DNA from: Candidatus Promineifilum breve
GTDB lineage: Bacteria; Chloroflexota; Anaerolineae; Promineifilales; Promineifilaceae
Direction of reading: 5' to 3'
Length of the DNA: 64,000 nt
Assembly (NCBI RefSeq): GCF_900066015.1
Contig: NZ_LN890656.1
Coordinates: 62,001-126,000 of the forward strand
A program made the translations under genes and the position numbers. The notes under the pieces were generated by a model. The model was not told where the DNA came from, made no database searches, and saw only the letters and a list, made by a program, of their open reading frames with translations. Of this stretch, positions 1 through 64,000 are shown piece after piece (positions within the stretch are counted from its first letter, which is position 1; each line of letters starts with the position of its first letter).

Positions 1-753
1 CAGGGCCAACGCACGGAGCGCGAGCTTCAACAGGCGCGCCGCATCCAGATGAGCCTGCTGCCCGACCATTACCCGGCCGCCCCCGGCTGGGAGTTCGCCG
101 CCGGCTATGAAGCGGCGCGCGAGATCGGCGGCGACGACCTGTATGACTTCATCGACTGGCCCGACGCGCCGCAACGGGTGGGGTTGCTCATCGCCGACGT
201 ATCGGGCAAGGGCACGGCCGCGGCCCTGTTCATGGCCCACAGCCGGGCCATGATTCGCGGCGCGGCCCAGACCCCGGCCGGCCCGGCGGCCACGCTGGCC
301 CAGGCCAACGGCCACATCGCCCGCGACAACCAGGCCATGCTGTTCGTCAGTGCCTTCTACGCCGTGCTGGACACGGGCGACGGCCGCCTGACCTACGCCA
401 ACGCCGGCCACAACGTGCCCATTTTGCGCCGCGCCGACGGATCGACGGCCGAGGTGACGAGCCGCGGCATGGTGCTGGGCATCATGGACGACATGACTTA
501 TGACGAGGATGAGATCGTTTTGGCCCCCGGCGATCTGCTGCTACTCTACACCGACGGCATCACCGAGGCCACGAACCCGGCCGCCGAACTCTTCGGCCTG
601 GCGCGGCTGATGGCCGCCATCCCCCCCAGCCCGGCCACGGCCCAGGAGGTCGTCGCCGCCATCATCGCCGCTGTCAACGCGTTTGGCGGCGATACGGCGC
701 AGGCGGATGATTTGACGGTGGTAGCTGTGAAGAGAATGACGAATTACGAATGA
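1..753 (+). CDS. SpoIIE/PP2C-family Ser/Thr phosphatase, 5' end outside the window
   Basis: The frame is open from base 1, so this is the C-terminal part of a longer protein; the ATG at 49 lies inside the linker ELQQARRIQMSLLP that typically precedes this phosphatase domain and should not be taken as the start. Metal-binding motifs are all present: GGDDLYD (near 127), ADVSGKG (near 193), YTDGITE (near 547) and ADDLTVV (near 703), so the enzyme looks active. The family dephosphorylates Ser/Thr residues, usually on anti-sigma-factor antagonists or other signalling proteins; the missing N-terminus probably carries sensor domains. The last residues, MTNYE, are encoded by the intergenic repeat that follows. 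It lies upstream of a response regulator and histidine kinase on the same strand, suggesting a shared signalling locus. Confidence 0.9.
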   Translation, partial: QGQRTERELQQARRIQMSLLPDHYPAAPGWEFAAGYEAAREIGGDDLYDFIDWPDAPQRVGLLIADVSGKGTAAALFMAHSRAMIRGAAQTPAGPAATLAQANGHIARDNQAMLFVSAFYAVLDTGDGRLTYANAGHNVPILRRADGSTAEVTSRGMVLGIMDDMTYDEDEIVLAPGDLLLLYTDGITEATNPAAELFGLARLMAAIPPSPATAQEVVAAIIAAVNAFGGDTAQADDLTVVAVKRMTNYE

Positions 754-814
754 CGAATGACGAATAAAGAGCGCGCTCTTCATTCGTCATTCGTCATTCG
801 TCATTCGTAATTAG
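735..814. repeat. Inverted heptamer-repeat hairpin
   Basis: Copies of a seven-base unit (GAATGAC on one arm, its complement on the other) form two long complementary arms around a small inner palindrome AGAGCGCGCTCT near 767-778. The transcript could fold into a long hairpin between the phosphatase and regulator genes. The left arm overlaps the 3' end of the phosphatase gene. A near-identical element lies at 2864-2931. Confidence 0.85.
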
Positions 815-820
815 GTATTT

Positions 821-1465
821 ATGTCAATTAGCGTCTTACTGGTAGATGACCATGCCGTCGTATTGAACGGCCTGACCATGTTCCTGGGGTTGGACCCGGA
901 ACTGGCAATTGTCGGCCGGGCGGCCAACGGGGCCGAGGCGGTGCGGCTGGCCCATGAGCTGCTGCCCGACGTGGTGCTGATGGACCTGCTCATGCCGGTC
1001 ATGGATGGCATCACGGCCACGACCATCATCCGCCGCGAGCTGCCGGAGGTGGAGGTCGTGGCCCTGACCAGCGTCCTCGACGACGACAAGGTGATCGGGG
1101 CCATCCGCGCCGGGGCCATCGGCTACCTGCTGAAGGACACCGAGGCCGACGAGTTGCGCCGGGCGATCAAGGCCGCCGCCGCCGGGCAGGTGCAACTGTC
1201 GCCGCAGGTCGTGGAGCGGCTGCTGCGCGAAGTGAAAACGCCCGACAGCCCGCGCCTGGGCGACTACGAGCAGGAGATTTTGCGGCTGGTGGCCCGCGGC
1301 CGTTCCAATGGCGAGATCGCCCAGGAACTGAAAGTGGGCGAGAAGGCGGTCAAGAATCTGGTGGGCGGCATCCTGAGCAAGTTGGGCGTGCCCAGCCGGA
1401 CGCAGGCGGCGCTGTATGCGCTGCGGACGGGGTTGGTGACGTTGGAAGAGACGGCGTTGAATTAA
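821..1465 (+). CDS. NarL/FixJ-family response regulator
   Basis: This 214-residue protein has an N-terminal receiver domain (about 3-120) with the acidic pair D9/D10, phosphoacceptor D55 in VVLMDLLMP, T83 and K105, followed by a LuxR-type helix-turn-helix (about 145-205) containing EILRLVARGRSNGEIAQEL. It is a phosphorylation-dependent transcription factor. The histidine kinase at 2936 has the HisKA_3-type core that normally partners NarL-type regulators, so the two are probably cognate although a substrate-binding protein gene lies between them. The ATG at 821 lies directly after a repeat hairpin and I see no strong Shine-Dalgarno sequence, so initiation may be weak or use a leaderless transcript. 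Confidence 0.93.
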   Translation: MSISVLLVDDHAVVLNGLTMFLGLDPELAIVGRAANGAEAVRLAHELLPDVVLMDLLMPVMDGITATTIIRRELPEVEVVALTSVLDDDKVIGAIRAGAIGYLLKDTEADELRRAIKAAAAGQVQLSPQVVERLLREVKTPDSPRLGDYEQEILRLVARGRSNGEIAQELKVGEKAVKNLVGGILSKLGVPSRTQAALYALRTGLVTLEETALN

Positions 1466-1500
1466 TTACGAATTAGGAATTAGGAATTACGAATTGCGAA
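1466..1500. repeat. Short heptamer repeat tract (AATTAGG/AATTACG type)
   Basis: Five copies of a seven-base unit related to GGAATTA fill the gap between the regulator and the substrate-binding protein. The same unit recurs inside the PolB gene near 26335 and in the DUF2298 gene near 58275. Confidence 0.75.
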
Positions 1501-1507
1501 GGTAAGT

Positions 1508-2866
1508 ATGAAGCGAGTTGTGCCTTTTTTGTTGTTGCTATTGGCTGCCTGTAGCCCCAACGGCGCGGCCGACCCTGATGCCGCCCGCGAGGCGGACACG
1601 GCCCCGGCGGCTGAGACGGTTCCACCGGCCGAACCGGCCACCGACGGCGAAATCGTCCAGCTCGTCTATCAGGATTGGCGCACCGACTGGTTTCCCGGCA
1701 TGGCCCAGGCGATGCTCGACGAGTTCCACCGGCTGCACCCCAACATCCGCGTCTTCTATACCCCCGACCCCGAAGACGTGCCCGGCGAAATGCCGGCCAT
1801 GTTCACCGCCGGCACCGCGCCGGACGTGATCAATGGCTGCTGCGACTTCTTCCCCGCCTGGGCCCAGGCCGGCTACCTGCTCGACCTGCGCCCCTATGCC
1901 GCCCGCGACCTGGACGCCGCCACCATCGCCGAATGGGACGAGGCCCAATACAACTCGTTCTTCACCGCCGACGGCCTGCATTACGCCCTGCCCAAATACC
2001 ACGGCGCGCTGGCCGTCTACTATAATAAGGACCTGTTCGACGCCGCCGGCCTGCCCTATCCGGCCGACGATTGGACCTACGATGACTACCAGGCCGCCAT
2101 GAGCGCCCTGACCGCCGACACGGACGGCGACGGCGCGGCCGACGTCTGGGGCAGCACCTTCGACCCCATCTACGACCGGGTGCAAATCCACGTCAACTCC
2201 TTCGGCGGCCACTTCGCCAACCCCGCCGACCCGGCCGACTGCGTGCTCGATGAGCCCGCGGCCGTGGCTGCGCTGGAATGGCTGCGCGGCCGCATCTGGG
2301 ACGACCACAGCATGGCCACCAGCCTCGACATCAATCGCCTGGAGACCCGGCGCGCCTTCTGGGAAGGGCAGGTCGCCATGGTCGAGGATGGCTCGTGGGC
2401 GCTGAAGGACATCCTGACCAACGCCGATTTCCGCGTCGGCGTGGCCCCCTTCCCCACCGGCCCGGCCGGCCACGCCACGCTCAGCACCACCGACGGTTTC
2501 GCCATCGCCGCCAACACAGCCCACCCGGCCGAGGCCTGGGAACTGCTCAAGTTCCTCGTCGGCCGCGAGTACGGGCTGGCGATGGCCGAGGCCAACTTTC
2601 TGCAACCGGCCCGCGTCTCGCTGGTCGAGGAGTGGGCCGATTTCGTGGCCGCCGACTTCCCCGAACGCTCGGCCGACCTCGACCTCGACGCCTTCGCCGA
2701 CGGCCAACTGCGCGGCTACTCGGTCACGGCCGAGGTCTTCGCCAACATGCAGGGCGTCCGCGCCGCCACCGACGCCGCCTTCGAGGACATCCTGACCCTC
2801 GGCCAGGCCCCGGCGGAGGAACGGCTGCGGCAGGCCTGTGAGGAGATTGAACTATTACAACAATGA
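1508..2866 (+). CDS. ABC-type sugar-binding lipoprotein (SBP_bac_1 family)
   Basis: The 452-residue product begins with a lipoprotein signal peptide ending in LAAC, lipidated Cys at residue 15, then an acidic Ala/Pro-rich linker of about 30 residues and an extracytoplasmic solute-binding fold. Family features include an HPNIRV-type strand, GTAPDVI, an ALP(K)YHGALAVYYNKDLFDAAGL segment split over the ligand hinge, and MVEDGSWAL near residue 295. It should bind a carbohydrate outside the membrane. No permease or ATPase genes lie next to it; it sits between a response regulator and a histidine kinase. It may therefore supply ligand to the sensor rather than to a transporter, or use transporters encoded elsewhere. 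The start is supported by GAAGGTAAGT just upstream of the ATG. Confidence 0.9.
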   Translation: MKRVVPFLLLLLAACSPNGAADPDAAREADTAPAAETVPPAEPATDGEIVQLVYQDWRTDWFPGMAQAMLDEFHRLHPNIRVFYTPDPEDVPGEMPAMFTAGTAPDVINGCCDFFPAWAQAGYLLDLRPYAARDLDAATIAEWDEAQYNSFFTADGLHYALPKYHGALAVYYNKDLFDAAGLPYPADDWTYDDYQAAMSALTADTDGDGAADVWGSTFDPIYDRVQIHVNSFGGHFANPADPADCVLDEPAAVAALEWLRGRIWDDHSMATSLDINRLETRRAFWEGQVAMVEDGSWALKDILTNADFRVGVAPFPTGPAGHATLSTTDGFAIAANTAHPAEAWELLKFLVGREYGLAMAEANFLQPARVSLVEEWADFVAADFPERSADLDLDAFADGQLRGYSVTAEVFANMQGVRAATDAAFEDILTLGQAPAEERLRQACEEIELLQQ

Positions 2867-2931
2867 CGAATGACGAATGACGAATGCAGAACCGCTCTTC
2901 ATTCGTCATTCGTCATTCGTAATTCGTAATT
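2864..2931. repeat. Inverted heptamer-repeat hairpin
   Basis: Second copy of the ATGACGA / TCATTCG hairpin type seen at 735-814. The left arm begins at the stop codon of the substrate-binding protein gene and the right arm ends four bases before the kinase start. Confidence 0.85.
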
Positions 2932-2935
2932 TCCC

Positions 2936-5782
2936 ATGAAGACTTCTCTGCGCCGCAAAATCCTGACCTGGACCTTCCTGCCGGCGGCGATCATCTTCCT
3001 GATCGTCGCCGTGGTCAGCTTCTTTGCCACGCAGGCCATCGCCGAGAGTCTGGTCATCGACCGCGACCGCGAGCTGGCCCGCCTGACGGCCGCCGAACTG
3101 GCCGGCAGCATCGAGGAGTACCCCGTCCTGCTCGACGGCATCGCCCGCGACCTGATCATCAACACCGGCAACGTCTTCGCCATTCGCGCCGCGCTGGCCG
3201 CCAACGCCAACCGCCTGTCCTACTTCGACGGCGGCGCGGTGCTGCTCAGCAACACCGGCCGGGTCATCGCCACCCATCCCGAACAGCCCGACCTGCTCGA
3301 TCAGGACTGGTCCGACCGCCCCTACTTCCGGGCCATCATCCAGACCCCCAGCCGCAACTTCTTCTCCAACGTGGTCAACGACAGCCCCCTCGGCCAGGAG
3401 GCGCTGGCCGTGTCCGTGCCCGTGTTCAGCGCCGGCAGCGAACTGCGCGGCGTGCTCGTGGCCTATTTCCGCCTGGGGCCGCAATCGCTCAACCCGTTCT
3501 ACGGCACGCTGGTGCGGCTGCGGCTCGATCGCAAGGGCAACGCCCACATCATCGACGGCGTGGGGCGCGTCATCTATGACTCCAGCACCGACCAGGCCGG
3601 GCAGGATTTCCACGACCACCCCGTGGCCGATCTGGCGCTGTCGGGGGAATCGGGCGCGCTGCGCACCCCCTCGGCCGACGGCGCCGACGTGCTGGCCAGC
3701 TATAGCCCCATCCCCAACACCCAATGGCGGCTGGTCATCGAGGAAGATTGGTCGACCCTGATGGCCCCGCTGCGCAATTATGCCGCGCTGCTGGCCCTGT
3801 TGCTGTCGCTGGGGGTCATCGTGCCCGCGCTGGTGGTGGCCGCCGGGATGCAGCGCGTCACCCGGCCCATCAACGCCCTGGTCGATGCCGCCCGCCAGGT
3901 GGCCCGCGGCGACTTCGGCCGCACCGTGCGCGCCGACACCGGCGACGAACTGGAAATGCTGGCCGAGCAGTTCAACCGCATGTCGTCCGAACTCCAGGCG
4001 TCCTATACCGAACTCGAACGGCGCGTGGAGACCCGCACCCACGAGTTGCAGACCGTGTTGCAGGTGTCGCGCAACGTGGCCTCGACGCTGGACTTGCAGC
4101 CGCTGCTGGCCAACATCCTCGACGAACTGCGCCGCGTCGTCGAGTTCCGCTTCGCCCGCCTGTTCATCATGGACGGTGACGAGGCGGTGCTGCTCGAGGA
4201 GCGCGGCGAAGTCAGCGGGCTGGCCGGCTTCTACTATTTGGGCGGGCTGGCCGAGACCGAGGCCCAACTGGCCGCCGGTCGGCCGCTCATCGTGGCCGAC
4301 ACCCGCGCCGCCTCGCCCGTGCTCGATCACCTGCGGCGCATGTCGGCCTCGGTCAACGATCTCGAACGGCTCAACGCCATCGGCTCCTTTATGACCCTGC
4401 CCCTGACCGCCCGCGAGCGGCGCGTGGGGGTGATGACCCTGGCCCACGGCGAGCCGGGCTACTACACCCCGCAGCGCGTCGATCTGGCCATGGCCTTCGC
4501 CGCCCAGGCCGCCGTCGCCATCGAAAACGCCCGCCTCTTCGCCACCGAGCAGGAGCGCGGCGAACAACTGCGCGTCATCAATCAGGTCAGCCGCACCATC
4601 GCCGGCATCCTTGACGTGAACAGCCTGCTGCGCCAGACGGCGGCCCTCATCCACCAGCAATTCGGCTACTACCACGTCGGCATCGGGCTGGTGGAGGGGG
4701 ATTACGTGGTCTACCGGGCGCGGGCCGGGGTGGGCGTCGACCGGCCGGCGGGGGAAGTGTGGGCCTCGGACGCCGCCCAACGGATCGCCGCCGTCCCGGC
4801 GGCCGTCCAGAGCCATCGAGACGATGGCGATCCAACGCCGGACGACAGCCCCACCTTCATACCCAACCGCCTGCGCATCGGCAAGGAGGGCCTCACCGGG
4901 CGGGCGGCGGCCACCGGCCAGCCGATCATCGCCGCCGACGTGGAGCAAGACCCGCGCCACATCCGGCTGGCCGGTCTGCACACCCGCTCCGAGGCCGTGG
5001 TGCCCATCAAGAGCCAGGAAGTCGTCATCGGTGTGCTCGACGTGCAGAGCGACAAGCTCAACGATTTCGACCAGAGCGACATCGACATCCTGCAAGCTTT
5101 GTCCAACCAGTTGGCCGTCGCCATCGAGAACGCCCGCCTGTATGAGAGCGCCGGGCAACTGGCGGCGCTGGAGGAGCGCCAGAAGTTGGCCCGCGAGCTG
5201 CACGATTCGGTGTCGCAGGCCCTCTACGGCATCGCCCTGGGCACGCGGACGGCGCGGGCCATGGTCGACCGGGCGGCCGTGCCCGACGACGACAAGCCCG
5301 GGCTGATCGAACCGCTCGATTACGTGCTGGCCCAGGCCGACGCCGGCATGGCCGAAATGCGCGCCCTCATCTTTGAATTACGGCCGGAGTCGCTGCAATC
5401 GGAGGGGGTGGTGGCCGCCTTGCGCAAGCAGACGGCCGCGCTGCAAGCCCGCCACCAGATCCCTGTGGCCGTCGAATTCGGCCCGGAGCCGGAGCTGCCG
5501 CTGGCGCAAAAGGAGATGCTCTACCGCGTGGCCCAGGAGGCGATGCACAACATCGTCAAGCACGCGCGGGCCACGTCGGCCGAGGTGCGGCTGGTGGGCG
5601 ACAACGGCAAGGTGCTGCTGGAGATCTGCGACAACGGCCAGGGCTTCGACATGACCCGCGACTACCCCGGCCACCTGGGCCTCAAGTCGATGCGCGAGCG
5701 GGTGGAGAAAGGGGGTGGGGTGCTGACGATTGCCAGTGATGTGGGGGGTGGGACGCGGATTCAGGTGAAGGTTGGTGTGTAA
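2936..5782 (+). CDS. NarL-type sensor histidine kinase with Cache, HAMP and two GAF domains
   Basis: The 948-residue product has a first membrane helix (about 11-33), a large extracytoplasmic Cache-like sensor (about 40-275; DWSDRPYFRAII is typical), a second membrane helix (about 283-305), HAMP (about 306-360), a coiled coil, GAF1 (about 375-535), GAF2 (about 555-730), a HisKA_3 dimerisation domain with phosphoacceptor H756 in ARELHDSVSQALYG, and an HATPase_c domain (about 850-946; N box HNIVKHA, G boxes DNGQGF and GGGTRI). It autophosphorylates on His and should pass the phosphate to the NarL-type regulator at 821. The substrate-binding protein just upstream could present a sugar to the Cache domain; that link is inference. 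A palindrome six bases after the stop may end transcription. Confidence 0.93.
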   Translation: MKTSLRRKILTWTFLPAAIIFLIVAVVSFFATQAIAESLVIDRDRELARLTAAELAGSIEEYPVLLDGIARDLIINTGNVFAIRAALAANANRLSYFDGGAVLLSNTGRVIATHPEQPDLLDQDWSDRPYFRAIIQTPSRNFFSNVVNDSPLGQEALAVSVPVFSAGSELRGVLVAYFRLGPQSLNPFYGTLVRLRLDRKGNAHIIDGVGRVIYDSSTDQAGQDFHDHPVADLALSGESGALRTPSADGADVLASYSPIPNTQWRLVIEEDWSTLMAPLRNYAALLALLLSLGVIVPALVVAAGMQRVTRPINALVDAARQVARGDFGRTVRADTGDELEMLAEQFNRMSSELQASYTELERRVETRTHELQTVLQVSRNVASTLDLQPLLANILDELRRVVEFRFARLFIMDGDEAVLLEERGEVSGLAGFYYLGGLAETEAQLAAGRPLIVADTRAASPVLDHLRRMSASVNDLERLNAIGSFMTLPLTARERRVGVMTLAHGEPGYYTPQRVDLAMAFAAQAAVAIENARLFATEQERGEQLRVINQVSRTIAGILDVNSLLRQTAALIHQQFGYYHVGIGLVEGDYVVYRARAGVGVDRPAGEVWASDAAQRIAAVPAAVQSHRDDGDPTPDDSPTFIPNRLRIGKEGLTGRAAATGQPIIAADVEQDPRHIRLAGLHTRSEAVVPIKSQEVVIGVLDVQSDKLNDFDQSDIDILQALSNQLAVAIENARLYESAGQLAALEERQKLARELHDSVSQALYGIALGTRTARAMVDRAAVPDDDKPGLIEPLDYVLAQADAGMAEMRALIFELRPESLQSEGVVAALRKQTAALQARHQIPVAVEFGPEPELPLAQKEMLYRVAQEAMHNIVKHARATSAEVRLVGDNGKVLLEICDNGQGFDMTRDYPGHLGLKSMRERVEKGGGVLTIASDVGGGTRIQVKVGV

Positions 5783-5934
5783 CTTGTAGGGCGGGATGGT
5801 ATCCCGCCCTCTTATCCCCCGCAGCCGGGGGGGGGCGGGATACCATCCCGCCCTACATGGTCGGCGGGGAGGGGGCGGGATGCCATCCCGCCCTACATAT
5901 TCCGCAGCGTAACCCCCCGCCCACCGGGCAACGT

Positions 5935-6000
5935 GCTCGTGTTCCTCGGTGTAGTCCGTGTTTTCTCCGACAGGGTTCAAGGCGACTACTGAAAAGCCCT
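5935..6000. mobile_element. Right-end remnant of the 141-bp MITE-like element
   Basis: Bases 5983-6000 match the right terminal repeat of the element at 19687-19827 at 15 of 18 positions, and resemble the right end at 34708-34725 even more closely in their first half. No left end is visible, so this looks like a decayed copy. Confidence 0.5.
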
Positions 6001-6042
6001 GGTGATTACCCCATTGTTGGCGCGTTTGCCCGTCGAATCGGG

Positions 6043-6048
6043 TATACT
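6043..6048 (+). promoter_or_regulatory. Candidate -10 box for the CHAT gene
   Basis: TATACT lies 72 bases upstream of the GTG start. No well-spaced -35 hexamer is visible, so this rests on the -10 alone. Confidence 0.4.
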
Positions 6049-6120
6049 ATAGGTGTCTAGTCCGGTGCCGGTGGAACCGTCCGGGGAGGGCGGAGGGGGC
6101 CGGGCAACAGGAGGCGAGCG

Positions 6121-9100
6121 GTGGCCCATTCGTTTGCCGAGTATCCATCTTTGACCTGCCCCGAATGCGGGGCGGCGTTTTCACCTGAAATCTGGTTGAT
6201 CGTCGACGCGGCTGAGCGGCCGGAGCTAATAGATCGCGTGCGCGACGACACAATCCACGATGTAGTGTGTCCTAGGGGGCACGTTGCCACGCTTGATTCG
6301 CCATTGTTGTTGTTCCGGCCTGATGGCGCACCGCGATTGATTTTCTCTCCGGCGGAAAATACAACGACCGAGGAAGACCGCGAGATGGTCAATGGGCTGG
6401 CGGCCATGCTGGCCGAGAGCATGGGCGGTGATTGGCGGGACGAATGGCTCACAGAAGGCAGGGTAGTGGTCCGGGAAGATCTGCCGGCGCTGCTGGACGA
6501 TACCAGGGAAACGGAGGGATGGAGTAGCCCATCGCCGGACAGCTTGGAACAGTCAGCCCCTCTCATTGAAGATACAGGGGAAGACAATGAAGCGCTGTTG
6601 GCGGCCATCGTGGAGTTTGTCAACGTGCCCAGTTGGTGGGATTCCTATTTTTATCTCATGGACCACATGGGGCTACTCACCGAAGTAGCCGACGGGTTAT
6701 TTGAGAAACTCGCTGAAGAAGCAGCGGCGGCCGGCAAACCGGACAATGCGCGCCTTTTCAACGAGCATCGCGATCTGTTGCAGCGGAGCAGGGTGATAGG
6801 CGCGGAGGCCTTCGCCGAGAAAATGGGGATAACCGGGCAACAATTCTGGACGGAGAAGGGCGTCAGAGAACTGCTTTATACGATGCCGTCGGCAGCCCGG
6901 AAAGAACTTTTAGATGTTGGGGCTGAATTGTTAGCGGGGGGCCTCTCGTCGCCGGAGGAAGCATTACAGGCGATGGCGGAACAACCGGAGCTTCAGGCTC
7001 GCTATGAAGCGGCGCTTCGCGATGCGTTTGGCGACGGCGATGAAGACGACAACTGGTGGGCTGACCTTATGGACGAGGCGTCGGCGGATGACGACGATCA
7101 TCCCGTTACCTTCGTTAATAGTTCCGAGCAGTCGGACGGTGCCGCGGCAGACGCCGAGGGTTCAAGGGTCATGTCGGAGGAGGAGTTTGGGGTTGTTCTC
7201 GGCCAAATGATGGAGCTGATGCCCAGCGGCGTGTTTACCCCTCCCGCTTACGTGGGGCACGTACGACGCGCCGAGGAAGCTAGAGAACGTTACGAGGCGG
7301 GTGAGGATTGGACTGTATTAGTCGAGGCCGTTACTGCCTGGGAACAAATCCTGAATGATCCCCATTTCGATAGCCAACCTCTTGTATTTCTCCTGCAGGC
7401 CTTAAACAATGCCGGCGGCGCTTTTCAACGGCTCTATAATGAAAGTGGTAATCCCCTCCATCTGGCCCGCACCATTGACTTGTGGCAAAAATTAATCAAT
7501 CGCGCCCCGCGCAGCATGCCGCAACGGGTGGGTTATCTGAGCAACTTGGGCATCGCCCTGATGAGCCGGTACCAGCGCGATAACCGTTTAGATGATCTGG
7601 AGACGGCGATCTCGTATTGTCGAGAAGCAACCGAGACCAGTGCTCTCGACTACCCCTTTCGAGCGGGCGCTTACAATAACCTGGGCGCCGGGCTCGGCTA
7701 CCTATATGGACGGATAGGGAGTCTGGAAGTTTTAGAAGCGTCTATTGAGGCGAACGAGATAGCGGCTGCTGATACTTCGGCCGCTCCTCCTCAAAGAGCG
7801 CTGTATCTCGATGGCTTGGCTACTGGTCTGCGCGACCGCTATATGAGAACGAGAGACGTTAGAGACCTGGAACGCTCCATCGACTTGATACGTGAAGCAA
7901 TCAAGCTGGTCCCGGACAATTCCCCAAACCAGGCGTTGTATCACGACCATTTGGGTTCTTGCGTGCGCTCCTTGTACGAGTGGATGGACGAGTTCCAAGT
8001 CCTAGAGACAGCTATTTCCGCCCACCAGTTTGCTGTTGACCATACCTCCGATGACTCGCCGGCGATGATGGGGTATCAAAATAATCTGGGTAACGCCCTG
8101 CACGACCGTTATGCGAGGACGCATGAAAAGGATGATCTGGTTGGAGCTTTGGCTTCCTGGAAAGCGGCCATAGAACGCGCGCCGGCGGATTCTCCTCACT
8201 TGGCAATGTATTTCAGCAACTATGGGAATGGTCTGGCTAACCTATATACGTTGACAGACGAACCAAAACACCTGGATGACGCCATTGAAGCTTATGAGAA
8301 GGCAGTCGTACAAATCGCGCGCACTGCACCTGATTTCCCTGACCGGGCCGGCTACCTGTACAACCTGGCTACCAGTCTCTCTGACCGCCACCGATTGACC
8401 CCTGGCCCAGCCGACCTCGCCGCCGCCATCGCTGTTTTTGAGGACGCCATCGCCGCGTTGGATCAGGCATTGCTCGATTCTCCAGTGGCTTATCTCCTCG
8501 GCCAACAATCCCGTTGGGTCAACCTCTATGATCGCGCCGTCACCGCCCTACTCGCCGCCGGACGAACAGCCGACGCCCTCGCCGTCGCCGAAGGCAGCAA
8601 ATCCCGCCTGCTGGCTAACCTGATGGGCCGTGGCGAGCTGCCCGCCCCGCCGGCTGTCCCGGCTGATCTGGCGGCCCGCGAGCGACAGGCGGCCGACCGG
8701 CTGCGGGCGCTGGACGCGACCGAACTGGCCGAGCGCGGCCGAAACGAGCCAACCGGCGACGGCCACCGGCGCGTGGCCGACCGGGCGGCCATCGTCGCCG
8801 AACTGCGCGCCGTCTGGGACGAGATGGCCGCCCACGGCCCGGCGGCGGCCGATTACGTGGCCCTGCGCCGTGGCGACCGGCCGACGGCCGCCGGGCTGCT
8901 ACGGTTGGCCGGGGCGCTGCCGGCGGGTACGGCCCTCCTGTCACTGTTCGACACCGGCGAGCGGACGCTGCTCTGCCTGCTGCGCCCCGGCGCGGCCGAA
9001 CCGCTGGTCATGGCGGCGGCCATCGACCAGGATACGCTGCTGTATGACTTCCTGCCCAATTATGAGGACGAGATCCAGCACGGAGCCGACCACCGGGCGC

Positions 9101-10047
9101 TGGGACGGCCGCTGACCCACCGCTGGCGGGAACTGGGCCGGCCGCTGCTGGGGCCGCTGTTACCCCATCTGGCCGGTCTCGATCACCTGATCATCGCCCC
9201 GGAAGGCGTCTATCACCAGTTGCCGCTGCACGCGCTGTGGATCGGCGCGGCCGATTCCGCCGAGTCGCAAACAACCCTCATCGACCATTGCGCCGTGAGC
9301 TATATCCCGGCGCTGGGCCTGTTGGAGCGGCGGCGGCGACGAGAAGAACGAGACGACGCGCCGGCCGTGGTCGGTCGTCCGTTGTCTGTGGTCCTCGGTT
9401 ACACCAACGCCGACCCCGCGACGGACAAAGGGGCGGATGAGCGCGACATCTTCCTGGGCGAGGCGCGGGCGGTGGCGGCGCGGCTGGGCGTCGCGCCGCT
9501 GCTGGACCAGGCGGCCAACGGCGCGGCGCTGGACGAGGCCATTCAACAACCGCTGCGGCGGCTGCACCTGTCGTGCCACGGCTACTTCCTGCCCGGCGAC
9601 GCGCTGGCCTCGGGCGTGCTGCTGGCCGATGGGGTCGGAGAATCGGCCGTCTACACCGCGCGGCAATTCATGGAACGGCGGCTGGCGGTCGACATGGTGA
9701 CCCTCAGCGCCTGCCAGACGGGCATCAGCGGCTCGCTGGGCGGCGACGAGATGGCCGGGTTGAGTATGGCCCTGCTGTCGGCCGGGGCGTCGGCGCTGCT
9801 GCTGGGGCTGTGGAGTGTCAATGCGGTGACGACAGCGGCGCTGATGGATCGCTTCTACACGCTACTCGACGGGCCGGGCGGGGCTGAGGCGACTAAAGCC
9901 GAGACGCTGCGGCGGGTGATGCTGACCCTGCGCGATGGGCAGTTGATCCCGCCACGGTTAGAGTTTGACTTGACCGATCCGCGCTACTTCGACCCGGCCG
10001 ACCCGTATTATTGGGCGCCGTTCGTTTTGGTGGGCGATTGGAGGTAA
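6121..10047 (+). CDS. CpXC-TPR-CHAT caspase-like protease
   Basis: The 1308-residue protein starts at GTG, supported by ACAGGAGG seven bases upstream. An N-terminal CpXC-type zinc-binding-like region (about 10-110) contains LTCPECG and, in place of a second clean CxxC, VCPRGH. Residues about 120-400 are acidic and helical without an assignment. Tetratricopeptide-like repeats (about 410-830) carry recurrent YxNNLGxxL and ERAPxxSP elements. The C-terminal CHAT domain (about 930-1305) keeps the catalytic dyad H1153 (LSCHGYF) and C1198 (LSACQTG). CHAT proteins are caspase/separase-like peptidases; TPR-CHAT proteins act in bacterial regulated proteolysis, for example Csx29. The next gene starts three bases after this stop and is the first candidate for a substrate or partner. 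Confidence 0.9.
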   Translation: MAHSFAEYPSLTCPECGAAFSPEIWLIVDAAERPELIDRVRDDTIHDVVCPRGHVATLDSPLLLFRPDGAPRLIFSPAENTTTEEDREMVNGLAAMLAESMGGDWRDEWLTEGRVVVREDLPALLDDTRETEGWSSPSPDSLEQSAPLIEDTGEDNEALLAAIVEFVNVPSWWDSYFYLMDHMGLLTEVADGLFEKLAEEAAAAGKPDNARLFNEHRDLLQRSRVIGAEAFAEKMGITGQQFWTEKGVRELLYTMPSAARKELLDVGAELLAGGLSSPEEALQAMAEQPELQARYEAALRDAFGDGDEDDNWWADLMDEASADDDDHPVTFVNSSEQSDGAAADAEGSRVMSEEEFGVVLGQMMELMPSGVFTPPAYVGHVRRAEEARERYEAGEDWTVLVEAVTAWEQILNDPHFDSQPLVFLLQALNNAGGAFQRLYNESGNPLHLARTIDLWQKLINRAPRSMPQRVGYLSNLGIALMSRYQRDNRLDDLETAISYCREATETSALDYPFRAGAYNNLGAGLGYLYGRIGSLEVLEASIEANEIAAADTSAAPPQRALYLDGLATGLRDRYMRTRDVRDLERSIDLIREAIKLVPDNSPNQALYHDHLGSCVRSLYEWMDEFQVLETAISAHQFAVDHTSDDSPAMMGYQNNLGNALHDRYARTHEKDDLVGALASWKAAIERAPADSPHLAMYFSNYGNGLANLYTLTDEPKHLDDAIEAYEKAVVQIARTAPDFPDRAGYLYNLATSLSDRHRLTPGPADLAAAIAVFEDAIAALDQALLDSPVAYLLGQQSRWVNLYDRAVTALLAAGRTADALAVAEGSKSRLLANLMGRGELPAPPAVPADLAARERQAADRLRALDATELAERGRNEPTGDGHRRVADRAAIVAELRAVWDEMAAHGPAAADYVALRRGDRPTAAGLLRLAGALPAGTALLSLFDTGERTLLCLLRPGAAEPLVMAAAIDQDTLLYDFLPNYEDEIQHGADHRALGRPLTHRWRELGRPLLGPLLPHLAGLDHLIIAPEGVYHQLPLHALWIGAADSAESQTTLIDHCAVSYIPALGLLERRRRREERDDAPAVVGRPLSVVLGYTNADPATDKGADERDIFLGEARAVAARLGVAPLLDQAANGAALDEAIQQPLRRLHLSCHGYFLPGDALASGVLLADGVGESAVYTARQFMERRLAVDMVTLSACQTGISGSLGGDEMAGLSMALLSAGASALLLGLWSVNAVTTAALMDRFYTLLDGPGGAEATKAETLRRVMLTLRDGQLIPPRLEFDLTDPRYFDPADPYYWAPFVLVGDWR

Positions 10048-10049
10048 GG

Positions 10050-10841
10050 ATGGACGAGGAATTGTGGTTTGAGGAAGAAATATTCCCGGCGGCGATGACG
10101 GCGGCCGACGTCGCCAAGGGGATCCAGCGCCTGGATCCGCAACAACTGGCCGAGGCCACCGGCCGGCCGGAACTGGAGAGCCTGACGAAAGGGCAGCGCG
10201 ACTCCTATGCCGAGCGCTTCGCCGCCGGCCTGAAGGGCAGGGTGCTGGCCTATGAGCCACTGGCCCGCCGAGTCGTTCCCGGCCAGGCGGCGCTGCCCGG
10301 CGCGGAATTCGCCCGCGGCGCGCTCTACCAGATACGACTGGGCATGCAGTATAAACTGCTGGATTCCTATGTGCAGGCCGGCTGCCGTTTTCGCAAGATC
10401 TGGTGCCGGGCCTATCTGGGTACCAATTGTCCTTCGGCTCCGCGCGTGCTCGACATGGCCCCCGATCATATCTATGAGGGCGAGCGGCGCACGGTGCGGG
10501 TGGAGGCCAAACCGGCCTTGAAATGGAACGACGTCGAGGCCAGCCTGGGCAGCGCGGCGACCGACATCCAGATCGGCGTCATCAGCCCGGCGACGGTGGC
10601 CTTTGAATTACCCGATCCGCATTGGGAGATGACTGAACGGCAGCACGAGATCCGCGGCCGGTATCATTTCTGGCTCCTGATCGACGTGCCGGACGATTGC
10701 GACCCGACCGGGGTGTGGCTGACGGTCCTGGGCGAGGGCGACGTGTACGCGCCGAAGGTGGTGGCCCCGTTAGGCCCGAAGCAACGGGCGCGGGTCAGTT
10801 TGCCACCGCGAACGCTGGCGGATGTGTTGGTGAGGGGATAA
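10050..10841 (+). CDS. Uncharacterised protein, linked to the CHAT gene
   Basis: I do not recognise this 263-residue family. The ATG at 10050 is preferred over one at 10011, which lies inside the CHAT coding sequence, because GGAGG ends five bases before it; only two bases separate it from the CHAT stop codon. The acidic N-terminus (MDEELWFEEEIFP) is followed by a helical segment, an Arg/Cys-rich middle (CRFRKIWCRAYLG near residue 112) and a C-terminal half of alternating hydrophobic residues, consistent with a beta-sandwich (for example TVAFELPDPHWEMTER and YHFWLLIDVP). There is no signal peptide or membrane helix. The tight spacing implies co-translation, and a role as CHAT substrate, regulator or effector is inference only. 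Confidence 0.75.
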   Translation: MDEELWFEEEIFPAAMTAADVAKGIQRLDPQQLAEATGRPELESLTKGQRDSYAERFAAGLKGRVLAYEPLARRVVPGQAALPGAEFARGALYQIRLGMQYKLLDSYVQAGCRFRKIWCRAYLGTNCPSAPRVLDMAPDHIYEGERRTVRVEAKPALKWNDVEASLGSAATDIQIGVISPATVAFELPDPHWEMTERQHEIRGRYHFWLLIDVPDDCDPTGVWLTVLGEGDVYAPKVVAPLGPKQRARVSLPPRTLADVLVRG

Positions 10842-10895
10842 GGCAGCGCCGGTAACCGATCTGGACGGCCGGGGGCCGATTAATTGGGAGGGCGA

Positions 10896-11483
10896 ATGAT
10901 GGACAAGGAACGACGAATCATGCTGTGGGTCATGGCGTTGCTGTGGCTCCTAGCCGCCTGCGGCGGCAGCAGCGACACCCGCCACCCGGCCGAGCGCGTC
11001 GTGGCCGGCTATTACATCGGCGTGGCCCGCGGCGACACCGACGCGGTGATGGATGCCGTGGAGCCGGCCGACCGCAATCTGACCGGCATGGGCTTCCTCA
11101 ATCTGCTCGATGCCCTGTCGCTCAGTGTGGGGCCGCTGGGGATCGATCTGGGCGCGCTGACCGATATGAGTATCAAGGACCTCGATCTGGAGCTGTTGTC
11201 GTCCACGACTGATTACGCCGTGGTGCGGGCGGCGGGCAATATCCGCTACCTGACGCTGGGGATGGAAGTGCCCTTCTGCGACACCCACGACGTGCGCCGC
11301 GGCGGGGATGGCGTCTGGTACATGGACCTGAACGCGGCCGAACGGCTGGCCCGCCTGGAGCGCATCCTGCCCCTGCGCGAGGCCGAGTTGAACGCGCTCA
11401 TGGCCTCCAGCGGCGAATCGCTGACCGGCATCTTCGCTACGATGTCGGATTCGATGGCGATTGGGCTGAATATGTGTGAATAG
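10896..11483 (+). CDS. Predicted lipoprotein of unknown function
   Basis: The 195-residue protein has a signal peptide with the lipobox LLAAC, so it is probably membrane-anchored and extracytoplasmic. The start at 10896 (or the adjacent ATG at 10899) follows GGGAGG by five bases; an ATG at 10884 has no ribosome-binding site. After the lipobox the sequence resembles small NTF2/DUF4878-like folds: RVVAGYYIGVARGDTDAVMD is the usual opening helix, and the C-terminal part ends on FCDTHDV and helical residues. That fold assignment is tentative. It follows the CHAT pair at 54 bases and may belong to the same transcript. Confidence 0.8.
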   Translation: MMDKERRIMLWVMALLWLLAACGGSSDTRHPAERVVAGYYIGVARGDTDAVMDAVEPADRNLTGMGFLNLLDALSLSVGPLGIDLGALTDMSIKDLDLELLSSTTDYAVVRAAGNIRYLTLGMEVPFCDTHDVRRGGDGVWYMDLNAAERLARLERILPLREAELNALMASSGESLTGIFATMSDSMAIGLNMCE

Positions 11484-11612
11484 TGGGTAGTGGGTAGTGG
11501 ACAGTGGGCAGTGGGTAGTCTACTGCCCACTGCCCACTGAAGAACGATTGCGATAGCGATAGCGATAGCGATAGTGATCCACTGCCCACTGCCCACTACC
11601 CACTACCCACTA
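11484..11612. repeat. Inverted heptamer repeats with a hexamer tract
   Basis: Units such as GTGGGTA and GTGGGCA run left to right, then their complements follow twice (near 11520 and 11580). Between the two complementary blocks is a tract of GATAGC hexamers (11547-11572). The region lies between two convergent genes and could act as a two-way terminator. Confidence 0.85.
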
Positions 11613-11616
11613 TCTA

Positions 11617-13926
11617 CTACTCTTCCCGCCACGTCCCGTTGTCGTTGAACAACACGAAGGTATAGCGGCGGTCGTCGTCAAAGGTGAAGATCACCCCGCC
11701 GTCGAAATCCTGGATGGTGAAATCCCCGGCGGCGCGCTCTTCGGTGATCGGCTGGCCCAGCCCGTTTTGCACGGTCGGCTCATTGCGCCAGAGATAGCCG
11801 AAGCCGCGCTTGATCACGTTGGACTCTTCCCAACCCTCGGGCGAATTGTCGGGATAGGCGGCGAACGCGCCGTTGTTATAGAGGACGTAGATCAGGTCGC
11901 GATCCTGCCGCCAAATGGTGTTACCGCGCGCAAAATATTGGAAGGCCCCGCCGCTGCTGTGGGCCTGGTTGGCGGGGCAGCCGAGGCGGTCACGCGCGGC
12001 TTGCCACGTCGCCTGCCAGCGGTCACCCGGCGCAATATCGCAGGCGGCGGGCAGGGGGGTTGTGTTGGTCTCCAAGGACAGCGCGTCCGGCGCGGCGGCC
12101 ATCAGATCGAGCACCACCTCCGACGGCAGCGGTGTGGCCGCCGGCCGGGCGGCGTAGGCGGCGATGAGGGCGGTCATGCCGTCCAGATTGCTCGGCCAAT
12201 CGACGGTCGTGAAGCTGGGCAGCAATACCGAGACAGCCGGGATGCCGACGGAATCGAGCCAGTTGGTGGCGTCGCCCGTGATCGTCGGCTCCGCTTCGCC
12301 CAGGACGACCAGCCGGTAGCCGGCGGCGCGGCTGTAGATGTCGGCCGCCTCGCCGGACACCAGCACCGCGGGGCCGCAGCCGCCGGGCGACACCAGCCCG
12401 TCGTTGGCCCGTGCGTGCCAGGCGACCACCGCCGCCGGGCTGACACTGAGGATGAACTCGCGCAGGGCCTGGCTTTCGGCCTCGGAGAAGGGGGCCGGGC
12501 CGCCGCCGCCAGGGCGGATCTCGTCTGCCCACACGGGATCGGGCGTCCATTCGCAATCCCAGTTGCGATTGACGTCGACGCCGTCGCCGTTCAGCCGCCC
12601 GGCGAAATCGCCGGGGGCCAGGATGGTGTCGGGCGAGGCCAGGGGAATGACGTAGACGGTCACGTTGTCGGGGATGGCCTCGGGGTGGGCGGTGAAGTGG
12701 ATGATCGCCGCCTGGGCCACGCCCTCGGTGCTGGGCGCGTAGCCGCCGGTGAGGCCGCCGACGAAGAGCAGCTTTTGCGGGCCGTCGCCGAAGCGGACGG
12801 CTTCGATGGGCGTGTCGCGAGTGGTGGAGCCGAGGACGACGGACGACGGACCACTGACGACGGACGACGGACCACTGACAACGGACGACGGACCACTGAC
12901 GGCAGGCGATGGGCTACTGACGATAGGCGACGCATTGACGGCCGCCGGCGGCGACACAGCGACCGTTGGCTGATCGCCGGCGACGGTGGCCGGCTGTCCG
13001 TCGTCCGTCGTCGGTGGTCTGTCGTCCTCGGCCGACAGCAGCAGATAGCCCACCAGCAGCGCCACCGCCAGCCCGCCGATGACCAGCCAGAGGGACAGAC
13101 CGCTCGCCTGCTGCTGCGGCCGGCTGCCGCCCGCCGCCCGGCCGCCGCCCGCCGCGCGGCCCAAATCGGCCACGAAGTCGGCCGCCCGGCCATAGCGCGC
13201 GTTGCGGTCGGCGGCCAGGGCGCGGGCCACGATGGCCTGGAAGGCGGGCGGCAGATCGGGGCGGCGGCGGGCGATGGTGGGGATGACGCCCGTTGGCCCC
13301 GGCTGGGGCAGTTCGCCGGTCAGCATCTCGTGGACGACGATGCCCAGGGCGTAGATGTCGCTGCGGCCGTCCAGGTCGGGCGCGCCGCGGGCCTGCTCCG
13401 GGCTGAGGTAGGCCGGCGAGCCGGGGATGGCCCCCACGGCCGTCAGGCGCGGCCCGGCCCGGCCGTCGCCCCAATCTTCCAGGCGGGCGATGCCGAAATC
13501 GGACAGGAAAGCGTGGCCGGTCTCGTCGAAGAGGATGTTGCCCGGCTTCACGTCGCGGTGGATGACGCCGCGGCTGTGGGCGTAGTCGAGGGCGGCGGCG
13601 ATGCGCTCGATGATCGGCAGCGCCTCGGCCAACGGCAATGGGCCGCGGGCGATGCGGTCGGCCAGCGAGCCGCCGCGCATGTGGCGCATAACAATGTAGG
13701 GGTGACCATCCTGGTCACCGTATTCATAAAGCGGCACAATGGCCGGGTGCTCCAGCCGGGCCACAGCCCGCGCCTCGACCTCAAAACGGGCCTGCGAGCG
13801 CACGCGCGGCACCTTGATCGCCACCTCGCGGTCGAGCGTGGGGTCGTGGGCCAGATAGACGTCGGCCATGCCGCCGGCGCCGAGGGGGCGGTGGATGGTG
13901 TAGCGGCCGAATTGGGTGGGATTCAT
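11617..13926 (-). CDS. Membrane Ser/Thr kinase with inactive M14-like outer domain and C-terminal repeat domain
   Basis: This 769-residue protein has a Hanks-type kinase domain (about 8-265) with K38 in VAIKVP, D125 in HRDVKPGN and D143 in DFG, all intact. One membrane helix (about 278-298) is followed by a Ser/Pro/Val linker holding a repeated SSVVSGP unit, an M14 carboxypeptidase-like domain (about 375-600) and a C-terminal region (about 620-769) beginning RLGCPANQ that I know only as a recurrent Chloroflexota module. The M14 part keeps the substrate-binding NRNWDCEW motif, but the first zinc motif reads GGLTGGYAPS (His and Glu lost) and the catalytic Glu position reads SVLLPS. It should therefore bind, not cleave, a peptide-like ligand and signal to the inside kinase. 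Its start codon is 16 bases from the next kinase's stop. Confidence 0.9.
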   Translation of the reverse strand: MNPTQFGRYTIHRPLGAGGMADVYLAHDPTLDREVAIKVPRVRSQARFEVEARAVARLEHPAIVPLYEYGDQDGHPYIVMRHMRGGSLADRIARGPLPLAEALPIIERIAAALDYAHSRGVIHRDVKPGNILFDETGHAFLSDFGIARLEDWGDGRAGPRLTAVGAIPGSPAYLSPEQARGAPDLDGRSDIYALGIVVHEMLTGELPQPGPTGVIPTIARRRPDLPPAFQAIVARALAADRNARYGRAADFVADLGRAAGGGRAAGGSRPQQQASGLSLWLVIGGLAVALLVGYLLLSAEDDRPPTTDDGQPATVAGDQPTVAVSPPAAVNASPIVSSPSPAVSGPSSVVSGPSSVVSGPSSVVLGSTTRDTPIEAVRFGDGPQKLLFVGGLTGGYAPSTEGVAQAAIIHFTAHPEAIPDNVTVYVIPLASPDTILAPGDFAGRLNGDGVDVNRNWDCEWTPDPVWADEIRPGGGGPAPFSEAESQALREFILSVSPAAVVAWHARANDGLVSPGGCGPAVLVSGEAADIYSRAAGYRLVVLGEAEPTITGDATNWLDSVGIPAVSVLLPSFTTVDWPSNLDGMTALIAAYAARPAATPLPSEVVLDLMAAAPDALSLETNTTPLPAACDIAPGDRWQATWQAARDRLGCPANQAHSSGGAFQYFARGNTIWRQDRDLIYVLYNNGAFAAYPDNSPEGWEESNVIKRGFGYLWRNEPTVQNGLGQPITEERAAGDFTIQDFDGGVIFTFDDDRRYTFVLFNDNGTWREE
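12838..12902 (-). repeat. 21-nt tandem repeat in the kinase linker
   Basis: About three copies of a 21-base unit built on GACGGACGACGGACCACTGA encode the SSVVSGP repeats between membrane helix and M14-like domain. The unit resembles intergenic repeats at 20550 and 61290, so the linker probably grew from the same repeat class. Confidence 0.7.
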
Positions 13927-13942
13927 AGTTTCCAGGCTCTCC

Positions 13943-16489
13943 CTAGGGATTCAAACGAATCGCATCCACCAGCAACGTGCCCTGATCCGGCCCGCTGTCG
14001 CCCAGATAAATGGCATAGTTGTCGATCTCGGCCAGGTCCAGCGTGGCGGCGGCGTCGCCGGAGACGGCGGTAAATGTCGCCTCGTTCAGCGGCAGACAAA
14101 GGTTGGCCGTCGTCACCCCGGCCAGGGGCACGGCCGTCTTCCAGGTATCGGCCGCCCTTTGGCGAAATTGCACTGTCAGCCGGCCATCGAAATCGTCGTT
14201 CCGCACCCACAGGCAAATCTCGGAGTAGCCGCGCCAATCCATCGCGGCCAGATCGCGCTCGATGCCGGCGTAATCACCGGGCGGGCCGTTGTTGATGCCA
14301 TAGGTCAGGGCCAGCGCCTGCCCATCGCCGGCCGGAACCAGGGCCAAACTCAACTCATTGCCCGGCGCGTTGACGCGGTAAGCGCCGTTCACCGCGCCGC
14401 CGTCGCTGAAAGCATCCAGGACGAGCGCGCCGGGCAGAACGGCCGGGGCCGCGGGCAGAGTGGCCGTGAGGATCACCGTGGCCGCCGGCGCGGCCAGGGC
14501 CGCCGCGTCGGTGGCGGCGGCGGCGCAACGGAAGCCGGCTCCATTATCGCGATCGACGGGCCTGTCGGAACCACGTTCAGCGCCCCTAACTGTTTCCGCC
14601 AAGTTATACCATGCTCCGCCGCGCAGGACGCGGAAATCCCCGACGTCTGGCCCGGTTGGATTGGCGTATGGCGCATCTTCATAATATCCGTTGGTATACC
14701 AGTCGTTGACCCATTCCCACACGTTGCCCACTAAATCGAAAGCACCAACCCAACTAGCGCCATTCGCAAAACTACCCACCGGCGCGATTGTTTCGAAGCT
14801 ATCATCCAGGCCAAGATCAGCCCAACTGAATGGACAATTGAGGTCGCAAAAATTAACAAACTCACCTACAAACTCGTCTCCCCACGGGTATCTCTCGGCG
14901 GTACTTCCACGAGCAGCATATTCCCACTCGGCCTCGGTGGGCAATCGACCCCCGGCCCAGGTGCAAAAAGCGGTAGCGTCATCCCATGAAACCATGACAA
15001 CAGGAAAATTCCTATCAGGCAATGCTTCTACGGGGTCAGATGGGTGCTCCCAATTAACTCCAGGAACAGTTAACCAGCCTGTCTCGGTGCGGACTCGCCC
15101 GCTATTCTCGCGCTCAGCAGCAGTCTGATATCCTGTCGCCTTGATGAAAACCTCAAATTGTCCATTAGTGACCTCGGTCTTGTCCAACCAGAACGCATCG
15201 ATGTACACCTCATGTTGAGGATATTCATTTCCCTTTGCTTCTGGGTCTTCCAGACTCCCCATCAGGAAAGATCCGGCAGGAACAAAAACTTGTTCAATGC
15301 TGACCTCATCGGAAAGGGGGATGATGCGGTTATCACCAATGTGTGGCGGAACATATGTAGGAGTTAAGGTGTTAGTTAATTGGGCTGGGGCGGTAATCGA
15401 GATTGACTCTATCCCCACGAGGGTTGGTGTTGCGACGATAGCCGTGATGGTCGACGTCGGTTCTGTTGTATCAGTGACGTTCGGCGTTTGAAGTTCGGCA
15501 GTTGCCACGACTGCTTCCGTGCCGGAACCCGATGGCCGTAGTAGGGCAAACATGACCACAGCCAGAGCCGCCACAGCCCCAATGATCAACAGCCAAGTTA
15601 TCCGATTGATGGGCGACCCACTGACCGCCGGCGCTGGGTGGGACGGCGCTAGTTGCGGCGTCGCCACCCGCTGCCCGCTCAAGGCCCGGCCCACGTCGGC
15701 CACCAGCGCCGCGCCGGTCGGGTAGCGGTCGTCGCGCCGCTTGGCCAGGGCGCGCCCCATGACGGCCGACAGCCCCGGCGGCAAATCCGGCCGCCGCGAG
15801 CGTATGTCGGGGATGGGGGCCGAGATGTGCTGGGCGGCCACCAGCAGCCCCGAATCGGCCCGGTAGGGCACGTCGCCGGTCAGCATCTCGAACAGGACGA
15901 CGGCCAGCGAATAGAGATCGGCCCGGCCGTCCAGGTCACGGATGCCCTGGGCCTGTTCGGGGCTGATGTAGTCGAACGTGCCGCGCACCGTGCCGGTGGC
16001 CGTCAGGCGGTTGGTTTCGCCGGCGGCGGCCAGCCAGGCGATGCCGAAATCGGACAGGTAGGCGTTGTCCTTGTCGTCGAAGAGGATGTTGGCCGATTTG
16101 ACGTCGCGATGGATGACGCCGTGGCTGTGGGCGTAGTCGAGGGCGGCGGCGATGCGCTCCAGGATGGGCAGGGCCGCCGCCGGGTGCATGGGCCGATGGG
16201 CGATACGCTCATTCAGTGCGCCGCCGGTCAGGTAGCGCATGACCATGTAGGGGCGACCATCCTGGTCGCCGTAGCCATACAGCGGCACGATGGCGACGTG
16301 CTCCAGCGCGGCGGCGGCCATGGCCTCGCGGGCGAAGCGGGCACGCCCCTCAGTGGTGATGAACTCCGGGCGCGGCGCTTTGATCGCCACGCGCCGGTTC
16401 AGGCCGGCATCGTGGGCCAGATAGACGTCGGCCATGCCCCCGGAACCGAGCGGTTGGATAACGCGATAAGGCCCAAACGACGGGGTCAT
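13943..16489 (-). CDS. Membrane Ser/Thr kinase with FGE-like and CIA30-like outer domains
   Basis: The start is set at the ATG at 16489 (MTPSFGPYRV), 12 bases after AGGAGG, the same spacing as in the kinase at 17661; a TTG at 16498 is also in frame. The kinase domain (about 7-265) has K37, D128 in HRDVKSAN and D147 in DFG. After a membrane helix (about 293-315) comes a formylglycine-generating-enzyme/sulfatase-modifying fold (about 385-650: FLMGS, WLDKTEVTNGQF, GGRLPTEAEWEYAARG, GNVWEWVNDWY, RVLRGGAWYN, GAGFRCA). The two cysteines needed for formylglycine formation are absent in the GGAWYNLAETVRG segment, so it is likely a ligand-binding fold. Residues about 690-848 look like a CIA30/CBM11-type beta-sandwich (DYAGIERDLAAMDWRGYSEI). 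Predicted role: sensing an extracytoplasmic, possibly glycan, ligand. Confidence 0.9.
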   Translation of the reverse strand: MTPSFGPYRVIQPLGSGGMADVYLAHDAGLNRRVAIKAPRPEFITTEGRARFAREAMAAAALEHVAIVPLYGYGDQDGRPYMVMRYLTGGALNERIAHRPMHPAAALPILERIAAALDYAHSHGVIHRDVKSANILFDDKDNAYLSDFGIAWLAAAGETNRLTATGTVRGTFDYISPEQAQGIRDLDGRADLYSLAVVLFEMLTGDVPYRADSGLLVAAQHISAPIPDIRSRRPDLPPGLSAVMGRALAKRRDDRYPTGAALVADVGRALSGQRVATPQLAPSHPAPAVSGSPINRITWLLIIGAVAALAVVMFALLRPSGSGTEAVVATAELQTPNVTDTTEPTSTITAIVATPTLVGIESISITAPAQLTNTLTPTYVPPHIGDNRIIPLSDEVSIEQVFVPAGSFLMGSLEDPEAKGNEYPQHEVYIDAFWLDKTEVTNGQFEVFIKATGYQTAAERENSGRVRTETGWLTVPGVNWEHPSDPVEALPDRNFPVVMVSWDDATAFCTWAGGRLPTEAEWEYAARGSTAERYPWGDEFVGEFVNFCDLNCPFSWADLGLDDSFETIAPVGSFANGASWVGAFDLVGNVWEWVNDWYTNGYYEDAPYANPTGPDVGDFRVLRGGAWYNLAETVRGAERGSDRPVDRDNGAGFRCAAAATDAAALAAPAATVILTATLPAAPAVLPGALVLDAFSDGGAVNGAYRVNAPGNELSLALVPAGDGQALALTYGINNGPPGDYAGIERDLAAMDWRGYSEICLWVRNDDFDGRLTVQFRQRAADTWKTAVPLAGVTTANLCLPLNEATFTAVSGDAAATLDLAEIDNYAIYLGDSGPDQGTLLVDAIRLNP

Positions 16490-16501
16490 GGGCGGCAACG
16501 G

Positions 16502-16535
16502 CCTCCTGCCGGCGGGGACAGCTCCCGGCGCGATA
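16502..16535 (-). promoter_or_regulatory. Conserved 34-nt leader with hairpin upstream of a kinase gene
   Basis: These 34 bases are identical to 19599-19632, in front of another kinase gene. On the minus strand they contain the hairpin GGGAGCTGTCCC nested within GCCGG...CCGGC, followed immediately by the Shine-Dalgarno AGGAGG. Hairpin formation beside the ribosome-binding site suggests shared control of translation. Confidence 0.7.
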
Positions 16536-16573
16536 AAACCAATATTAACCCAACCTGTACAGAGTCACAACTG

Positions 16574-17671
16574 TTAATCAGCCGTAAAATAGCCCAGCAG
16601 CGCCACCATCCCGGCCAAATTCTGTTCCCAATCGAGCGACTCGTGGGAGAAAAGCTCGACCGTGAACGAGGCGATGTCCTGGGTCGTCAGCCAGTCGCCG
16701 GCGTCGCCGGTGATGGCGTAATGGTCGAACGTCTCCTCCACCGCGTAGCCGGCGGCCTGGCCATAGACCAGGGCCAGATCGCGGCTGGCGGCGTGGGGCG
16801 TGGGGCAGCCGGCGACGTAGACGGCATTGGCCGCGCTGTGGAGAAAGACGACGGCCGCCGGGTCGAGCGCCAGCAGGGTGTCGCGCAGGCCGCGCGTCTC
16901 CGGCTCGCTGAAGGCAGATGCGCCGCCCGAAATCGGTTGATCGCGCCACAGGGCATCGGCCGTCCAGTTGCAATCCCAATTGCGGTTCAGATCGACGCCG
17001 TTGCCGTTGAAGCGGCCCGGCAGGTAAACGGTCGGGTCGGTGGCCGGGAAGTTGCCCGGCGTGAAGGGGCCGTCGAAGCCGAGGACGGCGAACAGGCCGT
17101 CGGGGTTGGCGTTGGGGATGACGTGGAGCGTGACGGCGGCGGGCAAGAGTTCAGGGTGACCCTGAAAGTGATCGAGCAACCGCTCGGCCAGCAGGATGGA
17201 GTTCCACTCGTAGCCGCCGTGCAGCCCGCCGACGAGGACGATGGCCGTGTCCCCCGTGCCGAGGGTGTAGGCGGTGATCGGCCGCCCGCCGGCCGACAGG
17301 GCGATGGTGCGCGAGATCGGCTCGGTGGCGGCGGCGGGGGGGGCCGTGGTTGCCGGGTCGACGGCGGGCGATGGGGGCGGTTGGGCGGTGTCCGGGGGCG
17401 CGGCGGCCGTCGTCGCGACCGGCTGTATCGGGGCCGAGGCCGGCGGCGCCGCCGGTAAAGGGGTCGTTGGGCCGGCGGTGGCGTCCGGTTGGCCGGTCGT
17501 GGCGTCCGGTTGAACGGCCGTGGCCCCGGTTTCAACGACGGGCGGGGGCAGCGTGGCCGGCGGCGGCGGCGAGGGCGAGGGCGAGACGTCGCCGCCGCAG
17601 GCCGCAACCAGCGCGACCAACGCCGGCCACAAGACGGCGGCGATCAGTCGCCTAATTGTCCTAACGGCCAT
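16574..17671 (-). CDS. M14-family metallocarboxypeptidase lipoprotein, catalytic residues present
   Basis: The start is the ATG at 17671, overlapping the upstream kinase gene by 11 bases; the open frame continues to 18097 but that part only shadows the kinase gene. The 365-residue protein has a signal peptide with lipobox VAAC (Cys25), a Pro/Thr/Ala-rich linker to about residue 115, then an M14 domain. Zinc and catalytic candidates are H151 and E155 (GGLHGGYEW), H278 (VVFLHSAAN) and E339 (FTVELFS), with substrate-binding residues in DLNRNWDCNW. Spacing resembles carboxypeptidase A although the first motif is HxxxE rather than HxxE. The likely substrate is a peptide or muropeptide outside the membrane. 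The two flanking kinases carry related domains that lack these residues, so this enzyme may process the ligand they sense. Confidence 0.87.
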   Translation of the reverse strand: MAVRTIRRLIAAVLWPALVALVAACGGDVSPSPSPPPPATLPPPVVETGATAVQPDATTGQPDATAGPTTPLPAAPPASAPIQPVATTAAAPPDTAQPPPSPAVDPATTAPPAAATEPISRTIALSAGGRPITAYTLGTGDTAIVLVGGLHGGYEWNSILLAERLLDHFQGHPELLPAAVTLHVIPNANPDGLFAVLGFDGPFTPGNFPATDPTVYLPGRFNGNGVDLNRNWDCNWTADALWRDQPISGGASAFSEPETRGLRDTLLALDPAAVVFLHSAANAVYVAGCPTPHAASRDLALVYGQAAGYAVEETFDHYAITGDAGDWLTTQDIASFTVELFSHESLDWEQNLAGMVALLGYFTAD

Positions 17672-19586
17672 TGGCCTCCAGCACGGCCAGCATCCCGGCC
17701 AAATTGGCCGCCAAATCGATCGTCTCATAGCCCGGCAACAGCACGGCGATGGCCGGGATGCCGATTGAATCCAGCCAGTTGGAGGCGTCGCCGTTGAGCA
17801 ACTGTCCCGTCTCCTGTTCAAAATCGCCGATCTCGTAGCCGGCGGCCGTGCCGTAGAGGGTGGCCAGCGGGCCGGAAACATTGGTGCGCACGCCGCAATT
17901 GCCCGGCGACGACAGGCCGTTCTCGGCCAGCGCTTCCCAGAAGACGACCGCCGCCGCCTCTTCGGCCACGATGAGGTCGGCCAGGGCGCGCACCTCCGGC
18001 TCGGAGAAGGGGGCCGGGCCGCCGCTGCCGGGGATGAGCTGATTGCGCCAGCGGGCATCCTCGGCCCAGCTGCAATCCCAGTTGCGATTGGCGTCAACGC
18101 CGTTGCTGTTGAGCCGCCCGGCCAGTTCGCCCACCGCCGGCGACGTGTCGGGCGAGGCGGAAATGACGATGTAGAGCGTCACCCCGGCGGGGATCCGTTC
18201 CGGGTAGTCGGTGAAGTAGTCCACGGCCTGCCGGGCCAGGGCGACCGTGGCGGGGGCAAACCCGGCGTGCAGGCCGCCGATGAAAAACACGGTCGCCGCG
18301 CCGTCGCCGAAGCGCACAGCCTCGACCGGCGTGCCGCGATCCGTCCGGCCGATGGTGAGCGCTTCCGGCTCGGTATCGGCGGCGATGGTTGGGGGTGGGG
18401 CGGTTGGAGTTGGGGCATCGGGCGTGGGGGCATCGGGCGATGGGCGGGGGGTAGCCGTCTCGCCCGGCGCGGGCACTGCCGTGCTGGTCGGCCCCGTCTC
18501 GACCGCGATCGACTGAAGTTCTTCGGTTGGCTCGTTGGCCGGGGAAGGCTGCTCGACGACGGCCCCGCCCCCGGCCGGCGTCACGCGGTCGGCGCTCGCC
18601 GACGAGCGGGCGCTCGCCGACGCGGGGGTGGCCGGCGGTTGGCGGTCATTGCCCAACGCCATCATCCCCAACACCACCGCCACCACCGCCACGGCGGCGA
18701 TCATCAGCCACATCGGGAATCCGCGCGACTGCTCTTTGGCCGGTTGGGGAGCGCGGGCGATGGCCTGCCCGGCCGCCGCCCGGCGCAAGTCGGCGGCCAG
18801 CGCCGCGCCGCCGGCGTAGCGCTGGGCAGGCTCCTTGGCCAGCGCCCGCTCGATGACGGCCTGGATGCCCGGCGGCAGGTCGCGCCGCCGCTCGCGGATC
18901 GACGGGATGGGGGCATTGACGTGGAGCATGGCCTGTTGCAGTTGCGAATCGGCCTGATAGGGGATGTCGCCGGTCAGCATCTCGTAGAGGACGACGCCCA
19001 GCGAGTAGATGTCCACCCGGCCGTCGAGGTTGGGCCGCCCCAACGCCTGTTCGGGACTCATGTAGGCCACCGTGCCGACGATGAGGCCGGTCTGGGTCAG
19101 CGATTTGCCGCCGCCGGCGTCGATCATGCGGGCGATGCCGAAGTCGGTCAGATAGGCCGCGCCGGCGTCGTCGAAGAGGATGTTGCCCGGCTTCACGTCG
19201 CGGTGGATGACCCCCTGGGCGTGGGCGTAGTCGAGGGCGGCGGCGATCTGGTCGACGACGGCCACGGCCTCGGCCAGCGTCGCCCGGCGTTGGTCGATGC
19301 GGTCGGCCAGCGAGCCGCCGTGCATGTAGCGCATGACCAGGAACGGCCGCCCGGCGTGGTCGCCATACTCGTAGAGGGGGACGATGGCCGCGTGCTCCAG
19401 GCGGGCCACGGCGCGGGCCTCGACCCGGAAGCGGGCCAGGGCGTCGGGGCTGGGCCGCTCCAGGGCGGGCATCTTGAGGGCCACTTCCCGGTTGAGTTGC
19501 GGGTCGCGGGCCAGGTAGACGTCGGCCATGCCGCCCGCGCCGAGGGGGCGGATGATGGTATAGCGGCCGATAGACGACGGGGCCAT
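17661..19586 (-). CDS. Membrane Ser/Thr kinase with inactive M14-like outer domain
   Basis: The 641-residue protein has a complete kinase domain (about 7-270) with K38, D130 in HRDVKPGN and D148 in DFG, one membrane helix (about 290-312), a Pro/Thr-rich linker (about 313-410) and an M14 carboxypeptidase-like domain (about 415-640). NRNWDCSW is conserved, but the zinc and catalytic positions read GGLHAGFAP (His kept, Glu lost), VVFWEAL (His to Glu) and AVLLPG (Glu to Leu). It is probably a peptide-binding receptor kinase, by analogy with PASTA kinases that bind muropeptides. The gene is preceded by the 34-nt conserved leader and overlaps the free M14 gene downstream, so the receptor and intact enzyme are co-transcribed. 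Confidence 0.9.
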   Translation of the reverse strand: MAPSSIGRYTIIRPLGAGGMADVYLARDPQLNREVALKMPALERPSPDALARFRVEARAVARLEHAAIVPLYEYGDHAGRPFLVMRYMHGGSLADRIDQRRATLAEAVAVVDQIAAALDYAHAQGVIHRDVKPGNILFDDAGAAYLTDFGIARMIDAGGGKSLTQTGLIVGTVAYMSPEQALGRPNLDGRVDIYSLGVVLYEMLTGDIPYQADSQLQQAMLHVNAPIPSIRERRRDLPPGIQAVIERALAKEPAQRYAGGAALAADLRRAAAGQAIARAPQPAKEQSRGFPMWLMIAAVAVVAVVLGMMALGNDRQPPATPASASARSSASADRVTPAGGGAVVEQPSPANEPTEELQSIAVETGPTSTAVPAPGETATPRPSPDAPTPDAPTPTAPPPTIAADTEPEALTIGRTDRGTPVEAVRFGDGAATVFFIGGLHAGFAPATVALARQAVDYFTDYPERIPAGVTLYIVISASPDTSPAVGELAGRLNSNGVDANRNWDCSWAEDARWRNQLIPGSGGPAPFSEPEVRALADLIVAEEAAAVVFWEALAENGLSSPGNCGVRTNVSGPLATLYGTAAGYEIGDFEQETGQLLNGDASNWLDSIGIPAIAVLLPGYETIDLAANLAGMLAVLEANGR

Positions 19587-19598
19587 GTGCTGCTACAA

Positions 19599-19632
19599 CC
19601 TCCTGCCGGCGGGGACAGCTCCCGGCGCGATA
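19599..19632 (-). promoter_or_regulatory. Conserved 34-nt leader with hairpin upstream of a kinase gene
   Basis: Identical copy of 16502-16535. In both copies AGGAGG is followed after exactly 12 bases by the ATG, while the 12 bases differ, showing that the identity stops at the ribosome-binding site. Confidence 0.7.
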
Positions 19633-19686
19633 GACAAGAATGATACCTTACCCCCGGCTTGCCGACAATGAACGGACCAGGCCCCC

Positions 19687-19827
19687 AGGGGTTTTCAGTT
19701 GTCAAAAGCGGACACAGAGATCACGGAGGAGTCACAGAGATCACGGAGCGAAGAAGGCGCTTTCTCTGTGAATCTCTGTGACTCCTCTGTGTACTCTGTG
19801 TCCCCAAGGTGACAACTGAAAAGCCCT
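19687..19827. mobile_element. 141-bp MITE-like palindromic element
   Basis: The element is bounded by 18-bp terminal inverted repeats (19687-19704 and 19810-19827) matching at 17 of 18 positions, with core TTTTCAGTTGTCA. The interior is a long imperfect palindrome of CACAGAG / CTCTGTG units. It encodes nothing and no transposase is present in the window. A second copy lies at 34584-34725 and a remnant ends at 6000. A target duplication is not clear. Confidence 0.75.
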
Positions 19828-19902
19828 AGGCCCAGCGTGAACTTGCTTGTCAGGCGGCCATCTTTGGGCTATTGTCGGCGGCGGAGCAACGGAGTAAGCA
19901 AC

Positions 19903-20547
19903 ATGAAGATCGCGATTGTCGGCACAGGACAGGTAGCGGCGGCGCTGGGCAAGGGCTGGGCGGCGCGCGGCCATATGGTCACCTTCGCCTCGCGCGAGCC
20001 GGGGACCGAGCGGGTGCAGCAACTGCTGGCCGACGCCGGGCCAAACGCTTCGGCGGCGCGCGTGGCCGATGCCGTGGGGCGCAGCAGCATCATCGTGCTG
20101 GCCGTGCCCTTCACCGCCGTCCGCGAGCGGCTGGAGATGGCCGGCGACGTGGGCGGCAAGGTGCTCATCGATTGCACCAACCCCATCGCCCCCGGCCTGC
20201 GGCCGATGTTCGACGCCACCACGCCAGGCGGGGCCACGTCGGGCGTGGAGCAGATCGCCGTCTGGGCGCCGCGGGCGCGGCTGGTGAAGGCGTTCAACAC
20301 GACCGGCGCGGAGAATATGGCCGCGCCGCGCTACAACGGCCAGCCGTCAACGATGTTCATCTGTGGCGACGACGAGGTGGCCAAGGGGGCCACGGCCCAA
20401 CTGGCCGAGGAGCTGGGCTTCGAGGTGGTCGATGCCGGCGGGCTGTCGGCCGCCCGCCATCTGGAGAACCTGGCCCTGCTGTGGATCCACCTGGCGCGGG
20501 TGAACGGCATGGGGCGGGATATTGCGTTTCGGCTCTTGCGGCGATGA
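19903..20547 (+). CDS. NADP/F420-dependent oxidoreductase-like dinucleotide-binding protein
   Basis: The 214-residue protein opens with a Rossmann motif, KIAIVGTGQVAAALGKG, and has the F420_oxidored/NADPH-dependent F420 reductase-like fold: SREPG after strand two, VLAVPF near residue 67, KVLIDCTNP near 90, and the C-terminal LVKAFNTTGAENM and DAGGLSAARHLENLALLWI segments. Its family reduces F420 or related cofactors with NADPH, or acts on other substrates. The ATG at 19903 is chosen over one at 19837 because GGAG lies about eight bases upstream and the family begins at this residue. Neighbours give no pathway clue. Assignment to the fold is firm, the substrate is not. Confidence 0.87.
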   Translation: MKIAIVGTGQVAAALGKGWAARGHMVTFASREPGTERVQQLLADAGPNASAARVADAVGRSSIIVLAVPFTAVRERLEMAGDVGGKVLIDCTNPIAPGLRPMFDATTPGGATSGVEQIAVWAPRARLVKAFNTTGAENMAAPRYNGQPSTMFICGDDEVAKGATAQLAEELGFEVVDAGGLSAARHLENLALLWIHLARVNGMGRDIAFRLLRR

Positions 20548-20548
20548 G

Positions 20549-20617
20549 ATAGTGGTCAGTGGTCTGTGGTCTGTGCCCACAGACCACTGACCACAGACCA
20601 CAGACCACTGACCACTG
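20549..20617. repeat. Inverted heptamer-repeat hairpin
   Basis: GTGGTCA / GTGGTCT units on the left and their complements on the right form a long hairpin between two convergent genes. The right arm ends a few bases before the stop codon of the beta-helix gene. Confidence 0.85.
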
Positions 20618-20619
20618 AC

Positions 20620-23235
20620 CTACTGATCCAGCGTAACGGGCAAGAACAGCGCAAAATCGCTGGGGCCTACGCCGCTTTGGGCTTCGAAGGCGCCCACGTC
20701 ACACAGGCCGCCGGCCGGGGCGGGGCGGGCCGCGCCGCGCTGGTCGGTGGTGATGGCCGAGCCGCAGCCGGCCGCGCCGAAATGGACGCGATTGAGGGCG
20801 GCACTGCCCGGCCCCAGGGCATGGGTGGCCGTACTGCCGGGGGCGTTGAGGGTCAGCGGCTGCAATTTGGCGTCGGCCGCCGGCTGGTCGCTGCCCTGGG
20901 TCAGAAAGCATGAGCCGTCGCCGGCCACATTGTAGCCGGTGGAGATGATCACCCCGCTGGGGCGGGCGCAGTCCGGCCCGGCCCCCTGGCCGTTGATGAT
21001 GATCGTCGCCGCCAGCGTGACCGACGCATTGCCGCCGGTCGTGGCCGTGTGGATGCCGCCGCCGCCGCTGGTGGCCGTGTTCAGCGCCAGCGTGGCGTAG
21101 ACCAGATTGGCCCCCGCGTTGCCGCCGTTGGCCTCGATATACAGCCCGCCGCCGCCGGCCGAGGCGAAATTGCCCGACAGGGTGGTGTTGACGACGTTGA
21201 GCGAGGCGCTGCCGCCGCCCTCGGCCACATTCAGGATGCCGCCGGCCGACATCGTGGCCGCGTTGCCCGACAGGGTGGCGCGGACGATGGTCAGCGTGGC
21301 CGCCGCGCCGTCGCCGTGGTTGACGATGCCCCCGCCGCGCGCGGCCAGATTGCCGGCCAGCGTGCTGTTCTCCACGGTCAGCGCGCCGTTGTTATAGATG
21401 CCGCCGCCCCAATCGCCGCTGTCGCCGCGCGTGCCCAGGCCGCCGGTGATGGTGACGTCGCGCACGCGGGCGGTGGTGCCGGGGGCGATGGTCAGCACCG
21501 TGCCGTGGCGGTCGCCGTCGATCTGGTGGCCGTCGCCGTCGAGCAGCAGTTCGGCGGCGGCGGGGTTATTGAGCGGCGTGGTGGCGTCGCTCAGCGTCAC
21601 GTCGCCGGTCAGGGTGATGGTGTGGCTGCCCGCGCCGGCGGCATTGGCGCAGGCGATGGCCGCGTTCAATTGGGCCTCGTCGGCGGCGGTGTAGGGCGGG
21701 GCGCATTCGCCGGGCGGGGTGGCGGTGAACGTGGCCGTCGGGGTGGGCGGCGTGCCCGTGGGTGTGACGGAGGGCGTCATCGTGGGGGTGGGCGGCGTGC
21801 CGCTGGGCGTGGCGGTAATCGTGGGCGTGGGCGTAGGCGTGTCGCCGTCGTCGGCGGCGTCGCTCTCGTAGGCGCCGATGTCGCACAGCGCGCCGGGCAA
21901 GGGGCGGGGCGCGCCGCGCTGGTCGGTGGTGATGGGGCCGCCGCAGCCGGCCGCGCCGCTGGGGATGCGGCGCTGGGCGTCGCTGTCCGCGCCGAGGGCG
22001 TGGGTGGCCGTGTCGCCCGGCGCGTTGAGGGCCAGCGCCGCCAGCGCCGCCGTGCCGCCGGCCACATCGCCCGTGCCGGTCAGCCCGCAGGAGCCGTCGC
22101 TGTCCAGGTTGTAGCCGCCGGAGTTCAGGCTCGCCCCGCCGCTGAAGTCGCAGGCGTTGCCCTGTTCGCCGGCCACCAGCAGCGTGGCCGAGAGGTTGAC
22201 CGTGGCCCCGGCGTTGTTGAAGAGCGCGCCGCCCTTCTTGGCGCTGTTGCCGGCCAGGGTGACGAAGTGGAGCGTCAGGGCGGCCGTGCCGCCGTTGGGC
22301 AGGTTGACGATACCGCCGCCGTTGATGCCGGCGCTGTTGCCGGACAGGGTGCTGTTGACGAGTTCGGCCGTGGCCGCGCTGTCGTTGCCGTTGTTATAGA
22401 GCGCGCCGCCGCTGTGGCCGGCGTCGTTGGCCGACAGGGTGACGCCGGTCAGTTCCAGCGAGGCCTGACCGCCGTTGCCGTTGTTGAAGATGGCCCCGCC
22501 GAACAGGGCGCTATTGTCGCTGAGGGTGCTGTTCTCAACGGTAATGGCCGACACGCCGACCAGGCCGCTGCCGGCGATGCCGCCGCCGTAGTTGGCGGCG
22601 CTGTTGCCGCTGATGCGCGAATCGACGATGGCGACCGTGGCCGTGCCGCCATTGGCGACAGTTGCCAGGCCGCCGCCGGTGTCGGACGAGGTATTGTCGG
22701 TCAGGGTGACGCGCAACAGGGTCAGCTCGGCCGTGCCCGATTCGATGGGGTAGTTGAAAATGCCCGCGCCACGCCCGCCGCTGTTGCCGGTGATGGTCGA
22801 ATCGGTGACGGTCAGCCGGCCGCGGTTGAAGATGCCGCCGCCGGAGTTGGCATTGGGGCCGCTGCTGCCCGCGCCGCCGGTGATGGTCAGGTTGGCGATG
22901 GCGGCCGTGGTGGCCGAGTTGACGGCCAGGGCCGTGCCCACGCCGGCGGCGTCGAGGGTGTGGCCCGCGCCGTCGAGGGTGATGCCCGTGGCCGTGGGGT
23001 TATGGAGGGCGGGCAGGGGGGCGGTCAGGCTGATGTTGGCCGTCAGGGCGATGGTGTGGTCGCCCGCGCCGGCGGCGTTGGCGGCGGTGATGGCCGCGGC
23101 CAGTTCGGCCTCGTTGGCGGCGGTGAAATCGGCCGCCCGCGCCGTGGGCGACAGCCCGGCGGCCAGGATGAGCGCCAGCGCCAGCAGAGCCAGGGCCGGC
23201 AGAAAGCGCATATTGCGGTTCGTCGTTGGATTCAT
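20620..23235 (-). CDS. Secreted right-handed beta-helix protein, two choice-of-anchor Q modules
   Basis: The start is the ATG at 23235, seven bases after AAGGAG; an upstream in-frame start at 23283 lies inside an operator-like repeat. The 871-residue protein has a signal peptide ending near ARA, then two parallel modules. Each begins with an AANEAELAAAITAANAAGAG-type segment, continues as beta-helix coils (repeats of LTVTDSTITGNSG type) and closes with a choice-of-anchor Q signature, GCGGPITTDQRGAPRP ... CDIGAYE and GCGSAITTDQRGAARP ... CDVGAFE. The modules are joined by a Thr/Pro-rich linker (about residues 455-500). Such proteins are exported adhesins or surface polysaccharide-binding proteins. 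The internal duplication is clear, the ligand is unknown. It is likely regulated through the dyad repeats upstream. Confidence 0.9.
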   Translation of the reverse strand: MNPTTNRNMRFLPALALLALALILAAGLSPTARAADFTAANEAELAAAITAANAAGAGDHTIALTANISLTAPLPALHNPTATGITLDGAGHTLDAAGVGTALAVNSATTAAIANLTITGGAGSSGPNANSGGGIFNRGRLTVTDSTITGNSGGRGAGIFNYPIESGTAELTLLRVTLTDNTSSDTGGGLATVANGGTATVAIVDSRISGNSAANYGGGIAGSGLVGVSAITVENSTLSDNSALFGGAIFNNGNGGQASLELTGVTLSANDAGHSGGALYNNGNDSAATAELVNSTLSGNSAGINGGGIVNLPNGGTAALTLHFVTLAGNSAKKGGALFNNAGATVNLSATLLVAGEQGNACDFSGGASLNSGGYNLDSDGSCGLTGTGDVAGGTAALAALALNAPGDTATHALGADSDAQRRIPSGAAGCGGPITTDQRGAPRPLPGALCDIGAYESDAADDGDTPTPTPTITATPSGTPPTPTMTPSVTPTGTPPTPTATFTATPPGECAPPYTAADEAQLNAAIACANAAGAGSHTITLTGDVTLSDATTPLNNPAAAELLLDGDGHQIDGDRHGTVLTIAPGTTARVRDVTITGGLGTRGDSGDWGGGIYNNGALTVENSTLAGNLAARGGGIVNHGDGAAATLTIVRATLSGNAATMSAGGILNVAEGGGSASLNVVNTTLSGNFASAGGGGLYIEANGGNAGANLVYATLALNTATSGGGGIHTATTGGNASVTLAATIIINGQGAGPDCARPSGVIISTGYNVAGDGSCFLTQGSDQPAADAKLQPLTLNAPGSTATHALGPGSAALNRVHFGAAGCGSAITTDQRGAARPAPAGGLCDVGAFEAQSGVGPSDFALFLPVTLDQ

Positions 23236-23258
23236 GCCAATCTCCTTGTGGGGCCAAA

Positions 23259-23302
23259 GTCCATCATGGACTATGTCCGTCATGGACTCTTGTCCATCGA
23301 CA
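23259..23302 (-). promoter_or_regulatory. Tandem dyad repeats upstream of the beta-helix gene
   Basis: Two dyads, GTCCATCATGGAC (23259-23271) and GTCCGTCATGGAC (23275-23287), and a half-site GTCCATCGAC (23292-23301) lie 24 bases before the start with a 16-17 bp period. This looks like a multi-site operator or an RNA hairpin array. Confidence 0.65.
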
Positions 23303-23400
23303 GTATAGGCGTTGTCGGGCAGTGGGGGAACGAAAGGGGCGTGAAAACTTAGACGGCGTTTAATTCGTCGGCGCTCGTCACACTGCTACGCTGAGGTTTG

Positions 23401-23465
23401 TAGTCAGCAACTTTAGTTGCGTTCCCCGATACGGCGCTGAAGAACGCAACTAAAGTTGCTGACTA
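23401..23465. repeat. Inverted repeat with 24-bp perfect arms
   Basis: The arms 23401-23424 and 23442-23465 are exact complements (core GCAACTTTAGTTGC, itself a palindrome) around a 17-base loop. A related half lies at 48531-48552 and its partner near 48777-48787, so this is a dispersed element. Confidence 0.85.
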
Positions 23466-23563
23466 CGAACATCGGAAATTCACGCTTTCTTCACGCCACT
23501 TTCCCCGGCGGCGGCTACAATCGGCCCACGTCATGGAACGTTAGTTCTATTTTTGGTCCGTCA

Positions 23564-23971
23564 ATGTCCGCGCTACGCCGGCTTTTGCTCGATTACGGCC
23601 TGTTGCCGCAGCAGTTTCTCCGCCTCGACGCCGAGTTGTTCGCGCTATTGGAAAAAGTGGCCGCGGCCCAGCAGCGCAGCGTCCACGACGTGGCCGTGGA
23701 CGCCCTCTACACCGCCGTCTATGCCGCCTATGCCCAGGTGGGCAACGACCGGCGCTGGCAAGAATTGACCCCTCGCCAGCAACAGGTGGCCGCCCTGGTC
23801 TGCCTGGGCTACACCAACGAGGCTATCGCCCGCCAACTGGTCATCTCCGTCAACACCGTGCGCTCCCACGTGCGCCACGTGCTGGACAAGTACGCCGTCG
23901 CCAGCAAGGCCGAGTTGCGCATTATCCTGTCCGCCTGGGATTTCGAGAGTTGGTACGACCGGGTGGAGTGA
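23564..23971 (+). CDS. LuxR-type helix-turn-helix transcription regulator
   Basis: The 135-residue protein has a short N-terminal helical domain (about 1-65) without receiver or PAS features and a LuxR-type DNA-binding domain (about 68-125) containing LTPRQQQVAALVCLGYTNEA and NTVRSHVRHVLDKY. The ATG at 23564 is preferred over one at 23456 because the extra N-terminus would come from repeat sequence, but I see no clear Shine-Dalgarno site. It is divergent to the beta-helix gene across a 330-bp region with operator-like dyads and may control that gene; this is inference. Size and structure suit a single-component regulator of the GerE type. Confidence 0.85.
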   Translation: MSALRRLLLDYGLLPQQFLRLDAELFALLEKVAAAQQRSVHDVAVDALYTAVYAAYAQVGNDRRWQELTPRQQQVAALVCLGYTNEAIARQLVISVNTVRSHVRHVLDKYAVASKAELRIILSAWDFESWYDRVE

Positions 23972-23973
23972 GG

Positions 23974-24078
23974 AAGAATTAAACACGGATAGGACACGGA
24001 TGAGACGGATTGAACGGATTGAACGAACGATCAATCCGTCTAATCCGTTAAATCCGTGTCCTATCCGTGTTTAATTCT
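23974..24078. repeat. Inverted repeat of CACGGAT units
   Basis: The outer arms 23977-24001 and 24052-24075 are nearly exact complements built from (C)ACGGATAGG units; inner bases repeat ACGGATTGA. The right arm runs into TTTAATTCTTTTTTCT, so it can act as a terminator for the LuxR-type gene. Confidence 0.85.
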
Positions 24079-24109
24079 TTTTTCTCCCCCTCATCAGGCC
24101 ATCACCCCA

Positions 24110-24155
24110 GGGGACTACTCCCCAAAACCACGCCTCATCCCCTGGGACTAGTCCC
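24110..24155 (+). promoter_or_regulatory. Paired palindromic operators upstream of the RecA-like/PolB operon
   Basis: GGGGACTACTCCCC (24110-24123) and the perfect 12-bp palindrome GGGACTAGTCCC (24144-24155) share a core and have centres 33 bp apart, about three helical turns. They lie 69-114 bases before the RecA-like start. A repressor binding both sites on one DNA face, such as a damage-response regulator, would fit; the regulator is unknown. Confidence 0.6.
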
Positions 24156-24223
24156 CCATTCCACCCCTAAACCATCCCACAACAGGATTGCGGCGCGGCG
24201 CGGCGGCGGTTACTGTGGGGGGC

Positions 24224-24745
24224 ATGAATGAATTGCTCGCCCCCACCGCCGGAGAAGTCTGGCTACTCCACGCCCCGCCGCGCGAGGCATTGCTGACCCT
24301 GGTGGCCCGCCTGGCCGCCGATGGGCCGCTGCTGGTGCTGGACACCGGCAACCAGTTCGACGCCTACAAGGTCGCCCGGCTCATCCGCCGCCGCACGCGG
24401 CAACTGGACGAGGCGCTGGAGCGGGTGCGGGTGGCCCGCGCCTTCACCTGCTATCAGGTGGTGGCCCTGTTCGCCGGGCTGTCGGCCGCGCCCATGCCCC
24501 ACGTCATCCTCGATCTGCCGGCCACCTTCGCCGACGAGAGTGTGTCGTTGGCCGAGAGCCGCCGCCTGCTGGAGCAGACGCTCCACCACGTGGCCCGGCT
24601 GCGCCACGCCGCGCCGTTGATCATCAGCGCCGGCCCCAGCCGCCACGGCCGCCGCGCCGAACTGCTGCAAACCATCGCCGACGCCGCCGATCACCTGTTG
24701 GCCTGGGAATCGCCGGCCGACGCCGCGCCGCGCAAGTTGTTTTAG
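24224..24745 (+). CDS. RecA-fold protein without Walker A (ImuA-like)
   Basis: The 173-residue protein starts at an ATG after GTGGGGGGC. It has the strand-helix pattern of RecA/RadA ATPase cores: EVWLLHAPPREALLTLVARL at the position of the P-loop but with no GxxxxGK[ST], LLVLDTGNQFDAYKVARLIR as the following strand with Asp, a central helix VRVARAFTCYQVVALF typical of RadA-like proteins, and HVILDLPATFADE as the Walker B-like strand. It lies 65 bases upstream of a small protein and then a family B polymerase on the same strand. RecA-like partners of translesion polymerases (ImuA in ImuA-ImuB-DnaE2) are a fitting parallel. Function is inferred from fold and neighbours. Confidence 0.75.
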   Translation: MNELLAPTAGEVWLLHAPPREALLTLVARLAADGPLLVLDTGNQFDAYKVARLIRRRTRQLDEALERVRVARAFTCYQVVALFAGLSAAPMPHVILDLPATFADESVSLAESRRLLEQTLHHVARLRHAAPLIISAGPSRHGRRAELLQTIADAADHLLAWESPADAAPRKLF

Positions 24746-24747
24746 AA

Positions 24748-24808
24748 TAGTGGACAGTGGACAGTGGGCAGTCCCCACTGCCCACTGTCCACTACCCACT
24801 GCCCACTG
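24748..24808. repeat. Inverted heptamer-repeat hairpin
   Basis: GTGGACA / GTGGGCA units and their complements lie between the RecA-like gene and the small gene. The coding frame of the small gene is open through the right half, but the likely ATG lies after it. Confidence 0.8.
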
Positions 24809-24810
24809 AT

Positions 24811-25056
24811 ATGGGTCGCACACTCGCCACCGCCAACCAGATCATCCAGGAGGAGCAAGCCGCCTTCGCCGACTTCCGGCGCACGTTGCGGCGCGAGGAT
24901 CAGCGCGTCTTCGATGCCCTCTTCGCCGCCGCCCGCAAGCACACCGCGGCCATCAGCCAGGCCAACCACGCCCTGCCCTTCGAGGCCGTGCTGCTGGCGA
25001 TGCTGCTGGAGCAGGGGCGAGAATTAGAGCGTTTGCGAGACCTAATTGAAGAATGA
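24811..25056 (+). CDS. Small helical protein in the RecA-like/PolB operon
   Basis: This 81-residue protein begins at the ATG at 24811, just after a repeat hairpin; an upstream ATG at 24757 would add 18 residues encoded purely by the repeat (GQSPLPTVHYPLP) and is less likely. The sequence is strongly helical and charged, with IIQEEQAAFADFRRTLRRED, FDALFAAARKHTAAISQA and a C-terminal LLEQGRELERLRDLIEE that could form a coiled coil. I do not know the family. Its position between the RecA-like protein and PolB suggests an accessory factor bridging the two. Confidence 0.75.
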   Translation: MGRTLATANQIIQEEQAAFADFRRTLRREDQRVFDALFAAARKHTAAISQANHALPFEAVLLAMLLEQGRELERLRDLIEE

Positions 25057-25160
25057 AACACGGATAGGACACGGATCAAACGGATTTTACGGATTGAGGC
25101 ATTCAATCCGTAAAATCCGTTGTATCCGTGTCCCATCCGTGTTGAATTCTTTCTTATTAC
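25057..25160. repeat. Inverted repeat of CACGGAT / ATCCGTG units
   Basis: Same class as 23974-24078, with arms near 25062-25083 and 25119-25141, filling the gap up to the PolB start. No ribosome-binding site is visible in front of PolB. Confidence 0.8.
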
Positions 25161-25161
25161 C

Positions 25162-27459
25162 ATGACCGAACACGACGGCTGGCTCCTCGATCTCTACCCC
25201 GACGCCGACGGCCTGACCCTCTGGCTGCTGGGCGACGACGGCGCGCGCCGCCGGTTGCACCACGCCTTCCCGGTCACCTTTTACGCCGCCGGGCCGTTTC
25301 CGCGGCTGCGCGCCCTGTGGCTGTGGCTGCGCGACCGGCCGGACGCCCCCCGGCTGCGGCGCGAGCGGCGGCGCGACCTCTTCGCCGGAGAGCTGGACGT
25401 GCTGGCGATGGTGACGCCCGGCCCGGCGGCCCAGGCCCGGCTGCTCGACCGCCTGCTGGGCCGCTTCCCCGACCTGGACTACTACGACGCCGACGTACCC
25501 GCGCCGCTGCGCTATGCCGCCGTGCATGGCGTCTTTCCGCTGGCCCGCTGCCGGGTGCTGGCCGATGCCGCCGGCCGGGTCAGCGCCATCACCCCCCTCG
25601 ATGAGCCGTGGACGCCCGACCCCGACCCGCCGCCGCTGCGCGTGCTGTCGATGGCCCCCGACGTGGATCCGGCGCTGCGGTCGCCCACCTGCCTCATCGT
25701 CGCCAACGGCCGCGGCCGGCTGGAGCTGCCCGTCGATCCGCCCGAGGCGCTCATGGCGGCCGTCCACGCCACACTGCGCCGCCACGACCCCGACCTGCTG
25801 CTGACCCGCTACGGCGATACGTGGCTTTTCCCGCTGCTGCTCGACACGCAACGACGCAGCGGCGCGGCCTACTTCAACCCCAACCGCGACCCCGACCGCC
25901 GGCCGCTGTGTCGCCGGGCGCGCAGCTATTTCACCTATGGCCAGGTCGTCCATCGCGGGCGGCAGGTGCATCTGTTCGGCCGCTGGCACATCGACGCCGC
26001 CAACGCCATGATGTATGGCGAGTACGGCCTGCCCGGCGTGCTGGAGCAGGCCCGCGTCACCGCCCTGCCGGTGCAGGAGATCGCCCGCAAGTCGCCCGGC
26101 GCGGGCATCACCGCCATGCAGATGCTGACGGCGCTGCGGTGGGGCGTGCTGGTGCCCCATCAGAAGCAGCAGACGGAGCGCTTCAAGACGGCCGCCGAAC
26201 TCATTCAGGCCGACCGCGGCGGTCTGGTCTATCAGCCGCTCATCGGCCTGCACGACAACGTGGCCGAGATCGACTTCACGTCGATGTATCCGTCGATTAT
26301 GGTGCGGTTTAATATTTCGCCGGAAACGGTGGGAATTACGAATTACGAATTAGGAATTAGGAATTATGAATTGGGAATGACGAGTGACGGGGAACCCTCT
26401 CCTAGCCTCTCCCGGGGGGAGAGGGACGCGCTCCCCTGCCCCCCTGCTCCCCTGCCCCCCTGCGCCCCCGGCCTAGTGCCCGCCACATTGCGCCCGCTTC
26501 TGGCCCGGCGCATTGCTTTGAAGGAGGAACTGGCGGCGATGGATCCGCGCGATTGCCGTTACCGGGCGCTGAAGGCGCGCGCGGCGGCGCTCAAGTGGCT
26601 GCTGGTGGTCTGCTTCGGCTATCTGGGCTACAAGAACGCCCGCTTCGGCCGCATCGAGGGGCACGAGGCGGTCACCGCCTATGGCCGCGAGATGTTGCTG
26701 CGGGCCAAGGAAGCGGCCGAAGACATGGGCTACACCGTGCTGCATATGTACGTCGATGGCCTATGGATTCGCCACCCGACGGACACGGCCGGCGGTCTGG
26801 CGGCGGTCATGGCCGAGATCACCCGCCGCACCGACCTGCCCATCGCCCTGGAGGGCATCTACCGCTGGGTGGCCTTCCTGCCGTCGCGCATGGATGAGCG
26901 CGTGCCCGTCGCCAACCGCTATTTCGGCGTCTTTCGCGATGGCTCATTCAAGGTGCGCGGCATCGAGGCCCGCCGCCACGACACGCCGCCGTTCATCGCC
27001 GCCGCCCAACTGCGGCTGCTGGAGACGCTGGCCGCGGCCGACGGCCCACCGGCCGACCAATTGCCGGCGGCCGTGGCCCTGCTGCGTGACTGGCTGGCCG
27101 ACCTGCGCGCCGGGCGGGTGGCCCCGGCCGAATTGCTGGTGAGCCACCGGCTGAGCCGCGCGCTGGGCGACTATCGCGGCCGGCCGCCGGGGGCGCGGGC
27201 CGCCGCCCAACTGGTCGCGGCCGGCAAGCCGCAACCGCCCGGCCGTCGTGTGCGCTTCCTCTATACGCTGGGCGAGCCGGGGGTCTACGCCTGGGGGTCG
27301 CCCGCGCCGCTGGAGCCGGCCACCATCGACGCCGGCCGCTATGCCGACCTGCTGCTGCGGGCCGCGGCCAATCTGTTGCAGCCGTTCATCGGCGAGGCCG
27401 CGCTGCGCCGCTGGGTGGCCGGCGAAGCGCAACAATTGCCCCTGTCCTACAAATTGTAG
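25162..27459 (+). CDS. Family B DNA polymerase-like protein with degenerate active sites
   Basis: The 765-residue protein starts at ATG 25162. An N-terminal and exonuclease-like part (about 1-330) retains the fold but not the acidic exonuclease residues: the first site reads VLSMAPDVDP instead of a DxE strand, and the second reads DPDLLLTRYGDTWLFPLLLD, without the usual FD. Polymerase motif A is complete, EIDFTSMYPSIM with D371. Motif B reads KWLLVVCFGYLGYKNARFG. Motif C reads MYVDGLWI (D532), so the second Asp of the usual DTD is absent. An insertion of intergenic repeats lies between motifs A and B. As I recall, PolB2-type polymerases of archaea and some bacteria are degenerate in this way and occur with RecA-like genes. 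A structural or translesion role in repair is likely. Confidence 0.85.
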   Translation: MTEHDGWLLDLYPDADGLTLWLLGDDGARRRLHHAFPVTFYAAGPFPRLRALWLWLRDRPDAPRLRRERRRDLFAGELDVLAMVTPGPAAQARLLDRLLGRFPDLDYYDADVPAPLRYAAVHGVFPLARCRVLADAAGRVSAITPLDEPWTPDPDPPPLRVLSMAPDVDPALRSPTCLIVANGRGRLELPVDPPEALMAAVHATLRRHDPDLLLTRYGDTWLFPLLLDTQRRSGAAYFNPNRDPDRRPLCRRARSYFTYGQVVHRGRQVHLFGRWHIDAANAMMYGEYGLPGVLEQARVTALPVQEIARKSPGAGITAMQMLTALRWGVLVPHQKQQTERFKTAAELIQADRGGLVYQPLIGLHDNVAEIDFTSMYPSIMVRFNISPETVGITNYELGIRNYELGMTSDGEPSPSLSRGERDALPCPPAPLPPCAPGLVPATLRPLLARRIALKEELAAMDPRDCRYRALKARAAALKWLLVVCFGYLGYKNARFGRIEGHEAVTAYGREMLLRAKEAAEDMGYTVLHMYVDGLWIRHPTDTAGGLAAVMAEITRRTDLPIALEGIYRWVAFLPSRMDERVPVANRYFGVFRDGSFKVRGIEARRHDTPPFIAAAQLRLLETLAAADGPPADQLPAAVALLRDWLADLRAGRVAPAELLVSHRLSRALGDYRGRPPGARAAAQLVAAGKPQPPGRRVRFLYTLGEPGVYAWGSPAPLEPATIDAGRYADLLLRAAANLLQPFIGEAALRRWVAGEAQQLPLSYKL
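26331..26469 (+). repeat. In-frame repeat insertion inside PolB
   Basis: About 140 bases made of AATTACG/AATTAGG heptamers, a CCTCTCC...GGAGAGG palindrome and CCCCTG heptamers lie in the polB reading frame 15 residues after motif A. They encode a stretch that includes ITNYELGIRNYELG and PPAPLPPCAPG, unlike polymerase sequence, and keep the frame open. Confidence 0.85.
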
Positions 27460-27477
27460 GCGGGATGGCATCCCGCC
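27459..27477. repeat. GGCGGGAT palindrome after PolB
   Basis: The palindrome GGCGGGATGGCATCCCGCC starts on the last base of the PolB stop codon. It is the same element as those at 5788-5895. The following bases to about 27560 hold ACCCGCC / CCCACTG heptamers and no gene. Confidence 0.8.
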
Positions 27478-27563
27478 CCCGCGCAGCCACCCAGCGGCCG
27501 AATGGCACGCGCCACCCGCTACCCGCCACCTGACCTACCCGCTGCCCACTCCCCACTGTCCTA

Positions 27564-27572
27564 TGGTATAAT
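27564..27572 (+). promoter_or_regulatory. Extended -10 promoter, probably giving a leaderless mRNA
   Basis: TGGTATAAT matches an extended -10 element and ends nine bases before the ATG at 27582. Transcription should start at or within a few bases of the start codon, and no Shine-Dalgarno site is present. Confidence 0.65.
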
Positions 27573-27581
27573 GGTCGCGCT

Positions 27582-27872
27582 ATGAAACTACCGGAAGCGC
27601 CTGAACTCGTTCGCGAAATCGTTGGGGAGCACCCTTACGACTATTACCCGTTGGGGCAGTTCGTCGTCATCGCGCCGGGGGTGTGTGGCGGGCGGCCGAC
27701 GTTTAAGTATACGCGGCTGGAAGTCAGCGCCGTGCTGTCGCTATTGAGCGAGGGGCGGAGCATCGACGAGGTGGCAGCGGCGTACGCAATGAGTAATCTG
27801 CGGCAGGAGGCGATTCGCGAGGCGTTGCGGTTGGCGGATGAGGCGTTGACTCATCCTAGGCTGAACGATTGA
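27582..27872 (+). CDS. DUF433-family antitoxin
   Basis: This 96-residue protein has the DUF433 pattern: FVVIAPGVCGGRPTFKYTRLEVSAVL, then LLSEGRSIDEVAAAYAMS and a C-terminal helix REALRLADEAL. The family is mostly helix-turn-helix-like and pairs with PIN-like toxins of the DUF5615 type. The gene is convergent with the DUF5615 gene and their coding 3' ends overlap by 17 bases. A second DUF433 gene lies on the other side of the toxin, so which protein neutralises it is open. The leaderless promoter upstream is separate from the toxin's transcript. Confidence 0.85.
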   Translation: MKLPEAPELVREIVGEHPYDYYPLGQFVVIAPGVCGGRPTFKYTRLEVSAVLSLLSEGRSIDEVAAAYAMSNLRQEAIREALRLADEALTHPRLND

Positions 27873-28194
27873 CGCGTAGGAGTAAGCCGCCGCAATCTGT
27901 TTGGGCCGATACTGATTCGTGGATTCGCCGGGCCAGCGCCGTAAAATCCGCGTCGAATGTACAGACTACTATTCCCGCATGGGACGAGCCGCGCTCGTGT
28001 AGGCGGATAAAGTGTTTGCGGTTGAGCGTGAGAAGGATGCGACCCTCGGCCGCGGCAAAGGCTAGGACTTCCTCATCGGGCACGGCTGCTCCGGCGCGGC
28101 CGGTTTCCTGAATCGTCAATACATCGTGCCCGAGGCTGCGAAGCGTTTCGACTGACGGCCGAGGAAAATTCTCGTTGGCGTAGAAGGCGGCCAT
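27856..28194 (-). CDS. DUF5615-family PIN-like toxin
   Basis: The 112-residue protein matches the DUF5615 (Mut7-C-like PIN) ribonuclease fold. It shows the opening FYANENFPRPSVETLRSLGHDV with the acidic ENFP site, the central VPDEEVLAFAAAEGRILLTLNRKHF with D/E and N residues of the nuclease pocket, and the closing GIVVCTF strand. Such proteins are toxins that act on RNA. The gene follows a DUF433 gene by only two bases on the minus strand, which is the standard antitoxin-toxin order. The key acidic residues are present, so it is probably active. Confidence 0.85.
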   Translation of the reverse strand: MAAFYANENFPRPSVETLRSLGHDVLTIQETGRAGAAVPDEEVLAFAAAEGRILLTLNRKHFIRLHERGSSHAGIVVCTFDADFTALARRIHESVSAQTDCGGLLLRVNRSA

Positions 28195-28196
28195 GC

Positions 28197-28526
28197 CTAA
28201 GTTAACTCGTTCTCCTCAATCTGTGTGTCTATTTCACCCTTGAAGGCACGGTAGTAAGCCCAGGCGTTGGTCAGGTCCTCGGCCCGCAGCCCCGGATAGG
28301 CGCTCAACAGTTGGGCCTCGCTGGTTCCCAATTGGCGGGCGCGAACGAGCAGCCACACGGGGATGCGCGTACGCACGATGCGCGGCTCGCCGCCCAGCAC
28401 ATCGGGCGTGCTGTCGATGCCGGGAAAGGCGTCGCCCAGATCGCGTACCACCCATTGCAACAGTTGCGCCTTCTCGGCGCGATTCATTTTCGCCAGCAGC
28501 CGTTCGCTTTCCTGTAAGATGTCCAT
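28197..28526 (-). CDS. DUF433-family antitoxin
   Basis: The start is the ATG at 28526 (MDILQESERLLAKM); the frame remains open upstream to 28652 but that extension reads through a repeat hairpin. The 109-residue protein has an N-terminal helix and the DUF433 core GIDSTPDVLGGEPRIVRTRI, PVWLLVRARQLGTSEAQLLS and YPGLRAEDLTNAWAYYRAF. It is the first gene of a two-gene unit, with the DUF5615 toxin starting two bases after its stop codon, and is probably the cognate antitoxin. Confidence 0.87.
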   Translation of the reverse strand: MDILQESERLLAKMNRAEKAQLLQWVVRDLGDAFPGIDSTPDVLGGEPRIVRTRIPVWLLVRARQLGTSEAQLLSAYPGLRAEDLTNAWAYYRAFKGEIDTQIEENELT

Positions 28527-28582
28527 CGCCTTATTCCCGCAACCTTGCGGATTGGGGAGATGATAGCACAAAATGAGGTATA

Positions 28583-28614
28583 GAAACCGAGTTTTTTCCT
28601 GAAAACTCGGTTTC
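28583..28614 (-). terminator. Hairpin GAAACCGAG...CTCGGTTTC
   Basis: The arms GAAACCGAGTTTT and AAAACTCGGTTTC form a strong hairpin after the stop codon of the minus-strand gene at 28642. The same hairpin recurs at 30095 and 34223, the last one with a U tract. Confidence 0.65.
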
Positions 28615-28641
28615 TTCCGATCATCTTGAAAACCCCCACGT

Positions 28642-29307
28642 TTACCGATCAATAATCATCGGTATAAAAACCGGCGACGCCACCGCCCCCACGCTAAAAC
28701 TGTGTTCCGCCCCCTGAGCCTGGTTGCCGCTAGGGTCGGTGTGGCTGATGCGATAGTAGTACGTCCCTTCGGCGGCCAGGCCGGAGAGGACAAGCTCGTG
28801 ATTCCGGGCGTAGAGTGGCTCAGAGACCGTGCCGGTGTATTGCCCCGGCTGTGGGCCATAGGCGATGGTTCCCCGGCTGAACTCGTTGGTCTGCCAGGTG
28901 ATCTTGACACTGGTGGTCCCGGTGGGGATGATGGTTGGCGTGCCTACTTCCTGCGGCGGGGTGGTGTCGCCGATGAGCGCCAATGGAAATTGCAGGGCGT
29001 TGAAGCGGTTGGCGTCGGCCGTGTCCAGCACGAAATGGCGGGGTAGGGCATCGAGGAACGGCTGCAACTCGGCCGGATAGGTGAGCGGCGCGTGGCGCAG
29101 GCTGTCGGCCGTGTCCACCACAAAGTGCGGGCCGAGGGCGTCGAGCAGGCCGTTCAGGGTGAACGACTGCGTCAGGGACTCGTAGCGCGTCTGGTCCGCC
29201 CCTTCAATCAAAAAGCTTGATCCCTGCCCTCGCGCCAACCCGCCGCCCAGCAGGGTAATGCCCAGCGCCGCCAGCATGAGCACGAGAAGGTAACACTTTT
29301 TTTTCAT
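28642..29307 (-). CDS. Secreted protein with fibronectin III-like domain
   Basis: The 221-residue protein begins MKKKCYLLVLMLAALG, a signal peptide ending near ARG. The middle (about 30-110) has two repeats of a GPHFVVDTADSLRH / PRHFVLDTADANRF motif that I do not recognise. Residues about 117-210 form a fibronectin type III or purple-phosphatase-like N domain: TPTIIPTGTTSVKITWQTNE, TIAYGPQPGQYTGT, ELVLSGLAAEGTYYYRI. The gene overlaps the upstream one by four bases (ATGA), so translation is probably coupled. The start contains a run of eight A. Likely an extracytoplasmic binding protein; the function is unknown. Confidence 0.85.
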   Translation of the reverse strand: MKKKCYLLVLMLAALGITLLGGGLARGQGSSFLIEGADQTRYESLTQSFTLNGLLDALGPHFVVDTADSLRHAPLTYPAELQPFLDALPRHFVLDTADANRFNALQFPLALIGDTTPPQEVGTPTIIPTGTTSVKITWQTNEFSRGTIAYGPQPGQYTGTVSEPLYARNHELVLSGLAAEGTYYYRISHTDPSGNQAQGAEHSFSVGAVASPVFIPMIIDR

Positions 29308-30077
29308 GGCATACGATAGATGATAACCAGACCGACATAGTCAAAGTAATACGGATCAATAGTATGTACAACGTCGGGCAGGAACGATGTTAGCGGAATA
29401 GCGCCATAGTAAGGACTGCTGTTCCAGTAGTGATTTCCATCAATATAAACGATGGAGCGACTTGCTGCACTCAGTTCATAGTACGAGTAATTGGACGGCA
29501 TTGTAATTTCAAAAGAGTCTCCGACCTCACCGACCAACAGCATATGGGTCGCATTGGGGTAATTAAAGTTGTAGTAGGTTACGGCCCCAAATGGCGCGCC
29601 GCCGGTCACAGCAACGTTGTTCATCACTGTCTTCAGCTTTGAGTTGTCCAAATTCTCCGCCGTGGTGTCGATCATCTTGCTCGACGGCGCCGCCGACAGG
29701 TAGTAGGCCATGATCCAGCCGTCGCGCCGCACGTAGACGTGGGCGTCGAAGTGCTCTTCGTAATTCGGCACGGAGATGGAACCGAGGATGTAATCGGCCG
29801 TTTCCAGTTCGATGCTATTGAACAGCGGCCGGATCAATTCCAGATTGAGCGTATTGGGCGCTTTATAGTAGGCGGCAATACCGGCTTCGTCCTGTATCTT
29901 CTGGCCCACGGCGTCGCTCTTGAAGGCGTCATCATCGAGCAGGGCGGGCGGCTCCAGGGCCACGGCCGCCGGCGCGCCCGCGCCCAACTGCCGCCCGGCC
30001 GCGAAGCCGACGCCGGTCAGGATCAACAGGCCGAATATGAGCAATAGCCATCGTGGGAGGGTGGTTGGTCGTTTCAT
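29304..30077 (-). CDS. Membrane-anchored extracytoplasmic protein, unknown
   Basis: The ATG at 30077 follows CCAGGTGATC; the frame is open to 30182 but the extension is encoded by a repeat hairpin. The 257-residue protein has a short basic start and a membrane helix (about 9-30), then a region with no family I recognise. It includes DGWIMAYYLSAAPSSKMID, VTYYNFNYPNATHMLLVGEV and a C-terminal VHTIDPYYFDYVGLVIIYR. High Tyr and Asn content suggests an exported beta-rich domain. Its stop overlaps the start of the fibronectin III-like gene, so both proteins likely act together at the cell surface. Confidence 0.8.
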   Translation of the reverse strand: MKRPTTLPRWLLLIFGLLILTGVGFAAGRQLGAGAPAAVALEPPALLDDDAFKSDAVGQKIQDEAGIAAYYKAPNTLNLELIRPLFNSIELETADYILGSISVPNYEEHFDAHVYVRRDGWIMAYYLSAAPSSKMIDTTAENLDNSKLKTVMNNVAVTGGAPFGAVTYYNFNYPNATHMLLVGEVGDSFEITMPSNYSYYELSAASRSIVYIDGNHYWNSSPYYGAIPLTSFLPDVVHTIDPYYFDYVGLVIIYRMP

Positions 30078-30094
30078 GGGATCACCTGGGTCTA

Positions 30095-30140
30095 GAAACC
30101 GAGTTTTTTCGGCGAACTCCGGTTCGCCAAACTCGGTTTC
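30095..30140. repeat. Nested GAAACCGAG hairpin
   Basis: The GAAACCGAG / CTCGGTTTC arms enclose a second hairpin GGCGAAC...GTTCGCC. It lies just upstream of the minus-strand gene at 29304 and is a variant of the hairpin at 28583. Confidence 0.75.
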
Positions 30141-30160
30141 TATGCCTAATCCACCCGCTC

Positions 30161-30201
30161 GGGCGGCCGACGTTGCGGACATCGCATCGCGTCGGCCGCC
30201 C
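30161..30201 (-). terminator. Strong GC-rich hairpin
   Basis: A perfect 12-bp stem, GGGCGGCCGACG (30161-30172) with CGTCGGCCGCCC (30190-30201), around a 17-base loop lies 28 bases beyond the stop of the minus-strand gene at 30230. It is suited to end its transcript, though no U tract follows. Confidence 0.6.
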
Positions 30202-30229
30202 GGCCGGGCATAGGGTTAACGGTCAGGAT

Positions 30230-31609
30230 TTAGTCGGTCGGGTTCCCCAACTCCACCTCGACCAGGGCTTCGTCGCCGAAATCGGCCGCGGGCACGGTAT
30301 CGACCAGGACCACGTTGGCCGGCAGAGAGTCCAACGGGGCCGCGTTGTTGGCCAGATGATAGACCTCAAACTCCCAGAACGAGTAGTTGGTGGCCCAATA
30401 CAGGGCCGTGTCCATCCGAATGGCGACACAGCGCGCCGTGCGCAGACCCAGGTTGTGCACCTTGTAGCCGATGGCGTTGGCCGAGTAGTTGAACCCGGTA
30501 TACGTGCCCAGGCACTCCGGCGCGTCCGACCAGCCGACGAAGTATTCGGTGGCATAGGCCGCTTCCCAGTTGATCTTCACCTGGTTGAACGTCATGGGGC
30601 TGCCCAGATCGACCCACCACCAGTTGGTGCCGTAGTAGCCGGCCCAGCGCGTGCCCAGGTCGCCGTCGTTGCCGTATTCCGGCAGATACCACGGTTCGTC
30701 AGAGTCCCAGGCCGTACTCGGCTTATTCAGCGCCAAATTGGGCGCGGTCAAGTCGACGCGCAGCTTATAGCCGCCGCCCGAATTGCCGCCGAAACTCTTG
30801 GCAATGACGTGGTATAGCCCGGCCTCCGGCAGGGTGAAATCGGCGATGAGTGCGTTGACGCCTTCGCCGCTATCGTCGTCGGAGGCCAGTTGCCAGCCGT
30901 CCGGCCCGTACAGATACAGGTAGCTGTCGAGCGTGCCCCCGTTCCTGTTCATCTGGATCGATGCCCGCTGGCCCTCGATCCCTTCAAAGAAGTAGCCGTC
31001 GGTGTCGCTAGTGGGCAAAATCTTGCCGCTATAGTTCTTGCCCGACGTCATCAGCCGGTTATCATCCTTATCGGCCCCGGCCATATCCATCCGCAGGCTG
31101 TAATTGCCCGACGTCTGCTGGTTATAGCTGACCACGCCGATCCCGTAGCGCCCCGATACGTCCATGGGGAAATTGCTGATGAGCGGGTTCAGATTGCCGC
31201 CGCTATTATCGTCGGAGGTCAGCATTGAGCCGTCGGGCGCGTGCAATATTAGCTGCGGATCCAGTGAGGTGCCCTTGCGGAATACCTGGAGCGTCACCGC
31301 CTGGCCGCTGGTGGCATAGAAATAGTACCAATCATAGTCGTTGATGGGGTTAATCCGGCCCTTCAGCGTTTTGCCGTTGGTGATCGTCCGGCCGTCGTCC
31401 CGGTCCGTGGCCGGGGTCAGGGGCGCGCCCGGAAACGGCGGCTGGACCATGGGGGTGCCGGCCGGAGGGGCGGCTTCCGTGGGCGAAGCATCGGCGGCCG
31501 GCGTGGGCACGGGCGCCGATTGGGCCACGGCTACCCCGGCGCCGAGAGTCAAGAGAATGACCAGAATCAAAGTCACCTGTACCACTGCTTTGCGAGACGA
31601 GAGTGTCAT
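30230..31609 (-). CDS. Secreted protein with two PPC domains and an F5/8 type C domain
   Basis: The 459-residue protein starts at ATG after TAGGAGGAACA, with a signal peptide ending at VAQSA. A Pro/Thr-rich linker is followed by two bacterial pre-peptidase C-terminal-like domains (about 70-170 and 185-285; GRINPINDYDWYYFYATSGQ and GKILPTSDTDGYFFEGIEGQ) with repeated SDDNSGG / SDDDSGEG calcium-site-like turns. A discoidin/F5-8 type C carbohydrate-binding domain follows (about 290-425; APNLALNKPSTAWDSDEP, DGDLGTRWAGYYGTNWWWVD). These domains bind glycans or proteins; no catalytic domain is present. It is probably a secreted adhesin or matrix protein. Confidence 0.9.
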   Translation of the reverse strand: MTLSSRKAVVQVTLILVILLTLGAGVAVAQSAPVPTPAADASPTEAAPPAGTPMVQPPFPGAPLTPATDRDDGRTITNGKTLKGRINPINDYDWYYFYATSGQAVTLQVFRKGTSLDPQLILHAPDGSMLTSDDNSGGNLNPLISNFPMDVSGRYGIGVVSYNQQTSGNYSLRMDMAGADKDDNRLMTSGKNYSGKILPTSDTDGYFFEGIEGQRASIQMNRNGGTLDSYLYLYGPDGWQLASDDDSGEGVNALIADFTLPEAGLYHVIAKSFGGNSGGGYKLRVDLTAPNLALNKPSTAWDSDEPWYLPEYGNDGDLGTRWAGYYGTNWWWVDLGSPMTFNQVKINWEAAYATEYFVGWSDAPECLGTYTGFNYSANAIGYKVHNLGLRTARCVAIRMDTALYWATNYSFWEFEVYHLANNAAPLDSLPANVVLVDTVPAADFGDEALVEVELGNPTD

Positions 31610-31831
31610 TGTTCCTCCTAGAACGATTCCGTCTACAACAGAGTGTCAGGGATAGACCGGCGGATCGGCGCATTGGCCGACGGGCATTCAGTGGGTACAA
31701 TCTGGCGGCAACCGACAAACCTCGCGACTGGAACACCCCGGCTTGCTCGATAGGCGGCTCACCCTATTCGGCCAGTATAGCGCGTGGGTTGTTGCAGCCT
31801 TGCGACATTTTTCAAGCGAACCATCGATGAC

Positions 31832-34213
31832 GTGACCAGAGGAACCTTTGCCGAACTGTTCAGCGATGCCCTCGACCGGCGCGGCCTGTCGCCGGGCGAA
31901 GCGGCGGCCGAACTGGCCCGCCTGGGCCTGAAGGTTCATCGGGGCACGCTGACCCGCTGGCGCAATGGCGAGACGGAGCCGAGCGTGGCCAAGCTGGCCG
32001 TGTTGCGCGCCCTGCCCGATGCCATCGGCCTGTCGTCGGCCGAAAAAGCCGAATTCCAGCGGGCGGCCGGCGCGGCGTTGGGCTTTCCCATCGCCCCCGA
32101 ACGGCGGCGGGCGGCCGAACCGACCGCCATCCCCCAACGCATCCACTTCGGGGCCGACGACCTGCCGCCCTTCGCCGGGCGCGCCGCCGAACTGGCCGAC
32201 TTGCAGCGGCTGGTCCTGGCCCGCCGCTCGGTGCTGCTCACCGGCCTGGGCGGCGTGGGCAAGACACGGCTGGCGCGGGAGCTATTGCGGGCCTGCGCCG
32301 GCCATTTCACCCACGGCTGCGACTTCCTGGCCCTGACCGCCGGGCAGACGGCGACCCAGACGCTGCGCCACGTGGCCCATCTGCTGGGGGCCGACCTGCC
32401 GCCCGACAGTTTCGACCCCAGCGGCCGCCTCATCCCCGGCCGGCTGCGCGACCGGCTGCCGGGCATCGACCTGCTGTTCCTGGTCGATAACGTGGCGACG
32501 GCCGAGCAGGTGAGTGGCCTGGTGCACGAGTTGCCGGCCGTCACCTGGGTTTTCACCGCGCGGCAGATCAGCCTGAAGCGCGATGGGGTTCAGCCGGTTC
32601 ATCTGGGCTTGCCCTCGGCGGCGGGGGCGGCGGCCATGTTCCAGGCCCACGCGATGGCTCTCGGCGACCACGCCGCGCCTGGCGGCGACCACGCCGATCT
32701 CCTCGGCGACCACGCCGCGCCCGGTGGCGACCACGCCGCGCATGGCGGCGACCACGCCGCGCCCCTCACCGACGCGGCCCACATCGCCGCCATCGTCGAG
32801 CGGCTCGGCCGCCTGCCCATTGCCCTGCGTCTGGCCTCGGCTCCGTTAGCCAACGGCATGATCGCCACGGTGGGGGAGTTGGCGGCCTGGCTGGAGCGGG
32901 GCGGCCTGCTGCGGCGCGGTTCGCCGGCGGTCAACCTGCGCCCGCTGTTCGACCAGTTGCTGGGCAGTGTGCCGGCCGAGGCCCAGGCGTTGTTCGAGAC
33001 CTGCGGGGTCTTCGCCACGCGGACGATCAACCTGGCCGGCCTGAGCACCGTGGGCAAGGCGGCCGGGCTGCGGCCGTCGGCCGAGGCGCGCGAATGGCTG
33101 GCCGATTTCTCGCTGATCGACACGCCAACGGTGGACACCATCGAATTGCACCCGCTGCTCCACGACTACGCCCGCCTGCGCCTGGAAGCCGGGCCGCGCC
33201 GCGCCGCCGTGGCCGAGTCCTACCGGGCGTATTACCACCGCCTCTGTGTCGCCGTCAGCGAGTCGGGCGAGGGGCATGTGCGGGATTACTTGCGCGTGCA
33301 GCCGGAGGAGATGAATGTGCGCGCCGTGGCCGCCGCCTTCCAGGCCGCCGGCGACTGGCCGCGGCTGAAGGGCATGTGGCCGGCCATCAGCGGCTATTTG
33401 TGGAACACGGGCAACCACGCCGATTTCGAAGCGTTCGACCGGATTTGCCTGACGGCGGCCGAGGCCACGGGCGACGAGAATTGGGCGGCGATCATCCTGT
33501 CCGAACTGGGCTTCGTGGTCATGGAGCGCGGCGATTGGCCGGCGGCCGATGAACTATTCGGCCGCTCGCAGGCCCTCTTCGACGCCGACCCCGAACGGCT
33601 GATCGAGCAGGCCAGGCTGCGGCGCTATCGGGCCACGCTGGCCCTGCGCCGGGGCGAGACGGAGGAGGCGTTGCGCCGGCTGAACGGCTGCGCGGCGCGC
33701 CTGGCCCGCCTGACCAATCCGCCCGAGACGCGCCTGGAGGATGCTCTGGTGCTGCTGCATAGCGCCCGGATGAGCGCCCATCATTGCCGGGGCGAATTGG
33801 CCCTGGCCGCCGCCGCCGGGGCCGAGGCCGACCGCCTGTATCATGGGTTGCGCGCCGGCGCGCGCGGCCACCGTCTGAGCGAGTACCGGCTGGAACTGGG
33901 CGACGTGGGCTATCGGCTGGGCGATTTGGCGACGGCGCGGCGGGCCTGGGAGGCGATGGTGGACGAGCAGGCGGGCCTGCCCCAGCGGGCCGAACACGCC
34001 GAAGCGGAGCTGCGGCTGGCCTGGCTGGCGGCCGAGCAGGGCCACGCGCCCCTGGCCCTGACCAAAGCCTTGGCCGCCCGCCGCACGTTCCTCGCCTTGG
34101 GCAAGCGCGACCGCTACGACCTGGCCGGGGCGCTCATCGCCGGCCTGGAGACAGCCGCCCCCCGGCCGCCGCTGGCCGACATGATGGCCGGGTGTGCTTA
34201 TCCGGCGTATTGA
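31832..34213 (+). CDS. HTH-NB-ARC-TPR ATPase (STAND regulator)
   Basis: The start is uncertain: GTG at 31832 (TRGTFAELF) fits the domain edge, while GTG at 31784 adds 16 residues; neither has a clear ribosome-binding site. From 31832 the product has 793 residues. An N-terminal Cro/XRE-like helix-turn-helix (about 5-60: GLSPGEAAAELARLGLKVHR, GTLTRWRNG) is followed by an NB-ARC ATPase (Walker A GLGGVGKT with K144, Walker B LLFLVDN, sensor TWVFTARQ, GLPLA-like RLPIALRLA). The C-terminal half has TPR-like helices. An odd run of five GDHAAxx repeats sits inside the NB-ARC domain. Proteins of this architecture are regulators that oligomerise on a signal. Confidence 0.88.
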   Translation: MTRGTFAELFSDALDRRGLSPGEAAAELARLGLKVHRGTLTRWRNGETEPSVAKLAVLRALPDAIGLSSAEKAEFQRAAGAALGFPIAPERRRAAEPTAIPQRIHFGADDLPPFAGRAAELADLQRLVLARRSVLLTGLGGVGKTRLARELLRACAGHFTHGCDFLALTAGQTATQTLRHVAHLLGADLPPDSFDPSGRLIPGRLRDRLPGIDLLFLVDNVATAEQVSGLVHELPAVTWVFTARQISLKRDGVQPVHLGLPSAAGAAAMFQAHAMALGDHAAPGGDHADLLGDHAAPGGDHAAHGGDHAAPLTDAAHIAAIVERLGRLPIALRLASAPLANGMIATVGELAAWLERGGLLRRGSPAVNLRPLFDQLLGSVPAEAQALFETCGVFATRTINLAGLSTVGKAAGLRPSAEAREWLADFSLIDTPTVDTIELHPLLHDYARLRLEAGPRRAAVAESYRAYYHRLCVAVSESGEGHVRDYLRVQPEEMNVRAVAAAFQAAGDWPRLKGMWPAISGYLWNTGNHADFEAFDRICLTAAEATGDENWAAIILSELGFVVMERGDWPAADELFGRSQALFDADPERLIEQARLRRYRATLALRRGETEEALRRLNGCAARLARLTNPPETRLEDALVLLHSARMSAHHCRGELALAAAAGAEADRLYHGLRAGARGHRLSEYRLELGDVGYRLGDLATARRAWEAMVDEQAGLPQRAEHAEAELRLAWLAAEQGHAPLALTKALAARRTFLALGKRDRYDLAGALIAGLETAAPRPPLADMMAGCAYPAY
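32663..32765 (+). repeat. 21-nt in-frame tandem repeat, five units, in an NB-ARC gene
   Basis: GGCGACCACGCCG recurs at 32663, 32684, 32705, 32726 and 32747, exactly 21 bases apart, encoding five GDHAxxx units between the ATPase sensor strand and the GLPL-like motif. The unit number could vary by slippage. Confidence 0.9.
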
Positions 34214-34222
34214 GAGCCGCCT

Positions 34223-34260
34223 GAAACCGAGTTTTTTCTTGAAAACTCGGTTTCTTTTTT
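34223..34260 (+). terminator. Rho-independent terminator of the NB-ARC gene
   Basis: GAAACCGAGTTTT and AAAACTCGGTTTC form a hairpin 10 bases after the stop codon and are followed by CTTTTTT. This is the clearest terminator form of the hairpin family also found at 28583 and 30095. Confidence 0.85.
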
Positions 34261-34290
34261 CCCGGTACTTGCCACCCGCCACCCGCCACG

Positions 34291-34602
34291 TTAGCCCCAC
34301 CCCCACACAAACTCATGCCGCCCCACCCCCTCCCGCGCCGCGTCCCAGGCGAAAAACCCCGCCGCGCGGGCCAGCGGATCGATCACCGCCGCCACCTGCC
34401 AGGGCTGCTTGAAGAACGCCCCGTGGAGATAGCGGTCATAGGCGCTCAGGAAGAGACCGCAGCCGGGGCAGCTGCGCGCCCAGCCGACGATGGCCGTCAG
34501 ATGGTCGGGGTGGCGCTGGTGCATGACGCCGTGGGCGTGATGCCAGATGTCGGCGGTGATGGTGACGCGGCCGTCGGCGGCGTGGGGCTTTTCAGTTATC
34601 AA
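34291..34602 (-). pseudogene. Truncated JAMM/MPN domain relic
   Basis: The 103-residue frame matches the C-terminal part of the JAMM protein encoded at 38042-38554: TITADIWHHAHGVMHQRHPD corresponds to TFTQDTWRAANDAIAERYPD and CPGCGLFLSAYDRYLHGAFF to HPGYGVFLSGLDVSIHRNFF. The metal-binding HTHP is replaced by RSCP, so it cannot bind zinc in the usual way, and the N-terminal third with the catalytic Glu is missing. Its apparent start codon lies in the terminal repeat of the MITE at 34584-34725, which replaces the lost 5' end. It is best read as a decayed paralogue. Confidence 0.75.
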
Positions 34603-34725
34603 AAAACCTACACAGAGAACACAGAGAAGTCACAGAGGGCGCGGAGCGAAGAGGGCGCTTTCTCTGTGAATCTCTGTGACTCCTCGGTGAACTCTGTGTC
34701 GCCGAGGCGACTACTGAAACGTCCT
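34584..34725. mobile_element. 142-bp MITE-like palindromic element, second copy
   Basis: Ends (34584-34601 and 34708-34725) and interior correspond to the element at 19687-19827, with interior CACAGAG units and the shared core GGCGCTTTCTCTGTGAATCT. This copy has more mismatches in its right end. It abuts the truncated JAMM relic. Confidence 0.75.
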
Positions 34726-34746
34726 GGGCGGGGCAGGGTTGGCCGC

Positions 34747-35175
34747 TCAGTCGGCCGCCGGCAGCATCAGGGCGATCTCCAGCAGGGTCAGATGTTGGCC
34801 GGGCATCTGGAACGGCGCGCTGCGGCCCACTTCGTATAGTCGCTCGGCCGTGTCGTAGACCAGCCAGCGGAACGGCCCGCGGCCCAGATGCTCCGGCCCC
34901 ACCCACCAGACCACCCGGCCGGTGGCGGGATCAAACGTGCCCTGCCAGCCATCGACGTCGTGCCACTGGCCCCGGTCGTCCTGCCATTGCACCACGCTCC
35001 ACCACCCCGGCGACGGGACGACGGCCGGGGGCAGCACCAGGGCGATTTGCGCGCCGCGGATGGGGGTGGCCGGCGGCGGGCGGGGCGGCAATTCGGCCGC
35101 AGGCCGGTGGGTGAAGGCCAGGATGGCCGGCCCCATGAGAAGGACGAGCAGCAGAAGGGTAAGCTTTTTTTTCAT
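34747..35175 (-). CDS. Small secreted protein, unknown
   Basis: The 142-residue protein begins at ATG after CCAAGGAGTATCACC, with signal peptide MKKKLTLLLLVLLMGPAILA. The mature part is Pro-rich at its start, then holds GWWSVVQWQDDRGQWHDVDG, WQGTFDPATGRVVWWVGPEH and GPFRWLVYDTAERLYEVGRS. That alternation suggests a small beta-sandwich. I do not recognise a family. Like the gene at 28642 the start codon is followed by a run of eight A. The gene sits downstream of the S1 protease gene with a 42-base gap and may be co-transcribed with it. Confidence 0.82.
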   Translation of the reverse strand: MKKKLTLLLLVLLMGPAILAFTHRPAAELPPRPPPATPIRGAQIALVLPPAVVPSPGWWSVVQWQDDRGQWHDVDGWQGTFDPATGRVVWWVGPEHLGRGPFRWLVYDTAERLYEVGRSAPFQMPGQHLTLLEIALMLPAAD

Positions 35176-35217
35176 GGTGATACTCCTTGGTAATTGAATC
35201 AGGCGCAGTGATGGGCC

Positions 35218-36672
35218 TCAGCGGGTCGGCCGCGCCGGCCATTCGTCGCCGGGCGGTTCGTCGGGCTGGGCGGCGGGCGCGTCCACGGCGAAGACGGTGT
35301 CCTGGGCCACTTCGACGAAGGCCACGTTGTCATAGGCCAGCCCCGCGCCGGGCGTTTCGTGAATCTCGTGCACGCCGCCGTAGCTCGTCTCGGTGTTGGC
35401 CGAATCGACCTGGGCATAGACCGGCGTGCCCGCGGCCAGCGACGGCGGCACACGGCTGAGGGCGGGGCGATAGTGGCGGTCGCCCACGCGCAGGGTGATC
35501 GATTCGCCCGGCGGCAGCGGCGTGTCCAGATGCCACACCGCGCCGTAGCGGCTGCGGCCGTCGTCCCAGACGTCGTTGGGCCGGGTGGGCGGCGGGTCGG
35601 GCCGGATGTAGAGATCGACCCAATAGGGATAGGTAGGCGTGCCGGAGCCGTTGTTGCTGATGGTGACGCGCAGGCCGCCGGGGTCAACGGCGATCTCGGT
35701 CACGACCAGATTGGGGCCGCCGTTGAAGCCGATGAGGGGCAGGGCGGTTTGGCAGGACATGCCGAGGCACAAGCCGGTTACTTCGTGGAGCCAATCGATA
35801 TGACGCGATAGGCGAGCATAGATGGCGGAAAAGTTGGCCGCGCCACAAACCGGTTGTCCAATAGAGCTGTTACCTCGATTCACGACACCGGCTAACTCCC
35901 ACCGTTGGCGCGCATCGTCAAACACGACGAGCGGGCCGCCGCTGTCGCCAAAGCAGGGGCCGAGACCGCCCTCGGGAACGCCGGCACAGAGCATCCTATC
36001 GGTTATGAACCCATCGAAGGCCGCGTCGCAGTCGGCGTTGGAGATGATCGGTACTGCCACTTCATACAGGACGGGGGGATCGCCCGCTGAACTACCATCA
36101 CGTTGTCCCCAGCCGGTAACGGTCGCCTCGACGTTGGTCAGGGGGCCGATGTCGGCCGGAACAAGCGGGATGTAGGCGATGGGCAGCGTCGCGCCGTCGG
36201 CCGGGCGCGCGTCGATCGGCTCGGCCAACCGCAACAGGGCGATGTCGTTATCGGCCGTGACCGGATTGTAATCCGGATGGATGATGGCCTCGGCAATGGC
36301 CACGCGCCGGTAGCCCGGCGCGGGGGCGGTCAGGTCGTGGACGCCGGCGACGACGTCAAAATTCGCCGCGGCCCCATTTTTGAAACAGTGGGCAGCGGTC
36401 AACACCCATTGGCGATCGATGAGGGAGCCGCCGCAGTTTACTTCAAGGCCATCCGGATCGTCAGGGTTGGACGGCGTATTGGCAATGAGCGCCACCTGCC
36501 ACGGCCATTCGCCGGGGTCGGCCGGGCGGCCGCCGACGATGTCCGGCGCGGCGGGCGTGGTGGGCGCGGTTGGCGCGGATGGCGCGGCCACCACGGCCGA
36601 CGCCAGGACGCACAGGGCCAGCAGCCCGGCCGCCAGACGGATAAGGGGTTTGTTGAACTTCAACGGTGACAT
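35218..36672 (-). CDS. Secreted S1-family serine protease with C-terminal CARDB-like domain
   Basis: The 484-residue protein starts at ATG after AAGGAGAAAAC. Signal peptide (to about 30), a Pro/Thr linker, then a mature protease beginning IVGGRPADPGEWPWQ, a classic activation site. The triad is complete: His in VLTAAHCF, Asp in DNDIALLRL and Ser in GDSGGP, with TGWGQ also present. The primary specificity position (chymotrypsin 189) is Gly in GPCFGDSGG, not Asp, so cleavage after Lys/Arg is not expected; small or hydrophobic residues are more likely. Residues about 325-460 form a CARDB-like beta-sandwich (NLVVTEIAVDPGGLRVTISN, WHLDTPLPPGESITLRVGDR). Probably an exported protease retained at the surface by this domain. 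Confidence 0.92.
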   Translation of the reverse strand: MSPLKFNKPLIRLAAGLLALCVLASAVVAAPSAPTAPTTPAAPDIVGGRPADPGEWPWQVALIANTPSNPDDPDGLEVNCGGSLIDRQWVLTAAHCFKNGAAANFDVVAGVHDLTAPAPGYRRVAIAEAIIHPDYNPVTADNDIALLRLAEPIDARPADGATLPIAYIPLVPADIGPLTNVEATVTGWGQRDGSSAGDPPVLYEVAVPIISNADCDAAFDGFITDRMLCAGVPEGGLGPCFGDSGGPLVVFDDARQRWELAGVVNRGNSSIGQPVCGAANFSAIYARLSRHIDWLHEVTGLCLGMSCQTALPLIGFNGGPNLVVTEIAVDPGGLRVTISNNGSGTPTYPYWVDLYIRPDPPPTRPNDVWDDGRSRYGAVWHLDTPLPPGESITLRVGDRHYRPALSRVPPSLAAGTPVYAQVDSANTETSYGGVHEIHETPGAGLAYDNVAFVEVAQDTVFAVDAPAAQPDEPPGDEWPARPTR

Positions 36673-36768
36673 GTTTTCTCCTTGATGAATGGCTTAACTC
36701 GCCCTTATTGGCACGATCGAGCCGGTTCTCTCGGGGCCGGACTCGAGATGAAAAGTTGTGTTGCTCAC

Positions 36769-37875
36769 TTATTGGTAAAGACAGGTAATCATCTGCTGCG
36801 TCTGGCCGTAGTAGAAGGACACTTTGTTCGTTTTGTCTCTGGCCACGATGTACCAGGAGACCCAGCGAAACAGGTAATCGGTGTCGTTGCCTGGGCCGCC
36901 GTCGACGGCGTATTCCTGCGGCTTGGGGGCGATGAACTCGTGCTCATAGCGCCCCACGAGGCCTTGGCCTGTCGGATCCAGATCGGCGACCAAGACCATC
37001 CGGCTGACTTCCGTTTCCCGTTCGCCAACGGGCCGGTAGATCTGCCTTTCCGGGTCACGGAAATCTTCATGCACGTAGTCCTGGATGGTCCAAAAGATCG
37101 AGACAACATCGATTCCAGACGCATCGCTGACCAGTCCGGTGACGTGAAAGGGAATGGCTTTTTGGCAGTGGCCGGTAGACGGGTAATCAATGTCCCGCTT
37201 AATGGTTAGCTCGACCTCGGCGATCAGCGGCGGCGGGTTGAAGGCAGGCGTCGCCGTGGGCAGCGGGGTGGGGGTCGTCGTCGGCGTCGACGTGGCGGGC
37301 GGGGTGCTCACCGGCACGTCCGAGGGGCATTCATTGACGCTGACCACCGAATCGGCCACCCAGCCGTCGCGCCCGCCGAAGGGGATGACCCACCAGCTGG
37401 ACGTAACATCGCGGCTGATGATGGCGACCGTCTCGCCGGCCTGAAGCGCCCCCAGCTCGTCGTAGTTCGTGCCGGGGCCGCGGCGGACGAAGGCGTTTAG
37501 ATCGGCCGTCAGTGCCCATTGACAGGGCGTGGGCGACGCGGTGATCGTGGCGGTGGGCGACGGCGTGGTCGTGGCCGTCACGGTGGCCGTCGCCGTCGGC
37601 GGCGCGGCGCTGGGCGAGGCCGGCGCGGCGGTTGGTTGGGCGTCCGGCGTGATCGCCACGGCGGCGTCCGCCGTCGCCTGGGCGTCCAGCGTGGCGGCGA
37701 TGCCGGCGGCCACGGCCGTCGCCATCGTATCGGCCGCCGCCGCGGGCGTCGCCGTCGCGCCGTCGGGTTGACCAGCCGCGACTCCCCGCCCCGCCTCCCC
37801 CCCGCCCGGCCCACAGGCCGCCAGGGACAACAACAGCACGAACGTGAATAACAATCCGCTCAATCGACTTCGCAT
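36769..37875 (-). CDS. SH3-domain lipoprotein
   Basis: The ATG at 37875 follows GGAGGTAACC; the open frame continues to 38061 but that part is antisense-like shadow. The 368-residue protein has the lipobox LAACG (Cys near residue 20), a long Ala/Thr/Pro low-complexity region (about 25-115), a bacterial SH3-type domain (about 118-185: LNAFVRRGPGTNYDELGALQ, AGETVAIISRD, WWVIPFGGRDGWVADSVV), a second Thr/Pro linker, and a C-terminal beta-rich domain with no assignment (about 215-368). SH3b domains in exported proteins often bind peptidoglycan. It is the third gene of a unit with a JAMM protease and a 55-residue membrane protein. Confidence 0.87.
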   Translation of the reverse strand: MRSRLSGLLFTFVLLLSLAACGPGGGEAGRGVAAGQPDGATATPAAAADTMATAVAAGIAATLDAQATADAAVAITPDAQPTAAPASPSAAPPTATATVTATTTPSPTATITASPTPCQWALTADLNAFVRRGPGTNYDELGALQAGETVAIISRDVTSSWWVIPFGGRDGWVADSVVSVNECPSDVPVSTPPATSTPTTTPTPLPTATPAFNPPPLIAEVELTIKRDIDYPSTGHCQKAIPFHVTGLVSDASGIDVVSIFWTIQDYVHEDFRDPERQIYRPVGERETEVSRMVLVADLDPTGQGLVGRYEHEFIAPKPQEYAVDGGPGNDTDYLFRWVSWYIVARDKTNKVSFYYGQTQQMITCLYQ

Positions 37876-37877
37876 GG

Positions 37878-38045
37878 TTACCTCCAACTCCGTAAGATGC
37901 GCCGCCCCCAGGCCAACAACCGCGCCGGGAGCAACAAGCCAATCCCGATTAACAAGACCACTCCCAAACACCATAGACTGCTTTGCGCGGTCCGACGGGC
38001 CGGGCGGCGCAATTCCCAACCCGCCGGCGACCCGTCGCCGCTCAC
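37878..38045 (-). CDS. 55-residue membrane protein, translationally coupled to the JAMM gene
   Basis: A GTG at 38045 overlaps the TGA of the JAMM gene as GTGA, the usual sign of coupled translation. The frame ends at a TAA at 37878 that lies inside the ribosome-binding site of the SH3 lipoprotein gene. The product has a hydrophilic basic start (SGDGSPAGWELRRPARRTAQ), one membrane helix (SLWCLGVVLLIGIGLLLPAR) and a basic end (GRRILRSWR). It is unlike a random frame because of the exact fit between both neighbours. I know no family; it may anchor or regulate the JAMM protein at the membrane. Confidence 0.65.
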   Translation of the reverse strand: MSGDGSPAGWELRRPARRTAQSSLWCLGVVLLIGIGLLLPARLLAWGRRILRSWR

Positions 38046-38554
38046 CGCCAATGCCACACAAACCGCAACCGGATGATGCCGGCGAAATTCTTCCGCCAGC
38101 CGAAGATGCCGCCCGTCCGCCGGTGCGGCTCCAGGACGGTCGCGGTATGCCAGATCTGGGTGAAAAAGTTGCGATGGATCGACACGTCCAGCCCGCTCAG
38201 GAAGACTCCATAGCCAGGATGGGTGTGCAACCACGACAACATGACTACTGAGCCGTCGGGATAGCGCTCGGCGATGGCGTCGTTGGCCGCGCGCCAGGTG
38301 TCCTGGGTGAAGGTCACCGACCCTTCCTTGCAGATCGTGTGCTCGGCTGGAATACTGTCGGTGGCATGCACCAGGTAGCGGCCGTCGGGCAGCTTGTACG
38401 GCCTTGGCCCCACCAGGAAGCCCGCCGTCTCGAAGAGCATTGAACTCAGGGCCAGGGCCTGCATGGCGCGTCGCGGCCGGTCGTCGAGCAGGACGGTGAC
38501 GGCCTCGTCTTCGCCGTGGTGGGGTAGAGTGGCGGGGGTGTACATCAGATTCAT
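38042..38554 (-). CDS. JAMM/MPN-family metalloprotease-like protein
   Basis: The 170-residue protein starts at ATG seven bases after GAGGAGG. It has a single JAB/MPN domain with the complete JAMM motif: catalytic Glu in FETAGFLVG, and SWLHTHPGYGVFLSGLD giving HxH-x7-S-x2-D. Such enzymes cleave isopeptide or peptide bonds next to ubiquitin-like proteins, or process sulfur-carrier proteins. No E1, E2 or ubiquitin-like gene lies nearby. The downstream 55-residue membrane protein and the SH3 lipoprotein follow with overlap or tight spacing, so this protease may act near the membrane. A decayed paralogue remains at 34291-34602. Confidence 0.88.
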   Translation of the reverse strand: MNLMYTPATLPHHGEDEAVTVLLDDRPRRAMQALALSSMLFETAGFLVGPRPYKLPDGRYLVHATDSIPAEHTICKEGSVTFTQDTWRAANDAIAERYPDGSVVMLSWLHTHPGYGVFLSGLDVSIHRNFFTQIWHTATVLEPHRRTGGIFGWRKNFAGIIRLRFVWHWR

Positions 38555-38847
38555 CGCGTGCCTCCTCAGGAGTCAGCCCGGTGGCCTGGGCCGCCGGGCG
38601 TGGGGGGTGGCAAGGTTTGGTCTGGATCGAGCACGATTTTTTCCTTGCCTCGGCCCTAAATCACGAAGGAGAAAAAGGGCCATGTACTAAAAAGGGCTAT
38701 TTGTAATTGAATGATACTCACAATCAGTACTGGCAATCGGCGCGCGATTACTAATTATGGGAGTAATACGTCTAAAATATGCATTATTATAATAACTGCT
38801 GTCCTACGTCAGGATAAATGGTGCACCAATATTGTGTAATTAAAGTC

Positions 38848-38896
38848 TTGTTAGCTGAAGCGATGGGGTTATAATCTAAAGGTTAGAAGCTAACCT
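38848..38896 (+). promoter_or_regulatory. Promoter with downstream palindromic operator, in an AT-rich island
   Basis: TTGTTA (38848-38853) and TATAAT (38870-38875) are 16 bases apart. AGGTTAGAAGCTAACCT (38880-38896), a palindrome with 7-bp arms, lies over the expected transcription start, as repressor sites do. The surrounding 38697-38880 is strikingly AT-rich for this window and contains no gene. Confidence 0.7.
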
Positions 38897-38916
38897 AGCT
38901 CCGGGAAGGTGAACAA

Positions 38917-41307
38917 ATGACCGATAAGAAAAGAACTAGACGAAGAAAAAGTGATGAAGTGGAAGACAACCCATTTCAAAAGGCCATCAAACGGATCTGG
39001 AAGGGCTTAGCGGCGCAGACCGGTCGGGACGAAGCGGATGTCAAGTACGATCTGTTGCTGGAGATGATCGAAAAAGGATATTTGCCGGTCCATAAAGCCG
39101 ATCAGTATACCAACATCCTTGACACCTGGAGCCGGGGCAACGTGCCGCCCGACTGGACGATTTTGCGGTTCCTGGCCGAAGTCGGCTACTTGCGGGCCAA
39201 GTTACCGGATAGCTGGGTGGAAGAATTTCTAATCGCGGGCAATTATCCCAGAGAAGCTATTGGTCCTATCCTGGCCGACTTGCGCGCGGAGAATGCCGAG
39301 ATAGACAGAGGTCTATTGCATAACCTGCCGCAACGCGACCCGTCGCGCTTCGTCGGCCGCCAGGAGGAAGTGGCCCAATTGCGTCGCCTGCTCTCGCCGG
39401 ACAGTAACAGCCAGGCCTGGGTCATCACGGTGGACGGCATCGGCGGCGTGGGCAAAAGCGAACTCGTTTTGGAGGTGGCCGATCAGTTGCGGCAAGAGTA
39501 TGCCCGGCTGCGCCGCCACGAGCGTTTCCAGGCCATCGTCTGGGTCACGGCCAAGGAAACCGGTCTGAGCGATTCCGGCATCATCACCCGGGTTCACCGG
39601 CGAACCTCCTCCCTCGACGACATCTACACCGCCATTGCCCGCGTGCTGGGGCGGCTGGATATTCTGGAGGCGGACGGCCCAACGCGCGATGATCGGATTC
39701 ACGAGGCCCTCGCCGGCACCCGGACGCTGCTGATCATTGACAATCTTGAAAGCCTGAAAGACGAGACCGTGCTGAGTTTTATCCGGGAAGTGCCGCGGCC
39801 GACCAAGGTCGTAGTAACGACCCGCCGCCGCATCGACGTAGCCTATGCCATCCGCTTGATCGGCCTGGCGGATAACGACGCCATGACCCTCATCGAGCGC
39901 GAGGCCGCGCTTAAGGGTGCTTCGCTGAACGAGGAGGAACGGAAGCGCCTATTAACTCTGTCGAAGGGCGTGCCGATCGTCATCAACCTGGTCATTTCCC
40001 GATTAGCCCTGGGTTTGCCGTTCAAGACGGCCGTCCAATATTTGCAGCACCCGGAGTACGATCTCTACCGCTACGCGCTGGAAGATAGCGTCGAATCGCT
40101 TGAGCCGTCGGAAGCCGCCTACCATCTGTTGCTGGCGCTGGCCCTCTGCGCCGGCGATGCTTCCCGCGAGGCTCTGGGCACGGCCGCCGGATTGGACGGC
40201 GACGAGGAGCAGCGGGATGAGGTGCTGGTCCGGCTGGAATCGCTGTCGCTGATCAACCGCGACGCCCGCGAAGACCGCTTCGCCATGCTGCCCCTGACCC
40301 GCTTCTATTTGCGCTCCCGTCTGGCCGCCGACCCGGAATTGGAGCAGCGGCTATTTCAGGGCTTGGCGGCGTTCTATAAAAGGTTGTTCGCGGCCGACGA
40401 GAGCGCTAACCCCGACCGCTACTGGCAGAGCATTCGCGGCGCGGCCCAGGCGGAGGCGCTGCTGGAAAAAGAGTGGGCCACGCTGCGCGACCTCCTGTTC
40501 CGGCTGCACGAGATGAGCAACTATGGCGACTTGTTGACGCTGGGGTTGGCCCTCATCCACCCCATCAATTATATGGGGCCGCTGGAGGATCGGTTGGCGC
40601 TGTGCCGGCGGATGGCCGATGTAGCCCGCGCCGTGAATGATCCGGTGGAGGCGTGGTTGCTCAGTGACGGGATGGGCTGGATGTACTATCGCCTGGGGCG
40701 CGACGATGATTTCCTGGACGTGCTGAACGAAGGACGGTTGGCGGCGGCACGCCATGCGGGGATGGGCCTGGCGCTGACGTTGGCCGACCTGCACGAAGCC
40801 TATCTCCACATCAAACAGGGCCATATGCGCCGGGCCAGGGCGCTGCTGGAGTCGGTTACCGAACAGGTGGCGGCCCATCGCCGGGCGAATCCCACCGAGT
40901 TCATTGGCCTGTTGTTGGGCAGCCGCCTGGCCGACCGCTGGAGCGCCTATTATCAGGCGCTGGGGGAGATCGAGCAGGCGAGCGAGATGCTGAAGGAGTC
41001 GGTGGCCCTGCGCGAATTGAGCGGCGAAGACATGGGATCGACCCATTACAACGTCGGGCGGCTGCGGCTGCTGGCGGGCGATCTGGCGGGCGCGCGGCGG
41101 GCTTTCACCGGGGCGCTCAACTATCCTCAGCACCAGAAATACCGCACCCTGGCCCGCTATGGTCTGGCCCTGGTGGCGGAGCAGGAGGAGAATTGGCCCG
41201 AAGCTATCCGGCAGGCGCGGCAGGCGCTGGACCGGGCCGAACAGATGGGATTGGAGGAAGCGGCCGAAATAGGGGAGTTGTTGGCGAGGTTGAGCGCGTT
41301 TGAATGA
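38917..41307 (+). CDS. NB-ARC-TPR ATPase (STAND)
   Basis: The 796-residue protein starts at ATG after GGGAAGGTGAAC. A basic start (KKRTRRRKSDE) leads to an N-terminal helical region (about 20-135) that resembles effector-associated or DNA-binding adaptor helices but has no firm match. The NB-ARC core (about 145-420) has RFVGRQEEVAQLRRLL, Walker A GIGGVGKSEL with K180, Walker B TLLIIDNLESL, sensor KVVVTTRRRID and GVPIVINLV. A winged-helix-like region and TPR-type repeats (about 560-790) follow. STAND proteins are signal-driven switches, often in immunity or development. A strong promoter with a palindromic operator precedes the gene and suggests repression. Confidence 0.88.
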   Translation: MTDKKRTRRRKSDEVEDNPFQKAIKRIWKGLAAQTGRDEADVKYDLLLEMIEKGYLPVHKADQYTNILDTWSRGNVPPDWTILRFLAEVGYLRAKLPDSWVEEFLIAGNYPREAIGPILADLRAENAEIDRGLLHNLPQRDPSRFVGRQEEVAQLRRLLSPDSNSQAWVITVDGIGGVGKSELVLEVADQLRQEYARLRRHERFQAIVWVTAKETGLSDSGIITRVHRRTSSLDDIYTAIARVLGRLDILEADGPTRDDRIHEALAGTRTLLIIDNLESLKDETVLSFIREVPRPTKVVVTTRRRIDVAYAIRLIGLADNDAMTLIEREAALKGASLNEEERKRLLTLSKGVPIVINLVISRLALGLPFKTAVQYLQHPEYDLYRYALEDSVESLEPSEAAYHLLLALALCAGDASREALGTAAGLDGDEEQRDEVLVRLESLSLINRDAREDRFAMLPLTRFYLRSRLAADPELEQRLFQGLAAFYKRLFAADESANPDRYWQSIRGAAQAEALLEKEWATLRDLLFRLHEMSNYGDLLTLGLALIHPINYMGPLEDRLALCRRMADVARAVNDPVEAWLLSDGMGWMYYRLGRDDDFLDVLNEGRLAAARHAGMGLALTLADLHEAYLHIKQGHMRRARALLESVTEQVAAHRRANPTEFIGLLLGSRLADRWSAYYQALGEIEQASEMLKESVALRELSGEDMGSTHYNVGRLRLLAGDLAGARRAFTGALNYPQHQKYRTLARYGLALVAEQEENWPEAIRQARQALDRAEQMGLEEAAEIGELLARLSAFE

Positions 41308-41312
41308 ACCAG

Positions 41313-41346
41313 GAAAAAAGGCCGGGCGTTGTTGTCCGCCCGGCCT
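41313..41346 (-). terminator. Intrinsic terminator of the minus-strand lipoprotein gene
   Basis: AGGCCGGGCG (41319-41328) and CGCCCGGCCT (41337-41346) form a perfect 10-bp stem; on the minus strand it is followed by TTTTTT. It lies 12 bases past the lipoprotein stop codon. In the plus direction it lacks the T run. Confidence 0.85.
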
Positions 41347-41358
41347 ACTGCTTATTGC

Positions 41359-42012
41359 CTACCACCCACTAATCCGCGGCGCAACCCACACCGCCCAGTC
41401 TTCCGTCGACGTGCCCCCGGCATCGACCCGCAGCTCAATCGAAACGATCTTGCCCGCCAGATGGGCCAGGTCGATCCGCAGCGGCGTCAGAAAGCCGTCG
41501 CACCGCTCGGTCGCTTGCGCCACCAGCGTGCGCACCGGGGCGCCGTTGGCGTCGTAGTGGGTCTCGTACACCTGGAACGACACCCCGTCGGAGTTGATCG
41601 CCCCGGTCAGGAAGCCGACCTCGGCCTCGAACACCGCCCCGGCGGGCAGGGCCACCCACTGGAAACGGCCGGCGATCGTGCCCTGGTTGACCCACATCGG
41701 GTGGGATTCCAGCGCCGGGCGCGTGCTACCGTCTTCCAGGATGTAGTCGGCCACGGCGACAAACCCGGCGAATTGGCTATCCCGCCAGGGCAGCGCGGTC
41801 ATCTGGCCCAGCCCACCGCCGGGCAGCAGTTGCCCGCTTTCCCAGGTGGCCGCCGGAGCCAGCGCCAGCAGGTCAATCGTCCCGGCCGGCGCGGCGGCGA
41901 ACGCGCCGCCCATGCTGCCCGGCATCACCGTCGCCAGCGGCCCGCCGCAACCCACGGCGATGAAGGCGACTATGGCCAGTAAGAACGTCAGGCCCGCAAA
42001 CTGTCGATTCAT
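41359..42012 (-). CDS. Predicted lipoprotein, unknown
   Basis: The ATG at 42012 follows CGAGGTGACGAC. The 217-residue protein has the signal peptide MNRQFAGLTFLLAIVAFIAV with lipobox VGCG. The mature part resembles a jelly-roll extracytoplasmic domain: TIDLLALAPAATWESGQLLP, FAGFVAVADYILEDGSTRPA, GRFQWVALPAGAVFEAEVGF and a closing IVSIELRVDAGGTSTEDWAV. This pattern is like carbohydrate-binding or galactose-binding folds with the final VDAGGxxxxDWAxW strand, but no enzyme motif is visible. The gene is convergent with the NB-ARC gene. Likely a surface ligand-binding protein. Confidence 0.82.
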   Translation of the reverse strand: MNRQFAGLTFLLAIVAFIAVGCGGPLATVMPGSMGGAFAAAPAGTIDLLALAPAATWESGQLLPGGGLGQMTALPWRDSQFAGFVAVADYILEDGSTRPALESHPMWVNQGTIAGRFQWVALPAGAVFEAEVGFLTGAINSDGVSFQVYETHYDANGAPVRTLVAQATERCDGFLTPLRIDLAHLAGKIVSIELRVDAGGTSTEDWAVWVAPRISGW

Positions 42013-42122
42013 GTCGTCACCTCGCCAAGTCAATCGGACCACTTACCCTACGTCATCGGGCGCCCCACTGCGTCGCGCCCGTGGCCGGGGCGGGGGAAGC
42101 CCGCCCCGGCCGGCTACACCCT

Positions 42123-42338
42123 CTAGATGAGGATGAACACCCAGAAAACCAGGCCGATGAACACCATCACGCCGCTAACCAGAATCCCGGCGCAACCGGA
42201 GTCCTGGGCCGGCGGCGGCGTCGGCGGCGGTACGTAGACCATGGTTGGCGGCCGATTGATGATGACTATCAGCACCACCAGAGCAATCAACAGCCCTACC
42301 ACCAGACCACTAAGCACCAGCATCGTCTGATCCATCAT
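42123..42338 (-). CDS. Small two-helix membrane protein
   Basis: The 71-residue protein starts at tandem ATGs after GGGGAGGCA, a strong ribosome-binding site. It has an N-terminal membrane helix (about 6-27), a Pro-rich loop with Tyr (VYVPPPTPPPAQDSGC), and a second helix (about 48-71). I know no family. It lies 110 bases upstream of the minus-strand lipoprotein gene at 41359 and may be in the same transcript. Small size lowers certainty, but the start signal is convincing. Confidence 0.75.
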   Translation of the reverse strand: MMDQTMLVLSGLVVGLLIALVVLIVIINRPPTMVYVPPPTPPPAQDSGCAGILVSGVMVFIGLVFWVFILI

Positions 42339-42599
42339 TGCCTCCCCTTGACCCGACTATGGGTCGTTTTGTCCAGCTTCTGGAATGGATCGCTTTGCCC
42401 GTCACTGGGCCGGCCGGCGAACCGGCACGGCCGCCTGTTGGTCAAAAAAGGCCCCGGCAACGACTGGGGTGAACCGGCTCACCTACCGGGGCCTACGGGA
42501 GTCGGCGGCATCCGCGAACCGGCCCGCCGGCGAAAGCGACCACGCTCCCCGCGCTCGCTGCCGCCGGCGAATCGTCGTGACCCGCCTCGCGTCTCGTCT

Positions 42600-42700
42600 G
42601 TGTTAAGGTGTACGGAAGATGAGTATAGTGTTGCCGTCGGTTCTTCCGTTAGTGCATCTGACTCAGATACACAGTATCACAACACTTACACTATAATGGA
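42600..42700. promoter_or_regulatory. Nested inverted repeats upstream of the pseudo-RSH-STAND operon
   Basis: ACGGAAGA (42612-42619) pairs with TCTTCCGT (42642-42649); TATAGTGTTG (42624-42633) is the complement of most of 42680-42695; and GCATCTGACTCAGATAC (near 42653) is itself a near-palindrome. A TATAAT lies at 42692-42697. The rest of 42339-42860 holds no gene that I can support. Confidence 0.5.
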
Positions 42701-42863
42701 TATGCCCTCGTATGTCAACAGGCAATGGAGAGAAAAACCCGTGGACTGGCGGCATTTTAACGTCTGATGGTGGGTAAAATGACCCAACCGGATGAGAGAA
42801 AGCCTTTAACGTGTCTTTTTGGTGGCAGAGCATCTATTTATGGGATACAATATGGAAACAGTG

Positions 42864-42892
42864 TTGACTGAATGGAAAGATTAGTGTAAACT
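42864..42892 (+). promoter_or_regulatory. Promoter of the pseudo-RSH-STAND operon
   Basis: TTGACT (42864-42869) and TAAACT (42887-42892) are 17 bases apart, a good sigma-70-type promoter. Transcription should begin near 42899, giving a leader of about 120 bases. Confidence 0.65.
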
Positions 42893-42911
42893 AAGAGAAC
42901 AATCAACGAAC

Positions 42912-42981
42912 GATCGGCCGGGGTTCTTAATGGGAAGGGAACCCGCGGCAAGCGTCGATCCCGCCGCGTCCGGCCCCGATC
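42912..42981 (+). ncRNA. Candidate structured 5' leader (three-way junction)
   Basis: A closing stem pairs GATCGGCCGG (42912-42921) with CCGGCCCCGATC (42970-42981), leaving a two-base bulge. Inside are two hairpins: GGGTTC (42921-42926) with GAACCC (42939-42944), and GCGGC (42945-42949) with GCCGC (42963-42967). The fold is a candidate cis-regulatory RNA upstream of the RSH-like gene. I do not recognise any known riboswitch class. Confidence 0.45.
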
Positions 42982-43020
42982 ATTCTCTGGCGACTGATAA
43001 ACAGGATAGATAAGGACTGC

Positions 43021-46000
43021 ATGACCACGACTTCTGGGTCAGCCAATCGCTCACTTGCCGGCATGGCGGCGACCGACGCCGATGTCAAGACGCATCTCGC
43101 GGGTGAGTCGCTGCCGGCCGGTTGGCCCGATCACATCAGCCACCTGGCGACCGAGTGGCGCTTGCCGGCCGAGTCGGTGGCCGCGGCCTGTCTGGTGGCG
43201 GGTGTGCCCTGCGCCGGGTTGGTCGGCCGGCCGCCCCCCAACGTGGTGGAGCTGGCCGTTAAGTTGCTGGAGTGGCAGCGCTACTACCTGCCCGCCGGTC
43301 TGCCCACCGCCACCCCCCAGGACGCGCCGCCCGCCGCCGAGCGCCGCCTGCGCGAGTTCTACCGGGCCATCTGCTGCGACGCGCCCGACATGCGCCACGT
43401 GCTCATGTTGCTGGCCGCCCACCACCTGCGCCTCTTTGGCCCCGACGCCGGCCCGGCGCTGGCCGCCGAAACGCTGGGCGTCTATGCCCCCATGGCCGGC
43501 ATGTTGGGCATGTACCACGTGCGGCGCTGCTGGATCGAAGAGAGCGTGCGCCTGACGCGCGGGGATGAGTATCGCCAACAGGCCGCGGCGATGGGCATCG
43601 TGCTCGACGAGCCGACGTCGGAGGCCCTGGAGAGCGCCGTCGACCGGCAACAGGCGGCCTGGCCCCCGGCCGCGTCTGGCAGCCCCCTGCCGCCCAACCG
43701 CGATCTGCTCGATCTGGAGCAGCGGGCCATCCTGTTTTCGCGCCTGCGCCATGACCTCGATACCGCCCTGCGCCACGAATTCGGCCCCGACAACAAGCCG
43801 GAGGTGCAGCTCATCTTCGACCTGCCCGGCCACGCCCTGCAGCGCCGCGAGCAGGCCATCGGCACGATGGACAACCCGCAGTTGATCGTGCGCGTCGTCT
43901 GCCACAGCCGCGTCGATTGCTACCGGGCCATGGATGTGATCCACAACGTGGGGCGGCTGGCCGGCACCGGGCAGACGCAGGTCATCCGCGACTACATCGC
44001 CGCGCCCCATCCCAACGGCTACCGCGCCTTGCAGACCTACACCATCTGGCCGCAGCCCAGCGAATTCACCAGCGACGGCCGGCTGATCAAGTTCCACATC
44101 CTGACGGCCGAGATGCAGCACCTGAACGAGTGGGGCATCCTGGCCGGCATGGATCAGGACCCTGCGCCGCGCCGCCGTATCGCCGCCTGGTGGAACCATC
44201 TGGATGAGAAGTCGCGCAGTCTGAGCAGCCGCACCAAGGACAAATATGGCGACATCGCCGCCTATTTGCACCACTTTCCGCCGGGCAGCGCCGCCGACCC
44301 GCTCTACTGCTTCACGCCGCTGGGCGAGATCGTGCTGCTGAAGCCGGGGCGCACGGCGCTCGATTTCGCCTATCGCATCCATTCGCAGCTCGGCCCGCAG
44401 ACGGCCAAAGTGTTCATTAACGGCGAGAGTGTGCCGTTGGGAACCCCGCTGCAAAACGGCGATATGGTCAACGTCATCTACGATCCGCTGGTGGCCCATA
44501 TCGATTTTTCGTGGCAGGACCTGGTGGGGTCGAAGCGGTCGTGCCGCAAGATCAGGGCCGCGCTGCAGCGGCGGGCGGGCTTCACCCATCCCGGGCGGGG
44601 CGAGTTCGAGCGGGCGCTCATCCGCCGGCTCGATCTCTACAAGCGCCGCTCGCCCGACCAGCCCTATAGCCCGCCGGCCTGCACCTCCAGCGAGATCGAT
44701 CGGTTCCTGGAGCGGGCGGCGCTGGGCTATGGCGCGGCCGGGCGCGAGGCGCTCTATGCCGACCTGGCCGGCCGGCCGCAACTGGCCGACGAACTGGCGA
44801 ACCGGCTCATCACCGAGAGCAATGTCCGCAATCTACGGCTGCCCAACGGCGAGCCGCTGCCGACGCATCTGAAGCGCATCGAGCAATGCCCGTCTTGTCG
44901 CCCCACCGTCAAGGATGCCATCCACGGCCGGCTGTTCGGCGCGGCCGGCGAGATGCTCATCATCCACATCCCCAGTTGCCGCCGCGGCTCGCCCAACGCG
45001 CCGATCATGGAATTGCAATGGGATACCGAGGATTTGGCCGAGAGCTGGCCGCTCTATCATTTCGAGATCAATACCCGCGACTTCGACGGCCTGCTGAACA
45101 AAATGTTACAGTTGGTCTACGGCATCCCCCACGCCTACCTCTACAGCATCGAGGCCCGCGTCAATGAGTTATATCGGGCCATTATCAAGCTCGACGTCGC
45201 CATCAAGCTGCCCCAGCTTTGTCAGGATTTGCAGGCCCAGATCGTGGCCCTGGCCGATGACACGCAGGTGTCCTACCGGGCGCTGCTGGGCAACCGGCGG
45301 GGCGAGGTCAGCGCCGTCGATATGTCGCGCCAGATCAACAACCCCTTCACCACCAGCGAGGTCACCGATTGGCGCTTCATGGGGCGCGATGAGGTCATCA
45401 ATTCCATCCTCAGTTGGATCAACGGCTACCCCGTGCGCTCGCAGGTGTTGTTGCTCCACGGCCAGCGGCGGGTGGGCAAATCGTCGCTGGTGTCGCGCTT
45501 GTGCGAACAGGGTAAGCTGAAAGAGGGCGAGCGGCCGGTCGTGCCGGTGCGGGTCGATTTTCGCAACGCCAAACTCGATCAACCCCACACCGTGGCCGAA
45601 TTGTTGATTCAGAACATCTTCTACAACGCCATCGGCCAACCACCGCCCCGCCTGGAACTGCACGAAGACCCGCTGATCTGGCTCGACCGCCACCTTCACG
45701 AGGCCGAGCGCCTGTTGGCCGGCAAGCGGCTGCTACTCCTCATCGACGAATTCGATGCGGGCTACGAGAGCTTTGTGGCCGCCAAACGCCGGCCGCGCCT
45801 TCTGGGTCAGTTGCGGGCCATGATGGACGCCCATGCGGGCATTCGCTGGCTGCTGGTGGTGCAGGATGTCTATCTGGCCGACCCCCTGTTGCAGGCGGCG
45901 CTGCCCCATCTGCCGCTGGAAGTGCCCCGCGTCCACGTGGGCCACCTGCCGCCGGAGGCGGCGCGGCAGCTCATCATCGACCTGACCGTGCGCAACGAGT

Positions 46001-46503
46001 ACCGCTTTGCCCCGGCCGCGCCCGGCGAAGACGGCATCCCGGAGCAGATCGTCCAATGGACGGCGGGCAACCCGTATTTCATCCACATCATCGGCCACCG
46101 CTTGTTGAGCCGGGTGGCGCGCGAGAAGACCCGGCTGATTCGCCCCCATGACCTGACGCTGACCATCCAATTGATCCTCGGCCGCCCCATCTTTTTCAGT
46201 CACTTCATCGAGCCGTTCGAGGCGTCCCCGGCGCGGCGGCGCATTGTCTATCATCTGGCCCACACGCTGAAGCTGGGCGAGCGCCGGCCACTGGACGAAA
46301 TGACCCCCACCCTGGCCGCGCTGTGCGACATCCCGGCCGGCGCGGTGGCCGCCCACCTCGATTATATGGCCCAGGTGGGCGTATTGGACGTGGCGCGCGA
46401 TCACCGTCAGGGGGACATGGTCGGCATCCCGGTGCGGATATGGCATGAATGGTTGGCTAATTATTGGGCGGCCGAGCCGGACAACCCCGCCGGCGGCGGC
46501 TAA
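43021..46503 (+). CDS. RelA/SpoT-like protein, catalytically degenerate, fused to a STAND-type ATPase
   Basis: The 1160-residue protein has the full RelA/SpoT domain order. A pseudo-HD region (about 30-200) aligns with ETLGVYAPMAGMLGMYHVRR, but the HD motif reads ACLVAGVPCA. A pseudo-synthetase region (about 240-390) has DCYRAMDVIHNVG and RDYIAAPHPNGYRALQTYTI, but the usual EVQIRT strand reads IKFHILTAEM, losing the catalytic Glu. TGS (about 426-488: TPLGEIVLLKPGRTALDFAY) is followed by helices, a zinc-finger-type segment CPSCRP (C623, C626) and an ACT-like domain (to about 750). A P-loop ATPase closes it: GRDEVINSIL, GQRRVGKSSL with K820, LLLLIDEFDAGYES. Neither ppGpp synthesis nor hydrolysis is expected; it may sense ribosome state or ppGpp and switch the ATPase. 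Confidence 0.85.
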   Translation: MTTTSGSANRSLAGMAATDADVKTHLAGESLPAGWPDHISHLATEWRLPAESVAAACLVAGVPCAGLVGRPPPNVVELAVKLLEWQRYYLPAGLPTATPQDAPPAAERRLREFYRAICCDAPDMRHVLMLLAAHHLRLFGPDAGPALAAETLGVYAPMAGMLGMYHVRRCWIEESVRLTRGDEYRQQAAAMGIVLDEPTSEALESAVDRQQAAWPPAASGSPLPPNRDLLDLEQRAILFSRLRHDLDTALRHEFGPDNKPEVQLIFDLPGHALQRREQAIGTMDNPQLIVRVVCHSRVDCYRAMDVIHNVGRLAGTGQTQVIRDYIAAPHPNGYRALQTYTIWPQPSEFTSDGRLIKFHILTAEMQHLNEWGILAGMDQDPAPRRRIAAWWNHLDEKSRSLSSRTKDKYGDIAAYLHHFPPGSAADPLYCFTPLGEIVLLKPGRTALDFAYRIHSQLGPQTAKVFINGESVPLGTPLQNGDMVNVIYDPLVAHIDFSWQDLVGSKRSCRKIRAALQRRAGFTHPGRGEFERALIRRLDLYKRRSPDQPYSPPACTSSEIDRFLERAALGYGAAGREALYADLAGRPQLADELANRLITESNVRNLRLPNGEPLPTHLKRIEQCPSCRPTVKDAIHGRLFGAAGEMLIIHIPSCRRGSPNAPIMELQWDTEDLAESWPLYHFEINTRDFDGLLNKMLQLVYGIPHAYLYSIEARVNELYRAIIKLDVAIKLPQLCQDLQAQIVALADDTQVSYRALLGNRRGEVSAVDMSRQINNPFTTSEVTDWRFMGRDEVINSILSWINGYPVRSQVLLLHGQRRVGKSSLVSRLCEQGKLKEGERPVVPVRVDFRNAKLDQPHTVAELLIQNIFYNAIGQPPPRLELHEDPLIWLDRHLHEAERLLAGKRLLLLIDEFDAGYESFVAAKRRPRLLGQLRAMMDAHAGIRWLLVVQDVYLADPLLQAALPHLPLEVPRVHVGHLPPEAARQLIIDLTVRNEYRFAPAAPGEDGIPEQIVQWTAGNPYFIHIIGHRLLSRVAREKTRLIRPHDLTLTIQLILGRPIFFSHFIEPFEASPARRRIVYHLAHTLKLGERRPLDEMTPTLAALCDIPAGAVAAHLDYMAQVGVLDVARDHRQGDMVGIPVRIWHEWLANYWAAEPDNPAGGG

Positions 46504-46531
46504 TCGTAACGATAGTAGGAGTTATAAACTT

Positions 46532-47968
46532 ATGTACGGTAATCCTTTTTCAACTTTCCTCTCATCCGGCGTCTTCCTGCCCACCGGGCGGGAGGAAATC
46601 TTGGCCGAAATGGCCCAGGTGATCACCCTGCCGCAGCCCGACGACCGTGAGATTCACGGCCTGCCGGGCATGGGCAAGTCGAGCTTGTTGCGTTATGTCA
46701 ACTCGCCCGACTTCATCCGCGATCAGACGCCCAACTTTATGGGCAAATTCGCCGGCCAGTCCTATCGTTTGTTCATCGTCTACGTCGCCGGCTGGATTGA
46801 GAGCATTCATCCCTACGTCCTACTCTACCGTGAATTTTTCCGCGCCTATCAGAGCTATTACGACCGGATGCTGGCCGAGCACCCGGCCATCGTGCTGCCC
46901 TCGCCGCCTGTGGGCGAAATTGACGATCTGGACGGCCCCAACGCCTTTTCGCGGCTGGAGCCTTATCTGCGCCGCCTGACGCTGGCCGGCATTCGCCCGG
47001 TCATCCTCTTCGACGAATTCGACGATGATCTGGCCTATAAGCGACTGGATGCCGATGAGACCGCCCGGCTCAGTTCGTGGAAAGGGTATTGCTCGCTCAT
47101 CTTCGCCACCGATCGGCGGCTGGAGGACGTGAATACCGACGCCAAAGGCTCGCCACTCTATAAGCGGCTGACCCAAATCGCCTTTCGCGAACTGCTGCCC
47201 GATGAAGCGCGGGAGTTTTTGGCGCAGATCTTGGCGCGGGAAGAACGCACCCTGCCCGATGAGGATATCGATTGCCTGGTGGAACTGGCCGGCGGCTTCC
47301 CCTATCTGTTGATCCTGGCCGGGCGGGCGTTGTGGGACTTGCGCCGCCGCGTGGGGCTGAACCCCCAGGCCGACGAGACGGCCACGCCCTTGCCCGACAC
47401 GGTGAAGCCCTATCTCCACGAGCGCCTGTCGGGCGAGTTTCAACGGGAGTTCGACCAATATCTGAAAGACCGCCCGGCCGACCATCTGCGGGTGTTGTTC
47501 GAGCTGTCGCGGGAAGGGACGCTGTCGTTCGATCCGGCGACGATGACCCGCCAGAGCTTCCGACTGATGGGGCTGGAGGAATACGGGCTGGTCGACATCG
47601 ACGCCGAGGGGCGGATGCGGCTGTTCTCGCCGCTGTTCCGCGAGTTTCTCATCGCCCGCGCCCAACAACCGGCCGCGCCGGCGGCGGTGATGGCCGCGGC
47701 CGAGAACGAGCCGAAGAACCTGACCGAGTTGCAGGCCAACCTCTACAGCGTCTTCCGCAACAAGCCGGATGAGGTGTTGACGTTCGAGGAGTTGGGGCGC
47801 AAGGTGTGGGGCTGGGCGGCCGACCGCCAGAGCGAAGCGACGGGCGATGAGGTGCGCAAGATCCGCATCGCCGTTTCCAAGCTACGGCGGCAGTTGGAAG
47901 AATCGGCCACGGGCGAGCGGATTACGAATATGCGGGGGTGGGGTTATCGGTTTGAGTCGGCGCGGTGA
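46532..47968 (+). CDS. STAND-type ATPase with C-terminal OmpR-type winged helix
   Basis: The ATG at 46532 follows TAGGAGTTATAAACTT and lies 28 bases after the stop of the RelA/SpoT-like gene; the frame is open upstream to 46445 but that overlaps the neighbour. The 478-residue protein has an AAA/STAND ATPase (about 15-300): REIHGLPGMGKSSLLR with K49, Walker B RPVILFDEFDDDL, sensor SLIFATDRRLEDV. A helical region follows, then a winged helix of the OmpR transcription-regulator type (about 395-478: LTFEELGRKVWGW, KIRIAVSKLRRQLEE, ITNMRGWGYRFE). It probably binds DNA in a nucleotide-dependent way. Pairing with the RSH-like ATPase suggests that the latter controls it. Confidence 0.87.
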   Translation: MYGNPFSTFLSSGVFLPTGREEILAEMAQVITLPQPDDREIHGLPGMGKSSLLRYVNSPDFIRDQTPNFMGKFAGQSYRLFIVYVAGWIESIHPYVLLYREFFRAYQSYYDRMLAEHPAIVLPSPPVGEIDDLDGPNAFSRLEPYLRRLTLAGIRPVILFDEFDDDLAYKRLDADETARLSSWKGYCSLIFATDRRLEDVNTDAKGSPLYKRLTQIAFRELLPDEAREFLAQILAREERTLPDEDIDCLVELAGGFPYLLILAGRALWDLRRRVGLNPQADETATPLPDTVKPYLHERLSGEFQREFDQYLKDRPADHLRVLFELSREGTLSFDPATMTRQSFRLMGLEEYGLVDIDAEGRMRLFSPLFREFLIARAQQPAAPAAVMAAAENEPKNLTELQANLYSVFRNKPDEVLTFEELGRKVWGWAADRQSEATGDEVRKIRIAVSKLRRQLEESATGERITNMRGWGYRFESAR

Positions 47969-48029
47969 GGGGGGTGGGCGTCGGGACGACGCGGGGGGGG
48001 AGCCGCCGGGACGGCGGCGATCCGATCCG

Positions 48030-48455
48030 TTAGGCCCCCGCCCCCACCCGCTTAATATGCGCCAATATCGCCCCAATGCCGGTCAGGCGCTGGCCGCTGA
48101 GCACCTGTTGCAGCCCCAGCCCCAGGTAGAACTCCGTCGGCACGGCCAGCAATTCGGGCAGGGTGACGCCCTCCAGCCCCTGTTGCAGGATGGACGCGTA
48201 GCCGCGCACGGTGGGCGACTCGGGCGGCACGTCGAGGTAGAAGGTCAGGCGGCCGTCGTCGTCCCTGGTGGCGTGGACGAAGACGGTGGTCATGCATTCA
48301 TGCACCATGTCCATCTCGTCGCGCCGGGCGGCCAGCCATTCGGGCAGCGGCGGCAGTTGCTCGGAGAGTTCCATCAGGTACTCCAGCTTCTCCTGCCCCT
48401 CCAGCGCGGCAAAGTCGTCGATGATCTCTTGTAGTCGTTCCGGTAGTTGGGTCAT
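48030..48455 (-). CDS. sufE: SufE-family sulfur-acceptor protein
   Basis: The 141-residue protein fits the SufE fold and length: opening LPERLQEIIDDFAALEGQEK, active-site Cys54 in VHECMTTVFV, then the strand GRLTFYLDVP and the C-terminal VLSGQRLTGIGAILAHIKR. SufE accepts sulfur from the cysteine desulfurase SufS as a persulfide and passes it to the Fe-S scaffold. The Cys is in the right place, with Glu in place of the more common Gly before it. No suf genes lie nearby, so it acts with partners encoded elsewhere. The region 47969-48029 before it is a G-rich spacer without visible signals. Confidence 0.9.
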   Translation of the reverse strand: MTQLPERLQEIIDDFAALEGQEKLEYLMELSEQLPPLPEWLAARRDEMDMVHECMTTVFVHATRDDDGRLTFYLDVPPESPTVRGYASILQQGLEGVTLPELLAVPTEFYLGLGLQQVLSGQRLTGIGAILAHIKRVGAGA

Positions 48456-48833
48456 AAAGAAGAAGAGAATCCTCAGATTACACAGATTACACAGATTTTA
48501 CCCTCTGTTGCGCCAGGAAACTAAGGTTCGTAGTCAGCAACTTTAGTTGCGTTCTTCGTACGGACCCCTGTTCGCCAACAGGGCTAATGCAAATTGACAG
48601 AAAAACCCCGTACCGCGCTACCGTGGGATGAATCCCACGGCTGGTACACAAAGTGCGTTCAAACGCACTGCCGGAGGGATGCGCCCTCTTCAACCGGCTT
48701 TAGCCGGGTTTCGTGTACCAGCCGCGGGTTTCAACCCGCGGCGAAGGGTTCGGCCGATGGACGGCGCTAAAGCGCCTGACTACGAACAAAGAAATGAATC
48801 TGTGAAATCTGTGAAATCTGTGGATTCTCTTTC
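48456..48833. repeat. Composite array of small palindromes
   Basis: The gap holds a chain of short palindromes with 12-20 bp units: GCAACTTTAGTTGC (48539), CCGTGGGATGAATCCCACGG (48619), GTGCGTTCAAACGCAC (48653), AACCGGCTTTAGCCGGGT (48692), CCGCGGGTTTCAACCCGCGG (48721) and GGCGCTAAAGCGCC (48763). Flanks at 48530 and 48777 match the arms of the element at 23401-23465. AATCTGTGA units run into the glycosyltransferase 3' end. No gene is seen. Confidence 0.8.
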
Positions 48834-51800
48834 TTATTCTCCCCCGAAGAGGGCCGGATAGCCAATCACCCGGTGGTTGCCGGCGTCGGCCACCCACAGC
48901 GTATCGTCGGCGGCCACGGCCAGGCCGTTGGGCAGCCCCAGCCCGGCCGGGTCGCTGCCGAACTGGCCGAAGCGGTTCAGATAGGCCCCCGTCGGGCTGA
49001 AGATGAGCACCCGGTAGCCCTCCGGGTCGCTGACGTACACCCGGCCTTCGCTGTCGGTCGCCAGATAGGGCTTGTTGTTGATCGACTGGCTATCCCACGC
49101 CTCCACCGGCCACTCGCCCACGGCGAACAGTTCCGGCGAGAAGCGCTGGATGCGGCCGTTCCAGGTGTCGGCCACGTAGACCGTGCCGTCGGGGGCGGCG
49201 GCCAGCCCCACCGGCTCGTTAAACTGGCCCAACTCGTTGCCGAACCCGCCGATGACGCTGAGGAACGTCCCATCGGCGTCCAGCAGTTGCAGCCGGTGGT
49301 TGCCGGTGTCGGTCACCAGCAGGCGGCCGTCGGCCAGCAGCAGCACGTCGCGCGGGCCGAAGAAGAGGCCCAGCCCGCCGGTCGGGTCGTCGGCCGCCGG
49401 CGAGCCGCTGGCCCCGAACGTACCCAGCAGTTGGCCGTCGAGGCTGAATTTCTGGATGCGATGGTTCCAGGTGTCGGCCACGTAGACGAACTCCTCGCCC
49501 ACGGCCAGCCCCCACGGCTCGTTGAACTGCCCCGGGGCCGCGCCGAAGCCGCCCCAGCCGCGCACGAACGTCCCATCGCGGTCGAACACCTGAATGCGGT
49601 GGTTGCCGGCGTCGGCCACGTAGATCAGGCCGTCCGGCCCGGCGGCCACGTTGCGCGGGCTGGACAGCGCGCCCGCGCCCGGCCCGGCAATGCCCGCGGC
49701 GTTGAGGATGACGTTGGCCGACGGGGCCAGTTGCCCGGCCTCATAGGGATCGACCAGGGCCACGCTCGTGCCGCCCACGCCGTAATCCCACAGATTGCCC
49801 ACCACGTCGTTGCGCACGTAGAGGCGCAGGTCATGGCGCAGCGGCCACTCGCCGGCGGTGTAGGTGCCGCCGAAGACCTCGCCGTACTTCTGATAGTCGC
49901 GGTGGAAGAAGATGTCCCAGAGGGCCTGGCGCACGTCGGCGCTCAGCAGGCCGCGCCGCGGCTGGTCGGGGGCCTGGCCCAGGCCAAAGACGGCGTCCCA
50001 GGAGATGCGGCGGTAATCCTCCACCGGCCACCACAGGAAGGTGTATTCGTTGGCGGTGTAGTTGTTGGCCAGATAGGGATCGGCCGCGGTCCAGTTCTTG
50101 TTGCCGACAATGACCACCGGCGCGTCGTTGAGCGTCTGCGAGGGATTGTCGCCGAAGAAAACGCGGTTGGGGTATTCGCGCAGATACCAGGTCATGGGCC
50201 AGGAGACGTCGCTGTCGTAGGCGACCTTGATGCTCTTGTCGCCATAGAGGCGCATCGATAGCTCCTCCAGTTGGGCCAGCACCACGCTCTTGGTGGCCGG
50301 CGCGCCGTGGGCGTAGACCATGAACTCGTTGGTGTAGTCGTAGTTGACGAAACTGGACATGAAGGTGAAGCGGATGGTGAGGCCGGCCAGCACGGCGAAG
50401 ACGGCCAGGGTGCGCGCCACGCCGCGTACGTGGCGCTCCAGCGGCCGGGTGACCCGCCACCACAGATAGGCCACGCCCGCCGCCAGCAGCAGCCCGCCCA
50501 GGAAGCGGCCGACGTTCTTCAATAGCTCCACTTCCTGGCTGCCGAGGCGGATTTGGCCCAGCAGCAGCGGGCCGAGGGCGATGGCGCTGACGATGATGAG
50601 CAGCGCCGACAGCCCCACGGCGACCAGCGCCCGCCGCGACAGTAATTCACGCGAGGCGACCGACTCGACCCGCTGGCCCATGTACCAGCCGGCCAGCAGG
50701 ATCATCGGCGTGGTGATGTGGACGCTGAGCCAGGGCATCTTTTCGCCGGCGATGCTATAGGCCGGCCACACCAGCAGCGTCCACCAGATGAGCGCGGGCA
50801 CGAAGCCGACGAAGGCCGGCAGATCGACCAGATCGCGCAGGCCGCGCTCCAACTCCAGCCGCCGGACGATCTGCCCGCGGCGCACGGCGAACCAGTAGGC
50901 CGCCGCGCCGGCCAGAATGATCCCCGCCGCCAATAGGCCGGGCAGGCGGCTCGCCTCTTCGGCCAGGTCGCGGTTGAAATACCAGTTCGCCAGACTATAG
51001 GCCAGGGCGGCCAGCAGGCCAAAGAGTGCCCAATACCAGACGACGCCGTTGATGCGCCGCTGTTGCGTCCATAGCACCATGCCGGCCAGGGCGAAGATGA
51101 GCGGCAGGAATTCGTAGAGGGGCGTGACGAACAGGTAGTAGAACGGCGGCTGGCTGCCGCGCTGCACGCCGTGTTGCTCCAGCCAGTAGCCCAGCGAGCC
51201 GATGGCCCCGGTGCGCCAGCCGTTGAGATTGGTGAAGATGGCCGTGAAGAAGAACAGGAAGACGACGGTATAGGCCAGGGCCAGCGGCGGCCAGCGGCGA
51301 CGATCCCACCACAGGCCAACGAGGACGCTGACCAGCAGCGCGGCCAGCAGGAAGGCCACCGGCTTCATGGCCGCCGAGCTGAGGAAGGCGCTGATGCAGG
51401 TGGGGTTGCCGAGGCGCGCGGTGAACACCGCCACGGCGTTCATGGTCTCCTGCCCATCGAGCACGCAGGTATTGATGCTGTAATCGACCGGGTTGTAGCC
51501 GGCGACGCGCACCAGCAGCGGCGAGGCCAGCGGCAAGACGAGCGTCACGTAGAGAATAATGAGGTCGAACTCGGGGTAGCCGTCGATGTGGGGGCGCATG
51601 GCCCGCACGACGAGGAACAGGCCCAGGCCGAAGACGACGATGCCGGCGATCTCCACCCAGCGCGTCAGGGCGTCGGTGGAGGAGGCCGGGGCGGCGCTGG
51701 TCGTGGTCGTGGCGTTGGGGTCGGCGGCGAAGCCTTCGCTGGTGGCCGTGGCCGTGGCGGCGTCGGCCGCGCTGTCGGGCAGCAGGCGATGGGCGCCAAC

Positions 51801-52538
51801 GCCGACGCCGACGAGGACCACCCCGGCCACGGCGATCAGCAGCGGCATCCGCAGGCGCGGCCACAATTCGCGCAGCCACGGCGCGCCGGGCAGCAGGGCC
51901 AGCAGCCGCACCACCAGGAAGCTGCCGAAGATGGCGACGTAGATAAACGACGCCTCCATCGTGGCGAACATGAGCACCAGGCCGATGGTGAACCACCACA
52001 GGTATTTGTTGTGCCGCTCGCGGATATAGCGCCAGGTGGCGATGAAGACGATGAAAGCGAAGACGATGAGATAGATGTCGTGGCGGATGTAGCGCGAGTA
52101 GTAGGTGATGTAGGGCGAGATGAGGAACATGAACGAGGCGAACAGCGCCCCGCGCCGTCCCAGCCACGGCCGCAAAAAGTAGGGGATGAGCACCAGGATG
52201 ACGCCCAAGATGGCATTGGGCACGCGCGAGGCGAAATCGCTGTCGCCGAACAGCCAGTAGGACAGGGCCGTGGCATGGAACAGGGTCGGCCCGTGCATCA
52301 GCGGCGAATGGACGTAGCCGTCGCCGTGGTAGAACTGGTAGGAGTATTGGGTGTGCAGGCTTTCGTCGTGGCTCACCACGCGGTCGCCCAGGCCGTAGAA
52401 GCGGGTGACGATGGCGATGAGCATGAAGGCCAGGTAGATGGCCTTCTCCCAGTCGATGCTGAGGGCGGCGACGAGCGGCCGGGACAGCCAGTCGGGTGTC
52501 TTGCTCTCCGGCGCGGGCGGTGTGGTCAGTTCGGTCAT
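48834..52538 (-). CDS. TIGR03663-type membrane glycosyltransferase fused to an NHL beta-propeller
   Basis: The 1234-residue protein starts at ATG 52538. Its first 900 residues form a GT-C-type membrane protein with about 12 helices: the catalytic acidic loop VSHDESLHTQYSYQF, TIGR03663-like YHGDGYVHSPLMHGPTLFHA, and TYYSRYIRHDIYLI, all typical of the Agl23/flippase-associated family. Residues about 960-1234 are six NHL repeats (NVAAGPDGLIYVADAGNHRI, GLAVGEEFVYVADTWNHRIQ and so on) that should form a six-bladed propeller outside the membrane. The transferase part uses a lipid-linked sugar donor, and the propeller may bind protein or glycan. It heads a cluster of related membrane genes on the same strand. 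Confidence 0.9.
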   Translation of the reverse strand: MTELTTPPAPESKTPDWLSRPLVAALSIDWEKAIYLAFMLIAIVTRFYGLGDRVVSHDESLHTQYSYQFYHGDGYVHSPLMHGPTLFHATALSYWLFGDSDFASRVPNAILGVILVLIPYFLRPWLGRRGALFASFMFLISPYITYYSRYIRHDIYLIVFAFIVFIATWRYIRERHNKYLWWFTIGLVLMFATMEASFIYVAIFGSFLVVRLLALLPGAPWLRELWPRLRMPLLIAVAGVVLVGVGVGAHRLLPDSAADAATATATSEGFAADPNATTTTSAAPASSTDALTRWVEIAGIVVFGLGLFLVVRAMRPHIDGYPEFDLIILYVTLVLPLASPLLVRVAGYNPVDYSINTCVLDGQETMNAVAVFTARLGNPTCISAFLSSAAMKPVAFLLAALLVSVLVGLWWDRRRWPPLALAYTVVFLFFFTAIFTNLNGWRTGAIGSLGYWLEQHGVQRGSQPPFYYLFVTPLYEFLPLIFALAGMVLWTQQRRINGVVWYWALFGLLAALAYSLANWYFNRDLAEEASRLPGLLAAGIILAGAAAYWFAVRRGQIVRRLELERGLRDLVDLPAFVGFVPALIWWTLLVWPAYSIAGEKMPWLSVHITTPMILLAGWYMGQRVESVASRELLSRRALVAVGLSALLIIVSAIALGPLLLGQIRLGSQEVELLKNVGRFLGGLLLAAGVAYLWWRVTRPLERHVRGVARTLAVFAVLAGLTIRFTFMSSFVNYDYTNEFMVYAHGAPATKSVVLAQLEELSMRLYGDKSIKVAYDSDVSWPMTWYLREYPNRVFFGDNPSQTLNDAPVVIVGNKNWTAADPYLANNYTANEYTFLWWPVEDYRRISWDAVFGLGQAPDQPRRGLLSADVRQALWDIFFHRDYQKYGEVFGGTYTAGEWPLRHDLRLYVRNDVVGNLWDYGVGGTSVALVDPYEAGQLAPSANVILNAAGIAGPGAGALSSPRNVAAGPDGLIYVADAGNHRIQVFDRDGTFVRGWGGFGAAPGQFNEPWGLAVGEEFVYVADTWNHRIQKFSLDGQLLGTFGASGSPAADDPTGGLGLFFGPRDVLLLADGRLLVTDTGNHRLQLLDADGTFLSVIGGFGNELGQFNEPVGLAAAPDGTVYVADTWNGRIQRFSPELFAVGEWPVEAWDSQSINNKPYLATDSEGRVYVSDPEGYRVLIFSPTGAYLNRFGQFGSDPAGLGLPNGLAVAADDTLWVADAGNHRVIGYPALFGGE

Positions 52539-52554
52539 ACTTATCTCTTGGAAG

Positions 52555-52646
52555 AGAAACCACAGATTACACAGATTTCACAGATTAAGAAAGGTCATCT
52601 TAAAAATCTGTGAAATCTGTGAAATCTGTGGTTTTCTTTTTCTTCA
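52555..52646. repeat. Inverted repeat of ACAGATT / AATCTGTG units
   Basis: CACAGATTT-type units on the left and AAATCTGTG units on the right make a hairpin between the anti-sigma and glycosyltransferase genes. Reading from the minus strand it follows the anti-sigma stop codon almost directly and so may attenuate the transcript before the glycosyltransferase gene. Confidence 0.8.
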
Positions 52647-53093
52647 TCATGGTTTCGGTGTCGTTTGTGGCGCGGGTGTGGTCACAACCGCGGCCAGCGT
52701 CGCCGTCGGTGTATGAGTATGGGTGGCGGTCAGCGTCGGCGTCTCGGCCGTGGCGAAGACGGTTGGCGCATTGGGCAGCCGGCCCGAGGCGACCAGCAGC
52801 CCCATGACCACCATGCCCACGGCCAGCGTCAGCGGGGCCAGCCGGGCCGACAGCGGCGCGAAGCGGGGGCGCGGCGCGGGCCGGGCCGGGCGCAACGCCG
52901 CCAACCGGCCGGGCGGCGGCGTGACGGCCCGCGCCGCATCGCGCAGCAAGGCCCCCACGCGCTGCTCCCGTTGCAGCGCGGCGCGGCAAGCCGGGCATAG
53001 CCGGGCATGGGCCTCCACCCGGCGGCGCTCCTCGGCCGCCAGCAGCCCCAGGGCATAGTCGGTAATCAGGGATAGGGTATGTTCGGTGTCCAT
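52647..53093 (-). CDS. Anti-sigma factor with zinc-finger (zf-HC2) domain
   Basis: The 148-residue protein has the N-terminal anti-sigma zinc-binding domain: ITDYALGLLAAEERRRVEAH, then HARLCPAC giving His-x3-Cys-x2-Cys. A Pro/Arg-rich stretch (about 60-80) precedes one membrane helix (about 85-103: LTLAVGMVVMGLLVASG), and a Thr/Pro-rich outer tail follows. It should hold an ECF sigma factor at the membrane; the sigma gene lies 282 bases upstream on the same strand. The outer tail is short, so signal sensing may depend on a partner. Confidence 0.88.
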   Translation of the reverse strand: MDTEHTLSLITDYALGLLAAEERRRVEAHARLCPACRAALQREQRVGALLRDAARAVTPPPGRLAALRPARPAPRPRFAPLSARLAPLTLAVGMVVMGLLVASGRLPNAPTVFATAETPTLTATHTHTPTATLAAVVTTPAPQTTPKP

Positions 53094-53375
53094 AGCTTAA
53101 CCCGTTATACACCTCCGCCGTGTGATTCGCTTACTGCTAAGAATTGGCTACGGATAAGAACGGGAAAAACGGATTTAAGATGATTTACTATCCGTATCAT
53201 CCGTATCAATCAGTCGCCAATTCTTAATCGTCTTCAATCCGTATCTTCCGTAAAAACCCGTAGCCAAATCTTTATCGGCTTCAATCCGTATCATCCGTAT
53301 AAATCAGTCGCCAATTCTTAATCGTCTTAAATCCGTTTCGTCCGTCCGCATCCGTAGCCAATTCTTTCTTTCTGC
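53094..53375. repeat. Repeat-filled gap in the sigma/anti-sigma unit
   Basis: Units of ATCCGTAT, CGGATTT and the longer AATCAGTCGCCAATTCTTAA (twice, near 53207 and 53303) fill the gap between the two genes. The frame is partly open on the minus strand, but nothing resembles a protein. Confidence 0.8.
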
Positions 53376-53981
53376 TTACACGACCTCGCTCAACCACTCC
53401 CGCAACGCCTGATGCGCCAACCGCATGCGCGACTCGGCCGTCTTGGCCGGGATGTCGAGCGCCGCGCCGATCTCGCCATATTGCAGCCCGCCGTAGTAGC
53501 GCAGCACGGCCACCTCGCGCAGCTTGGGCGACAGGCGGCCGACGGCCGCCCACACCGCCCGCTGCTGCTCATTCAGCGCGGCCGTCTCGTCGGGCGGGGC
53601 GGCGGCCGGGTCGCGCGGCTCGCGGTCGTCGAAGGCGCTGAGCGACAGCGACGGCAGCCACTTGCGCCGCCGCTTGTTGCGGCAGCGGCTCACGGCGATG
53701 CGATAGAGCCACGTCTTGAAAGCCGACTTGCGCGCATCGAAATGATCCAGCCGGCGGAAGGCGTACTCGAAGCTGTCCTGCAAGACCTCTTCGGCGTCTT
53801 CGCGGTCGCCCAACAGGCTATAGGCCAGGCGGTAGATGACGCCGCCGTACAGGTCGTACAGCTCGCCATAGGCGGCCTGCTCGCCGGCCAGGCAGCGGCC
53901 GATCAGCGCCGCGTCGCCATCCGGCGCGTCGCCGTGGGTGGCCGGGGTGTCCAGCCAGGTCAATAGCGGTTGTTCGTTCAT
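53376..53981 (-). CDS. ECF-type RNA polymerase sigma factor
   Basis: The ATG at 53981 (MNEQPLLTWL) is chosen over one at 54002, which reads through repeat sequence; there is no clear ribosome-binding site. The 201-residue protein has sigma region 2 (about 25-95: FEYAFRRLDHFD, SAFKTWLYRIAVSRCRNKRR) and region 4 (about 135-195: LSPKLREVAVLRYYGGLQYG, EIGAALDIPAKTAESRMRLA). The short form without region 3 is typical of ECF factors. It should direct transcription in response to release from the anti-sigma factor downstream. Genes for cell-surface glycan assembly on both sides are plausible targets. Confidence 0.92.
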   Translation of the reverse strand: MNEQPLLTWLDTPATHGDAPDGDAALIGRCLAGEQAAYGELYDLYGGVIYRLAYSLLGDREDAEEVLQDSFEYAFRRLDHFDARKSAFKTWLYRIAVSRCRNKRRRKWLPSLSLSAFDDREPRDPAAAPPDETAALNEQQRAVWAAVGRLSPKLREVAVLRYYGGLQYGEIGAALDIPAKTAESRMRLAHQALREWLSEVV

Positions 53982-54407
53982 AAGAAGAGAATAATTCACC
54001 ACGGATTTTCACGGATTAGACGGATGATACGGATTGAATGAGTTGGTCGTTCATAGGAAGATAATAATTCACCACGGATTTTCACGGATTGGACGGATGA
54101 TACGGATTGTAAGAGTTGGTTGGTATTTTCCGTGTGCGCGTGTGTTTATTTCACCTATCGACGTCCGTAAACCGCCAAATGTTCAACCCCTTCAATCCTA
54201 CTGATCCATTTCTTATCCGTGTCAATCCGTGTAATCCGTGTCCATCCGTGGTTAATTCATTTTCTTATCCGTTTGAATCCGTCAAATCCGTTACCATCCG
54301 TGGTTAATTCATTTTCTTATCCGTTTTTATTCGTGAAATCGGTGTCCATCTGTGGTTAATTCATTTTCTTATCCGTTTGAATCCGTCAAATCCGTGTCAA
54401 TCCGTGG
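53982..54407. repeat. Long array of ATCCGTG / CACGGAT units
   Basis: The region upstream of the sigma gene holds direct copies of a unit with ATTCACCACGGATTTTCACGG (53995, 54067) and, further on, five copies of TCCGTGGTTAATTCATTTTC-like units (from about 54245). I see no gene, no -10/-35 pair and no intrinsic terminator. Confidence 0.8.
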
Positions 54408-56486
54408 CTAATTATTATTCCCCAAATCGGATCGAATCCACACAATAACCCGCTCCACATCCACCGCAGCGTTCGACTCGCGGAAGAGCAGCCAGCGCAA
54501 CGTATCATTGAGTGTCGCCCCGCCGGCCACACCCTCGGTCTGCGTCAGGTCGAAATCCGCGCCGTAATAGTCGGCATAGAGCGGTGGCTCGGCCGCCGCC
54601 GGGCCGATCACCACGTCGGGCGTGGCGTTGGCCGGCAGCGTCGGGCCGCTCTGGAAGCCCACCAGATCGCGCAAATACCAGGCCACGACCGGCGAATCGA
54701 CCAGACTGAAGACGGCCAGATCATGGTCGGAGTTGGCCATCTGGCGCGAGACGCGGCCCAGCAGGTCGGTCATGCGCCGCGCGTCGGCGTCGGTGCCGCT
54801 CGTCACCCACCGTTCGCGCGGGTCATTGGCCCCCAGCCGGCTCAATTGCCAGGCCGCGCCCCATTGCCAGAACAGCAGCAGGGCCAGCGCCCCGGCCAAC
54901 GCCCCACGCCGCGCCGCCGTATTGTCCCAGGCCAGGGCCAGCACCACGGCCAGCGTCGCCAGCACGAAGGCCAGTGCCGCCAGCCCGATGAGCGGGCCGT
55001 CCTCGCCACTGAGCAAATTGAGCCGGGCGAAGCGGCCGACGACGGCCAGGGCCAGCGCCCCCAGCCCCACCAGCGCCCCGGCCGTGCCCCAGGCCACGCG
55101 CCGCCCCGACCCGCCCAACGCGGCCCGTTGCCCCAGCAGATCGGCCGCCAGGTGTCCGGCCAGCAGCGCGCCGGGCAACACCGCCGCTGCGCCGTTGATC
55201 ATCATCCCCGGTTGCAGGGCCATGAGCAGCAGCGTCGCCCCTAGCCAAAGAGACAACGCCCGGCCCGCCCGGTCGCCCGCCAGCCAGGCCCAGACGGCCG
55301 CGGGCGCGGCCAGGATCAGCAGCGCCGGCTCATAGCGCAGCAGGGCCAGGAAGGGGGAAGCCCAGTCACCGCCGGTGGGCAGGCCGAAGCCGCCCAGCCA
55401 CGCCGGCAACAGCCGCAACGCCCCGCCCAGCCCCTCCGGCCGCAGCAGCAGGCCGGACGCCACGGCCACAAAGGTGACCGCCGCGGCGATGACGAACGGC
55501 CGCCACCCGGCTGCCGCCAGACGGCCGCCCCGCAACCAATAAAGCGCCGGCAGCAGCGCCACCAGCCCGGTATAGAACAACGGCGAACTGGTCAGCCCCA
55601 GCCCCAACGCGATTCCGGCCAATACGGCCGACGGCCCCAAGAACCCTCTCCTAACCTCTCCCACAGGGAGAGGCACAGTCCCCTCTCCCCTTGGGAGAGG
55701 GTTAGGGAGAGGGTCTTTCTCTTCAGCGCCTAAGAACCCTCTCCTAACCTCTCCCAAGGGGAGAGGGACCAGAGCGCTGCCCCCCGGCAGAGGGTTAGGG
55801 AGAGGGACAGTCCCCTCTCCCCCCGGGAGAGGGTTAGGGAGAGGGTCTTTCTCTTCAGCGCCTAAGAACCCTCTCCTAACCTCTCCCAAGGGGAGAGGGA
55901 CCAGAGCGCTGCCCGCCAATGCCAACAACAACAGCGCAAACAAAGCGATGGCATCCCCGCCGGCGGTGCGACTGACGGCCACCAGCAGCGGTGACACGGC
56001 CAGCAGCAGCCCGGCCACCAGCCACAGCGCCGGCCGCGCCCGTCCGCGCAGCAGCAGCCACGGCAGCAGCACCGTCAGCAGCCCGAACAAGGCCGGGACG
56101 AGCCGCGCCCCGGCGTCGGACGCGCCGCCCAACGAAAATAGTAAGTGGGTGAAGGCGAAATAGGCCGGGCTGGCGGGTGGGGCGGTCAGCGCCGCGCCGG
56201 TCGCCGCCTGCCAGTTGGTCAGCGCCGCCGCCGCCTCGGCCGCCGACAGGGGCAGCCGGGCCAGCTCGCCCAGACGCAACACGGCGGCCAATACGCCGAT
56301 GACGACCATCAGCCCATCGGCCACGGTGACGGCCGCCCAACGGGAAGGCGCGGCCGGGACGGGAGCCAGGGCCAGATGGCTGGGGATGGCATAGACGCGA
56401 ACGCCGCCCGGGGGCGGTGGAAGCGCGGGCGGAAGGGAATCGGCCGCGTCGGGTTCGGGTGGAATGGGTTCGTAGATCATGCTCAT
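54408..56486 (-). CDS. GT39-like membrane glycosyltransferase
   Basis: The 692-residue protein starts at ATG 56486, overlapping the stop of the DUF2298 gene as ATGA, or at a second ATG six bases later. After a Pro-rich cytoplasmic start (about 1-50) it has many membrane helices and the GT-C-type acidic loop RLPLSAAEAAAALTNWQAA, so Glu takes the role of the usual Asp. Around residues 190-280 an insertion built from CCTCTCC palindromes encodes a repeated LPLGEVRRGFLGAEEKDP sequence. The C-terminal outer domain (about 590-690) has SDHDLAVFSLVDSPVVAWYL. It probably transfers sugar from a lipid donor in the same pathway as its neighbours. Confidence 0.82.
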   Translation of the reverse strand: MSMIYEPIPPEPDAADSLPPALPPPPGGVRVYAIPSHLALAPVPAAPSRWAAVTVADGLMVVIGVLAAVLRLGELARLPLSAAEAAAALTNWQAATGAALTAPPASPAYFAFTHLLFSLGGASDAGARLVPALFGLLTVLLPWLLLRGRARPALWLVAGLLLAVSPLLVAVSRTAGGDAIALFALLLLALAGSALVPLPLGEVRRGFLGAEEKDPLPNPLPGGEGTVPLPNPLPGGSALVPLPLGEVRRGFLGAEEKDPLPNPLPRGEGTVPLPVGEVRRGFLGPSAVLAGIALGLGLTSSPLFYTGLVALLPALYWLRGGRLAAAGWRPFVIAAAVTFVAVASGLLLRPEGLGGALRLLPAWLGGFGLPTGGDWASPFLALLRYEPALLILAAPAAVWAWLAGDRAGRALSLWLGATLLLMALQPGMMINGAAAVLPGALLAGHLAADLLGQRAALGGSGRRVAWGTAGALVGLGALALAVVGRFARLNLLSGEDGPLIGLAALAFVLATLAVVLALAWDNTAARRGALAGALALLLFWQWGAAWQLSRLGANDPRERWVTSGTDADARRMTDLLGRVSRQMANSDHDLAVFSLVDSPVVAWYLRDLVGFQSGPTLPANATPDVVIGPAAAEPPLYADYYGADFDLTQTEGVAGGATLNDTLRWLLFRESNAAVDVERVIVWIRSDLGNNN
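55640..55915. repeat. In-frame insertion of CCTCTCC palindromes in a membrane glycosyltransferase
   Basis: About 275 bases hold repeated AACCCTCTCCTAACCTCTCC and GGAGAGGGTTAGGGAGAGGG segments in alternating orientation, with two full copies of a longer unit (near 55638 and 55733) and a partial third at 55866. They remain in frame between two membrane helices of the host protein. Confidence 0.88.
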
Positions 56487-59449
56487 GGCGCGGCCGGTTG
56501 CCAGCGGTAAATGGTAACACGGTCATTGGCGAAGGCAACCGGCAGTTCGTCGAACTTGCTTAGCCCGACCGTGCCGTATTGCTCGCGCTCCGGGTCGCCG
56601 ACGACGATGTAGTGGACGCCGAACTCATCCAGCAGGAAGGCGACGACGCCCAGGTCGCGGGTGGTGTAAATTTGTTCGACGATGGTCTCGCGGCGGCCGG
56701 GTTCGGGGTGGTCGCTGCCGCGCCATTGCCATTCGTGCCCGGCCCAGCCCAGGACGGTGGGCAGCCCCGTGGCGGCCGAGACGCGGCCGAAGCCGGTGTA
56801 TTGCCCGCCGACGGCCTCCAGGATGACCGGCGGCGCGCCGGCGGCGGCGGCCACGTTGTCGCGCAGCCATAGGATGGCCTCGTATTCGGCCGGGTTGTAG
56901 CGGGCCAACTGGGCCAGACCGTCGAGCGTGGCCGGTTGGCGGTCGGCCGCCGCGCCGTCGGCGGTGCGGGCCGGGCCGCGATATTCGGCGGCCCGCGACT
57001 GGACGGCGAAGAACGGGAAGAGCAGGGCCACGGCCAGCAGGGCCAGATAGCCGGCCGTCGCCAGCCCGGCCACGACCCGATCGGCCGCGCCGCGCCGCGT
57101 GGCCCACAGATAATCCAGCCCCACCAGCGCGGCCACGCCGAACATGGCCCAGGCCTGATAGTAGAACTTGAAGGTCGTATTGAGCCGCTGGCCGAAGTTA
57201 TCGCGCAAATAGACGAACTCCGGCCCCAGCGTCAGCAGCGCCCCGGTCAGGATGAGCAGCAGCACAAACGGCATGGCCCGCGCCCCCCACTCGGCATCGG
57301 CCGCCACCCGCACCTGCCCTAACGCGGCCACATCAAACGCCCCACCGCGCTTCTCTTCAATCTGCCCAATCCGCGGATAGTTCTCTTCCTCTTCAATCTG
57401 CGTAATCTGCGAAATCTGCGGATCGCCTTCTTCTTTAATCTGCCCAATCTGCCCAATCAGCGGATAAATCTCTTCCTCTTCAATCTGCGTAATCTGCGTA
57501 ATCTGTGGTTTCTCTTCTTCTTCCACCCATGATCTAAATAGCATGACGACCAACGCGATCACCCCCGCCAGTAGCAACACCAGCCACGGCGACACCAGCC
57601 GCGCCCCCAGCACCGCCGGCAGCAGGGCCACCACCGCCCGCACCCCCCAGCCCGGCGCAAACGTCGTGCCCGGATGGGCCGGCAGCGTGATCGCCAACTC
57701 GCGGGCCAGATCGACGATGCGGCCGCTCTCCGGCCCGGCGGCCAGCAGCCACGTCCACAGCAGCATGACCAGCAGCAGCCCGCCCACCAGCGCCGCCGCC
57801 GCGCCCAGCCCGGCTTGCCAATGGCGGAAGCGCCGCCGCGCAGCCATTGTCACCAGCGTGATCACGATGACCAGCATCGGCATGCCGAAAATGATCAGGT
57901 AGTGGGCCAGCCGCGTCGGCCGCATCAGGAAGGGCAGGATGAACGGCGCGCCGGCCTGCGAGCGGAAGCCCAGGTAGAACGGCAAATAGAGCAGCGCCGC
58001 CGGCACGACCAGGGCCACGGCCAACAGCGCCGTCCGCCGCCACAGCCCGCGTGTCGTCCCCGCCCGGAACCAGTGGCCCAGGAACCAGGCCCCCAACACC
58101 AGGAAGAGGTAGATGCCCACGTCCCACGTGTTGAGGAACGACAGCCCGCCGAGCACGACGGCGGTGAAGAGCCAGAGGGGCCAGGGAACGGCGAGGGAAA
58201 TTATGAAGGATGAAGGATGAATTATGAAGGAAGAGGGAGTGGTGGCGGGTGGCGCGTGGCGGGTGGCGGGTTCCGAATTCCTAATTCCTAATTCGTAATT
58301 CGTAATTTCCCGCCACCAGGCCAATGCCACCGCCATCGCCAGAAAGGCAAACGGCAGGGCCAGCACGTGGGGGTGCAGGTCGCCCAGGATGAAGCTGAAG
58401 GCCGGGTTCTCGACGATGGGTTCCAGCCCCTCCTCGGCGCGGCCGGAGAGGTGGTACTCGTGGATGACCCGCGAGGCCCGCCACCACCACCAACTGCTCG
58501 TCTCGTAGCGGGCGGGCTGGGCGGCCGTCGCGTCGCTGCCGGCCGACGGGGCGATGGCCGGGCTATTCACGGCTGGGCCGTCCACGTCGCGCACGTCGAG
58601 CCAGGCCCAGAACGCATCCGAGCCGATGCCGTTGCCGTGCAATAGCTCCAGCCCGATCTGCAAATTCCCGGCGATAGGCACGGCCAGGGCGGCTACGAGA
58701 CCTAGAACAATGGCGGCGCGGCCATGACCGCCGACAGCCGACGGCCGACCGCTGCCCGGAGCGATCAAACTGTGGTCTGCGGTCTGTGGTCCGCGGTCTG
58801 TGGTCACCGGTCGCCGCAGGGCAATCAGGTTATACACCATCCCAAACGCCCCCGTGGCCGTGGCCGCCACGATCCAGGCGATGGCCAGGTTGAAGGCCAC
58901 CGGCTCGGCCACGAAGGCCAGGCGGCTCAGCAGCGACACCATGACGTAGCCGAAGTAGTAGTAGCTGATGGCGAAGCCCGACAGCCACGGGTCGAGCGGC
59001 GGGAAGGTGGGCGATTGGCCGACGCCGGTGAGGAAGGCGAATTCCATCGGCTTCTCGGTGGCGCTGATGGCCGGGTTCTGGGCGCGCACCCAGGCCCACA
59101 GGGCGAAGATGCCCACGAAGACCAGCTCGGTGACGACGACGCTGGTCAGATTGGCCCGCAGCCATTCGCCTAGCGGCGGATCGCTGTCCGGCCGCCGCCG
59201 GTAGGCCAGCCACGACAGCCCGCCCACGACCAGCAGGGCCAGGGCAATGCCGCCGCCGTCGTTGGCGCTGAAGCCCAACGTGCCGGCCAGCCAGAAGACG
59301 TAGGTCACCAGCAGCAGCCCGGCCGGCCGCGCGAACGCAAAGCCGCGGTCGGGCAGCCGCCGCAACAGCGTGTAGACCAGGGGCAGGGCGGCCAGCCCCA
59401 AAGCGGTCAGGGCCGCCCACCAGCGGATGGCGGAGAGGATGTCGGTCAT
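56483..59449 (-). CDS. DUF2298 (TIGR03662-type) membrane protein
   Basis: The ATG at 59449 (MTDILSAIRWW) is preferred over one at 59464. The 988-residue protein is highly hydrophobic with DUF2298 features: RRLPDRGFAFARPAGLLLVT, EKPMEFAFLTGVGQSPTFPP, DPWLSGFAISYYYFGYVMVS, FSFILGDLHPHVLALPFAFL, FLNTWDVGIYLFLVLGAWF, NTTFKFYYQAWAMFGVA, and a C-terminal GWAGHEWQWRG with YTTRDLGVVAFLLDEFGVHY. The family is predicted to be GT-C-like and found in Chloroflexota and archaea; its reaction is not established. Three segments of intergenic repeats are inserted in frame. It overlaps the GT39-like gene by four bases, so both are translated together. Confidence 0.88.
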   Translation of the reverse strand: MTDILSAIRWWAALTALGLAALPLVYTLLRRLPDRGFAFARPAGLLLVTYVFWLAGTLGFSANDGGGIALALLVVGGLSWLAYRRRPDSDPPLGEWLRANLTSVVVTELVFVGIFALWAWVRAQNPAISATEKPMEFAFLTGVGQSPTFPPLDPWLSGFAISYYYFGYVMVSLLSRLAFVAEPVAFNLAIAWIVAATATGAFGMVYNLIALRRPVTTDRGPQTADHSLIAPGSGRPSAVGGHGRAAIVLGLVAALAVPIAGNLQIGLELLHGNGIGSDAFWAWLDVRDVDGPAVNSPAIAPSAGSDATAAQPARYETSSWWWWRASRVIHEYHLSGRAEEGLEPIVENPAFSFILGDLHPHVLALPFAFLAMAVALAWWREITNYELGIRNSEPATRHAPPATTPSSFIIHPSSFIISLAVPWPLWLFTAVVLGGLSFLNTWDVGIYLFLVLGAWFLGHWFRAGTTRGLWRRTALLAVALVVPAALLYLPFYLGFRSQAGAPFILPFLMRPTRLAHYLIIFGMPMLVIVITLVTMAARRRFRHWQAGLGAAAALVGGLLLVMLLWTWLLAAGPESGRIVDLARELAITLPAHPGTTFAPGWGVRAVVALLPAVLGARLVSPWLVLLLAGVIALVVMLFRSWVEEEEKPQITQITQIEEEEIYPLIGQIGQIKEEGDPQISQITQIEEEENYPRIGQIEEKRGGAFDVAALGQVRVAADAEWGARAMPFVLLLILTGALLTLGPEFVYLRDNFGQRLNTTFKFYYQAWAMFGVAALVGLDYLWATRRGAADRVVAGLATAGYLALLAVALLFPFFAVQSRAAEYRGPARTADGAAADRQPATLDGLAQLARYNPAEYEAILWLRDNVAAAAGAPPVILEAVGGQYTGFGRVSAATGLPTVLGWAGHEWQWRGSDHPEPGRRETIVEQIYTTRDLGVVAFLLDEFGVHYIVVGDPEREQYGTVGLSKFDELPVAFANDRVTIYRWQPAAP
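57345..57535. repeat. In-frame AATCTGC repeat insertion in a DUF2298 gene
   Basis: Units AATCTGCGT, AATCTGCCC and TCTTCCTCTTC repeat for about 190 bases and translate to runs such as PQITQITQIEEEE and IGQIGQIKEEG. The insertion sits in a loop between predicted membrane helices. Confidence 0.88.
58196..58315. repeat. In-frame mixed repeat insertion in a DUF2298 gene
   Basis: GATGAAG, GTGGCGG and AATTCCTA units, the last also seen at 1466 and in PolB, insert about 40 residues after an ALAWWRE segment. A shorter insert of GTCTGTG units lies at 58760-58806 in the same gene. Confidence 0.85.
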
Positions 59450-59926
59450 AACTACAATAATCAATCAGTCATTAGGTCGCAATCGTTATCGTTATCGCAA
59501 TCGCAATCGCAATCGCAATCGTTCTTCGGTGGTCAATGGTTCGTCGCGGCGGGTTTATCGCGGCGGGTTTGACGCGGCGGGTTGGTCTCGGCGGGTTGGT
59601 CTCGGCGGGTTGAAACCCGCCGCTGTTACACGAAACCGGCTAAAGCCGGTTAGTCCGCCCGTCATTGCCACAAATCACCTCGTAAACCACCTCTTCAACC
59701 GGCTTCAGCCGGTTTTGTGTGCCAGCGGCGGGTTTCAACCCGCCGTAAAGAGCGCCCATCGTTGCCACAAATCACCTCGTAAACCACCTCTTCAACCGGC
59801 TTCAGCCGGTTTTGTGTGCCAGCGGCGGGTTTCAACCCGCCGTGAATCGTTTGCCACGAATCGTTTGCCGCGAACCGCCGCCCGCCACCCGCCACCCGCG
59901 ACGCGCCACCCGCGACTCGCCACCCG
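59450..59926. repeat. Composite repeat region without a gene
   Basis: Hexamers of ATCGTT and GCAATC (59478-59522) are followed by palindromes of the same kind as at 48619-48776: GGCGGGTTTCAACCCGCC-like and AACCGGCTTCAGCCGGTT. A 114-bp unit (from near 59650 and again near 59764) is duplicated. The end is a CCACCCG heptamer run. Confidence 0.8.
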
Positions 59927-62900
59927 CTACCCGCCACCCGTCACGCGCAAAATCCGCGCCGCATCATCCCGAAATACCTCCACCAACGTCCCATCCGCCA
60001 CCAACCCCTCCAACTTAGCCAACCCCTCCGGCCAATAATAAGCATTCTCCAGCGTGCCGACGAAAATGTATTCCACATCATACTTGGCGAGGATAGCCCG
60101 CGCCTGTGCCACGTCGAGCGTGTTGTAGAAGTTGTTCACGTCGTCGATGCGGTTGCCGACCATCGTGCCCGGCGTGACGGCCCGCTGCTGCCGCTGGTGC
60201 CAGTCCCAGCCGATGACCGTGGGCAGGCCGGTGTACATCGCCACCCGCGCCGCCGTGGAGCGATACGGGTTGTCGCCGAACGCTTCCAGGATGACCGGCG
60301 TGCCGCTGACGTTGCGTTGCAGCCAGTCGATGGCCGCGCGGTCGTCGCCCGGCCGGATGGTGATCGAGTTGCCGGCGTAATCGGTATCGCCGTACTCGAC
60401 ATAATCCAGGAAGGCCGCGCCGTCCAGCGTGTGCGGCGCGTCGCGGTTCATGCGCACCCGCCACTTGGCCGGCGTCGCCAGCAGCGGGTAGAGCAGCGCG
60501 GCGAAGACCAGCACGCCGAGCACCACCGTATAGGCCGGGCGCAGCCGGGAGCGCCGCACCGCCGGCCAGGCCCAGACCGCCGCCGGGCCGCAGGCTACAC
60601 TCAGCATCAGCCAGGCCTGCAAATAGAATTTGAAGACGGTGTTCATGCGGCCGACGTCGCCGTCGAGGACGATGACCTCAACCAGCAGCGACAGGCCCAG
60701 CGCGGCCGACATGAGGGCCAGCACCACCCGCCGCGCCGCCGGCAGCCCCGGCCGCAGCGCCGGCAGCCCGGCAGCGACGATCAGCGGCAGGGCGATTGGC
60801 CCCACCCATTGGCCGCGCACGAGCAGCAGGGCCATCAGCCCCACCAGCGCCGCCAGCCCCAACACGATCAGCCAGCCGAATGGCTCCAGCCGCCGCTTGC
60901 CCGCCTCGGTCCAGGCCGCCGCCCAGTCGCGCCACTCGCGGGCCAGATGGGGGATGACGAAGAACAGGAACAGGCCGTAGACCAGGAAGTAGTTCAACGG
61001 GTTGGTATAGGAGCCGGGCCACAGCGACACCGAGGAATAGGCCGCGCCGTAGTTGGCGGCAAAGGGCAAAAAGAGCAGCGACGACACGCCGAACAGGGCC
61101 ACGGTCAGGATCACCGCCCGCCCCGCCGCCCGCCACGTCAGACCCTCGCGCCGGATGACGGCGTAGGCCAGGGCCAGCCCGCCCAGGAGCAAATACGTCG
61201 GCCAGTCCCATGTATTCGTCGGCCGCAGTGCGCCGATGACGAGAGCGCCTATTAGGAAAGTGGCGAGTAGCGAGTAGCGGGTGGCGGGTGGCGGACCACT
61301 GACCACGGACGACGGACCACGGACCACTGGTGGCTGACCACTGACCACTGCCCACTGCCCACTATCTTCTCTCCCCTGCCCCCCTGCGCCCCTGCCCCCC
61401 TGCTCTCCCCTGCTCCCCAGCACAACAGCCACCACCCAGCCAAGCGCCAACAACTGCAACGGCATACTGATCATATGGGCGTGCAGGTCGCCGTAGAGGA
61501 AGGTGAAGTAGGGGAATTCGGTGATGGGCTGCACTTCGCCTTCGTTGGCGTTGATGGCCCGCGAGGCGATCCAGAACCAGTCGCCGGGGTAGAGGGTCGA
61601 TGGCTGGCCGCCGAGCATCTTCAGGCCGCCGTCGAGGGTGCGCGCCGCGCCGCCGATGAGCGGCAGCTCTTCCAGCGACGCCGAACCGGTCTGATACCAC
61701 GCCTGGCCGATGACCGACACCTGCGCCAGATTGCCCAGCAGCAGAGCCAGGGCGACGGCGATGAAGCCGGCAATGGCCGCGCGGGATCGTATGGTAGATC
61801 TCAGAGGTGATGGCGACGCGGCGTCGCCCGATGCCGCATCGCCCGCACCTCTGAGGTCTGGGGCAGCAGTCACCAAATTCCAGGCAATACTAAACACCCC
61901 CAACCCGGTCATACTGAACAGCATCGGCAGCGCCAGGTTATAGGCCACGGCGGGCACGATGCCCAGCAGCTTGGTCAGCGCGCCGACGAAGACGAAGCCG
62001 AAGTAGTAGTAGTTGATGGTGCCGCCGGCGAACCACGGGTCGTAGGGCGGGAAGACGGTCGAGCGCATGACGGCCGTGAAGTAGGACAGATCCATCGGCT
62101 TCTCGCCGCCCCAGATGACATCCCACACGTCGGGGTTGCCCAGGCGGATGAAGGCCATGAACAGGAACAGCCCCACGCCCACTAGCTCGATGAGCAGGAT
62201 GTAGCTCGCCCGCTCCCGCAGGAAGGCCACCATCTCCGCCCGCCGCCGCAGGAAGATGGCCGCGCTGACCGCCACCAGTAGCACCAGCGCCAGGGCAATC
62301 GTCCCCCGGCTGAAGGGCATGAACTTGATGCTGGCCGCCAGCCAGGGCAGATAGGCGATGATGAGCAGGGCCAGCACCCGCGCCAGGGCATAGCCCCGGT
62401 CGGGCAGGCCGCGCAGGGCCACGAAGGCCAGCGGGAAGGCCGCCCAGCCCAGCAGCACCAGGGCGATCATCCAGACCACGGCCGCCAGCCACGGCCGCGT
62501 CGAGAGCAGCCCGTCCACGGCGAAGACCTCGTGGAACGTGCCGCCCGCCCGTTGCAGCGCCGCCTCGTAATCGCTCAGCAGCAGGCCGCCGCGGGCCTTG
62601 GTTGCCTCCAGCGGGTTCTGGACGACGACGTTGCTCAGATCGACGCTCTCCAGCAGCGCCCGCGTCCGCGCCGGGTCGTAGTTCGCCGTCTTGCGCAAAA
62701 TCCACACCGGCGGGTGGTCGTAGACGCTGAACGCTTCCTCGGCCGCCAGCTCGCCCGGCGGCGGCCAGCCAATGGCCGGCGCGTCCCCCCAGGCCAGTTG
62801 GGCGGTGGTGTCGCTGAACTGGAGCGGGCCGAGGCGGGTGTCACCGTGGAACTGGGCCACCAGCTCGAAGCCCAGTTCGCCGCTGAACAGGGCCTCGTAG

Positions 62901-64000
62901 TAGCGGATCATCAGCGGGTAGGTCAGGGCCATGCGCGGCAGGTTCCACATGGCCCGCTGGCTGCTGAGCATGATGTAGTCGGCCTCGTCGAGCCAGGCGA
63001 TGACTTCCTCGCGTTTCTCGGCGCTGTCGGGGTGGGTCACCGGGCGCTGGCCGCCGGTCACTTCGGTGTAGTAGGCCCCGTAAGCGTTGCGGCCGCCGGT
63101 GCTCACCGGCAGCAGGTCGTCCCAATGCTCGTTGACCAGCAGGCTCGTGCCGGCGCGGATGGGGCCGCCGGGGCCGCCCTCGACCGTCAGGCGGGCCGGT
63201 TGGCCGCCGGGCAGGGGCAGCGGCGGCAGTTCGACGACGACCGTCCGCCGCTCGCCGTCGAGGGCCAGCACGGTTTCGGTCGCCGCGCCGTCGTTGAGGC
63301 GCACGCGGATGGTTTCGCTGTCTTCAATCGCCCCGTCCCCGTCGAAATCGGGGTCGCTGAGATAGTTGAAGCGCACGGCGCGGATGACGCCGTCGTTGGG
63401 CAGGGTGAAATCGAGGAAGAGGGGCACGCCGTTTTCCTCGAACAGCATGCCCTTGAGCGGCAGGTTCATTTCGGCCGTCGTGCCGTCGGGGGTGTCATAG
63501 AGCAGCGTCGCCCCGCTGGGCACGTTGTCGAATATCCACTCCGAGGCGGCGATGCGCGTCATCGGCTGGCGGTAGATGTTGGTGAACATGAGCGCCCAGA
63601 GGAGGCTGGGGGCGATGATGAGGGCGACTAATAGAGCGACGAGTAGGGGGTAGCGGGTGGCGGGTGGCGCGTGGCGGGTAGCGCGTGTGTCGCTCCCCTG
63701 CACCCCTGCTCCCCTGCTCCCCTGCTCCCCCGCGCCCCCGCGCCCCTGCGCGATAACCGCCTTCCGCCACAAGAAGACCACCGCCCACCCGGCCAACACA
63801 AACAGCGCCGGATAGAGCGGCAGGAAGTAGCGCACCGACTTGACCCAGCGCGTGCCCATATAAAGGAAGTAGGTCAGCGTCCAGAAGAGGGGGATGGCGT
63901 GGAGCATCCATTCAGGAGTGGACAGTGGGTAGTGGGCAGTGGGCTGACCACTGACCACTGACCACTGCCCACTGTCCGCGCTCCCCTGCTCCCCTGCTCC
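59927..64000 (-). CDS. Large GT-C/DUF2298 membrane protein, 5' end outside the window
   Basis: The frame is open through to base 64000, so the start lies beyond the window; a GTG at 63958 is only the first possible start inside it and falls in repeat sequence. At least 1357 residues are present. The N-terminal part (to about residue 500) looks like the C-terminal half of a GT39/PMT-type protein: ARWVK-like TRWVKSVRYFLPLYPALFVL, an outer domain with YYEALFSGELGFELVAQF. From about 510 a full DUF2298 module follows: RGLPDRGYALARVLALLIIA, GGEKPMDLSYFTAVMRSTVF, NTWDWPTYLLLGG, NTVFKFYLQAWLMLSVA, and GWDWHQRQQRA at the end. It is thus a fusion of two membrane glycosyltransferase-like modules, related to the neighbour at 56483. 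Confidence 0.85.
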   Translation of the reverse strand, partial: GAGEQGSADSGQWSVVSGQPTAHYPLSTPEWMLHAIPLFWTLTYFLYMGTRWVKSVRYFLPLYPALFVLAGWAVVFLWRKAVIAQGRGGAGEQGSRGAGVQGSDTRATRHAPPATRYPLLVALLVALIIAPSLLWALMFTNIYRQPMTRIAASEWIFDNVPSGATLLYDTPDGTTAEMNLPLKGMLFEENGVPLFLDFTLPNDGVIRAVRFNYLSDPDFDGDGAIEDSETIRVRLNDGAATETVLALDGERRTVVVELPPLPLPGGQPARLTVEGGPGGPIRAGTSLLVNEHWDDLLPVSTGGRNAYGAYYTEVTGGQRPVTHPDSAEKREEVIAWLDEADYIMLSSQRAMWNLPRMALTYPLMIRYYEALFSGELGFELVAQFHGDTRLGPLQFSDTTAQLAWGDAPAIGWPPPGELAAEEAFSVYDHPPVWILRKTANYDPARTRALLESVDLSNVVVQNPLEATKARGGLLLSDYEAALQRAGGTFHEVFAVDGLLSTRPWLAAVVWMIALVLLGWAAFPLAFVALRGLPDRGYALARVLALLIIAYLPWLAASIKFMPFSRGTIALALVLLVAVSAAIFLRRRAEMVAFLRERASYILLIELVGVGLFLFMAFIRLGNPDVWDVIWGGEKPMDLSYFTAVMRSTVFPPYDPWFAGGTINYYYFGFVFVGALTKLLGIVPAVAYNLALPMLFSMTGLGVFSIAWNLVTAAPDLRGAGDAASGDAASPSPLRSTIRSRAAIAGFIAVALALLLGNLAQVSVIGQAWYQTGSASLEELPLIGGAARTLDGGLKMLGGQPSTLYPGDWFWIASRAINANEGEVQPITEFPYFTFLYGDLHAHMISMPLQLLALGWVVAVVLGSRGEQGGRGAGGQGREDSGQWAVVSGQPPVVRGPSSVVSGPPPATRYSLLATFLIGALVIGALRPTNTWDWPTYLLLGGLALAYAVIRREGLTWRAAGRAVILTVALFGVSSLLFLPFAANYGAAYSSVSLWPGSYTNPLNYFLVYGLFLFFVIPHLAREWRDWAAAWTEAGKRRLEPFGWLIVLGLAALVGLMALLLVRGQWVGPIALPLIVAAGLPALRPGLPAARRVVLALMSAALGLSLLVEVIVLDGDVGRMNTVFKFYLQAWLMLSVACGPAAVWAWPAVRRSRLRPAYTVVLGVLVFAALLYPLLATPAKWRVRMNRDAPHTLDGAAFLDYVEYGDTDYAGNSITIRPGDDRAAIDWLQRNVSGTPVILEAFGDNPYRSTAARVAMYTGLPTVIGWDWHQRQQRAVTPGTMVGNRIDDVNNFYNTLDVAQARAILAKYDVEYIFVGTLENAYYWPEGLAKLEGLVADGTLVEVFRDDAARILRVTGGG
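61258..61420. repeat. In-frame heptamer insertion in the large DUF2298 gene
   Basis: About 160 bases of GCGGGTG, ACCACTG and CCCCTGC heptamers encode a Gly/Gln/Val-rich run, including GQWAVVSGQPPVVRGPSSVV, inside a cytoplasmic or outer loop. A palindromic insert lies also at 61796-61858 (GAGGTG...CACCTC). Confidence 0.85.
63650..64000. repeat. In-frame heptamer insertions near the window end
   Basis: Bases 63650-63760 hold GTGGCGG and CCCCTGC heptamers encoding GAGEQGSRGAGVQGSDTR. Bases 63915-64000 hold GTGGGTA, ACCACTG and CCCCTGC units. The host reading frame stays open through both. Confidence 0.82.

What the first reader, a model, noticed from the sequence alone, without database searches (positions are those of the whole stretch)
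42864..47968. Operon of a catalytically dead RelA/SpoT-like protein fused to a STAND ATPase, plus a STAND-winged-helix partner
Seen: the full RelA/SpoT order (HD-like, synthetase-like, TGS, CxxC zinc-type, ACT-like) joined to a P-loop ATPase with K820. The HD pair is replaced (ACLVAGVPCA) and the catalytic Glu strand reads KFHILTAEM. The next gene, 28 bases away, is an ATPase with an OmpR-type DNA-binding end. Known: TGS and ACT parts of RelA/SpoT proteins read ribosome and amino-acid state; STAND ATPases are conformational switches. Inference: an alarmone- or ribosome-stress sensor that controls a transcription switch, perhaps in defence or development.
Basis: partly seen in the sequence, partly recalled or inferred. 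Interest (0 to 1): 0.88.

Follow-up and report, generated by a model that had tools for sequence, protein, structure and literature searches.

The report
Dead stringent-response enzyme wired to switch
A bacterial starvation-alarm enzyme has lost both of its active sites, been fused to an ATP-driven molecular switch and paired with a DNA-binding partner, and this two-gene unit recurs across a whole bacterial phylum, so it probably senses growth or translation stress and changes gene expression instead of making the alarm nucleotide.

Summary
Gene A (43021-46503, 1160 aa) has the full long-RelA/SpoT domain order with both active sites destroyed, fused to an intact STAND-type ATPase. Gene B (46532-47968), 28 bases downstream, is a second STAND protein ending in an OmpR-type winged helix. 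It is not a local artefact. I found 29 loci with the RSH-STAND fusion in Chloroflexota (Ardenticatenaceae-like Anaerolineae, Ktedonobacteraceae and others), and B lies immediately downstream in all 29. The catalytic synthetase Glu is lost in 27 of 27 readable homologues, while the guanosine-loop Tyr stays in 26 of 27 and TGS is the best-conserved domain. Many homologues keep the HD metal ligands but put Lys in place of the catalytic Glu. ATPase motifs are intact in all 28 readable A proteins, but B lacks the Walker B Glu in 26 of 28: an asymmetric pair. In Ktedonobacteraceae a sigma-70-family gene sits beside the pair. Other sensors (beta-propeller, GAF) occur on similar STAND pairs. Best reading: a pseudoenzyme stringent factor used as the input of a two-protein STAND transcription switch. 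The ligand is inferred, not shown. I found no description of it in the papers searched.

The parts
42864..42892 (+). putative promoter TTGACT-N17-TAAACT; the block GAAAGATTAGT between the hexamers is identical upstream of the G004 homologue
   Evidence: the pattern occurs once in the whole genome
42893..43020 (+). about 128-nt 5' leader; no Rfam family and no unusual folding energy (z = -0.05)
43021..46503 (+). gene A: pseudo-RelA/SpoT-STAND fusion, 1160 aa
43108..43620 (+). A residues about 30-200: HD-fold remnant, no metal ligands in this copy
   Evidence: HD_4 1.6e-4; residue table
43708..44280 (+). A residues about 230-420: pseudo-synthetase; D264 to P, E323 to K, Q325 to H; guanosine-loop D/N/Y kept (D324, N332, Y334)
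   Evidence: RelA_SpoT 9e-7
44293..44490 (+). A residues 425-490: TGS domain, H454 = E. coli RelA H432
   Evidence: TGS 3.4e-13; numbering checked on the 5iqr alignments
44503..45285 (+). A residues about 495-755: helical, zinc-type (CPSC...H649...C653) and ACT domains
45334..46500 (+). A residues about 772-1160: STAND ATPase, Walker A GQRRVGKSS, Walker B LLLIDEF, GNP motif, C-terminal helical/winged-helix part
46532..47968 (+). gene B: STAND ATPase-like (Walker A GLPGMGKSS, Walker B VILFDEF) plus C-terminal OmpR-type winged helix; ORF listed from 46445, likely start 46532

Best explanation
A and B form a two-protein STAND transcription switch. In A, a long RelA/SpoT protein that can no longer make or break (p)ppGpp serves as the sensory input. 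It most likely reads the stringent or translation state, either by binding a guanine or alarmone nucleotide in its dead pockets or by engaging deacylated tRNA or the ribosome through TGS-zinc-ACT. Ligand binding releases A's STAND ATPase, which binds and hydrolyses ATP. A then forms a hetero-oligomer with B, usually an ATP-binding but hydrolysis-impaired STAND subunit, and this places B's OmpR-type winged helices on target promoters, which may include the operon's own. Shown by sequence: architecture, loss of catalytic residues, constant pairing, ATPase asymmetry in the family, winged-helix output. Inferred: complex formation, ligand, targets.
For: 29 of 29 RSH-STAND loci have B next to A on the same strand; A and B distances correlate (r = 0.98, 23 pairs). 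Synthetase Glu E323 is lost in 27/27, whereas guanosine-loop Tyr308 is kept in 26/27 and TGS H432 in 22/28. TGS is the most conserved domain among A proteins (45% against 26-31% for HD, SYNTH, HEL and ACT). A has Walker A and Walker B intact in 28/28; B lacks the Walker B Glu in 26/28 but keeps the Walker A Lys in 25/28. B has Trans_reg_C in all six homologues scanned plus the window copy. A sigma-70-family gene is divergent beside the pair in four Ktedonobacteraceae-group genomes (three confirmed by Pfam). Analogous pairs: beta-propeller-STAND plus STAND-wHTH in the same genome, and GAF-STAND plus STAND-kinase. The genome also has two canonical Rels that keep, between them, one synthetase and one hydrolase site, so A is not needed for alarmone turnover.
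Against: No ligand, binding or transcription data. R629 (zinc-domain contact to the A-site finger, PMC7058999) and K412 (contact to A76, PMC4974054) are mostly not retained, and five Ktedonobacteraceae-group members plus one other lack H432, so ribosome/tRNA sensing is not secure. The window copy has lost the HD metal ligands, so alarmone binding at that site is unlikely there. The window B keeps Walker B DE, so the asymmetry is not seen in this copy. Correlated A/B distances may partly reflect shared species history.
Confidence: 0.55

Rival explanations
1. Integrated decoy: A is a sensor STAND carrying a copy of the stringent factor as bait for a phage or competitor effector that attacks Rel, and B is its executor or output partner, as in plant paired NLRs with integrated domains.
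For: Sensor/partner gene pairs with a pseudoenzyme copy of a host protein match that design; patchy distribution (14 of 52 genomes of the family); structural relatives include NLR proteins; carriers include Ardenticatenaceae and Ktedonobacteraceae, lineages of filamentous habit (own knowledge).
Against: Output is a winged-helix DNA binder, not a toxin or nuclease; no defence-library match of note and no conserved defence neighbours; the fusion was not found in viral contigs or plasmids.
Confidence: 0.15
2. A still has a nucleotide-processing activity with a rearranged active site (for example hydrolysis in the copies that keep H/HD/D/N), and the STAND part regulates it.
For: Roughly half of the homologues keep the HD metal ligands (H53 18/28, H77 16/28, D78 14/28, D144 15/28); two carry Asp at the synthetase Glu position.
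Against: Catalytic E81 is Lys in 17 of 28 and no copy has the E81-D82 pair together with the metal ligands; D264, E323 and Q325 are never all intact; the window copy has lost all of them.
Confidence: 0.08
3. The RSH part is an inert scaffold or oligomerisation platform, and the true input is the helical C-terminal part of A or B itself.
For: HD and SYNTH diverge strongly and alignments are weak in the Ktedonobacteraceae-group set.
Against: TGS, zinc-site His/Cys (26/28) and the guanosine loop are held while catalytic residues are lost.
Confidence: 0.1
4. A and B are neighbours but not partners: B is an autonomous regulator and A an unrelated signalling protein.
For: Operon proximity alone is not interaction.
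Against: 29/29 adjacency across at least five families, often with short overlaps, and parallel divergence.
Confidence: 0.05

Closest known systems
Long RelA/SpoT homologues (Rel, RelA, SpoT)
   Same: HD-SYNTH-TGS-helical-zinc-ACT order, recognisable fold, TGS His, zinc His/Cys, guanosine loop
   Different: both active sites dead; fused to a STAND ATPase; paired with a DNA-binding STAND partner
Hydrolase-only SpoT with regulatory pseudo-synthetase (Acinetobacter, PMC9974481)
   Same: a dead synthetase domain kept as a regulatory part
   Different: SpoT keeps an active hydrolase; A has neither activity by sequence
STAND regulators such as MalT, and archaeal ATPases 2qen/2fna
   Same: STAND-type ATPase with Walker A/B; for B a DNA-binding output
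   Different: input and DNA-binding output are split over two paired STAND proteins, of which B usually lacks the Walker B Glu
vWA-MoxR ternary conflict systems with RelA or TGS effectors (PMC7159879)
   Same: multicellular bacteria, occasional RelA or TGS domains, STAND modules
   Different: those RelA domains are described as ppGpp-generating effectors in vWA/MoxR operons; no such third gene is conserved here
Plant paired NLRs with integrated domains
   Same: two linked STAND genes, one carrying an integrated non-catalytic copy of another protein
   Different: no shared ancestry tested; the output here is an OmpR-type winged helix

Membership tests
Long RSH (Rel/RelA/SpoT) | HD-SYNTH-TGS-HEL-zinc-ACT domain order and fold | tested here: met
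Long RSH (Rel/RelA/SpoT) | intact synthetase catalytic residues (D264, E323, Q325) | tested here: not met
   P, K and H in the window; E323 absent in 27/27
Long RSH (Rel/RelA/SpoT) | intact hydrolase residues (H53, H77-D78, E81-D82, D144, N148) | tested here: not met
   all lost in the window; E81 replaced mainly by Lys in homologues
Long RSH (Rel/RelA/SpoT) | ribosome/deacyl-tRNA contacts (H432, K412, CC, R629) | tested here: inconclusive
   H432 22/28 and C613 24/28 kept; R629 and K412 mostly lost
STAND ATPases | Walker A GxxxxGK[ST], Walker B hhhhDE, GxP motif, winged-helix/helical extension | tested here: met
   A 28/28 for the Walker A GK[ST] and Walker B DE; GHP/GNP-type motif in nearly all
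STAND ATPases | nucleotide-dependent switching or oligomerisation | not testable with these tools
   needs biochemistry
OmpR-type (Trans_reg_C) DNA-binding regulators (gene B) | Trans_reg_C winged helix above cut-off | tested here: met
   35.2 bits against 26.2 in the window; 28.6-85.8 bits in the six homologues scanned
vWA-MoxR ternary conflict systems | vWA and MoxR genes in the operon | tested here: not met
   no gene other than A and B is conserved across the loci; the genes flanking the pair in the window that were scanned are not vWA or MoxR
Known anti-phage defence systems (PADLOC 2.0) | specific match of A or B to a defence model | tested here: not met
   only weak ATPase-region matches for A, none for B

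The most novel reading that the evidence does not exclude
A bacterial paired-STAND ('paired NLR'-like) system in which the cell's own stringent factor was copied, stripped of catalysis and built in as the sensor: a second, non-enzymatic read-out of the stringent state, or a decoy guarding it, signalling directly to transcription through a hetero-oligomer of an active and a mostly hydrolysis-dead STAND ATPase.
Probability: 0.4. Interest if true: 0.9.

Novelty: new variant of a known kind. Interest (0 to 1): 0.78.

Why it matters
The stringent response is known as an enzyme reaction: Rel proteins sense starvation and make or break (p)ppGpp. Here the whole sensing protein has been kept, its chemistry removed, and its output rewired to an ATPase switch and a DNA-binding protein. 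If confirmed, it would be a branch of starvation sensing that does not work by making ppGpp, or a bacterial counterpart of the integrated-decoy immune pairs of plants. It also points to a modular bacterial signalling design (sensor-STAND plus output-STAND) with interchangeable sensors and outputs.

Tried and rejected
A structured leader or ppGpp riboswitch upstream of A: no Rfam family and no excess folding energy. A regulon marked by the conserved promoter block: it occurs once in the genome. Viral or plasmid carriage: no fusion found in viral contigs or plasmids. A Rel with a longer open frame in G399 proved to be canonical. The class-wide search with the full-length alignment was dominated by canonical Rels, only about two candidates per genome being scored, so absence there is not evidence of absence. 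Origin: the tree puts 24 A proteins on one side of a branch, but with weak support (61-73) and long branches, so a single origin is compatible but not shown.

Full report
Observation. The window is a stretch of the second contig of a 5.03 Mb, three-contig genome whose relatives carry names such as Ardenticatenaceae, Anaerolineae and Chloroflexi in public records. From memory, contig sizes of 3.99 and 1.00 Mb would suit 'Candidatus Promineifilum'; this was not tested. Profile, family and structure searches agree on the layout of A: HD remnant, synthetase remnant, TGS, helical, zinc-type and ACT domains, then a STAND-like ATPase.

Both active sites are dead. Aligned with 37 canonical Rels of the phylum, the window protein has P, K and H at the synthetase catalytic positions D264, E323 and Q325, and none of the HD metal or catalytic residues (residue numbers of Rel from Streptococcus, as recalled, fixed here by motif). 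The same genome encodes two canonical-length Rels, one keeping the synthetase motif and one the hydrolase motif, so the cell's alarmone turnover does not need A.

It is a family, not an accident. Searching the window's family found the fusion in 14 of 52 genomes. Class, phylum and named-genome searches added further loci, for 29 in all. They include records named Ktedonobacteraceae and several Anaerolineae. B lies directly downstream of A, on the same strand, in 29 of 29, sometimes cut by a contig end and often overlapping by a few bases. No third gene is conserved across the loci. One A (G051) has an in-frame stop, and one (G009) is split over two contigs.

What selection kept and lost. Among 28 A proteins (27 with the synthetase region readable) the synthetase Glu is never Glu, yet the guanosine-loop Asp, Asn and Tyr remain in 27, 25 and 26. 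TGS His432 remains in 22 and the zinc His and Cys in 26 each. HD metal ligands remain in about half, but the catalytic Glu81 is Lys in 17. TGS is the best-conserved domain (45% mean identity, against 26-31% for HD, SYNTH, HEL and ACT and 40% for the zinc domain). Relative to bifunctional Rels the zinc and ACT domains have also diverged less than HD and SYNTH. This is the pattern of a pseudoenzyme that still binds something. Two ribosome/tRNA contact residues known from E. coli RelA, R629 and K412 (PMC7058999, PMC4974054), are mostly not kept; five Ktedonobacteraceae-group proteins and one other lack H432.

The ATPases are asymmetric. A keeps Walker A and Walker B in all 28. B keeps the Walker A Lys in 25 of 28 but the Walker B Glu in only 2 of 28, one of them the window copy. 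B ends in an OmpR-type winged helix, and its model (mean pLDDT 82) resembles archaeal 2qen, Orc1/Cdc6 and NLR ATPases. Parallel divergence of A and B (r = 0.98) fits a complex, with the caveat of shared ancestry.

Context. In four Ktedonobacteraceae-group genomes a sigma-70-family gene lies divergently beside A (three of the four scanned and confirmed with Pfam). The window genome has another pair, a beta-propeller-STAND and a STAND-winged-helix protein, about 10 kb from Rel1. Elsewhere a GAF-STAND protein overlaps a STAND-kinase gene and another lies beside a B-like gene. The RSH pair therefore looks like one version of a modular 'sensor-STAND plus output-STAND' design. A promoter-like site with a block shared with the closest homologue precedes A.

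Mechanism. Best supported is a transcription switch whose input is a dead stringent factor and whose output is B's DNA-binding domain. Complex formation, ligand and targets are inferred. The rivals are given separately; the integrated-decoy reading is the most interesting and cannot be excluded.

Known or new. The RSH survey passages searched (PMC3153485) do not mention an ATPase or such a fusion. The conflict-system paper (PMC7159879) reports RelA and TGS effectors in vWA-MoxR operons, described as ppGpp-generating and differently organised. Eight literature searches in an open-access library found no description of this fusion or pair. That library omits most subscription papers, so novelty is likely but not proven. 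By membership A is RSH in fold but fails the catalytic definition, and it is STAND by motifs.

Noticed in passing
L002 (G000:C1:3921216) and L003 (G000:C1:1881686): Two canonical-length Rels with split functions, one with synthetase motif only and one with hydrolase motif only; both kinds recur in relatives and look like a RelA/SpoT-type division of labour in Chloroflexota.
   Followed up: partly
L074:10804-17124 (G000:C1, about 10 kb from Rel1): A beta-propeller-STAND protein (1656 aa) paired with a STAND-winged-helix protein (440 aa); similar large STAND genes lie near Rel in several relatives.
   Followed up: partly
L135:1208-7044 (G724): A GAF-containing STAND protein overlapping a STAND protein that ends in a Ser/Thr kinase: an output swap on the same paired design.
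   Followed up: partly
L131:617-1795, L126:285-1628, L130:5495-6604 and three more: A protein of about 370-450 aa lies beyond B in six genomes of the Ktedonobacteraceae group; the three scanned have no Pfam match; by eye the start resembles a kinase N-lobe.
   Followed up: partly
window 38917-41307: Another STAND gene (NB-ARC plus TPR, 796 aa) upstream; relatives also lie close to the A/B pair in G045 and G051.
   Followed up: no
L058:8204-9952 and the matching places in G041 and G043: An FHA-winged-helix protein and a divergent Ser/Thr kinase lie beside the A/B pair.
   Followed up: no
L061:4215-7472 (G051): Gene A is split by an in-frame TAG: pseudogene or sequencing error.
   Followed up: no
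L155, L156, L158: Adjacent STAND gene pairs with other N-terminal parts (membrane, HTH) in records named Acidobacteria, Thiotrichales and Pseudomonadota.
   Followed up: no
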